Source of the DNA: Zoogloea sp.
GTDB taxonomy: Bacteria > Pseudomonadota > Gammaproteobacteria > Burkholderiales > Rhodocyclaceae
Assembly (NCBI RefSeq): GCF_028689785.1
Contig: NZ_JAQVCN010000050.1
Coordinates: 1-34,600, forward strand
Reading direction: 5' to 3'
Length of the DNA stretch: 34,600 nt
The position numbers and the translations under genes are program-made. Shown here piece by piece: positions 1 through 34,600 of the stretch (position 1 is the stretch's first letter; each line of letters opens with the position of its first letter). The notes beneath the pieces are model-generated. The model saw only the letters and a list, made by a program, of their open reading frames with translations. It ran no database searches and had not been told where the DNA came from.

Positions 1-108
1 CGCAAAGGCGACGGCGAGCCCGGTGTCAAAACCCTCTGGCAGGGCTTCGCAAGGCTCAGTAGCTTCGTCAGAGGGGTTGAGCAGATGCGCTCGATGCATG
101 CGTTATGA
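1..108 (+). CDS. IS4-like transposase, C-terminal end only
   Basis: The frame is open from the window edge and stops at TGA 106-108, giving 35 residues. It includes RKGDGEPGVKTLWQGFARLS, which resembles the C-terminal tail of IS4-family transposases as I know them (an RKxDGxPG stretch followed by LW.G..RL). The catalytic DDE core would lie to the left, outside the window. The stop is followed within about 20 bp by the point where a PAS gene on the other strand loses its normal sequence, so this looks like the right end of an insertion sequence. The family call rests on a short tail. The transposase itself may be intact beyond the edge. Confidence 0.6.
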   Translation, partial: RKGDGEPGVKTLWQGFARLSSFVRGVEQMRSMHAL

Positions 109-130
109 ATTGTGTGGAATGGTATGCAGA
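1..130 (+). mobile_element. Right end of an IS element inserted in a PAS sensor gene
   Basis: The transposase tail ends at 108. The next 20 or so bases (about 109-128) would hold the terminal inverted repeat. From about 128 onward the opposite strand reads as ordinary PAS-domain protein, while to the left of it the same frame turns into unrelated sequence. The exact boundary and any target duplication cannot be fixed because the other end of the element is outside the window. Confidence 0.55.
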
Positions 131-990
131 AAACCTCCCCGCACTTCTTGCGGAAGCGGGCCTCCAGTTGCAGGCGGGCCTGGCTGTTGCGCAGCTTTTC
201 GCTGAAACCCTTGCGGTCTTCCGGGTCGGCCCAGATGCCCAGCTCCAGGGAGCTGTGGCCGATGATCTCCTCCCGGGCGTAGCCGGTGATATCGATGAAG
301 GCCTGGTTCACATCCGCGTACACCCCGTCGGCCAGGGTCGTGATGGCAACCGCATCGAGGGTTGTCTGAAAGGCCGTGCGATAGCGCTGCTCACTGTCAG
401 CCAGCGCACACTGGGACTGGATGATGTCGGAGACGTCGCGGAAGTACCAGACGCGCCCCCGGCAAGTGCCATCGGCGCTGCCCAGGCCGGTGGTATGGCG
501 CCGCAGGGTGCGGCCATCACGCAGCGGGATGTCGCTCACGTCATCAAGCTGGAGGTCGGCATTCAAGGCCGCCACCCGGGCGGCAAAGCCCTCCGGGTCG
601 GCCACCCGGGTCAGCGCCTGCTCGATCAGGCGGGCCTCGTCGGTGCCGTACAGCAAGGCCAGGGCCCCCTCTGGCCGGGGAATGCCCCACACGGCGAAGA
701 AGCGCTCATTCACCGAGACGAGCTTGCGATCGCGGTCCACGACGAGGATGCCGTCGGGCACACCGTTGAGGATGGCCCGCTGCAGCGAGGCCTGCAGGTC
801 ACCCCGCCCGTCCTCCTCGATATCCATCTCAACCATACGGGCTCCCGCGCCTCTCATCACGCCGCCGACATAGACCAGCAAGTCTACTCCGGCCGGCCGG
901 GGTCGCGCGCATCTTCTCCGGAAAGCCCCGACAACCGGGCGTTTCAGCGGAGACTCCACAAACGTGCGCCCATGCCGCGTACACAAGCGA

Positions 991-1012
991 ACGGGCCGCA
1001 TGCGCGGCCCGT
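991..1012 (-). terminator. Hairpin at the end of the nap operon
   Basis: A perfect 9-bp stem (ACGGGCCGC at 991-999, GCGGCCCGT at 1004-1012) with a 4-nt loop, 55 bp past the napC stop. On the minus strand the stem is followed by only a weak T-rich stretch (TTCGCTTGT), so it may be a pause site or a processing barrier instead of a strong intrinsic terminator. Confidence 0.5.
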
Positions 1013-1066
1013 CCACTCCCCATGCCAGGCCTTGCGGCCCAGCGTTCTGCTCCCCCTACTCCGGGT

Positions 1067-1726
1067 TCAGCCCTTGGTCGCCTTGTCGGCGTCCTTCCCG
1101 GCTTCGGCCGGCTTCGGCGTCGTCGGGTGGAATTCCTCGGGGGTTGCGCCTTCCTTCGGTGCGCCGATGGCCTGCTCCACTTCGGGCAGCGCGTGGGCGA
1201 TGCCCTTGTGGCAGTCGATGCAGGTCTTGCCCTCGTTCAGGCCGGTCTGGTGCATCCGGGACGAACGGCGCCCCTGCTCGGCATAGTCGAAGCTGTCGAA
1301 GTTGTGGCAGTTGCGGCACTCGCGGGAGTCGGTCTTCTTCATTCGTTCCCATTCATGCTTGGCCAGTTCGAGGCGCTTGGCGTTGAACTTCTCCGGCGTG
1401 TCGATGGTGCCGAGGATCTTGTGCAGCACCTCGTTGGAGGCCTGGATCTTGCGGATGATCTTGGGGCCCCACTCCTTGGGCACATGGCAGTCCGGGCAGG
1501 TGGCACGGACGCCCGAGCGGTTGGAGGCGTGGATGGTGTTGCGGTACTCCTGGTACACGTTGTCCTTCATCTCATGGCAGGAGATGCAGAACGCCTCCCG
1601 GTTGGTCCATTCCATGGCGGTGTTGAAGGCACCCCAGAAGAGGACGCCGCCGATGAACAGCATCGCGGCAAATCCCCAGCCCAGTGATCGGATGCGGCCG
1701 ATGAAGCCCTTGTTGTTGGTTTCCAT
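1067..1726 (-). CDS. napC: NapC, membrane tetraheme c-type cytochrome
   Basis: A 219-residue NapC/NirT-family quinol dehydrogenase that passes electrons from the quinol pool to periplasmic NapB/NapA. One N-terminal membrane anchor (about residues 17-36) is followed by four CxxCH heme sites at C47-H51 (CISCH), C77-H81 (CPDCH), C137-H141 (CRNCH) and C169-H173 (CIDCH). Length fits the family (about 200 residues), with a Pro/Ala/Lys-rich tail of some 35 residues after the last heme. ATG 1726 has a GGGAG ribosome site, 26 bp after napB. It is the last gene of the nap operon. No ccm cytochrome-maturation genes follow, unlike in E. coli. Confidence 0.96.
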
Positions 1727-1752
1727 TTATCCGAACTCCCGTGGTCTGTCGG

Positions 1753-2244
1753 TCAGCGCATGCCGGTGCCGGGCTTGAAGGTGTTGCCCACCAGCGGCTT
1801 GGCGTCGCTCTGGGGCACGTGGCACTGGTTGCAGAAATAACGGCGGGGCGACACGCTGGACAGCTCCTCGCCTTCCCGGGTCTTGAAGTGGGTCACCGAG
1901 ATCTTGGTGGCACCGCTCTCCTTGGCGCGGGACCAGGCATGACAGTCCAGGCACTTGTTGAAGTTCTTGGTGACGGTGTAGCCCTTGATGGTGTGGGGAA
2001 TCAGCGGCGGCTGCTGCACGAAATCCCGGGGCAGGGGCGCCTGATCGCGGCCGTAGCGGGTACCGTCGCCTTCCGGATCGGAGGCGTCGATCTCGGCCCC
2101 GCGCAGGCTTTGCAGCTTGACGGGCGCTTCGGTGGCGGCCACGGCGGTAGCGGGGGCGAGGAAGGTCTGCGCCAGACCCATGGAGAGGGTCAGGGCCAGG
2201 GCTACAGCACGCAGGCGGGTGGATTTGAAGGTCGGCTTGTTCAT
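1753..2244 (-). CDS. napB: NapB, diheme cytochrome subunit of periplasmic nitrate reductase
   Basis: 163 residues from ATG 2244, which shares one base with the napH stop (TGATG); a GTG one codon upstream is possible. A Sec signal peptide covers about residues 1-37 (hydrophobic core ALALTLSMGL, cleavage near AVA/A). Two heme motifs are visible, C98-H102 (CLDCH) and C138-H142 (CNQCH), which is the standard NapB arrangement. It receives electrons from NapC, and probably NapGH, and reduces NapA in the periplasm. A His in the segment around residues 84-119 probably serves as an axial ligand, but I cannot assign it. Confidence 0.95.
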   Translation of the reverse strand: MNKPTFKSTRLRAVALALTLSMGLAQTFLAPATAVAATEAPVKLQSLRGAEIDASDPEGDGTRYGRDQAPLPRDFVQQPPLIPHTIKGYTVTKNFNKCLDCHAWSRAKESGATKISVTHFKTREGEELSSVSPRRYFCNQCHVPQSDAKPLVGNTFKPGTGMR

Positions 2245-3116
2245 CACTCGCTCCTTTGGTCGAACCTATGAGTCATCTTGAAAACCTGTTTGTCGCACAC
2301 ATCGATACAGCGGCCGCAGGTGGTGCAATCCGGGGCCAGAATGAGGGGGTGGATCTGTCCCACCTGCTTGAGGGCGGGGCGGATCACCTGGGGTTCGGGG
2401 CAGACGGCAAAGCAGTCCATGCAGTCGTCGCAGGCCTTGCGATTGGGGGCCGCAACCCGCAGCAGGGCGGTCTTGCCGAGCAACCCGTAGAAGGCACCCA
2501 TGGGGCACAGGTGGCCGCACCAGCCGCGGCTGGCCACCAGCACGTCGTAGATGAAGATGCCGGCGATCACGAAGAGGCCACCGCCCATGCCGAAGATCAG
2601 CCCCCGATGCAGCAGGGACACGGGATTGACCCACTCCCAGACCAGGTGGCCGGTGACTGCGGCTGCCACCAGCAGGCCGCCGAGCAGCCAGTAGCGGGTG
2701 GCCGCGTCGGGCACCCGACCGGTCTTGATGCCCAGGCGACGGCGCGTCCAGGCGGCCGCATCGGTAACCACATTGACGGGGCAGACCCAGCTGCAGAACA
2801 CCCGTCCCCCCACCAGCAGGTAAAAACCCAGGACGATGGCCGCGCCGATCAGCGCCGACGAATAGGGCAGATGGCCGGTGACGAGGGTCTGCAGAACCAG
2901 CAGCGGATCGGTGAGGGGCAGCACGTCCAGGGTCAGGGACGAGGACAGGTTGCCCTTGGCGATCCATAGGCCAAACCACGGCCCGGTGAGAAAGGCCAGC
3001 AGGATCAGCAGCTGGCTGCTGCGCCGCAGGATCAGCCAGCGCTGACGCTGCCACAGACTGCGGGCCGGAGTGCAGACGGCCGGCGCGGGCTTGGACGGAA
3101 GGGTGGTGGTCGCCAT
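2244..3116 (-). CDS. napH: NapH, membrane ferredoxin-type quinol dehydrogenase subunit
   Basis: 290 residues from ATG 3116, or 295 from ATG 3131; both overlap the end of napG. NapH proteins have about four membrane helices, cytoplasmic Cys motifs and two C-terminal [4Fe-4S] clusters. Here hydrophobic segments (LLILLAFLTGPWFGL, SALIGAAIVLGFYLLVG and two more) alternate with GRVFCSWVCPVN and GWCGHLCPMG, the typical CxxxCP motifs. The C-terminus carries CDDCMDCFAVCP and CTTCGRCIDVC. With NapG it forms an alternative quinol-to-NapAB electron path that in enterobacteria works with ubiquinol. It lies between napG and napB with overlaps on both sides. Confidence 0.94.
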   Translation of the reverse strand: MATTTLPSKPAPAVCTPARSLWQRQRWLILRRSSQLLILLAFLTGPWFGLWIAKGNLSSSLTLDVLPLTDPLLVLQTLVTGHLPYSSALIGAAIVLGFYLLVGGRVFCSWVCPVNVVTDAAAWTRRRLGIKTGRVPDAATRYWLLGGLLVAAAVTGHLVWEWVNPVSLLHRGLIFGMGGGLFVIAGIFIYDVLVASRGWCGHLCPMGAFYGLLGKTALLRVAAPNRKACDDCMDCFAVCPEPQVIRPALKQVGQIHPLILAPDCTTCGRCIDVCDKQVFKMTHRFDQRSE

Positions 3117-3118
3117 GT

Positions 3119-4057
3119 TCACGGCTTCCATTTCGAGTTGAGGCCGCCGGCGTCCCTCGGCTGCGGCGCGGTAGAGGCCGCAGGAGCCACCGGGGCAACC
3201 GGAGCCTCGGCGCCGGTTGCGGCGGGGGCCACTACGGTCTCGGTGGCCTGGCGGCCGGCGGTGGGGCCGTCGAAGCCGCGCACAGGCATCTCCACCTGCT
3301 CACCAATCAGCGAACCGCCATGGCGGGCTTTTTCTTCCCAGCCCTTGCGGTAGTGGGCCGGCAGCGCCCCCTGGGCAAGCACCCGGGGGAAGACCTTGAT
3401 GGCCGCCACCGGCAGCACGCAGGATTTTTCGCATTTGCCGCAGCCCGTGCACGCGTCGGAGTGGACGGTGGGCAACAGCATGGCATGGCGGTCGGAGCGG
3501 GGGTTGTGCTGGGTCTCGAGGGTGATCGCCTTGTCGATCACCGGGCACACCCGGTAGCACACGTCACAGCGCAGACCGAGGAAATTGAGGCAGCTCTCGT
3601 GGTCCACGAGGGCGGCAAGGCCCATGCGGGCCTGGTTGATGTCGGTCAGCTCCCGGTCCAGGGCCCCGGTGGGGCAGGCCTTGACGCAGGGGATGTCCTC
3701 GCACATCTCGCAGGGCACGCTGCGGGCATGGAAATACGGGGTGCCGGTGGGCACCGGGTCACCCAGGTCGGACAATTTGAGCGTGTCGTAGGGGCAGTCA
3801 CGCACGCACAGGCCGCAGCGCACGCAGGCTGCAAGAAAGTCAGGTTCGGGCAAGGCACCGGGCGGGCGAATGGCCTGGGCCGGCAATGCCGCTGCGCTGC
3901 GCGAGTACAGCCCCGCCCCCAGCGCCAACAGGCAGCCGCCACCAGCGGCGGCAGCCACGCTGTTGATGAACTTCCGCCGGCCCACCGACGCTGGGGTAGC
4001 GGCAGCAGGCGCCTTGCTGGCGGGTTTCGTCTGACCGGTGTCCATGATCTTTCTCAT
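3119..4057 (-). CDS. napG: NapG, Tat-exported iron-sulfur protein
   Basis: 312 residues from ATG 4057; an internal ATG at 4045 is an alternative. A Tat signal (GRRKFINS, about residues 26-33, then a hydrophobic A/G-rich stretch) precedes four ferredoxin-like Cys groups: [35 protein letters not shown] and [11 protein letters not shown]. This matches NapG/MauM proteins, which carry several [4Fe-4S] clusters in the periplasm and pair with NapH. After about residue 250 there is an Ala/Pro/Val-rich tail of roughly 50 residues, longer than I expect for NapG (E. coli NapG is about 231 residues), which looks like a flexible linker. It starts 39 bp after napA. Confidence 0.94.
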
Positions 4058-4096
4058 TCAGGGCACCCCATCCGGCGGACGGGGCACCACCGACAC

Positions 4097-6655
4097 TCAG
4101 GCGCGCACCACCTTGACGGCGCACTTCTTGTAGTCGGTCTCCTTGGAGATCGGGCAGGTGGCGTCTAGGGTGAGCTTGTTGACCAGCTTGGACTCGTCGA
4201 AGAAGGGCACGAAGATCAACCCGACCGGGGGCTTGTTGCGGCCCTTGGTCTCGATGCGGGCGGTCATCTCGCCACGGCGGGACTGCACCTTCACCACCAT
4301 GCCCCGCTGCAGGCCGCGCTTCTTGGCGTCGTCCGGGTGCATGAAGACCTGGGCCTCGGGCACGGCCTTGTGCAGTTCAGGCACGCGCCGGGTCATGGAG
4401 CCAGTGTGCCAGTGCTCCAGCACACGGCCGGTACACAACCACAGGTCGAACTCGGCATCGGGCTTTTCCGGGGGGTCCTGGTAGGGCAGCGCGAAGATGA
4501 CCGCCTTGCCGTCCTTGTGGCCGTAAAACCTCACGCCTTCGCCGGCTTTCACGTAGGGGTCATAGCCCTCGCGGAAGCGCCACAGGGTTTCCTTGCCATC
4601 AACCACCGGCCAGCGCAGGCCGCGGGCCTTGTGATAGACATCGAAGGGTGCCAGGTCGTGGCCGTGGCCACGGCCGAACAGGGCGTATTCCTCGAACAGG
4701 CCTTTCTGCACGTAGTAGCCGAAGGCCTCTGACTCGTCGTTGGTGTAATTCTTGATGGCGTGCTCGTTGACCTTGACGGTCTCGCTCTTGGGGAACTTGT
4801 TGACCACCTTGTTGGCGTAAAGCACGTCGTAGAGGGTCTTGCCCTTCAGCTCGGGCTTCTTGGCGATCAGCTCGGCCGGCCACACTTCCTCGACCTTGAA
4901 GCGCTTGGAGAACTCCATGTACTGCCACAGATCGGACTTGGCCTCACCGGGTGCCTTGACCTGCTGACGCCACACCTGGGTGCGCCGCTCGGCGTTGCCG
5001 AAGGCGCCTTCCTTCTCGGTCCACATGGCGGAGGGCAGGATCAGGTCGGCGGCCAGGGCCGACACGGTGGGGTACACGTCCGACACCACAACGAAAGCCA
5101 CCGGATTGCGCCAGCCTGGGTAGATCTCCTGGTTAACGTTGGGGCCAGCCTGCATGTTGTTGGTGGTACTGGTCCAGTAACACTTGACCTTGCCGTCCTT
5201 GAGGGCGCGGCTCTGGGCCACGGCATGGAGGCCGATCTTGTCGGGGATGGTGCCCTCGGGGAGTTGCCAGAGCTCTTCGGTGTGACGGCGATGCTCCGGG
5301 TTGGTCACCACCATGTCGGCCGGCAGGCGGTGGGCAAAGGTACCCACCTCCCGGGCAGTGCCACAGGCGGACGGCTGACCGGTGAGGGAAAAAGGGCCAG
5401 AGCCCGGGGTGGAGATCTTGCCCACCAGCAGGTGGACGTTGTAGATCATGTTGTTCACCCAGGTGCCGCGGGTGTGCTGATTGAAACCCATGGTCCAGAA
5501 GCTGACCACCTTCTTCTTCGGGTCGGCATACAGCTCGGCCATCTTGATCAGACGGTCCTTGGGCACGCCGGAGAGTTTGGAAACCTTCTCGACGGTGTAC
5601 TCGGAAACGAACTTCTTGAACTCGTCAAAGTTGCTCGGGCGGGCATCGTTGGGGTTGTTCTTGGGCTTGCCGTCGGCGCCGGGGTAACCGTTGAACTTGG
5701 CGTCCTTCTCGAGGGCATGGGCCGGGCGCAGGCCAAAGCCGATGTCGGTCTCGCCCATCTTGAAGTTGACGTTCTTCTTGACGAACTCCTGATTGACCTT
5801 GTTGTTCTGGATGATGTAATTGCAGATGAAGTTCAGGATGGCCAGATCGGTGTTGGGCACGAAGATCATGCCGTTGTCGGCCAGCTCGAAGCTGCGGTGC
5901 TCGAAGGTGGAGAGCACATGCACCTGGGTGTCGGTCTTGGTCAGGCGGCGGTCGGTGATGCGGGTCCACAAGATGGGGTGCATCTCGGCCATGTTGGAAC
6001 CCCACAGCACGAAACCATCGGCCTGCTCGATGTCGTCATAGCAGCCCATCGGCTCGTCGATGCCGAAAGTCCGCATGAAGCCGGCCACGGCGGAGGCCAT
6101 GCAGTGGCGGGCGTTGGGGTCGAGGTTGTTGGAGCGGAAGCCGGCCTTCATCAGCTTGGAGGCGGCATAGCCTTCCCAGATGGTCCATTGGCCGGAGCCG
6201 AACATGGCGATGGAGGCAGGACCGGTGGTCTTGAGGGCCTCCTTCCACTTCTCAGCCATGATGTCGAAGGCCGCGTTCCAGCTGATCGGGGTGAATTCGC
6301 CGTTCTTGTCGTACTTGCCGTTCTTCATGCGCAGCAGCGGACGCGTCAGGCGGTCTTCGCCATACATGATCTTGGACAGGAAATAGCCCTTGATGCAGTT
6401 GAGACCCCGGTTGACCTGGGAGTCCGGGTCGCCCTGGGTGGCCACCACGCGGCCGTTCTGCACGCCCACCAGCACCGAGCAGCCCGTGCCGCAGAAGCGG
6501 CAGGCCGCCTTGTCCCAGCGCACGGCGGCACTGTTTTCGGTGGCAGCAGGCGCCGCCTCTTTCTTGGCTGCCAGCGCGGGCAGCGAAATGCCGGCCGTGG
6601 CCGCGGCCGTGGCAATGGCCTGGGTCTTGATGAAATCGCGTCGGTTGATGGTCAT
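4097..6655 (-). CDS. napA: NapA, periplasmic nitrate reductase catalytic subunit
   Basis: 852 residues, close to the usual 830 or so. It reduces nitrate to nitrite in the periplasm with a bis-MGD molybdenum cofactor and one [4Fe-4S] cluster. The Tat signal is NRRDFIK at residues 4-10, with a likely cut near residue 30. Cluster ligands are C52, C55, C59 (CRFCGTGC) and C87 (GLNCIKG); the Lys two residues after C87 is the conserved electron-relay Lys. The molybdenum ligand is C185 in ARHCMASAV, which is diagnostic for NapA as opposed to membrane-bound NarG (Asp). The start overlaps the napD stop by ATGA. No disrupted motif is visible, so the enzyme should be functional. Confidence 0.98.
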
Positions 6656-6954
6656 GATTGAGCCTCCTCGCAGGGGGAATTCACGGAATGCGTGGCTGGG
6701 GTTTCGTTAAAGCTCGCCGGCAGCGGTGTGTCGGTGTGTTCGTAGGCCAGGGTGGCGGCCAGCACCTGAGGCACCCGGTGCAGGGCGATGAGGGTGTCGG
6801 ACATGGACGCCCCTTCCGCATCCTCGACGGTCACCACAAGTTTGCCGTCCTCGGACATGCCATGGCATTCAACGCCAGGAAAGGCAGTCAGGGCGGCCTC
6901 GGCCTCGGCACGGGTTTCCGGCTTGATGCGCAGGACAAGACTGACGATGTTCAT
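6652..6954 (-). CDS. napD: NapD, NapA-specific Tat chaperone
   Basis: 100 residues from ATG 6954; longer in-frame starts run back into napF and are not needed. The N-terminus [12 protein letters not shown] and the ferredoxin-like fold pattern ([15 protein letters not shown], then a helix and a [10 protein letters not shown] strand) match NapD, a cytoplasmic protein that binds the NapA Tat signal and delays export until the cofactor is loaded. Both ends are coupled by ATGA overlaps, with napF upstream and napA downstream. The last 20 or so residues (after DTPLP) are a polar tail beyond the core fold. Confidence 0.93.
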
Positions 6955-7451
6955 GAGAGCTCCTGAGCAGGATTGACAGCGACGCGCTGGATCGCGACGA
7001 CAGGACAGGGCGCGATGCAGGCACCGCAGCCGGAACACGCCGTGTTGTCCACATCGGGGAGGGGAACCCCGCCAAGACGGGGACGAAAGCGGATCGCGCC
7101 GGCATCACACAACTCGCCGCAGACGCGGCACTCCACGTTCTGGGCCGCCAGACAGCCATCGCCAATGGCGATGCCGAAAGACCAGGGCGTCTGCTCAACG
7201 TCCCGGCCGATGGCCCCGGTGGAACACACACGAGCACAGTCGCCACACAGGGTGCAGTGGGCATCCGAAAAGTCCGCCTCCGGGTAGCCCCCCTGCCCGG
7301 CCACCAGCAACTGCGTGGGGCATGCCTTGAGGCAGTCATTGCAGCGGGTGCAACGATCCAGAAAAAAGGGTTCGGCTACGCTCCAGGGCGGGCGGAAGGG
7401 CGCCGGCCCGGGCCCACGACCACCCAGAAAACGACGACGGGCAACATCCAT
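6951..7451 (-). CDS. napF: NapF, cytoplasmic iron-sulfur accessory protein
   Basis: 166 residues from ATG 7451 (MDVARRRFLGG), matching E. coli NapF at 164. The frame is open much further upstream, but the extra codons run through the promoter and look unlike protein. Four ferredoxin-type Cys groups appear: CTRCNDCLKACP, CTLCGDCARVCS, CRVCGELC with an earlier Cys (GDGCLAAQN), and CSGCGACIAPCP. NapF is thought to help load the iron-sulfur cluster of NapA in the cytoplasm. The ribosome site is poor. It is the first gene of the operon, and its stop overlaps napD by ATGA. Confidence 0.93.
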   Translation of the reverse strand: MDVARRRFLGGRGPGPAPFRPPWSVAEPFFLDRCTRCNDCLKACPTQLLVAGQGGYPEADFSDAHCTLCGDCARVCSTGAIGRDVEQTPWSFGIAIGDGCLAAQNVECRVCGELCDAGAIRFRPRLGGVPLPDVDNTACSGCGACIAPCPVVAIQRVAVNPAQELS

Positions 7452-7483
7452 GACTGACTCAGGGTTTTTTGCGGTGTGGGGCG

Positions 7484-7525
7484 ATCCTAAGTCCCACCTT
7501 AGGAGAAAACCTTGATCCGCGCCAA
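7484..7525 (-). promoter_or_regulatory. Predicted FNR/Anr-dependent nap promoter
   Basis: On the minus strand TTGGC-GCGG-ATCAA (7525-7512) matches the FNR consensus TTGAT-N4-ATCAA in 8 of 10 positions. Its centre is 7518.5. A -10-like TAGGAT at 7489-7484 predicts a start near 7477, which places the site at -41.5, the standard class II activator position. A perfect 6-bp inverted repeat, CCTAAG-N6-CTTAGG (7486-7503), overlaps the -10 box and could be a second operator or a leader hairpin. Oxygen-responsive control fits the operon's role, but it is a prediction. Confidence 0.5.
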
Positions 7526-7633
7526 GAAACCCTAGATGGCGTTTCCCCGCAGTGAAGCAGTTCATAGGCGGCCGGAAGGGGAGGTGCGAGCATCCAAAAT
7601 GACCATCACATAACCAGTCATGAGGGACGCACA

Positions 7634-7870
7634 ATGGCCAACGAGGAATTCCTCCATCTGCAGCACAGCGAGTCGGTCGTGGCAAACATGTCCGCCACCA
7701 TCTTCTCGGGCTTGATCCAGACGCGCGAGCTGAACACCGACAACGAGGACGCCCTCATCGAACGCGCCGTCTCCATCGCCGTCAAACTCGCCCAGCGCGC
7801 CGAGAAGCGCGTCAAGAGCGATGAAGAGTGGGTGAAGAAGGAGAGCGGCCCTTCATTTCTGGCGGGCTAG
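7634..7870 (+). CDS. Small hypothetical protein, 78 residues
   Basis: ATG 7634 is preceded by GAGGGACGCACA, a good ribosome site. The protein is soluble, acidic/basic mixed and largely helical by appearance: LQHSESVVANMSATIFSGLI, then NEDALIERAVSIAVKLAQRAEKRVKSDEEWVKK. I do not recognise a family. It is divergent from napF, 182 bp away, so the two may share control sequences. Length, spacing and codon quality suggest a real gene. Confidence 0.6.
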   Translation: MANEEFLHLQHSESVVANMSATIFSGLIQTRELNTDNEDALIERAVSIAVKLAQRAEKRVKSDEEWVKKESGPSFLAG

Positions 7871-7875
7871 CCGGA

Positions 7876-8229
7876 TCAGAAGAAATCGAAATCCGGGGCA
7901 CGCTGCCGGGGCGGGGTGATCGTCTTGAGCCACGCCTTCAAGCCCTTTGAATCACTGGCCGCGTCCACGTCGGCCTGCAGCATCGACCTGATGTCCTACG
8001 GGCGAAAGGTGCCGTAGGGCGTCAGGCCAAACTCGGCGGCAAGGCCGTGCTTGATGTACCGGATTTCCGCCTCCCGCTCTTCCAGCTGGCCGTTCAGGAT
8101 CTTGGTGCTGTGCTTGAGCCCCTCGCCACCAAGCGTCCCCAGGTGGGCCGCTGGCTCGCAGCCAGCGGTATCGAACAGCCCGCCTGTTCCCTCAATCCAC
8201 GTCGTCAATGCCCCCGAGTGGGTGACGGA
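7876..8229 (-). pseudogene. Possible decayed gene with in-frame TAG
   Basis: A minus-strand frame runs from after a TGA at 8230-8232 to a TAG at 7996-7998, ending EAEIRYIKHGLAAEFGLTPYGTFRP. Past the TAG the same frame continues for about 40 more codons of protein-like sequence (DIRSMLQADVDAA, then KGLKAWLKTITPP, ending PDFDFF and a stop). No ATG is available, only a TTG at 8208. This looks like the 3' part of a gene that lost its start and gained a nonsense codon. I cannot name the family. A short real gene with a TTG start, or chance, remains possible. Confidence 0.35.
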
Positions 8230-8260
8230 TCACCTCGGCACGCACCTGCCGGGTGCGCCG

Positions 8261-8268
8261 TGCATGCA
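8261..8268. promoter_or_regulatory. Operator-like palindrome, site 1
   Basis: TGCATGCA followed by ATCCGCC. This is the distal member of three matching palindromes around the start of the ABC operon. The 15-bp block 8261-8275 is the exact reverse complement of 8485-8499. Candidate binding site for the operon's own GntR regulator. Confidence 0.5.
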
Positions 8269-8316
8269 ATCCGCCCTGTGCCGTCTGATTTCACGCTTTT
8301 GAACAATTGTCCTGTT

Positions 8317-8337
8317 AATCGATAGCAAACATCGATT
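8317..8337. promoter_or_regulatory. AT-rich promoter region with ATCGAT inverted repeat
   Basis: AATCGAT-N7-ATCGATT is a perfect inverted repeat in the only AT-rich stretch (about 8295-8360) upstream of the ABC operon. The promoter probably lies here; TTGAAC at 8299 with TAGCAA at 8323 (18-bp spacer) is one weak candidate. The repeat may be an additional regulator site. Confidence 0.4.
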
Positions 8338-8373
8338 TAGAAAATACATCCGGAAAAAACGGCGGATTGGCAC

Positions 8374-8385
8374 ATTGCATGCAAT
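8374..8385. promoter_or_regulatory. Operator-like palindrome, site 2
   Basis: ATTGCATGCAAT, a perfect 12-bp palindrome, 33 bp before the first start codon of the ABC operon. It shares the TGCATGCAATCC core with site 1 and lies 115 bp from it, core to core. Its position between the likely promoter and the start codon suits repression. Confidence 0.55.
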
Positions 8386-8418
8386 CCCTGAAGTGCTTTC
8401 ACCACTTCGGAGATACCC

Positions 8419-10029
8419 ATGAAGCCCAATTCGATCAAGCTTTGCAGATGGTTTGCCGCCTTCCCCCTGGCCCTTGTCATGCACGGCGGATTGCATGCAG
8501 AAACGGTCGCTCGCTACGGCATCTCGATGGCCGACATTCCGCTGACCACCGGCCAGCCCGACCGGGGCGCCGGGGCCTACCAGTTCACCGGCCACACCCT
8601 CTATGACCCGCTGGTGGCCTGGGAGGCCAACGTGGGCAATCGCCCGGGCAAGCTGGTGCCGGGCCTGGCCAGCGAATGGAAGGTGGACGCCAAGGACAAC
8701 AAGAAGTGGGTGTTCACCCTGCGCAAGGGGGTCAAGTTCCATGATGGCTCCGAGTTCAACGCCGACGCGGTGGTGTGGAACCTGGACAAGGTGCTGGCCG
8801 ACAAGTCGCCCCAGTTCGACGCCAAGCAGAGCGCCCAGGTGCGCCCGCGCATTCCGTCCATCGCCAGCTATCGCAAGGTCGGCGACTACAGCGTGGAGAT
8901 CACCACCAAGGAGGCGGATGCCCTCTTCCCCTACCAGCTCCCCTGGTTCCTGATCTCCAGCCCGACCCAGTGGGAAAAAATGGGCAAGGACTGGAACAAG
9001 GTGGCCGCCAAGCCTTCCGGTACCGGCCCGTTCAGGCTCGACAAGCTGGTGCCCCGCGAACGTGCGGATCTGGTCAAGAACACCGCCTACTGGGACAAGG
9101 CGCGCATGGCCAAGACCGACCGCATCGTGCTGGTGCCCATCCCCGACGCCATGACCCGCGCCAACGCGCTGCTCAATGGCCAGGTGGACATCATCGAGAC
9201 CCCGCCGCCCGACGTGCTGCCGCAACTCAAGGGCGCCGGCTTCAAGCTGGTGCAGAACGTCACGCCCCACGTCTGGCCCTATCACTTCTCCACCCAGCCG
9301 GGCTCACCGTGGGCCGACATCCGGGTGCGCAAGGCAGCCAACCTGGCCATCGACCGTAGCGCTGTGGTCAGTCTGATGGGCGGGCTCGCGACCCCGGCCA
9401 AGGGCCAGCTCGACCCCACCAGCCCGTGGTTCGGCAAGCCCGAATTCAAGATCGGCTACGACCTGCCCGCCGCCCGCGCCCTGATGGCCCAGGCCGGCTA
9501 CGGTCCGTCCAAGCCGCTCAAGGCCAAGGTGATCATCGCCCAGGGCGGCACCGGCCAGATGCTGTCCCTGCCCATGAACGAGTTCATCCAGCAAAGTCTG
9601 GCCGAGATCGGCATCCAGGTGAGCTTCGAGGTGGTCGAGCTGGAAAACCTCTACCTGCACTGGCGCAGCGGTGCCAAGGCCGACATGAACGCCGGCAAGG
9701 GCATCACCGCGATCAACCTGGGCTACGTCACCGCCGACCCCTTCTACGCCCTGACCCGCTTCGCCGACAGCCGCTACGTGGCACCGAATGGCGTGAACTG
9801 GGGCGGCTACAACAACCCCAAGGTGGACGCCGCCATCGACCAGATCCGCACCACCTTCGATACCAGGAAGCAGGACGCGCTGCTGTCCTTCGTCCATCAG
9901 ACCATGGTGAACGACGCCCTGATGCTGTGGGTGGTGCATGACGTGAATCCCCACGCCCTGTCGCCCAAGGTCAAGGAATTCGTCCAGGCCCAGCACTGGT
10001 TCCAGGACCTGACCACCCTTCGCATGTGA
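8419..10029 (+). CDS. ABC transporter substrate-binding protein, peptide type (SBP family 5)
   Basis: 536 residues. A Sec signal peptide (about residues 1-27, cut near LHA/E) marks a periplasmic protein. The fold matches DppA/OppA/GsiB-type binding proteins: the N-terminal LYDPLVAWE, then PGLASEWKVDAKDNKKWVFT, LRKGVKFHDGSEFNADAVVW and the GTGPFRL and IRVRKAANLAIDR blocks typical of the family. There is no lipobox Cys. Ligands of this family include di- and oligopeptides, glutathione and others; the nearby glutamyltransferase-like enzyme suggests a gamma-glutamyl or related amide compound, which is inference. First gene of an eight-gene operon. A palindrome identical to the upstream sites lies inside its signal-peptide codons. 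Confidence 0.9.
   Translation: MKPNSIKLCRWFAAFPLALVMHGGLHAETVARYGISMADIPLTTGQPDRGAGAYQFTGHTLYDPLVAWEANVGNRPGKLVPGLASEWKVDAKDNKKWVFTLRKGVKFHDGSEFNADAVVWNLDKVLADKSPQFDAKQSAQVRPRIPSIASYRKVGDYSVEITTKEADALFPYQLPWFLISSPTQWEKMGKDWNKVAAKPSGTGPFRLDKLVPRERADLVKNTAYWDKARMAKTDRIVLVPIPDAMTRANALLNGQVDIIETPPPDVLPQLKGAGFKLVQNVTPHVWPYHFSTQPGSPWADIRVRKAANLAIDRSAVVSLMGGLATPAKGQLDPTSPWFGKPEFKIGYDLPAARALMAQAGYGPSKPLKAKVIIAQGGTGQMLSLPMNEFIQQSLAEIGIQVSFEVVELENLYLHWRSGAKADMNAGKGITAINLGYVTADPFYALTRFADSRYVAPNGVNWGGYNNPKVDAAIDQIRTTFDTRKQDALLSFVHQTMVNDALMLWVVHDVNPHALSPKVKEFVQAQHWFQDLTTLRM
8492..8499. promoter_or_regulatory. Operator-like palindrome, site 3 (intragenic)
   Basis: TGCATGCA inside the signal-peptide codons of the binding-protein gene, preceded by GGCGGAT. 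It lies 116 bp from site 2 and repeats site 1 in inverted orientation over 15 bp. An intragenic third operator would be suited to DNA looping. Confidence 0.45.
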
Positions 10030-10093
10030 CCCACCGGGCCGGGGTGCGCCCCGGCCCTGCAACGATCCGGCCCCGGATCGGAGAAAGCGCGCC

Positions 10094-11047
10094 ATGTTTG
10101 CCTACATCCTCAAACGTCTGATCTACGCCATCCCCATCGCCCTGAGCGTGACGGTGGTGTCCTTCGTGCTCGTCTATCTGGCACCGGGTGACCCACTCAA
10201 TGCCATCGCCCCGGCCGACGCCCCCGAAGAGGTCATCCAGGCCCTCAAGAGCGCCTACGGCCTCGACAAGCCCGTGCCGGTGCAATACGGTCTGTGGCTG
10301 ATGCGCGCCGTGCAGGGCGACCTGGGCACCTCGATCGCCTCGGGCCGCGCCGTCACCGCCGAGGTACTGAGCGCCGTCAGCAACACCCTGCTGCTCGCCG
10401 GCATGGCCGCCCTGGGTGGCGTGCTGGTCGGCTGCGTGCTCGGCGCCCTGGCCGGCTACCGCCACGGCACCTGGATCGACCGGGTGGCCACCGTCATCTC
10501 GGTGATCGGCGTGAGCATTCCCCACTACTGGCTGGGCCTGGTGCTCACCATCCTGTTTTCCATCTGGCTGCCCTGGTTTCCGGCCATGGGTGCGGGCCCC
10601 GGCGGTTCCTCCGAGTGGCTGTGGGACACCGAACACCTGCGTCACCTGGTGCTGCCGGCGCTGACCCTGTCGGTGATCCCGATGGGCATCATCACCCGCA
10701 CCGTGCGCGCCCTGGTGGCCGACATGCTGGAGCAGGAGTTCGTCACCGCGCTGCGCGCCCGGGGCCTGTCCGGCGTCGCCATCTTCCGCCACGTCGCCAA
10801 GAACACCGCCCCCACCGTGCTCGCCGTCGCCGGCCTGCAGATCGGCTACCTGATGGGCGGCTCGATCCTGGTGGAAACCGTGTTTGCCTGGCCGGGCACC
10901 GGCTTCCTGCTCAACACCGCCATCTTCCAGCGCGACATCCCGCTGCTGCAGGGAACCATCCTGGTGCTGTGCATGTTCTTCGTCGTCCTCAACCTGCTGG
11001 TGGACATCCTGCAACCGCTGATCGACCCGCGCATGGGCCGCAGCTGA
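10094..11047 (+). CDS. ABC transporter permease, DppB/GsiC type
   Basis: 317 residues with about six membrane helices. The N-terminus (YILKRLIYAIPIALSVTVVS) and LAPGDPLNAI are typical of the DppB half of peptide importers. The cytoplasmic EAA loop that docks on the ATPase is visible as EFVTALRARGLSGVAIFRHV. The C-terminal NLLVDILQPLIDPRM is also standard. It starts 64 bp after the binding protein and forms a heterodimeric channel with the next gene's product. Confidence 0.92.
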   Translation: MFAYILKRLIYAIPIALSVTVVSFVLVYLAPGDPLNAIAPADAPEEVIQALKSAYGLDKPVPVQYGLWLMRAVQGDLGTSIASGRAVTAEVLSAVSNTLLLAGMAALGGVLVGCVLGALAGYRHGTWIDRVATVISVIGVSIPHYWLGLVLTILFSIWLPWFPAMGAGPGGSSEWLWDTEHLRHLVLPALTLSVIPMGIITRTVRALVADMLEQEFVTALRARGLSGVAIFRHVAKNTAPTVLAVAGLQIGYLMGGSILVETVFAWPGTGFLLNTAIFQRDIPLLQGTILVLCMFFVVLNLLVDILQPLIDPRMGRS

Positions 11048-11060
11048 CCGGAGCCAAACC

Positions 11061-11960
11061 ATGTCCGCAACCCTCGAACTCTCCCTGCCGGCGGCCGCCC
11101 CCGTTGCCGCCCCGGCCCCCAGCCGCAGCTACTGGCGGGTGGTCGGGCGCCAGCTGCGCCGCGACCCCATGGCCCTGGCCGCCGGCCTGGTCCTGCTGCT
11201 GATCATCGGCGCCGCCGTGCTGGCCCCCTGGCTGGCTCCGGCCGACCCCTACAAGGCGAGCATGCTCAAGCGCCTGCTGCCCATCGGCAGCCCGGGCTTC
11301 CTGCTCGGCACCGACGAGCTGGGCCGCGACATGCTCTCGCGCCTGATGCACGGCGGCCGCCTGTCGCTGCTGATGGGCGTGGTGCCGGTGCTGGCCGCCT
11401 TCGGCATCGGCACGGCCATCGGCCTGCTCGCCGGCTATGTGGGCGGCCGGCTCAACATGGTCATCATGCGGGTGCTCGACGTCTTCTACGCCTTTCCGTC
11501 GGTACTGCTGGCAGTGGCGATTTCCGGCGCCCTGGGGCCGGGCATGAGCAACAGCCTGATCGCCCTGACCCTGGTCTTCTTGCCCCAGGTGGTGCGGGTG
11601 GCCGAGAGCGTCACCACCCAGGTGCGCCAGCTCGACTACATCGAGGCGGCACGGATGAGCGGCGCCAGCGCCTTCTCGATCATCCGCGTGCATGTGCTGG
11701 GCAACGTGCTCGGGCCGGTCTTCGTGTATGCCACGGGCCTGCTCAGCGTGAGCATGATCCTCGCCTCCGGCCTGTCCTTCCTCGGCCTCGGCGTCAAGCC
11801 GCCGGAACCCGAGTGGGGCCTGATGCTCAACACCCTGCGCTCGGCCATCTACGTCAATCCCTGGATCGCGGCCCTGCCCGGCGCCCTGATCTTCGTCACC
11901 TCCATCGCATTCAATCTGCTTGCAGACAGCGTGCGCTCCGCCATGGACATCCGTCGATGA
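11061..11960 (+). CDS. ABC transporter permease, DppC/GsiD type
   Basis: 299 residues. An Ala/Pro-rich N-terminal segment (about 20 residues) is followed by RDPMALAAGLVLLLIIGAAV, then the DppC-type motif LLGTDELGRDMLSRLMHGGR and the EAA loop DYIEAARMSGASAFSIIRVH. The tail PGALIFVTSIAFNLLADSVR matches the family end. It pairs with the preceding permease, and its stop overlaps the start of the next ATPase gene (ATGA). Confidence 0.92.
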   Translation: MSATLELSLPAAAPVAAPAPSRSYWRVVGRQLRRDPMALAAGLVLLLIIGAAVLAPWLAPADPYKASMLKRLLPIGSPGFLLGTDELGRDMLSRLMHGGRLSLLMGVVPVLAAFGIGTAIGLLAGYVGGRLNMVIMRVLDVFYAFPSVLLAVAISGALGPGMSNSLIALTLVFLPQVVRVAESVTTQVRQLDYIEAARMSGASAFSIIRVHVLGNVLGPVFVYATGLLSVSMILASGLSFLGLGVKPPEPEWGLMLNTLRSAIYVNPWIAALPGALIFVTSIAFNLLADSVRSAMDIRR

Positions 11961-13021
11961 ACTCCGCTCCCCATACCCCCAGCCCGCTCCACGACCGGGG
12001 CGGCCCGGCCCAGCCCCTGCTCGTCGTGCGCAACCTGAAAAAGCACTTCCCCGTGCGCGGCGGCCCCCTCGAACGGACGAAGAAGTTCGTCCATGCCGTC
12101 GATGGCGTCAGCTTCTCGGTCCCCAAGGGCAAGACCCTGGGCATCGTCGGCGAATCCGGCTGTGGCAAGTCCACCACCGCCCGCCTCATCGCCCGCCTGA
12201 TGCAGGCTGACTCGGGCAGCATGGTGTTCGATGGCGAAGGCGTCGATGAATTCGGCGGCATCCGCCTGAAGGAATTCCGGCGCAGCTTGCAGATGGTTTT
12301 CCAGGACTCCTTCGCCTCCCTCAACCCGCGCCTGACCATCGCCGAAACCATCGCCTACGGCCCCCGCGTCCACGGCATGCCGGCCGCCGAGGCCAAGCGC
12401 CAGGCCCACGATCTGCTGGCCCGCGTCGGCCTGGCGCCGGAGCAGTTCGCCAGCCGCTACCCCCACGAGCTGTCGGGCGGCCAGCGCCAACGGGTCAACA
12501 TTGCCCGCGCCCTGGCCTTCGATCCGCGCCTGGTGATCCTCGACGAGGCCGTGGCGGCGCTGGACAAGTCGGTGCAGGCCCAGGTGCTCAACCTGCTTCA
12601 GGAGCTCAAGGCGGAGCGCCAGCTCACCTACCTGTTCATCTCCCACGATCTGCACGTGGTGCATTACATTTCCGACTACGTGATGGTGATGTACCTGGGC
12701 CAGGTGGTGGAGACCGGCCCGGTGGAGCGCATCTACGGCCAGGCGGCCCACCCTTACACCCGGGCCCTGCTGTCAGCCGTGCCATCCATGGACCCGGACC
12801 GGCGCACCGAATCGTCGCCCCTGGCCGGCGACCCGCCCAACCCGATCAACCCGCCGAGCGGCTGCCGCTTCCGCGACCGCTGCCCCCACGCGCATCCGGT
12901 CTGCGAAGCCACGAGCCCGGCCCTGATCAGCCTCCCCGGCGACCCGGCCCACCAGGCCGCCTGCCACCTCAACGACCCCGCCTCGGGCCACCCCGGGGCG
13001 CTTCCGGAGACACAAGCATGA
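11957..13021 (+). CDS. ABC transporter ATPase, DppF/OppF type
   Basis: 354 residues from ATG 11957, overlapping the permease stop. Walker A is GESGCGKST (residues 65-73), the signature is LSGGQRQR and Walker B is LVILDEAVAALD. The C-terminal peptide-importer extension is present (GDPPNPINPPSGCRFRDRCP), the region that in this family carries Cys residues which can bind an iron-sulfur cluster. The Thr usually seen after the Walker B Glu is replaced by Ala-Val (DEAVAALD), a minor variation. It couples ATP hydrolysis to import with the next gene's product. Confidence 0.92.
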   Translation: MNSAPHTPSPLHDRGGPAQPLLVVRNLKKHFPVRGGPLERTKKFVHAVDGVSFSVPKGKTLGIVGESGCGKSTTARLIARLMQADSGSMVFDGEGVDEFGGIRLKEFRRSLQMVFQDSFASLNPRLTIAETIAYGPRVHGMPAAEAKRQAHDLLARVGLAPEQFASRYPHELSGGQRQRVNIARALAFDPRLVILDEAVAALDKSVQAQVLNLLQELKAERQLTYLFISHDLHVVHYISDYVMVMYLGQVVETGPVERIYGQAAHPYTRALLSAVPSMDPDRRTESSPLAGDPPNPINPPSGCRFRDRCPHAHPVCEATSPALISLPGDPAHQAACHLNDPASGHPGALPETQA

Positions 13022-13998
13022 CCGCCCCCCTGGTGTCCCTGCAGAACCTGTCCGTCCAGTTCTGCGGCAATCGCAAGGCCAGCGCCCTGAACGCGGTCAA
13101 CATCGAACTCGGCGCTGGCGAGGTGCTCGGCCTGCTCGGCGAATCCGGCTCGGGCAAGAGCGTCACCCTGCGCACCCTGCTGCGCCTGCACCCCGAACGC
13201 AGCACCAAGATCCAGGGAAAGATCGAGGTGGACGGCCACGACGTGCTCGCCCTCAAGGGCCGCGCCCTGGATCTCTATCGGGGCGGCACGGTGTCGATGG
13301 TGTTCCAGGAGCCGGGGCTGGCCTTCGATCCGGTCTATACCATCGGCCAGCAGATCACCGAGGCCATCCGCGCCCACGGGGCCGTCGGCGAAGCCGCCGC
13401 CCGCGCCCAGGCCCTGCACATGCTCGAACGGGTGCAGATCCCCCAGGCCCGGCGACGCTTCGATGCCTATCCCCACGAGCTCTCCGGCGGCATGCGCCAG
13501 CGCGCCATGATCGCCCTGGCCCTGGCCTGCCAGCCCAAGCTGCTGCTGGCCGACGAGCCGACCACGGCGCTGGACGCCACCGTACAGATCCAGGTGCTGC
13601 TGCTGTTGCGCGAGCTGCAGCGGGAGACCGGCATGTCGGTGATCTTCGTGACCCACGACATCGGCGCCGCGGTGGAGGTGGCCGACCGCATCGCCGTGAT
13701 GTACGCCGGGCGCATCGTCGAGCAGGCCACCGTCGGCGACATCGTGCGCACACCGCGCCACCCCTACACGGTCGGTTTGCTGGCCGCCACAGTGGGCGCC
13801 GAACACCGGGGTCAGCCCCTGCAGGCGGTGCCCGGCGCGCCCCCCGACCTGGCCGCCCTGCCCCCGGGTTGCAGCTTTGCGCCGCGCTGCGCTCACGCCA
13901 GCGAGCGCTGCCGGCGCGAGGTGCCTCCGCTGGAATCGAAGGGTGGCCACGCGGTGGCCTGCTGGCACCCGGCCCAACCCGTCGCGGAGGCTGCGTGA
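13018..13998 (+). CDS. ABC transporter ATPase, DppD/OppD type
   Basis: 326 residues from ATG 13018, overlapping the preceding stop. Walker A is GESGSGKSV, the signature LSGGMRQR and Walker B LLLADEPTTALD, all canonical. The C-terminal block PPGCSFAPRCAHASERCRRE matches the oligopeptide-importer ATPase extension. With the DppF-type subunit it forms the heterodimeric motor. Its stop overlaps the regulator gene start (TGATG). Confidence 0.92.
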   Translation: MTAPLVSLQNLSVQFCGNRKASALNAVNIELGAGEVLGLLGESGSGKSVTLRTLLRLHPERSTKIQGKIEVDGHDVLALKGRALDLYRGGTVSMVFQEPGLAFDPVYTIGQQITEAIRAHGAVGEAAARAQALHMLERVQIPQARRRFDAYPHELSGGMRQRAMIALALACQPKLLLADEPTTALDATVQIQVLLLLRELQRETGMSVIFVTHDIGAAVEVADRIAVMYAGRIVEQATVGDIVRTPRHPYTVGLLAATVGAEHRGQPLQAVPGAPPDLAALPPGCSFAPRCAHASERCRREVPPLESKGGHAVACWHPAQPVAEAA

Positions 13999-14714
13999 TG
14001 AGCGTCTTTCCCTTTGAATCCGGCCGTGGCCGGGGCGGGCTGGCCGACGACGTGTGCCGCCGCATCGCCGACGAGATCGTGCTGGGCAACTTCGCCCCCG
14101 GCTCGCGCCTCGACGAGGTCAGCCTGGCGGCGCGCTTCAGCGTATCCCGAACCCCCATCCGCGAAGCCCTCAAACAGCTCGCCATCATGGGGCTGGTGGA
14201 CACCCGGCCCAACCGGGGCTCGGTGGTGGCCGAACTGAGCGTCGATCAGCTCGACCAGATGTTCGAGGCCATCGGCGAGCTGGAAGCCGCCTGTGCCCGC
14301 CACGCCGCCCTGCGCATGACCGAAGCCGACCGAGCACACATGCTTGAACTCCACGCCGAAGGCCGCGCCGCCATGCAGAACGGCGACATCGACCGCTACG
14401 ACGCGGCCAATCTCGAACTCCACGCCACCATCATCCGCGGCTGCTACAACCCGGTGCTGATCGAGATGGCCACCAGCCTGCGCCACCGGGTGTCGCCCTT
14501 CCGGCGCACCCAGTTCCGCAATCTGGAGCGGATGGGCGAATCCTTCGAGGAGCACTCGGTGATCGTCGAAGCCATCCTCGCCCACGACGTCATCACCACC
14601 TACCGGGAGATGCGCTCCCATCTGCTCTCCGCCCGCAGCGCCACCAACCGCGTGGCACCCGCCTGGGGCGTTCCGTCAAACAGCCAACAGAAACTGAAGG
14701 GCGAATCCGCATGA
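13998..14714 (+). CDS. GntR-family regulator, FadR/FCD subgroup
   Basis: 238 residues from ATG 13998. Residues about 18-80 form the winged helix: CRRIADEIVLGNFAPGSRLD and FSVSRTPIREALKQL are hallmark GntR sequences. The rest is an all-helical FCD ligand domain (ELEAACARHAALRM, LELHATIIRGC, SFEEHSVIVEAILAHD), whose His/Asp residues often bind a metal and a carboxylate ligand. It is encoded within the operon it most likely controls, so the system probably includes feedback. The TGCATGCA palindromes near the first gene are the natural candidate operators. GntR FCD proteins commonly bind short palindromes of about this size. Confidence 0.9.
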   Translation: MSVFPFESGRGRGGLADDVCRRIADEIVLGNFAPGSRLDEVSLAARFSVSRTPIREALKQLAIMGLVDTRPNRGSVVAELSVDQLDQMFEAIGELEAACARHAALRMTEADRAHMLELHAEGRAAMQNGDIDRYDAANLELHATIIRGCYNPVLIEMATSLRHRVSPFRRTQFRNLERMGESFEEHSVIVEAILAHDVITTYREMRSHLLSARSATNRVAPAWGVPSNSQQKLKGESA

Positions 14715-16300
14715 AACCCATCCTCGGCACCCGGGGCGCCGTCGTCGCCTCCCACTCTCTGGCCTCCCAGGCCGGACTCGACATCCTGCGCGAAGGCGGC
14801 AACGCCATCGAAGCGACCATCGCCGTCGCCGCCACCCTGGCCGTCGTCTACCCCCACATGACCGGCATTGGCGGCGACGGCTTCTGGCTGCTGCATGCGC
14901 CGGGCCAACCCATGCGCTCCATCGACGCCTGCGGGGCGGCCGGGGCGGCAGTGACCCGCGAACTGTACGGCAAGGCCAGCAGCATCCCGTGGCGCGGCCC
15001 CCTGGCCGCCAACACCGTGGCCGGCACCCTCTCCGGCTGGGGCGCGGCCTACGCCCACAGCCAGCGCGAATGGGGCGGCCGCCTGCCCTTCGCGCGCCTG
15101 CTGGAGAGCGCCATCCACTACGCCCGCGAAGGCTTTCCCGTCACCCACAGCCAGGAGGCCAACACCCGCGCCAAGCTGGGCGAGCTGCAGAGCCAGCCGG
15201 GCTTTGCCCGGGCCTTCCTGAACGATGGCCAGGTGCCGCTGTATGGCCAGCGCCACCGCTTTCCGGCCCTGGCGGCCACGCTGGAACAATTGGCCCGGGC
15301 CGGCGCCGACGACTTCTACCGGGGCGAGCTGGCCCGACAGATCGGCGCAGACCTGGCCGCCGTGGGCAGCCCGGTGAGCACCGCCGATCTGGCCCGTCAC
15401 CAGGCCGAACTGAAGGCCCCCCTCGAAGCCCGGCTGTCCTGCGGCACCGTGTACAACATGGCCCCGCCCACCCAAGGCCTGGCCTCGCTGCTCATCCTCG
15501 GCATCTACGACCGCATCCGCCAGGCCGGCTGGAGCCCCGACAGCGTGGAAGGCATCCACGCCCTGGTCGAGGCCACCAAGCAGGCCTTCATGGTGCGCGA
15601 CAAACACGTCACCGATCCGGCCGCCATGGGCATCGACCCCGCCCGTCTGCTCGACGACGCCCATCTGGCCGCCCTGGCCGCCGCCGTGCCCCTCGATCAG
15701 GCCAGCCCATGGCCGGCCCCCAACTCCGACGGCGACACCACCTGGATGGGCGTGGTGGATGGCGAAGGCCGCGCGGTGAGCATGATCCAGAGCATCTACT
15801 TCGAGTTCGGCAGCGGCGTGGTGCTGCCCGAGACCGGCATCTGGTGGCAGAACCGGGGCTGCAGCTTCGACCTGCGCCCTGGCCGGCTGCGCAGCCTGGA
15901 ACCCGGCCGCAAGCCCTTCCACACCCTCAACCCAGCCATGGCCCGTCTCGACGACGGGCGCCTGCTGGTGTACGGCACGATGGGCGGCGAGGGGCAGCCG
16001 CAAACCCAGGCCGCGGTGTTCTCGCGCTACGTGTGGGGCGGCCACAACGTCCGCTCGGCGGTGGCGGCGCCGCGCTGGCTGCTCGGCCGCACCTGGGCCG
16101 AGCAGAGCACCAGCCTCAAGCTGGAGTCGCGCTACGCGCCGGAAGTGCTGGAACGCCTGCGCGCGCTGGGCCACCCGGTGGAGGTGGTCGGCGACTACGA
16201 CGAGCGCATGGGCCACGCCGGCGCCCTGGTGCGGCACCCGGAAGGCTGGATCGAGGGCGGTGAAGACCCGCGCAGCGACGGCTGCGTGGCCGCCTGGTAA
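14711..16300 (+). CDS. Gamma-glutamyltransferase-family amidohydrolase, cytoplasmic
   Basis: 529 residues, a self-processing Ntn-hydrolase (PF01019 type). The N-terminal part is typical: GGNAIEATIAVAATLAVVYP and HMTGIGGDGFW. The predicted nucleophile is T343, the first Thr of DTTWMGVV, which would become the N-terminus of the small subunit after cleavage. There is no signal peptide, unlike periplasmic GGT, so it should act on material imported by the ABC system. The loop that in E. coli GGT holds a PGGS motif binding the gamma-glutamyl carboxylate reads GTMGGEGQPQTQ here, so the substrate is probably not glutathione. Related cytoplasmic members include the oxamate amidohydrolase HpxW of purine breakdown, similar in length. 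The gene overlaps the regulator stop by ATGA. Confidence 0.85.
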   Translation: MKPILGTRGAVVASHSLASQAGLDILREGGNAIEATIAVAATLAVVYPHMTGIGGDGFWLLHAPGQPMRSIDACGAAGAAVTRELYGKASSIPWRGPLAANTVAGTLSGWGAAYAHSQREWGGRLPFARLLESAIHYAREGFPVTHSQEANTRAKLGELQSQPGFARAFLNDGQVPLYGQRHRFPALAATLEQLARAGADDFYRGELARQIGADLAAVGSPVSTADLARHQAELKAPLEARLSCGTVYNMAPPTQGLASLLILGIYDRIRQAGWSPDSVEGIHALVEATKQAFMVRDKHVTDPAAMGIDPARLLDDAHLAALAAAVPLDQASPWPAPNSDGDTTWMGVVDGEGRAVSMIQSIYFEFGSGVVLPETGIWWQNRGCSFDLRPGRLRSLEPGRKPFHTLNPAMARLDDGRLLVYGTMGGEGQPQTQAAVFSRYVWGGHNVRSAVAAPRWLLGRTWAEQSTSLKLESRYAPEVLERLRALGHPVEVVGDYDERMGHAGALVRHPEGWIEGGEDPRSDGCVAAW

Positions 16301-16329
16301 GGCGCAGCCATCAGAAAGGGTCACTCACC

Positions 16330-17313
16330 ATGAAATTCAAGTTCGACTGGTTCATGAAGGGCATGCTGGTCGCCGTTGCCCTGGCCTTCCTCTGGCCGGC
16401 CCCCGGGGCCCAAGGCGGTTTCCTGCAGCCGGAGCTGCTCAACAAGGCCGGTATTGCGCTGGTCTTCTTCCTCACCGGCCTGGGCCTGCCTCTGGCCGCG
16501 CTCAAGGACGGCGCCCTGCGCTGGAAGGTGCATCTGCTGATCCAGGCCTGCACCTTCCTGATCAGCCCCGCGCTGGGCTGGCTGCTGCTCAAGACCAGCG
16601 GCGGCTGGATGTCGGCCGATCTGCAGACCGGCTTCTTCTACCTCTGCGCCCTGCCCTCCACGGTGTCGTCGTCGGTGGCCCTCACCATCGCGGCGCGGGG
16701 CAACGTGCCGGTGGCGGTGTTCAACGCCACCCTGTCGAGCCTGCTCGGGGTGGTGCTGACGCCCTTCTGGATGGCCTGGCAGCTGGGCAGCAGCGGCAGC
16801 AGCTTTGCCGTGGGGCCGGTGATCATCGACCTGCTGCTCTGGCTGGTCATGCCGCTGGTGCTGGGGCAGCTGTCCCGCCCGCTGCTGGGTGCCTGGGCCG
16901 GCCGCCACAAGGCCCGCCTCCAGATCGTGGACCGGCTGACCATCCTGACCCTGGTCTACACCTCCTTCGCCGACACGGTGCAGCAGGGCGTGTGGTCCCG
17001 CCACGGCCCGCTGATCCTGGTCGAAACCGTGGTCGGCAGCGCCCTGCTCTTCATCATCCTGCTGGCCTTCACCCGGCTGCTCGGGCGCTGGCTGGGGCTG
17101 AACACCGAAGACCGGATCGCCGCGGTGTTCTGCGGCTCCAAGAAGACCCTGGCCTCGGGCGTACCCATGGCCCACCTGATCTTTGGCGCCAACCCGGCGC
17201 TGGGGCTGATCCTGATGCCGATCATGATCTACCACCCCCTGCAGCTGGCCGTGGGCGGCGTGCTGGCCCAGCGCTGGGCGGCCCGCAGCGACCAGGCCCG
17301 GGCGGACGCTTAG
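16330..17313 (+). CDS. SBF-like (bile acid:sodium symporter-like) transporter
   Basis: 327 residues with about nine or ten hydrophobic helices. The sequence matches the PF13593 branch of the BASS superfamily: FDWFMKGMLVAVALAFLWP, then GIALVFFLTGLGLPL, FYLCALPSTVSSSVALT and near the end FCGSKKTLASGVPMA, all highly typical. Substrates of this branch are poorly known. It starts 29 bp after the amidohydrolase and is probably the last gene of the operon, so it may move a product or substrate of that enzyme. Its stop overlaps by four bases the end of the convergent peroxidase-related gene, leaving no room for a separate terminator. Confidence 0.88.
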   Translation: MKFKFDWFMKGMLVAVALAFLWPAPGAQGGFLQPELLNKAGIALVFFLTGLGLPLAALKDGALRWKVHLLIQACTFLISPALGWLLLKTSGGWMSADLQTGFFYLCALPSTVSSSVALTIAARGNVPVAVFNATLSSLLGVVLTPFWMAWQLGSSGSSFAVGPVIIDLLLWLVMPLVLGQLSRPLLGAWAGRHKARLQIVDRLTILTLVYTSFADTVQQGVWSRHGPLILVETVVGSALLFIILLAFTRLLGRWLGLNTEDRIAAVFCGSKKTLASGVPMAHLIFGANPALGLILMPIMIYHPLQLAVGGVLAQRWAARSDQARADA

Positions 17314-17891
17314 CCCTTGGGCAGCCGCCCCATCAGGAAGAACTCGTCGTTCGGGCGCATGGAGGTGAGGTTGGCCAGGCGGTTGCTCATGGCGAAAAAG
17401 GCAGTGATGGCACCGATGTCCCACACCGCCTCGTCATCGAAGCCGTGGGCCTTGAGGGCGGCGATGTCCTCGTCGCCCACCGCGCCCGAATCCGCGGAGA
17501 GCTTCATCGCGAAATCGAGCATGGCGCGCTGACGCGGGCTGATCTCGGCCTTGCGGTAGTTGGTGGCCAACTGGTCGGCCACCCGGGGGTTCTTGGCGCG
17601 GATGCGCAGGATGGCGCCGTGGGCCACCACGCAGTACAGGCAATTGTTGGCGCCGGAGGTAGCCACCACAATCATCTCGCGCTCGGCCTTGCTCAGACCC
17701 TCGTCCTTCTCCATCAGCGCATCGTGATAGGCAAAGAAGGCACGAAACTCGGCCGGCCGATGGGCCAGGGTGAGGAAGACGTTGGGCACGAAACCGGCCT
17801 TCTCCTGCACGGCAAGGATCTTGTCGCGGATGTCGTCGGGCAGGCTGGCAAGTTCTGGAACGGGGTAGCGGCTGACGGGAAGAGTGCTCAT
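17310..17891 (-). CDS. Peroxidase-related protein, carboxymuconolactone decarboxylase/AhpD-like
   Basis: 193 residues. The AhpD-type redox site CLYCVVAH (CxxC followed by His) sits in the helix after EREMIVVATSGANN. The flanking KAGFVPNVFLTLAHRP and DDEAVWDIGAITAFFAMSNR are standard for the uncharacterised peroxidase-related subfamily of CMD proteins. Such proteins are proposed to reduce peroxides through the Cys pair, often linked to redox stress. It lies 123 bp downstream of a marR gene on the same strand and probably shares its regulation. Confidence 0.9.
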   Translation of the reverse strand: MSTLPVSRYPVPELASLPDDIRDKILAVQEKAGFVPNVFLTLAHRPAEFRAFFAYHDALMEKDEGLSKAEREMIVVATSGANNCLYCVVAHGAILRIRAKNPRVADQLATNYRKAEISPRQRAMLDFAMKLSADSGAVGDEDIAALKAHGFDDEAVWDIGAITAFFAMSNRLANLTSMRPNDEFFLMGRLPKG

Positions 17892-18014
17892 GCTTGTCTC
17901 CTGTAGATGTTGTGCGCGCAGTGTAGCGGCCCGCTAGCGGGCGCTGACGGCACGCACTTCAGATCGGCAGAATAAGCAACCGGGTTGGCGGAATGCGCAC
18001 GCCAGGCCGCAGTT

Positions 18015-18518
18015 TCAGAGCTCCGAAAGGGGCTGCCCGGCAGCCGGATCGCTCCGCTGGGAGAGCTGGGCGATAACCTCGGCCAGGCCCGCATGGAGTT
18101 GCTGCAGGGTCTCGTCCGGCAGACCGTGCAGAGCCTGGGGCAAAATCCCCTCCACCGGGCCGGGCGCGCTGGCCAGCACCTGCACCGCCGCGTTCCCCAG
18201 CTGCAGGCCGACCCGCCGCTGGTCCTCGGCCCGTCGCGCCTTGACCAGCATGCCCCGGGTTTCCAGCTTGTCCACCAGTTGGCTGCAGGTGGATTGATGG
18301 ATCGACAGCCGAGCCGCCAGATCGGACACCCCAATGCCCGGATAGCGCGCCACCTCGTGCAGGATCCATAGCTGCGAGCCGCTCACGCCGCAGTTCTGCT
18401 CCACGTCACGGAAGTGGTTTCGCACCGACCCGAAGATCAGGCGAAACTGCTTGAGGACAGAAACGGAGAGGGTCTCGTCGTGGGCCGGCATGGCAGCGAA
18501 TGGGCGGGAGGTGGTCAT
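18015..18518 (-). CDS. MarR-family transcriptional regulator
   Basis: 167 residues from ATG 18518. The winged helix spans about residues 45-110: LWILHEVARYPGIGVSDLAA, then LSIHQSTCSQLVDKLETRGM (recognition helix) and a wing with RAEDQRRVGLQ. Flanking helices would form the dimer interface. The predicted promoter lies immediately upstream with a palindrome inside it, so the gene is very likely autorepressed. It is divergent from a methyltransferase gene and upstream of the CMD-type gene; either or both may be targets. An in-frame ATG at 18491 is an alternative start. Confidence 0.9.
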   Translation of the reverse strand: MTTSRPFAAMPAHDETLSVSVLKQFRLIFGSVRNHFRDVEQNCGVSGSQLWILHEVARYPGIGVSDLAARLSIHQSTCSQLVDKLETRGMLVKARRAEDQRRVGLQLGNAAVQVLASAPGPVEGILPQALHGLPDETLQQLHAGLAEVIAQLSQRSDPAAGQPLSEL

Positions 18519-18525
18519 GGAGAGA

Positions 18526-18553
18526 ATTATATTGCGACCAATATGTTTCTCAA
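18526..18553 (-). promoter_or_regulatory. marR promoter with operator palindrome
   Basis: On the minus strand a -35 TTGAGA (18553-18548) and a perfect -10 TATAAT (18531-18526) are separated by 16 bp. Between and overlapping them lies ATATTG-N4-CAATAT (18529-18544), a perfect inverted repeat of the size MarR dimers bind. Binding would block RNA polymerase. The start expected from the -10 box is about 18519, one base before the marR ATG, so the mRNA would be nearly leaderless. The same palindrome could also affect the divergent methyltransferase gene. Confidence 0.7.
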
Positions 18554-18686
18554 ACGGAGAGCGCCACGACCACCATGCGGAACTCGTCAGCGGCCCTGCT
18601 GCCGTAAGGAGGCTCGTCAGCCGATTGCTGGCCCTGCTACTACCGCTTTCCCCAGTGACACACGCCCACCACGCAAGGAGACGCCC

Positions 18687-19316
18687 ATGAATCAGGAATC
18701 GATCTGGACCACCCGCTACAAGGATGCCGGCGAGGACTACCTCTTCGGCACCGACCCCAACCGCTTCCTGGCCCACCGCAGCACCCTGCTGCAGGACGGC
18801 CGCACGGCCCTTTCGGTGGCCGACGGCGAAGGCCGCAACTCGGTATGGCTGGCCGAGCAGGGCCTGGAAGTAACCGCCATCGAAATCTCCGCCGTGGCCA
18901 TCGAGAAGGCCCGTCGCCTGGCCGCCGGCCGGCACGTACAGGTGGACTTCCGCCAGGCCGACATGCTCGCCCCCGGCTGGCCGCCAGCCGAGCTCAAAGG
19001 GCAGTTCGACTGGGTGGTGGGCATCTTCATCCAGTTCGTCGGGCCCGAATGGCGCGAACGCCAGTTTACCGTGATGAAGGAACTGACCCGTCCCGGCGGC
19101 CGCATCCTGCTCCAGGGCTACACGCCCAAGCAACTCGAATACCGCACCGGCGGCCCCTCCGCCGTGGAAAACCTGTACACCCCCGAGATCCTGCAGGAAG
19201 CCTTTGCCGACTGGGAAGTCGAGGAGCTGGTGGAATACGAAGAAGACATCAGCGAAGGCAGCGGCCACCGGGGCCGCTCGGCGCTGATCGGGTTCATCGC
19301 GCGGAAACCGGGCTGA
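18687..19316 (+). CDS. Class I SAM-dependent methyltransferase
   Basis: 209 residues from ATG 18687 with an AAGGAG ribosome site. The start WTTRYKDAGEDYLFGTDPN is typical of TehB-like/type 11-25 methyltransferases. The SAM-binding region is visible as LSVADGEGRNSVWLAEQG (motif I), VTAIEISAVAIEKA (motif II, acidic residue for the ribose) and DWVVGIFIQF (motif IV). GGRILLQGY matches the post-motif region. The substrate is unknown; relatives methylate oxyanions such as tellurite, thiols or small molecules. Divergent from marR, 168 bp apart, which suggests control of a detoxification function. Confidence 0.85.
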   Translation: MNQESIWTTRYKDAGEDYLFGTDPNRFLAHRSTLLQDGRTALSVADGEGRNSVWLAEQGLEVTAIEISAVAIEKARRLAAGRHVQVDFRQADMLAPGWPPAELKGQFDWVVGIFIQFVGPEWRERQFTVMKELTRPGGRILLQGYTPKQLEYRTGGPSAVENLYTPEILQEAFADWEVEELVEYEEDISEGSGHRGRSALIGFIARKPG

Positions 19317-19352
19317 AATCGGCCGGGCCAATGCCCCTGCAGCAATAACCAG

Positions 19353-19376
19353 ACCCTGGCCCTCCCCGGCCAGGGT
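19353..19376 (+). terminator. Hairpin downstream of the methyltransferase
   Basis: ACCCTGGCC-N6-GGCCAGGGT, a perfect 9-bp GC-rich stem 36 bp past the stop. No T-run follows, so strong intrinsic termination is uncertain. Confidence 0.45.
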
Positions 19377-19433
19377 GCCGCCAGCGGCGCCTTCACCGCT
19401 GGAGAGGGCCGGGGCGCGACACCGTTCAAAAGC

Positions 19434-19609
19434 TCAATGCTCCGCGCCCTCATCGTCGCGTAACACCGTTTCGTAGTCCTGCCCACCGTAAAAGATCCCG
19501 ATGATGGAGACCACCTCGGAATTCACATCGAAGGCGATGACCGTGCGCTTCCTGTAGTCCTGCTTTCCCCAGCTTGAAGTCACCTGCCACCTTGGGCTCC
19601 CTGGCCTTT
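19434..19609 (-). pseudogene. ParE/RelE-type toxin, C-terminal remnant
   Basis: The minus-strand frame ends with YRKRTVIAFDVNS, then VSIIGIFYGGQDYETVL and a stop at 19434. IxGIFYGGQDYE with a preceding RKRVxIAF strand is characteristic of ParE-type toxins of type II toxin-antitoxin systems. Only about 45 residues resemble the family; a full toxin has about 95-100. Upstream the frame runs directly into a 92-bp palindromic element at 19610-19701, so the 5' half of the toxin gene has been lost. No antitoxin gene is visible. Confidence 0.6.
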
Positions 19610-19701
19610 CCCGTGGGGTCGAATTTATTCGACCGCGGACCCGGATTAAAGGCATGCCGATGGCTTGGGCGACTGAGGTCGAATAAATTCGACCCCACGG
19701 G
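19610..19701. repeat. 92-bp paired-palindrome element, copy A
   Basis: Two 25-bp arms (19610-19634 and 19677-19701) are exact reverse complements, flanking a 42-bp middle. Each arm contains GGTCGAATTTATTCGACC or its complement, itself nearly palindromic, next to GTGGG. The middle shares GGAC, GGCATGCCGAT and GGCGACTGA with copy B. The element separates toxin debris from LysR debris. It looks like a REP/BIME- or MITE-like sequence without coding capacity. Confidence 0.85.
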
Positions 19702-19845
19702 TGCTCCAGCCACCGTTGGTACATCCGGAACGCCCTGTTCGCTTCACTCAACCATAGAGCCGCTCGCCGTCTTTGCAGTCCAGTTTTCCGCTCACACGCA
19801 AGGCTATCTCACTCGCCCAATCCGGCGCTTCTTGGCTGGTTAAAT
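19702..19845 (-). pseudogene. Fragment of a LysR-type regulator gene
   Basis: The minus strand reads EIALRVSGKLDCKDGERLYG, against VALRVSGNLDCNDGELLYD of the intact LysR gene at 21320-22222. At DNA level 19756-19806 matches 21541-21591 at about 43 of 51 positions by eye, in the same orientation. The fragment comes from the ligand domain, is stopped by TGA just after the match and has no start or helix-turn-helix part. It abuts the palindromic element, suggesting that a second LysR gene once stood here and was eroded. Confidence 0.6.
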
Positions 19846-19849
19846 GCGT

Positions 19850-20200
19850 TTGTCTGCTTCAATGTCGGTGCTAGGTCTTTCGGCGGCGGCGGGCCCCCGG
19901 TGTGCATACACTGAAGCGCCACCACCTTCCGCCTTCCCATGCACCAGAGAGTTTCATTGTCATGAATGAATACGTGACGATTAATTCCATTTGCATTAAT
20001 CTATCTCACTTCAGGATCAGCGGAAGGTAGCTGTCGTCCTCGCGCAAGGCAGATTCAACAGAGGGGCAACAGGGGAAGAAACGCCTGAAGGGCAGACAAC
20101 GCCGTGACGCACGGCACCGAAAACGCCTGTTATCACACGCCCTGTGGTGACTTTGCTGCCCTGATAAATTCGGCACTCTATTACTTTCAAGGAAACTCAC
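19850..20200. other. Non-coding, lower-GC spacer
   Basis: No convincing gene on either strand. The stretch is visibly less GC-rich than the flanks and marks the left part of a region of foreign character. An AT-rich segment near 19965-20010 (ATTAATTCCATTTGCATTAA) could hold a promoter for the next gene, but I see no clear -35/-10 pair. Confidence 0.5.
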
Positions 20201-20201
20201 G

Positions 20202-20528
20202 ATGATAGTGTGGCAAGGAGCAGGTCTTGCTGGCGTATTGATTCCCCTTGTTTTTTCTTTTCTCGGAAACTATGGCCTGGACAAAGCCTTTGGTGATGGC
20301 TACTACTCCTCACATGCTTGGGCACCAGCGTCAATGCTGCTCGCAGCAGCCTTGGTCGTTTGGTTATTCGGAAAGCACCTTGAGAGCATTCCTGGCAGGG
20401 AACTCATGGATCTACAGACTCAACAGAAGGTGGTACTGAAAGAGAAGCACACCATCTTTTGGATGCCACTGCACTATTTCGCAGTTGCCCTTGCCGGTTT
20501 CGCGATCGTCATACCGTTCATCAGATGA
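20202..20528 (+). CDS. Hypothetical membrane protein, 108 residues
   Basis: ATG 20202 follows AAGGAAACTCACG, a good ribosome site. Three hydrophobic segments are visible: residues about 5-22 (GAGLAGVLIPLVFSFLGN), 40-56 (PASMLLAAALVVWLFGK) and 88-107 (HYFAVALAGFAIVIPFI). A soluble segment (ESIPGRELMDLQTQQKVVLK) lies between the last two. I do not recognise a characterised family. Codon use is less GC-biased than in neighbours, suggesting transfer. Confidence 0.65.
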   Translation: MIVWQGAGLAGVLIPLVFSFLGNYGLDKAFGDGYYSSHAWAPASMLLAAALVVWLFGKHLESIPGRELMDLQTQQKVVLKEKHTIFWMPLHYFAVALAGFAIVIPFIR

Positions 20529-20624
20529 AAGCCTTCCTCACGACACACTTCCAGTTTGCCCACCCCTCAATCCGTAAATCTACCGAATCTGCACCAGAAG
20601 CCTCACCGGCCCGCGAACTCGGAC

Positions 20625-20666
20625 TTTTGGGTGTTGCTTGTTCTGCCCAACCTGCAACACCCAAAA
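20625..20666. repeat. 13-bp perfect inverted repeat
   Basis: TTTTGGGTGTTGC at 20625-20637 and its exact reverse complement at 20654-20666, with a 16-nt loop. The T-run is on the 5' side and the A-run on the 3' side, so it is not a normal terminator for either strand. It lies just before or across the start of the following gene and could hide its ribosome site in a hairpin. Confidence 0.6.
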
Positions 20667-21291
20667 CCATGCAACGGATGTCCGGATCATCGGCAGTTCA
20701 AACAACACCCAACAATCCGCCAGCCTTCCCCAATTGATGGGCTCCATATTCCGCCGCCTGCTGGGAACACTCACCGCTCTACATCGCACTCCTGAAGCCC
20801 GCGCTCAGGACAAGGACACGCCTGCACGACATGCGGGCAGAGCGCTAAGGGCGAGATTTCTTTCCTTAGAAGCCCAATCGCTAGGAATCGAGCCAAGCTC
20901 GGAGTACCCACGGGTCTTTGGTGCCGCAATGGACTGGCCTGTCGGTGAGCACATTGCAACGTTGGTCGCCTTGCTCGATGGCACAGCGAGTCTTTATACG
21001 ACGTCAACATTCGGCATTATTGGCGGTGCCGGGCATGCATCGGTAAAAAATGCAGCCCAACGGTTTGTCAAAGCCTTCAACGAGCTCTTACCGGAGACGG
21101 TAGCAACAACCACACACCCATACCCTGACAAAGAGCGGGTTTGCTTTTTTCTTCTCACCTTTGATGGACTTCGTACGGTTGAAACAGAAATTGCCCCCAT
21201 CTACTCAGGATCGGGGAAGTTCGCTCCCCTGTTTGGCGACGGCCAGGCAGTCATTACCGAGCTTCGCAAAATGACGGAAGCTCGGTCGTGA
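20638..21291 (+). CDS. Hypothetical protein with possible N-terminal zinc ribbon
   Basis: Up to 217 residues from a TTG at 20638; ATG 20737 would give 184 residues. The longer form starts FCPTCNTQN, half of a zinc-ribbon-like pair, but no second CxxC follows, so this may be chance. The C-terminal part looks like a folded domain: YPRVFGAAMDWPVGEHIATL, LLDGTASLYTTSTFGIIGGA, then CFFLLTFDGLRTVETE. The pattern recalls uncharacterised bacterial proteins, but I cannot name a family or function. It is 109 bp after the membrane protein gene and shares its lower-GC character, so the two may have arrived together. Confidence 0.6.
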   Translation: MFCPTCNTQNHATDVRIIGSSNNTQQSASLPQLMGSIFRRLLGTLTALHRTPEARAQDKDTPARHAGRALRARFLSLEAQSLGIEPSSEYPRVFGAAMDWPVGEHIATLVALLDGTASLYTTSTFGIIGGAGHASVKNAAQRFVKAFNELLPETVATTTHPYPDKERVCFFLLTFDGLRTVETEIAPIYSGSGKFAPLFGDGQAVITELRKMTEARS

Positions 21292-21319
21292 TCCGTACTT
21301 CAGATCTGCATGCCGCCCT

Positions 21320-22222
21320 CTACCCCCAATACCCCTCCCCCCGATAAATCCCCCTCAAATAATCCATGAAATGCCGCACCTTCGCCGGCAGGTAGCGTTG
21401 CTGGGGGTACACCGCCTGGATGTCGTAGGCGCTGAGGGCGAAGTCATCCAGCACGGTCACGAGCTCGCCGCGTTTGAGTTCGCCTTCGATCTCCCAGGTG
21501 GAGCGCCAGCCGATGCCGAGGCCTTGTTTGACCCAGTCGTAGAGCAGCTCGCCGTCGTTGCAGTCCAGGTTGCCGCTGACGCGCAGGGCGACGGGTTTGC
21601 CGTCCTTGCGGAAGGACCAGCCGCGTTGCTGGCCGCCCTGGAGGTTGAAGGCCAGGCAGTTGTGGTCGGCCAGGTCTTCCAGGCTGCGGGGGGTGCCGTG
21701 GCGGGCGAAGTAGGCGGGGGTGCCGCAGACCACGCGACGGTTGGGGTAGAGGCGCACGGCCACGTAGTTGGGGTCGGTGACTTCGCCGATGCGGATGCCC
21801 ATGTCGTAGCCTTCGCGCACCAGGTCCACCACGCTGTCGGTGAGGTTGAAGGACAGCTTGATGTCCGGGTGCAGGGCCTGGAAGCCGGGGCCGTGGGGGG
21901 CGACGTGGCGGCGGCCGAAGGCGGCGGGGGCGGACACCACCAGGTGCCCGCGCACGGTGTGGCGGCCGGCGCTGATGCTGGCGTCCACCTCGTCAAAGTC
22001 GCGTAGCAGCTGGCGCGCCTGCTCCAGGTATTGCTCACCCAGGTCGGTGAGGTGCAGGCCGCGGGTGGAGCGGTGCATCAGGCGCACACCGAGACGGGCT
22101 TCCAGGGCGTCGAGGCGGCGCCCCATGACCACCGGGGTGACCTGCTCGACCAGGGCGGCGGCGGCGAAGCTGCCCTTTTCGGCCACCAGGACAAAGCTGC
22201 GCAGTTCGGTGTAGCGGTCCAT
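21320..22222 (-). CDS. LysR-family transcriptional regulator
   Basis: 300 residues. The N-terminal helix-turn-helix is clear (ELRSFVLVAEKGSFAAAALV, then VVMGRRLDALEARLGVRLMH and RSTRGLHLTDLGEQYLEQAR). The rest is a type 2 periplasmic-binding-like ligand domain (HLVVSAPAAFGRRHVAP, DYDMGIRIGE-like segment, SGNLDCNDGELLYDWVKQGL). It resembles the CrgA-like branch. It lies at the downstream end of the glyoxylate gene run on the same strand, 80 bp after the broken pyk, and may regulate those genes or itself; there is no divergent partner. A fragment of a related gene lies 1.5 kb away. Confidence 0.9.
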   Translation of the reverse strand: MDRYTELRSFVLVAEKGSFAAAALVEQVTPVVMGRRLDALEARLGVRLMHRSTRGLHLTDLGEQYLEQARQLLRDFDEVDASISAGRHTVRGHLVVSAPAAFGRRHVAPHGPGFQALHPDIKLSFNLTDSVVDLVREGYDMGIRIGEVTDPNYVAVRLYPNRRVVCGTPAYFARHGTPRSLEDLADHNCLAFNLQGGQQRGWSFRKDGKPVALRVSGNLDCNDGELLYDWVKQGLGIGWRSTWEIEGELKRGELVTVLDDFALSAYDIQAVYPQQRYLPAKVRHFMDYLRGIYRGEGYWG

Positions 22223-22302
22223 GGTGAGGGTTCCTTTGTCGGTGTGGGGACGAGATGAGGGGGGCTGTTTCGTGCTCTGACTTTTGGTGCCTTTGCTCTA
22301 CC

Positions 22303-23624
22303 CTACAAAGCCCCCGGCACCTGCGCCACATGCAACAGGTTGGTGCTGCCTTGCTGGCCGAAGGGCAGGCCGGCGACGACGACGACGGTGTCACCGGGTC
22401 TGGCCACGCCGGCCTGGCGGGCGGCGGCGGTGGCGTGGGTGATCATCTCGCCCACGTCATGCACTTCGTTAAAGGGCACGGGCACCACGCCCCAGGCCAG
22501 GGCCAGGCGGCGGGCGCCAGCAGCTCGGCCACGCGGCGCAGGGCGCAGCAGATGGCGTCCGGGGTGTTGGCCTCGGCGGGGGTGTGGCTGGCCTCCAGCC
22601 CGGCACGCCAGGCGGGGTCGCGCTCCACCTCGCCGATGATGTGGTCCATGATGCTCACCGCCTCCACCGGGTACTGGCCCGAGGCTGACTCGGCCGACAG
22701 CATCACCGCATCGGCGCCCTCGTACACCGCGGTGGCCACGTCGGAAGCTTCGGCCCGGGTGGGCACGGGGGCGGTGATCATGGATTCGAGCATCTGGGTG
22801 GCCACCACCACCGGGCGGCCGGCCTTGCGGGCGGCGCGCACGATGCGCCGCTGCAGCACCGGCACCTGCTGGGGCGGCAGTTCGACGCCCAGGTCGCCGC
22901 GGGCCACCATCACCCCGTCGGCCAGGGCCACGATGGCGTCCAGGTGCTCGATGGCAGCCGGCTTTTCCAGCTTGGCCATGATCCAGGCCTGGTCGCCGAT
23001 CAGCTCGCGGGCCTCGCGGATGTCCTCGGGGCGCTGCACGAAGGACAGGGCCACCCAATCCACGCCCAGTTCCAGGCCAAAGGCCAGGTCGGCCCTGTCC
23101 TTGGCGGTGAGGGGCGAGATGGGCAGCAGCACGCCGGGCACATTGACGCCCTTGCGATCCGACAAAGGGCCGCCCACCAGCACGGTGGTCTCGGCGAAGT
23201 CAGCGCCGAAGTGCTCCACCCGCAGACGCAGCTTGCCGTCGTCGAGGAGCAGCTCGGTGCCGGCTTCCAGGGCGGCGAAGATCTCCGGGTGGGGCAGGCT
23301 AGCGCGGGTGGAATCACCCTCGGCGCTGCCCAGGTCGAGGCGGAAGGCCTGGCCGGCTTCGAGCAGCACCTTGCCGCCGGCCATGCGCCCGACCCGCAGC
23401 TTGGGGCCCTGCAGGTCCATCAGCACGCCGATGGGGCGGCCCAGCTCGGCCTCCACCTGGCGGATCTGCTGGTAGCGCTCGGCGTGGTCGGCGTGGGCAC
23501 CGTGGCTGAAGTTGAGGCGGAACACGTCGGCGCCGGCCTGGGCCAGCTCGCGGATGCGTTCGAGGGTGGAGCTGGCCGGCCCGAGGGTGGCCAGGATGCG
23601 GGAGCGGCGGGCGCGATGCATCAT
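22303..23624 (-). pseudogene. pyk: Pyruvate kinase gene with out-of-frame internal deletion
   Basis: From ATG 23624 (overlapping the GlcG-like stop by ATGA) about 366 residues read as normal pyruvate kinase: KLxxTLGPAS-like RILATLGPASSTLERIRELA, RLNFSHGAHADH, the catalytic-Lys region AKLEKPAAIEHLDAI, and MVARGDLGVELP and QMLESMI. After AICCALRRVAELL the frame moves into junk and stops at 22443. The expected end continues in another frame as ARRLALAWGVVPVPFNEVHD to GQQGSTNLLHVAQVPGAL, stopping at 22303. About 33 residues that normally link these two parts, at the start of the C-terminal domain, are missing. So a deletion of roughly 100 bp, not a multiple of three, removed them near 22523. Active-site residues remain, but the C-terminal domain cannot form. 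A sequence error is possible. Confidence 0.85.
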
Positions 23625-24043
23625 GCCACCTGCCTTTCCATGCCCCGCGCCAGGGCGGCCACGCCGGCCCGGGCCACCTGGGCGTCCTCGCCGGCCTTGA
23701 CGCCGGAGACCCCCACCGCACCGATCACCAGCCCGTCGACCGTGATGGGCTCGCCACCTTCCAGGGGCACCACCGGCATGGCCAGGGCGGCGATGCGGCC
23801 GTTGTTGACCATGTCCTCGAAAGCCTTGCTGGGCTTGCCCGAGAGCACGCAGGTGCGGGCCTTCTCGGGGGCCACGGCGGCGCTCATCAGGGGGGCGCCG
23901 TCCATGCGCTGCAGCCACAGGGGGTGGCCGCCGGCGTCGCACACGGCGATGCTCACCGCCCAGCCGCAAGCCCGGGCCTCGGACTCGGCCGCCGCGGCGA
24001 TGTGTTTGACGTCGTCCAGGGTCAGGGCCTGGGTGGGTTTCAT
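23621..24043 (-). CDS. GlcG/HbpS-like protein (DUF336)
   Basis: 140 residues. The sequence fits the GlcG/HbpS family (PF03928): LTLDDVKHIAAAAESEARAC, then VSIAVCDAGGHPLWLQRMDG, EKARTCVLSGKPS and PITVDGLVIGAVGVSG near the end. Members are small alpha/beta proteins found beside glycolate and glyoxylate genes and in some cases bind heme; a role in glyoxylate metabolism is unproven. It lies between ttuD (41 bp upstream) and pyk (overlapping), so it belongs to the operon. No signal peptide is seen. Confidence 0.85.
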   Translation of the reverse strand: MKPTQALTLDDVKHIAAAAESEARACGWAVSIAVCDAGGHPLWLQRMDGAPLMSAAVAPEKARTCVLSGKPSKAFEDMVNNGRIAALAMPVVPLEGGEPITVDGLVIGAVGVSGVKAGEDAQVARAGVAALARGMERQVA

Positions 24044-24084
24044 GTCTGTCTCCTTTTTCTAGGTATGTATGTGTGTGGGGTGGG

Positions 24085-25350
24085 TCAGGTGATCAGGATG
24101 GCCCGGAAGTCGTTGACGTTGGTGAGCGTGGGCCCGGTGATGAGGCTGTCGCCCAGGGCCTCGAAAAAGCCGTGGCCGTCGTTGTTGTCGAGGCTGTCGC
24201 GGGGGCGGATGCCCTTCGCCCAGGCACGGGACAGGGTGTCGGGAGTGGCCAGGGCGCCGGCGATCTCCTCCAGGCCGTCCACCCCGTCGGTGTCGCCGGC
24301 CACGGCGTGGATGCCGGCGGCGCCGTCGAGGGCCACCGTCAGGGACAGCAGGAACTCCACGTTGCGCCCGCCACGGCCCTTGCCGCGCACGGTGACGGTG
24401 GTTTCACCACCAGAGAGCAGCACGCAGGGCGCCGCCACCGGCTGGCCGTGGCGCTTGACCTGCAGGGCGATGGCGGCCATCACCTTGCCCACGTCGCGGG
24501 CCTCGCCCTCGATGCTGTCGCCCAGCAGCACGGGGGTGATGCCGGCGGCCCGGGCCACCTCGGCGGCGGCCTCCAGGGCCATCTGGGGGGTAGCGATCAG
24601 GTGGGTGAGCACCCCGGCGAGGCGCGGGTCGCCGGGCTTCACCGTCTCGCCGCGGCCGCTCTCCAGCAGGGCCCGGGCGCCGGCCGGCAGGTCGATGGCG
24701 TAGCGGCGCACGATGGCCAGGGCGTCGGCGCAGGTGGTGGGGTCGGCCACGGTGGGGCCGGAGGCGATGTCCATGGGGTTGTCGCCGGGCACGTCGGAGA
24801 TCAGCAGATTGACCACCCGGGCCGGGTGGCAGGCCGCCGCCAGGCGCCCACCCTTGATGGCGGAGAGGTGGCGGCGCACGCAGTTCATCTCCGAGATGGT
24901 GGCGCCGGACTTGAGCAGGGCCCGGTTGATGGCCTGCTTGTCCTCCAGGCTGACGCCCTCGCCGGGCAGGGGCAGCAGGGCCGAGCCACCGCCGGAGATC
25001 AGGCAGATGACCAGATCATCGGGGCCGAGGCCCTGCACCAGAGCCAGCATGCGCGCGGCGGCTTCGCGGCCGGCGGCGTCGGGCACCGGGTGGGCAGCCT
25101 CGACGATCTCGATGCGCTCGCAGGGCACGGCGTAACCGTAACGGGTGACGACCAGGCCTGACAGCTCACCCGGCCAGTGCAGCTCCAGCGTCCGGGCCAT
25201 GGCCGCCGAGGCCTTGCCGGCCCCGATCACCAGGGTGCGGCCCTTGGGCGGCGCCGGCAGGAAACGGGGGATGCAGTGCTCCGGCTGGGCGGCATTCACC
25301 GCCGCGGCGAAGAGGGCCTGGAGCAGATCGCGGGGAGAAGCGTGGGTCAT
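24085..25350 (-). CDS. ttuD: Glycerate kinase / hydroxypyruvate reductase, TtuD type (MOFRL family)
   Basis: 421 residues from ATG 25350 with an AGGA ribosome site; the open frame extends upstream only through palindromic repeats. Motifs of the glycerate 2-kinase/TtuD family are present: GAGKASAAMARTLE, PDDLVICLISGGGSALLPLP, KQAINRALLKSGATISEMN, LISDVPGDNPMDIASGPTV, and the C-terminal MOFRL part GGETTVTVRGKGRGGRNVEF and AGDTDGVDG. Members of this family were annotated as hydroxypyruvate reductase (TtuD) but many are glycerate 2-kinases; here either would connect tartronate semialdehyde/glycerate to 2-phosphoglycerate. Separated by 176 bp of repeats from the DUF3830 gene. Confidence 0.9.
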   Translation of the reverse strand: MTHASPRDLLQALFAAAVNAAQPEHCIPRFLPAPPKGRTLVIGAGKASAAMARTLELHWPGELSGLVVTRYGYAVPCERIEIVEAAHPVPDAAGREAAARMLALVQGLGPDDLVICLISGGGSALLPLPGEGVSLEDKQAINRALLKSGATISEMNCVRRHLSAIKGGRLAAACHPARVVNLLISDVPGDNPMDIASGPTVADPTTCADALAIVRRYAIDLPAGARALLESGRGETVKPGDPRLAGVLTHLIATPQMALEAAAEVARAAGITPVLLGDSIEGEARDVGKVMAAIALQVKRHGQPVAAPCVLLSGGETTVTVRGKGRGGRNVEFLLSLTVALDGAAGIHAVAGDTDGVDGLEEIAGALATPDTLSRAWAKGIRPRDSLDNNDGHGFFEALGDSLITGPTLTNVNDFRAILIT

Positions 25351-25376
25351 GGTCGGTCCTGTTGATGGAGGGAGGA

Positions 25377-25512
25377 GGTCGAATGAATTCGACCCCACGG
25401 GTTGGCTGCACCGGTTGGCCTGGGCTGTGGGGTCGAATTCATTCGACCGCGGACTTGGCTCACCGGCTTGCCGATATTGCAGGCGACTGAGGTCGAATGA
25501 ATTCGACCCCAC
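25377..25512. repeat. Palindromic element cluster, copy B (three palindromes)
   Basis: Three copies of GGTCGAATGAATTCGACC or its complement. A single arm (25377-25401) with CCCCACGGG on its right is followed after 25 bp by a pair (25427-25448 and 25491-25512) around a 42-bp middle that matches copy A. The outermost bases of the pair are degenerate. The cluster fills the gap between ttuD and the DUF3830 gene and may form strong hairpins in the operon mRNA. Confidence 0.85.
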
Positions 25513-25526
25513 AACAAGCTGCGCTT

Positions 25527-25949
25527 TCAGCGCTTGCCCAGGTCGGTGAAGCGCACCCACTGGGCGCCCTTCCACAGCACTTCGCGGCCCATGTCCATGA
25601 GCTGCTCGGTGCCTTCTACCACGGTCAGGAAGTGATTGCCCGCCAGTTGCCCCATCTTGCTGGCAAAGCGGCTGCTACCGTAGGCAAACAGGATCTCCGT
25701 TTCGGAAAAGCCCCCCGGGTAGAGCAGCACGTCGCCCCGGGAGGGGTGGCTGGTATGGTTCTCGAAGTCCAGGCCGGTGTCGAAGTCGGCCAGCGGCACC
25801 CACACCGCCTCGCCGCTCCAGCGGGAATGGATGACCTGATTGGAGAAGGGCAACATCTTCAGGAAGGCGGCGCAGGTCTTCGGCGCGGCCTCTTCCTCCA
25901 GGCGGGCGACGAAGCGCCGGGAGCCCACTTCGATGGCGAGATGGCGCAT
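25527..25949 (-). CDS. DUF3830 family protein, cyclophilin-like fold
   Basis: 140 residues. The sequence matches DUF3830 as I know it: EVGSRRFVARLEEEAAPKTC, AAFLKMLPFSNQVIHSRWSG, GDVLLYPGGFSETEILFAYG, then FASKMGQLAGNHFLTVVEG. The family has a cyclophilin-like barrel and no assigned reaction. It lies 11 bp after glxR, so it is translated with the glyoxylate pathway enzymes and may act on a pathway intermediate or stabilise an enzyme; that is inference from position only. Confidence 0.8.
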   Translation of the reverse strand: MRHLAIEVGSRRFVARLEEEAAPKTCAAFLKMLPFSNQVIHSRWSGEAVWVPLADFDTGLDFENHTSHPSRGDVLLYPGGFSETEILFAYGSSRFASKMGQLAGNHFLTVVEGTEQLMDMGREVLWKGAQWVRFTDLGKR

Positions 25950-25960
25950 GGTGATTTCCC

Positions 25961-26854
25961 TCAGGCGGCCTGCTGGCCGATCTCGAAGTTGGCCATCTTC
26001 TCCAGGGCGCGCACCAGGGCCGAGTGGTCCCAGCCTGCGCCGCCGTGGGCCGCGCAGGCGTTGAACAGCTCCTGGGCGGTGGCGGTGTTGGGCAGGGGCA
26101 CCCCCAGCTGGCGGCCGGTGGTGAGGGCCAGGTTGAGGTCCTTCTGGTGCAGCTCGATGCGGAAGCCCGGGTCGAAGGTCCGCTTGACCATGCGCTCGCC
26201 GTGCACCTCGAGGATGCGGGAGTTGGCAAAGCCGCCCATCAGGGCCTCGCGCACCCTGGCCGGGTCGGCGCCGGCCTTGGCGGCCAGCAGCAGGGCTTCG
26301 CCCACGGCCTCGATGGTCAGGGCCACGATGATCTGGTTGGCCACCTTGGTGATCTGGCCGTCGCCATTGCCGCCCACCCGGGTGATGTTCTTGCCCATCA
26401 GCTCGAACAGGGGCCGGACCTTGGCGAAGGCGGCCTCGCTGCCCCCCACCATGATGGTCAGGCTGGCAGCCCTGGCACCCACCTCGCCGCCAGACACCGG
26501 GGCGTCCAGGTAGTCACAGCCGAGGGCCTTGATGCGGCGGGCGAAGTTCTTGGTGGCCACCGGGGAGATGGAGCTCATGTCCACCACGATCTTGCCCGGC
26601 ACCAGGCCGGCGGCGACGCCTTCGGGGTTGAACAGGGCGTCTTCCACGTGGGGGGTGTCGGGCACCATGGTGATGATGATGTCGGCCTGACGGGCCACTT
26701 CGGCGCCGCTGGTGCAGGGGCGGGCGCCGGCCTCGATCAGGGCGGCCGGGGTGGCGCCGTGGGTGTGGGTGTAAACCGTGTGGCCGGCGGCGATGAGGTG
26801 GCCGGCCATGGGGGCGCCCATGATGCCGAGGCCAATGAATCCGATGTGTGCCAT
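25961..26854 (-). CDS. glxR: Tartronate semialdehyde reductase (2-hydroxy-3-oxopropionate reductase)
   Basis: 297 residues of the beta-hydroxyacid dehydrogenase family. The Rossmann motif GFIGLGIMGAPMAGHL is at residues 5-20, the substrate-binding DAPVSGG at 118-124 and the catalytic Lys at K170 (GQITKVANQIIVAL). It reduces tartronate semialdehyde to D-glycerate with NAD(P)H. GNGDGQ and QKDLNLAL are also typical of GlxR/GarR. It sits between hyi (48 bp) and the DUF3830 gene, as expected for the glyoxylate carboligase pathway. Confidence 0.94.
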   Translation of the reverse strand: MAHIGFIGLGIMGAPMAGHLIAAGHTVYTHTHGATPAALIEAGARPCTSGAEVARQADIIITMVPDTPHVEDALFNPEGVAAGLVPGKIVVDMSSISPVATKNFARRIKALGCDYLDAPVSGGEVGARAASLTIMVGGSEAAFAKVRPLFELMGKNITRVGGNGDGQITKVANQIIVALTIEAVGEALLLAAKAGADPARVREALMGGFANSRILEVHGERMVKRTFDPGFRIELHQKDLNLALTTGRQLGVPLPNTATAQELFNACAAHGGAGWDHSALVRALEKMANFEIGQQAA

Positions 26855-26902
26855 GGTGGTGTCTCCTGTTTTGTCGTTATGGGGCGTCGGGGTGGGGGTG
26901 CG

Positions 26903-27676
26903 TCAGAACGCGTCGAGCCAGCCCAGGCCCTCGGCGGCGGTGGTGGCGGGCTTGTATTCGCAGCCGACCCAGCCGGTATAGCCCAGGCCGTCGATGTGGC
27001 GCAGCAGCCAGGGGTAGTTGATCTCGCCGCTGCCGGGCTCGTGGCGGCCGGGGTTGTCGGCCAGCTGGATGTGGGCGATGCGCGGCAGGTGGCGGGCCAC
27101 GGTGGCGGCCAGCTCGCCCTCCATGCGCTGGGCGTGGTAGAGGTCGTACTGGATGAAGAGGTTGTCGGCGCCCACCTCGTCCAGGATGTCCGCCGCCTGG
27201 GCGGTGCGGCTGAGATAGAAGCCGGGGATGTCGAAGGTGTTGATGGGCTCGATGAGCAGGCGGATGCCCGCCTCCTGGAGCTGGCCGGCGGCATAGCGCA
27301 GGTTGCTCAACAGGGTGTAGCGCAGCAGCTCGGGGCTGACGCCCGCGGGCGCAATGCCGGCCAGACAGTTGATCTGGGTGCAGCCCAGGGCAGTGGCGTA
27401 CTCGATGGCCCGCCCCACCCCGTGGCGAAACTCGGCGACCCGGTCGGGGTGGCAGGCGATGCCCCGCTCGCCACCCTCCCAGTTGCCGGCGGGCAGGTTG
27501 TGCAGCACCTGGACGAGGCGGTGGCGCTCCAGCTGTTCGGCCAGCTCATCCTTGTTGAAGGCGTAGGGGAAGAGGTATTCCACGCCCTGAAACCCGGCCC
27601 GGGCCGCGGCACCGAAGCGCTCCAGGAAGGGCAGCTCGGTGAACAGCATGGACAGGTTGGCGGCAAATCTCGGCAT
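26903..27676 (-). CDS. hyi: Hydroxypyruvate isomerase
   Basis: 257 residues from ATG 27676; E. coli Hyi has 258. The frame extends upstream through a palindromic repeat, which is not part of the protein. The TIM-barrel AP-endonuclease-2-like fold is recognisable: MPRFAANLSMLFTELPFLER, GFQGVEYLFPY, LLIEPINTFDIPGFYL with the metal/catalytic Glu, FIQYDLYHAQRMEG, and GCEYKP near the C-terminus. It interconverts hydroxypyruvate and tartronate semialdehyde. Between gcl and glxR in the usual pathway order. Confidence 0.93.
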   Translation of the reverse strand: MPRFAANLSMLFTELPFLERFGAAARAGFQGVEYLFPYAFNKDELAEQLERHRLVQVLHNLPAGNWEGGERGIACHPDRVAEFRHGVGRAIEYATALGCTQINCLAGIAPAGVSPELLRYTLLSNLRYAAGQLQEAGIRLLIEPINTFDIPGFYLSRTAQAADILDEVGADNLFIQYDLYHAQRMEGELAATVARHLPRIAHIQLADNPGRHEPGSGEINYPWLLRHIDGLGYTGWVGCEYKPATTAAEGLGWLDAF

Positions 27677-27699
27677 GATTCGGTCTCCGTAAGGCGGGA

Positions 27700-27724
27700 G
27701 GTCGAACGGATTCGACCCCACGGG
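27700..27724. repeat. Single arm of the palindromic element, copy C
   Basis: GGTCGAACGGATTCGACC followed by CCACGGG in the 61-bp gap between gcl and hyi. It matches one 25-bp arm of the 92-bp element apart from the central bases. Only one arm is present. Confidence 0.8.
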
Positions 27725-27737
27725 GATAAAGGGCGGC

Positions 27738-29513
27738 TCAGTCCAGCAGGGCGATGGCGGTGGGTGCATCGGCGCCGCTCTCGGCGAGGGCCTCGAACTC
27801 GTTCACCGCGTTGATCTCGGTGCCCATGGAGATGTTGGTGACCCGTTCGAGGATGATCTCGACCACCACCGGCACGCGGAACGCCTCCATCCATGCGCGG
27901 GCCTGGGCAAAGGCCGGCTGGATGTCTTCGGCCTGGCGCACGCGGATGGCCTTGCAGCCCAGGCCTTCGACCACCGCGACGTGATCGACGCCATAGCCCT
28001 CGGTTTCGGGGGCGTTGATGTTCTCGAAGGCCAGCTGCACGCAGTAGTCCATGTCGAAGCCGCGCTGGGACTGGCGGATCAGGCCCAGGTAGGCGTTGTT
28101 CACCACCACGTGGATGTAGGGCAGCCTGAACTGGGCGCCCACGGCCAGCTCTTCGATCATGAACTGGAAGTCGTAGTCGCCGGAGACCGCCACCACCTTG
28201 CGCTGGGGGTCGGCCGCGCACACGCCGAGGGCCGCCGGGATGGTCCAGCCGAGGGGGCCGGCCTGGCCGCAGTTGATCCAGTGGCGGGGCTTGTACACGT
28301 GCAGGAACTGGGCGGCGGCGATCTGCGACAGGCCGATGGTGCTGACGTAGCAGGTGTCAGGGCCGAAGGCCTTGTTCATCTCTTCGTACACGCGCTGGGG
28401 CTTCATCGGCGTGGCGTCGAAGTGGGTCTTGCGCAGCAGGGTGCGCTTGCGTTCCTGGCAGTCGGCCACCCAGGCCTTGCGGCAGGGCAGCTGGCCGGCC
28501 GCCTTCAAGTCGCGGGCGACGGCGATCAGCTGGTCGAGGGCTGCGCCGGCGTCGGAGACGATCCCGTAGTCCGGCCCAAAGACACGGCCGATCTGGGTCG
28601 GCTCGATGTCGATATGCACGAACTTGCGGCCCTCGGTGTACACATCCACCGAGCCGGTGTGGCGGTTGGCCCAACGGTTGCCGATGCCGATCACGAAGTC
28701 GGAGGCCAGCATGGTCGCGTTGCCATAGCGGTGGGCGGTCTGCAGGCCGACCATGCCGGCCATCAGCGGGTGGTCGTCGGGGAGGCTGCCCCAGCCCATC
28801 AGGGTGGGGATCACCGGCACACCGGTCAACTCGGCAAACGCCTGCAGACGGGCCGCCGCGTCGGCGTTGATCACCCCGCCGCCGGCCACGATCAGCGGGC
28901 GCTCGGCGGCGTTGAGCATGGCCAGGGCCTTCTCGGCCTGGGCCCGGGTGGCGGCCGGCTTGTGCAGGGGCAGCGGCTCGTAGGTGTCAATGTCGAACTC
29001 GATCTCGGCCATCTGCACGTCGAAGGGCAGGTCGATCAGCACCGGGCCGGGCCGGCCGGAGCGCATGATGTGGAAGGCCTGCTGGAAGACCCGCGGCACC
29101 AGGGCCGCCTCGCGCACGGTGACGGCCCACTTGGTCACCGGCTTGGCGATGGACTCGATGTCCACCGCTTGGAAGTCCTCCTTGTAGAGGCGGGCGCGAG
29201 GGGCCTGGCCGGTGATGCACAGGATGGGGATGGAATCCGCCGAGGCGGAATACAGGCCGGTGATCATGTCGGTACCGGCCGGGCCGGAGGTGCCGATGCA
29301 CACCCCCAGGTTGCCGGCTTTGGCCCGGGTGAAGCCCTCGGCCATGTGCGAGGCGCCTTCCACGTGGCGGGCGAGGAAGTGCTTGATGCCGCCCTCCTTC
29401 CGCATCGCCGAGTAGAGGGGGTTGATCGCCGCGCCCGGCACGCCGAACACCGTCCCCACGCCTTCCTTGCGCATCACCGCCACTGCGGCATCCACTGCTC
29501 TCATTCGGGCCAT
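27738..29513 (-). CDS. gcl: Glyoxylate carboligase (tartronate semialdehyde synthase)
   Basis: 591 residues from ATG 29513 (AAGGAG ribosome site eight bases upstream); E. coli Gcl has 593. A ThDP enzyme that joins two glyoxylates to tartronate semialdehyde and CO2. The N-terminus shows [15 protein letters not shown] and [16 protein letters not shown]. Residue 51 is Val, as in E. coli Gcl, which lacks the Glu that other ThDP enzymes use. The ThDP-binding block is [19 protein letters not shown] with [20 protein letters not shown]. The [20 protein letters not shown] segment is also characteristic of Gcl. First gene of the glyoxylate gene run. Confidence 0.97.
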
Positions 29514-29645
29514 GTGTGTCTCCTTGTAGGTCTGTCCGATGGATTGATGGGGACAGCTTAGGGATTCGGGGATCCCGTTTGAATTGCCGGCGGGATCGGT
29601 TCTTTCGGTACTTTTGGTATGGAGTGGATGGAGTGAGCACACCTC

Positions 29646-29737
29646 CCCGTGGGGTCGAATTCATTCGACCTCCGCCCGTCAGATCATCGGCCTGCCTTTG
29701 ATCGAAGTCCTAGGTCGAATGAATTCGACCCCACGGG
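29646..29737. repeat. 92-bp paired-palindrome element, copy D
   Basis: Two 25-bp arms (29646-29670 and 29713-29737) are exact reverse complements around a 42-bp middle. Read on the minus strand, the middle matches copy A at 27 of 42 positions by eye, including GGAC, AAAGGCA and GCCGATG. So this copy is inverted relative to A and B. It ends 9 bp from the stop codon of the UreI/AmiS-type gene, between that gene and gcl. Confidence 0.85.
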
Positions 29738-29745
29738 AGATAGGC

Positions 29746-30258
29746 CTAGATTGCGCCCACCAGCAGCAGATAGCCCGGAATCCAGCCGGTCAGCACGCCC
29801 TGCCCGATGGCCGTGAAGGCGGTGAGCCGGACGATGGGCTGGTGGCGGGCGAGCATCAGGAAGAACATCAGCCAGAGTATCGACCAGGCCACCCACGACA
29901 GCCCCAGCCACCACTCACCGGGCGTGCTGGCAATGCGCAGGGCGTCGGCGGCCACCGGCACGGCGGTGATCGCCACGAACAGACTGAACCAGCCCAGGCC
30001 GCGGCCATCGGCCCCGCTGTAGCGGTTGATGGCGACCCACAGGTAGGTGAAGGAAAACAGCAGCGACAAGGCCGCCGCTTTCACGGAGGCCAGGTCGGCG
30101 CCATCGCCGAAGGCCAGCTTGAGGGCCACCAACAGGCTGATGCCGCCGGCAAACAGGTTGATCACCGGGATCTCCCGGTCGCCGATGCGGCCGAGCATCC
30201 ACAGGCCATTGAGGATGAGCACGGCCCCCACGTAGAACAGGGCCAGTCCGAGCAGCAT
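29746..30258 (-). CDS. UreI/AmiS-family urea or amide channel
   Basis: 170 residues from ATG 30258. About six hydrophobic helices are seen, starting MLLGLALFYVGAVLILNGLW, then INLFAGGISLLVAL, SLLFSFTYLWVAINRY and GWFSLFVAITAVPVAADALR, and near the end TGWIPGYLLL. This is the AmiS/UreI family (PF02293), which conducts urea or short-chain amides across the inner membrane. Urea is released by ureide breakdown, so placement beside a purine permease and gcl fits. Length agrees with AmiS-type members. Confidence 0.88.
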   Translation of the reverse strand: MLLGLALFYVGAVLILNGLWMLGRIGDREIPVINLFAGGISLLVALKLAFGDGADLASVKAAALSLLFSFTYLWVAINRYSGADGRGLGWFSLFVAITAVPVAADALRIASTPGEWWLGLSWVAWSILWLMFFLMLARHQPIVRLTAFTAIGQGVLTGWIPGYLLLVGAI

Positions 30259-30302
30259 GAGGGGTCTCCGAGTGTGCCGGCCCGGGCGGAGGCGCCACAC
30301 CT

Positions 30303-30329
30303 GAAAACTCCGGGCCGCCCCGAGCTTTC
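30303..30329 (-). terminator. Possible terminator after the Tsx-like gene
   Basis: On the minus strand an imperfect GC-rich stem (AAGCTCGGG with CCCGGAGTT) is followed by TTTTC. It lies in the 117-bp gap after the Tsx-like gene, which is rich in GC palindromes. Confidence 0.35.
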
Positions 30330-30375
30330 CGGTGGCCCCCGCGAGGGGCGGGCCGGGCGCAGTCCGGCCGGGGTC

Positions 30376-31242
30376 TCAGAAATGCCATTCCAATTGCAGG
30401 GTGGGCGCGTAGGTATTGATGCCCGGCTTGGTCACGCCGGCGGCGTTGGCGTGGTTGCCGAACTTGTTGAGCCACATCTCGTAGCCCACGCCCATCAGCA
30501 GGGTGTTCTTCCGGCTGCCCGTCAGCTGGCCCACGTCCGCCATCAGGGAGGTGCGCATCAGGGTCTCGGGCTCGGTCCTGACCCCGGCGTAGTCCCGCCC
30601 CTTGGCGGTGTTGTAGTTGATGAAGCCCTGGAACTTGAGGGGCAGCGGGCCGGCCTGGAATGGGATGCCCCAGGCGGCGCTGAGGATCAGCTGGGGGTCG
30701 AAGGCGATGCTGGGCTCGGGGCAAGCCGGCGCGCCCAGGCCGCAGTGGTTCCACTCCTTGCCGGCCAGCAGGCTCAGGTCGAGAAAGCCGGGCACGTCGA
30801 ACTTGATGGTCGGGCCCACCACCAGCAGGCGCTTGCGCGGGGCGAAGCGGGTGTTCTTGGTGTTCAGGTCGAAGCCGGCCGTGAGGGCCAGGTCGCGGAC
30901 CACGCCGTTGGCAAAGCTGCGCTCGAAGACCTTGCTCATGTGCAACTGGTGGCGGTAGGTGAGGTAGAACTCGGTGGCGCCCGAGTCGCCGCCGCTGATG
31001 GGGTCGTTTTTGTCGGACTGGAGCACGTCCAGATTGACGAAGTTCTGCCCCAGGCTGTAGCCGCTGGCGTGGGTGAATTGCAGCACGTGCTTGCGCACGT
31101 CCTTGGTGTTGTTGGGCTCGTGGAACTGGGTGCCGTAGCGGTAGCCCAGGAAGGTGTCGGACCAGGTGGCGGCCACGGCCGGGGTGGCCAGGGGGGCGCT
31201 CAGGGCCAGGGCGGCGGCGATGCAGCGGGTGTTGGCGATCAT
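30376..31242 (-). CDS. Tsx-like outer-membrane channel protein
   Basis: 288 residues. A Sec signal peptide covers about residues 1-24 (cut near AVA/A). The mature part starts WSDTFLGYRYGTQFHEPNNT, recognisable from the nucleoside-specific channel Tsx family (PF03502), and has alternating strand patterns ending in LQLEWHF with a C-terminal Phe, the outer-membrane insertion signal. Tsx channels pass nucleosides; this one is probably a distant relative. Placement after an NCS2 purine permease supports uptake of purine-like compounds. GAGGAG ribosome site upstream. Confidence 0.8.
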   Translation of the reverse strand: MIANTRCIAAALALSAPLATPAVAATWSDTFLGYRYGTQFHEPNNTKDVRKHVLQFTHASGYSLGQNFVNLDVLQSDKNDPISGGDSGATEFYLTYRHQLHMSKVFERSFANGVVRDLALTAGFDLNTKNTRFAPRKRLLVVGPTIKFDVPGFLDLSLLAGKEWNHCGLGAPACPEPSIAFDPQLILSAAWGIPFQAGPLPLKFQGFINYNTAKGRDYAGVRTEPETLMRTSLMADVGQLTGSRKNTLLMGVGYEMWLNKFGNHANAAGVTKPGINTYAPTLQLEWHF

Positions 31243-31353
31243 CGTTTTTGTCTCCTCGTCTGTTTTTTTGAGACGGCCGCCCCCTGCCGCCGCGCCGGTG
31301 AGGGCGGGCAGACGGGAGAAGAGGCCGGGGTGCTGCGGGTGAGCCGGGGCGCC

Positions 31354-32877
31354 TCAGTGGGCTTCGGCGGTCTTGGCGGCTTCGATGGAGGCGGCTTCGT
31401 CGGCCTTGCCCCCGTTGAAGTAGAGGTTGAGGGCCACGGCCGAGATGGAGGTCAGCAGGATGCCGGACTCGAGCAGGGGGTGCAGGCTGTGGGCCATCTG
31501 CTGGGTCCAGCGCGGGGCCACCAGGGGGATCATGCCGGCGCCGATGGAAATGGCGACGATGTAGAGGTTGTTGCGGCTGGTCTTGAAATCCACGTTGGCG
31601 AGGATGCGGATGCCGGTGGCAGCCACCATGCCGAACATCACCAGGCCGGCGCCGCCGAGCACGAAGGTGGGCACCGACTCCACCAGGGCGGCCATCTTGG
31701 GCAGCATGCCCAGCACCAGCATGATGATGCCGGCGGCCACGCAGACCCAGCGGCTCTTCACCCCGGTGACGCCCACCAGACCCACGTTCTGGGAGAAGCT
31801 GGTGTAGGGAAAGGTGTTGAACAGGCCGCCGATCAGGGTGCCGAGGCCGTCGGTGCGCAGGCCGTTGGAGAGATCGCGCTGGCTGATCTTGCGGCCGGTG
31901 ATCTCGGACAGGGCCAGGAACATGCCGGTGGATTCGATCATCACCACGATCATCACCAGGGTCATGGTCAGCACCATCACCAGGTCGAAGGTGGGCATGC
32001 CGAAGGCGAAGGGGGTGACGATGTCCACCCAGTGGGCCTGGGCCACCTTGTCGAAGTGCATCTTGCCCATGCCCACGGCCACGAAACAGCCCAGCACGAT
32101 GCCCAGCAGCACCGCGATGTTGGCCACGAAACCCCGGCCGTAGCGCACCAGCAGCAGGATGGCGGCGAGCACGAAGGCGGCCACGCCCATGTTGTCGAGG
32201 GCGCCGTAGTTGGGGTTGTCCTTCATGGGCACGGGGCCGGGCAGCTTCATCTCGGGAGCGCTGGCGCCGGGGGGCAGGGTGGCGGCGGCTTCGGCAGCCT
32301 TGGCCTTGGCGGCATCCACCATGGCGACCAGCTTCGGCACATCCACGCTCTGGGCGGTGGGGGCCGGGCCGCCCATGGCCCAGCCGATGCCGACCCGCAT
32401 CAGGCTGATACCGATGATGGCGATGATGGTGCCGGTGACCACCGGCGGAAAGAAGCGCAGCAGCCGGCTCATCAGCGGGGCGATGGCCATGGAGATGAGG
32501 CCCGCACCGATGATCGCGCCGAAGATCGCCCGGGCCCCCTCCGGCCCGCCCTGTACGTTGGCCATGGCCACCATGGGGCCGACGGCAGCAAAGGTCACGC
32601 CCATCATCACCGGCAACTTAATGCCGAAATGCCGGCCAAAGCCCAGGGACTGGATCAGGGTGACCAGCCCGCAACAGAACAGGTCAGCCGAAATCAGCAT
32701 GGCCACCTGCTCGGGGCTGAGCTTGAGAGCCCGTCCGACGATCAGCGGGACGGCCACCGCCCCCGCATACATGACCAGCACGTGCTGCAGGCCGAGGGTG
32801 AACAAGCGACCGGTGGGCAGGCGCTCATCCACCGCGTCAACTTCTTGGATATGGACTGCCTTTGAATGCTCCGACAT
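31354..32877 (-). CDS. NCS2/NAT-family purine permease (urate/xanthine type)
   Basis: 507 residues with about 14 membrane segments. The QH motif in helix 1 (Q31-H32, GLQHVLVMYAGAV), the Glu of helix 8 (E315 in VVMIESTGMFLALSE) and the NAT signature (Q363-N364-V-G then T371-G372 in SQNVGLVGVTG) are all present. Purine members such as XanQ, UacT and UapA share these; a QNxG signature with IESTG points to xanthine/urate instead of uracil. Between about residues 171 and 225 lies an Ala/Pro-rich hydrophilic insertion that is not usual. C-terminal tail is polar. It is the first minus-strand gene of this side and probably heads a unit with the Tsx-like gene. Confidence 0.9.
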   Translation of the reverse strand: MSEHSKAVHIQEVDAVDERLPTGRLFTLGLQHVLVMYAGAVAVPLIVGRALKLSPEQVAMLISADLFCCGLVTLIQSLGFGRHFGIKLPVMMGVTFAAVGPMVAMANVQGGPEGARAIFGAIIGAGLISMAIAPLMSRLLRFFPPVVTGTIIAIIGISLMRVGIGWAMGGPAPTAQSVDVPKLVAMVDAAKAKAAEAAATLPPGASAPEMKLPGPVPMKDNPNYGALDNMGVAAFVLAAILLLVRYGRGFVANIAVLLGIVLGCFVAVGMGKMHFDKVAQAHWVDIVTPFAFGMPTFDLVMVLTMTLVMIVVMIESTGMFLALSEITGRKISQRDLSNGLRTDGLGTLIGGLFNTFPYTSFSQNVGLVGVTGVKSRWVCVAAGIIMLVLGMLPKMAALVESVPTFVLGGAGLVMFGMVAATGIRILANVDFKTSRNNLYIVAISIGAGMIPLVAPRWTQQMAHSLHPLLESGILLTSISAVALNLYFNGGKADEAASIEAAKTAEAH

Positions 32878-33263
32878 GGGAGTCTCCTCTTTCGTGGGTT
32901 CCAGGCACCTCTACGGGCGCTCTCGGGGAAGGGGATTGAATGGACCAGCGGCGATCTGGACGTGATCGAAGTGTAGGGGGGCCCCAATCGGATGGCTGCC
33001 ACCAGGCCTGATAACCGGAATAAGCAGATCGATATAGTGGCGACGCAACATGAGGGCTACCCTGTGTGCTGGCGGCTTTCGAGCCACTACAAAACCCGGA
33101 CTGCGGCTATGCAGCATCAAGGTTCGGGGTGTCCTGAGCGCTCCGCCTCTTCCCCGACGGGCGTCGCTGCGTATCGTTGACCCCGGCACCCGCCCTGCGT
33201 GGGGCCACACCCGGGCAGCCTGCTCCCCGTCGAAGAGCCCATTATTCGAAATCAGATAAGTCC
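32878..33263. other. Divergent intergenic region, no gene seen
   Basis: 385 bp between the NCS2 permease (minus) and the EamA gene (plus). It must hold the promoters of both. The region around 33005-33050 is the least GC-rich part (AACCGGAATAAGCAGATCGATATAG), but I see no convincing -35/-10 pair. Short frames across it look like chance. Confidence 0.5.
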
Positions 33264-34196
33264 ATGCCCTCACCCTCCCCCGCCCACCCCGGCCGGCACC
33301 GCGCCGCGCTGGCACTACTGCTGATGAGCCTGATCTGGGGCTATAACTGGGTAGTGATGAAGCAGGTCGTGCCCCTGGCCGATCCCCTGGACTTCTCCGC
33401 CATCCGCACCCTGCTCGGCGCCCTGGCCCTGTTTGCGGCGATGGCCGTGCTGCGCCGGCCGATGGGGCTCGCCGCCCCCCGGGAGACCCTGCTGCTGGGC
33501 GTGCTCCAGACCGGCGCCTTCACCCTGCTGATCCAGTGGGCGCTGGTCCATGGTGGCGCGGGCAAGACGGCGGTGCTGGTCTACACCATGCCTTTCTGGC
33601 TGGCGCCCCTGGCCGCCTGGGTGCTCAGGGAACACATCGGGCGCATCCAGTGGCTGGCCACGGGCGTGGCGGCGGGCGGCCTGCTGCTGATCCTCGACCC
33701 CATGGCGGCCGGCGGCAGCGCCCTGGGCAACCTGCTGGCCGTGGGCGGCGGCTTCAGCTGGGCCCTGGCCACCCTGGTGGCCAAGCGCCTGCGCCAGCGG
33801 CACCAGGTGGATCTGCTGGCCCTCACCGCCTGGCAGATGCTGTTTGGCGCCGGGGCCCTGGTGATCGCCGCCCTGCTCCACGACTCGCGCCCCATCAGCC
33901 CGACCCCCTTCTTCTTTGCCGCCCTGGCCTTCAACGCCCTATTTGCCACGGCCCTGGCCTGGCTGCTGTGGCTGTACGTGCTGCAGCACCTGCCCGCCGC
34001 CATTGCCGGGCTGTCGGCCCTGGGCATTCCGGCCATCGGCGTGCTGGCCGGCTGGCTCCAACTGGGCGAACGCCCCAGCCCCTCAGAACTGGGCGGCATG
34101 GCCCTGATCGGCCTCGCCCTGGCCCTGGTCAGCGTGCACGCCCTGCGCCACCCTCCTCCCCCTGCCCCCCAACCGCCCCAAGGGAAAGCCCGATGA
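33264..34196 (+). CDS. EamA/DMT-family transporter
   Basis: 310 residues from ATG 33264; the frame is open upstream but without a good start. About ten helices in two EamA repeats (residues about 18-145 and 155-295). Family marks include MSLIWGYNWVVMKQV, SAIRTLLGALALFAAM, GKTAVLVYTMPFWLAPLAAW and, in the second half, LPAAIAGLSALGIPAIGVLA. Members export amino acids, purines or metabolites; the substrate here is unknown. It overlaps the next gene by ATGA. Confidence 0.88.
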   Translation: MPSPSPAHPGRHRAALALLLMSLIWGYNWVVMKQVVPLADPLDFSAIRTLLGALALFAAMAVLRRPMGLAAPRETLLLGVLQTGAFTLLIQWALVHGGAGKTAVLVYTMPFWLAPLAAWVLREHIGRIQWLATGVAAGGLLLILDPMAAGGSALGNLLAVGGGFSWALATLVAKRLRQRHQVDLLALTAWQMLFGAGALVIAALLHDSRPISPTPFFFAALAFNALFATALAWLLWLYVLQHLPAAIAGLSALGIPAIGVLAGWLQLGERPSPSELGGMALIGLALALVSVHALRHPPPPAPQPPQGKAR

Positions 34197-34600
34197 CCTG
34201 CTCCCCCCCTCTGCCCTGCATCCATCTCCTCACCCCCGACACCGCCCTGTGCCGTGCCCTCGCCCGGGTGGCGGCCAGCCTGGGCTTCGGCTTCCAGGCC
34301 TGGCGCGACGCCGGGCGCTGCCTGGCCGAACTGGACCCGGAGGCCACCGGCGCCCTGCTCGTCGATGCCGACGCCACCGGCCCGGAGCTGCCCCTGCTCG
34401 ACCGCCTCGCCCCCCTGGGCATCGACCTGCCAGTGATCGTGCTGGCCCGGGCGGCCACCGTTGACCTGTGCCGCCAGGCCTTCGAGGCCGGCGCCCGGGA
34501 GTTTCTGCCCCGCACCAAGGTGGACGCAGACCTCCCCGAGGCCCTGCGCAAGGCCGTGGGCCAGCACGTGCTCGACCGCCAGCGCCAGCAGCGCGCCCGC
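34193..34600 (+). CDS. Receiver-domain regulator, degenerate, incomplete at the window end
   Basis: 136 residues are visible from ATG 34193, with no stop before the edge. The fold is that of a FixJ/NarL-type receiver: IHLLTPDTALCRALARVAAS, then GALLVDADATGPELPLLDRL, LPVIVLARAATVDLCRQAFE and AGAREFLPR. The phosphoacceptor could be D58 in LLVDAD, but the N-terminal acidic pair is reduced to one Asp (TPD), the conserved Thr/Ser after the fourth strand is replaced by Ala-Arg-Ala-Ala, and the Lys of the fifth strand is not in its usual place. A helical linker (LDRQRQQRAR) starts at the edge. It is translationally coupled to the EamA gene. Output domain not visible. Confidence 0.7.
   Translation, partial: MTCSPPLPCIHLLTPDTALCRALARVAASLGFGFQAWRDAGRCLAELDPEATGALLVDADATGPELPLLDRLAPLGIDLPVIVLARAATVDLCRQAFEAGAREFLPRTKVDADLPEALRKAVGQHVLDRQRQQRAR

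Follow-up and report, generated by a model that had tools for sequence, protein, structure and literature searches.

Hairpin pairs around the glyoxylate genes

The stretch of Zoogloea DNA analysed here (the window) is 34,600 nucleotides long and carries a glyoxylate carboligase ORF (27738..29642, minus strand) that is flanked by REPs on either side, together with a hydroxypyruvate isomerase ORF (26903..27769, minus strand) and a mechanically called, glycerate 2-kinase-like ORF (24085..25575, minus strand). Zoogloea is an activated-sludge bacterium, and REPINs are short hairpin-pair repeats between genes of many bacteria. Repeats were found where a preliminary description had placed them, at 19610-19701, 25377-25398 plus 25427-25512, 27700-27721 and 29646-29737. 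REPIN copy A (19613..19698, plus strand) consists of a GTGG-tagged REP arm at 19613-19634, a spacer of 42 nt and an inverted arm at 19677-19698. Copy B (25427..25512, plus strand) also has a 42-nt spacer, and the spacer of copy D (29649..29734, minus strand) has the opposite sense to those of copies A and B, in accordance with the inversion already described for copy D; the 29.6-kb copy matches the 19.6-kb copy in inverted sense (82%). A single REP arm at 25377..25398 has a CCAC tag at its right end, which is GTGG on the minus strand, and a decayed solo arm occupies 27700..27721, likewise on the minus strand.

Each REP arm is built from a GTGG tag, an 8-bp stem (GGTCGAAT/ATTCGACC) and a TC or TT loop, and two such hairpins, inverted around a spacer that is usually 41-43 nt long, make up a REPIN. 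What stays constant is an 86-bp unit, GTGGGG...CCCCAC; the CCC/GGG outside it varies. The tag of the window copies is GTGG and not that of CGTC-tagged REPs. The variation that had been noticed at the arm centres is real, but the centre is simply the 2-nt TC/TT loop on the tagged strand, with GA/AA as its complement. Searching the window for the 18-bp palindrome gave 8 matches (≤3 mismatches) versus 0.08 expected, and none of 100 shuffles gave as many as 8.

The repeats also bear on gene calls. The recurring peptides VGSNSFD and SNEFDPT were both found in translation, and REPINs account for such recurrent peptides and for possible gene-call breaks in the genus. Since the profile match of the glycerate 2-kinase-like ORF begins at residue 113, its true start probably lies beyond the REPs at 25.4 kb; similarly, the REP at 27.7 kb probably precedes the hydroxypyruvate isomerase gene, whose ORF gives a profile match from residue 33 onwards. 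A toxin-like ORF lies at 19.4-19.75 kb, and copy A falls within these coordinates.

A dispersed population of inverted arms

Four sites within ~10 kb could suggest local duplication inside the glyoxylate locus, the explanation that the preliminary description would have preferred had the element been absent from the rest of the genome and from relatives. That explanation is refuted by 178 strand-matches across the 5.08-Mb genome (≤2 mismatches; reversed control 0) and by the presence of the element in 10/22 other genomes of the genus and in distant bacteria. Viral contigs gave 0 exact matches to the arm.

We characterized the population in 534,456 bases of this genome chosen around matches, in which a pattern including the tag (≤3 mismatches) identified 130 palindromes, or arms. 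The tag is GTGG in 120/130 arms, a count to be read with the tag's inclusion in the pattern, and the loop on the tagged strand is TC or TT in 118/130. Among 52 neighbouring arm pairs, 43 have their tags outside (HH), six inside, and three are head-to-tail, making the REPIN the main unit; 36 of the 130 arms are >150 bp from any other arm. The earlier statement that the middle is exactly 42 bp holds inside the window but not in this sample, where the spacers of the 43 inverted pairs span 23-44 nt: 39-44 nt in 39 pairs (41 nt, n = 13; 42 nt, n = 12; 43 nt, n = 12; 39 and 44 nt, one each) and 23-24 nt in four (two each). Over the whole genome, a pattern that leaves one base free on each side of the stem matches 25 inverted pairs. 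In the sampled bases, the 96 perfect GTRG-8-TY-8 hairpins all belong to 5 related stems. Sister REP classes are tagged GTAG or GTGG. By home-made gene calls, 118/130 arms lie outside called ORFs and 12 inside, though ORFs cover 80.3% of bases, and only 4/107 arms are in divergent gaps versus 255/1735 random intergenic bases (Fisher p = 0.0005). High copy number, a mainly extragenic location and few copies in divergent gaps are the habits of the GTAG superfamily.

As single-stranded DNA, a single-arm hairpin folds at -6.4 kcal/mol and a whole REPIN at -31.0; four sequences were folded, and in no case did any of 200 shuffles do as well. These stable folds, along with a siting mostly in tandem or convergent gaps and the avoidance of divergent ones, would suit hairpins selected for regulation (terminators, mRNA stabilisers or binding sites of host proteins) and not mobile DNA. 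We consider this very unlikely, since relatives have either no element or one of another class in the orthologous gaps, the copy number of one REP class varies greatly among genomes of the genus, and departures within the population fail to keep the stem. Occupancy differs among relatives at sites B, C and D, where the intergenic alignments are gappy and do not fix exact insertion boundaries. These points may be compatible with later co-option.

The stem itself had been thought to be selected more than its sequence. This is true between REP classes, where stems differ by paired changes, but not within this genome's own population: of 48 palindromes departing from the stem, 38 differ on one side, nine on two sides without restoring the pair pattern and one at paired positions, departures which look like decay. 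Compensatory change, which the preliminary description had suggested testing for, is rejected within the class: the only paired-position change among the 130 palindromes is itself a sister-class stem. A long cross-arm hairpin predicted by RNAalifold was likewise rejected as the selected form; between one arm and the other, the loop bases combine as CG 23, UG 6, CA 5 and UA 3 times and are not significantly associated (Fisher p = 0.37), so covariation does not support it.

RAYT genes and possible insertion marks

RAYT, or TnpA_REP, is an HUH/Y1 single-strand transposase. The preliminary description had suggested one elsewhere in the genome, but neither PF01797, NF047646 nor a five-RAYT profile found any in this 128-contig draft, in which a repeat-rich gap may hide one; relatives do have RAYTs. 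We examined 15 RAYT-like loci from the genus. Five are flanked by GTRG hairpins, sister REPs whose stems differ from that of this genome by paired changes, and all five pass the NF047646 cut-off; the other 10 are without such adjacent hairpins. A RAYT flanked by the same arms, which it had been suggested to look for, was not found in this genome; a Haliea MAG has the C-terminus of a RAYT gene, cut by the contig end, next to five exact arms. Y1 genes ~1.3-1.7 kb from a one-mismatch arm in genome G005 were rejected as the cognate RAYT, as they fall below the NF047646 cut-off and resemble another subgroup. Downstream of an MBL-fold gene, two relatives have a RAYT and this genome a REPIN. Copy number is not strictly tied to RAYT presence.

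Small size, inverted termini and dispersed copies would also fit a MITE that a classical (DDE) transposase mobilises by recognising the 22-bp terminal inverted repeats; MITEs had been named earlier beside REP/BIME elements. Yet none of the 43 inverted pairs has a target-site duplication at any length from 2 to 9 nt, a result that rules out general duplication only, because shuffled flanks themselves give 0-0.17. The many arms standing >150 bp from another, the one-sided tag and hairpin of every arm, and the RAYT genes flanked by sister elements also count against a MITE, which we regard as scarcely credible. CC (51) or CT (15) lies immediately 5' of the tag in 66/87 GTGG arms of this genome; RAYTs are described as cleaving at the dinucleotide next to the REP, CT or, in one case with a GTGG tag, CC (PMC8266576).

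We therefore conclude that the repeats are very probably REPINs, inverted pairs of GTAG-superfamily REPs with a GTGG tag here, in a non-autonomous family spread genome-wide by a RAYT. Their tag, hairpin, 2-nt TY loop, inverted pairing, mostly intergenic spread and sister REPs at some RAYT genes bear out the initial assignment to the REP/BIME type. The RAYT would have bound the tagged hairpin in single-stranded form, cut at the pyrimidine dinucleotide adjoining the tag and joined copies at other genomic places. The cognate RAYT appears since to have been lost from the lineage, or may sit in an assembly gap, and the population would accordingly now be decaying. Solo arms and 26-bp double-tagged palindromes would be remnants or collapsed pairs.

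The family is ordinary in kind. As in the account of Pseudomonas fluorescens SBW25 REPINs (PMC3116915), inverted REP doublets with a spacer are extragenic, less diverged than singlets and apparently linked to RAYT; unlike those described there, the present ones have another stem, a GTGG tag, a perfect 8-bp stem, a 2-nt loop and no RAYT found in the genome. The text on GTAG REP families 1-24 (PMC3733652) likewise reports a tetranucleotide tag with a GTGG variant, stems of 6-13 bp, many TY loops and HH dimers with conserved spacers, and the stem GGTCGAAT was not seen in the passages compared. The Thioalkalivibrio REP GTAGGTCGGCCTTCAGGCCGAC and the Haemophilus influenzae REP GTAGGGTGGGCTTcAGCCCACC, tabulated with their RAYTs (PMC2817692, Table 1), share the architecture (GTAG, an 8-bp stem and a 2-nt TC/TT loop) but not the stem sequence. 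That REPs can occur in the absence of their RAYT is not new: in pseudomonads, abundant REPs lack a cognate RAYT 'quite often', and related REP classes occur in one genome (PMC3686654), as here.

Arms, spacers and a rejected tag code

What is less usual is a spacer common to different arm classes. In one close relative, REPINs with a different arm have the same spacer as those of this genome, and in a distant genome an identical arm accompanies an unrelated spacer, so arm and spacer seem to act as separate modules. We tentatively propose, as a possibility somewhat short of even, that the stem goes with the RAYT. Both arms could then pass from one class to another in concert, through base-paired changes (GTAG-GGGCGACT to GTGG-GGTCGAAT), and the host lineage would retain the 42-nt spacer. 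A REP class switch for which no mechanism is known is described in pseudomonads; that orthoswitch account, the main text of which does not contain the words 'spacer' or 'inter-REP', differs from the present case in the one spacer common to arm classes (PMC3686654). If our proposal is true, 'orthoswitch' would be in-place arm conversion and not whole-element replacement, and a REPIN population could survive the loss of its RAYT through re-arming. With several REP classes, RAYTs present, broken or missing, and one common spacer, these genomes form a comparative set for tracing such a switch.

The idea that tag and dinucleotide form a guide code (GTGG with CC, GTAG with CT) stems from in vitro work on the Marinomonas TnpA_REP (PMC8266576). 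Pooled data appeared favourable (p = 0.008; p = 0.0002 in a second pooled test) before stratifying by genome and class, but within the three testable genome/class sets the Mantel-Haenszel odds ratio is 0.31, in the wrong direction, and we reject the code here. The dinucleotide tracks the population instead, with CC 51:CT 15 in this genome and CC 4:CT 64 among the GTGG arms of 8_bin.35.

Structure and placement of the repeat

The repeat copies claimed for the window in the preliminary description are real, as sequence analysis confirmed. The unit is a REPIN, in which GTGG, GGTCGAAT, a loop and ATTCGACC form one arm, followed by a spacer and the same arm inverted. The spacer measures 42 nt in each of copies A (19613-19698), B (25427-25512) and D (29649-29734); copy B is preceded by a lone arm (25377-25398), and a further arm, at 27.7 kb (27700-27721), is decayed. 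A glyoxylate cluster on the minus strand holds copies B and D and the lone arms in its gaps; it comprises genes for an AmiS/UreI-like protein, glyoxylate carboligase, hydroxypyruvate isomerase, 2-hydroxy-3-oxopropionate reductase, a DUF3830 protein and glycerate 2-kinase. A 105-codon minus-strand ORF (19434-19751) reads through copy A; it has no Pfam hit, and its C-terminal half presumably resembles a RelE/ParE-type toxin. A 62-bp direct repeat, 81% identical, lies at 19743-19804 and at 21528-21589, the second copy within a LysR-type regulator ORF; the repeat beside copy A would be a gene fragment.

With up to two mismatches allowed, the whole genome (5.08 Mb, 128 contigs, 98.84% complete) gave 91 + 87 strand-matches to the tagged arm, a count in which palindromes tagged on both sides appear twice, while the same pattern read backwards, as a control, gave none. 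Under a tighter pattern, which leaves one base free on each side of the stem, 25 inverted pairs matched. Within 534,456 bases chosen around hits, hence not random, 130 palindromes were scored at up to three mismatches: 120 carry the GTGG tag, 118 a TC or TT loop, and 36 are lone arms, with tags outside in 43 of 52 close pairs. At up to two mismatches, fifteen palindromes are tagged at both ends and may be REPIN pairs collapsed between their palindromic arms. Both-side-tagged palindromes of 26 bp occur at G000:C5:124638-124663, C25:45432-45457 and C38:92549-92574 of this genome, and look like REPINs reduced to a single arm.

No target duplication of 2-9 nt was found at any of 43 REPINs. Of 87 arms from the own genome, 66 have CC or CT immediately 5′ of the tag, and we infer that the element would be cut there. 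TnpA_REP proteins are reported to cleave in vitro at CT, in one case also at CA, and at CC with a GTGG tag (PMC8266576).

Using a home-made gene caller based on codon usage, called ORFs hold 12 of the 130 arms vs 80.3% of bases, and four of these 12 belong to the window, where they probably lie inside ORF starts called too far upstream. Of the intergenic arms, 107 have called genes on either side: 79 lie in tandem, 24 in convergent and 4 in divergent gaps, and they are rarer in divergent gaps than random intergenic bases (1085, 395 and 255, respectively; divergent vs rest, p=0.0005). This placement matches that published for REPs (PMC3733652).

Stem classes and RAYT genes

Perfect GTRG-8-TY-8 hairpins in the genome's own stretches number 96, all within five stems: GGTCGAAT (80), GGGCGACT (11), GGGCGGCT (3), AGGCGACT (1) and GGGCGAAT (1). 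Eight other loop dinucleotides gave five hairpins, four of them GGTCGAAT. Among the loci examined, and for classes derived from perfect stems, a given 5′ half was followed by its own complement in 260/305 cases for GGTCGAAT, 65/73 for GGGCGAAT, 35/42 for GGGCGACT, 44/46 for GTCGGACT, 8/9 for GGGCGGCT, 7/7 for GTCAGAAT, 2/3 for GGGCGATT and 2/2 for GGGCGAAC, and in only 8/15 for GGCCGAAT. Since the 3′ half is mostly the complement of its own class, the REP classes differ by paired changes. In contrast, departures from the stem within the own population lose pairing (38 altered on one side, 9 on both sides without pairing, 1 at paired positions).

Such hairpins flank 5 of the 15 loci examined in relatives that resemble RAYT (TnpA_REP) transposase genes, and are absent beside the other 10. 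The flanking stems are GGGCGACT in genomes G012 and G018, GGGCGAAT in G021, and GTCGGACT in G017 and G003; a Rhodoferax MAG has a further RAYT-associated class, GTCAGAAT. REP copy number is high in genomes with such a RAYT, though also in some others. GGGCGACT reaches 164 copies in G018, 74 in G012 and 161 in G022, whose RAYT lies in two frames, and also 112 in G014, whose RAYT-like genes are without these arms, and 55 in G010, where no RAYT matched; GGGCGAAT has 618 copies in G021 and also 112 in G015, again without a RAYT match. The two-frame homologue (G022:C111:4956-5479; L146/L105) adjoins an MBL-fold gene.

The window sites vary in occupancy among relatives, in gappy intergenic alignments. 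Of seven relatives alignable at site B, three are empty (L280, L281, L284), L279 has a GGGCGAAT arm, L277 a diverged arm, and two have other DNA. Site C holds a GTAG-GGGCGGCT hairpin in 3/6 relatives, and site D a GGGCGGCT pair in 1/5 (L277), with a shorter spacer sharing GGACTTCGATCAA with the own spacer. Different classes thus reuse the sites.

A family apparently lacking its RAYT

No RAYT was found in the own genome by PF01797, NF047646 or a five-RAYT profile (E up to 10; 48 candidates scored), and the profile had no match in G010 or G015 either. An MBL-fold gene (Beta-Casp and RMMBL domains) immediately precedes a RAYT in G018 and G021; in the own genome, 39 bases separate the 3′ end of this gene (C15:2053-3459) from a REPIN (C15:3499-3585), with no RAYT there, and in G010 a GGGCGACT REPIN lies 3′ of the corresponding gene. 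In the result lists of open-licence PubMed Central, no paper dealt with REPs of Zoogloea or with the palindrome. The repeats form a new REPIN family, apparently an orphan one, of an ordinary kind with one feature useful for comparison. Strand-matches to GGGCGACT REPs number 13 in G004 and 24 in G009 (assemblies 80-89% complete), where the RAYT search gave insignificant matches only (E 0.22 and 0.36); from these two, orphan REPs may be common in the genus.

Among the matches listed, the exact own arm also occurs in distant bacteria: the gammaproteobacterial MAG 8_bin.35 (118 GGTCGAAT arms in 45 loci examined), Haliea, Rhodoferax, Oceanisphaera, Litorirhabdus and a Rhodopirellula MAG. A tandem array in the Haliea MAG (L254 1247-1462), with a 38-39-bp period and six arms, five of them exact and the sixth a near copy, adjoins the C-terminal end of a RAYT truncated by the contig end. 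This fragment is nearest the G021 RAYT (61% of 69 residues; 45-51% for the other four compared), whose REP differs from the own REP by one stem pair.

Many own spacers are mutually related, in either orientation, and a G018 sample of 27 long GGGCGACT REPINs has spacers resembling them (mean best local score 22.5; shuffles 10.0, highest 15). The 51 pairs with the own arm in 8_bin.35 have spacers unlike the own (10.4 vs 10.3 for shuffles). Because G018 shares the spacer and 8_bin.35 the arm only, the arm and the long spacer are inherited separately, at least among these genomes. Short spacers of G015, G018 and G021 score slightly over shuffles (10.4-11.1 vs 8.3-8.9); in G003 and G017, the GTCGGACT spacers do not exceed shuffles against own spacers. 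In pseudomonads, abundant REPs that lack a RAYT have been described, as have REP class switches ('orthoswitch'), with the mechanism left open (PMC3686654). The Rhodopirellula MAG (11.3 Mb) has 29 matches at E ≤0.001 to a REP-associated tyrosine transposase profile.
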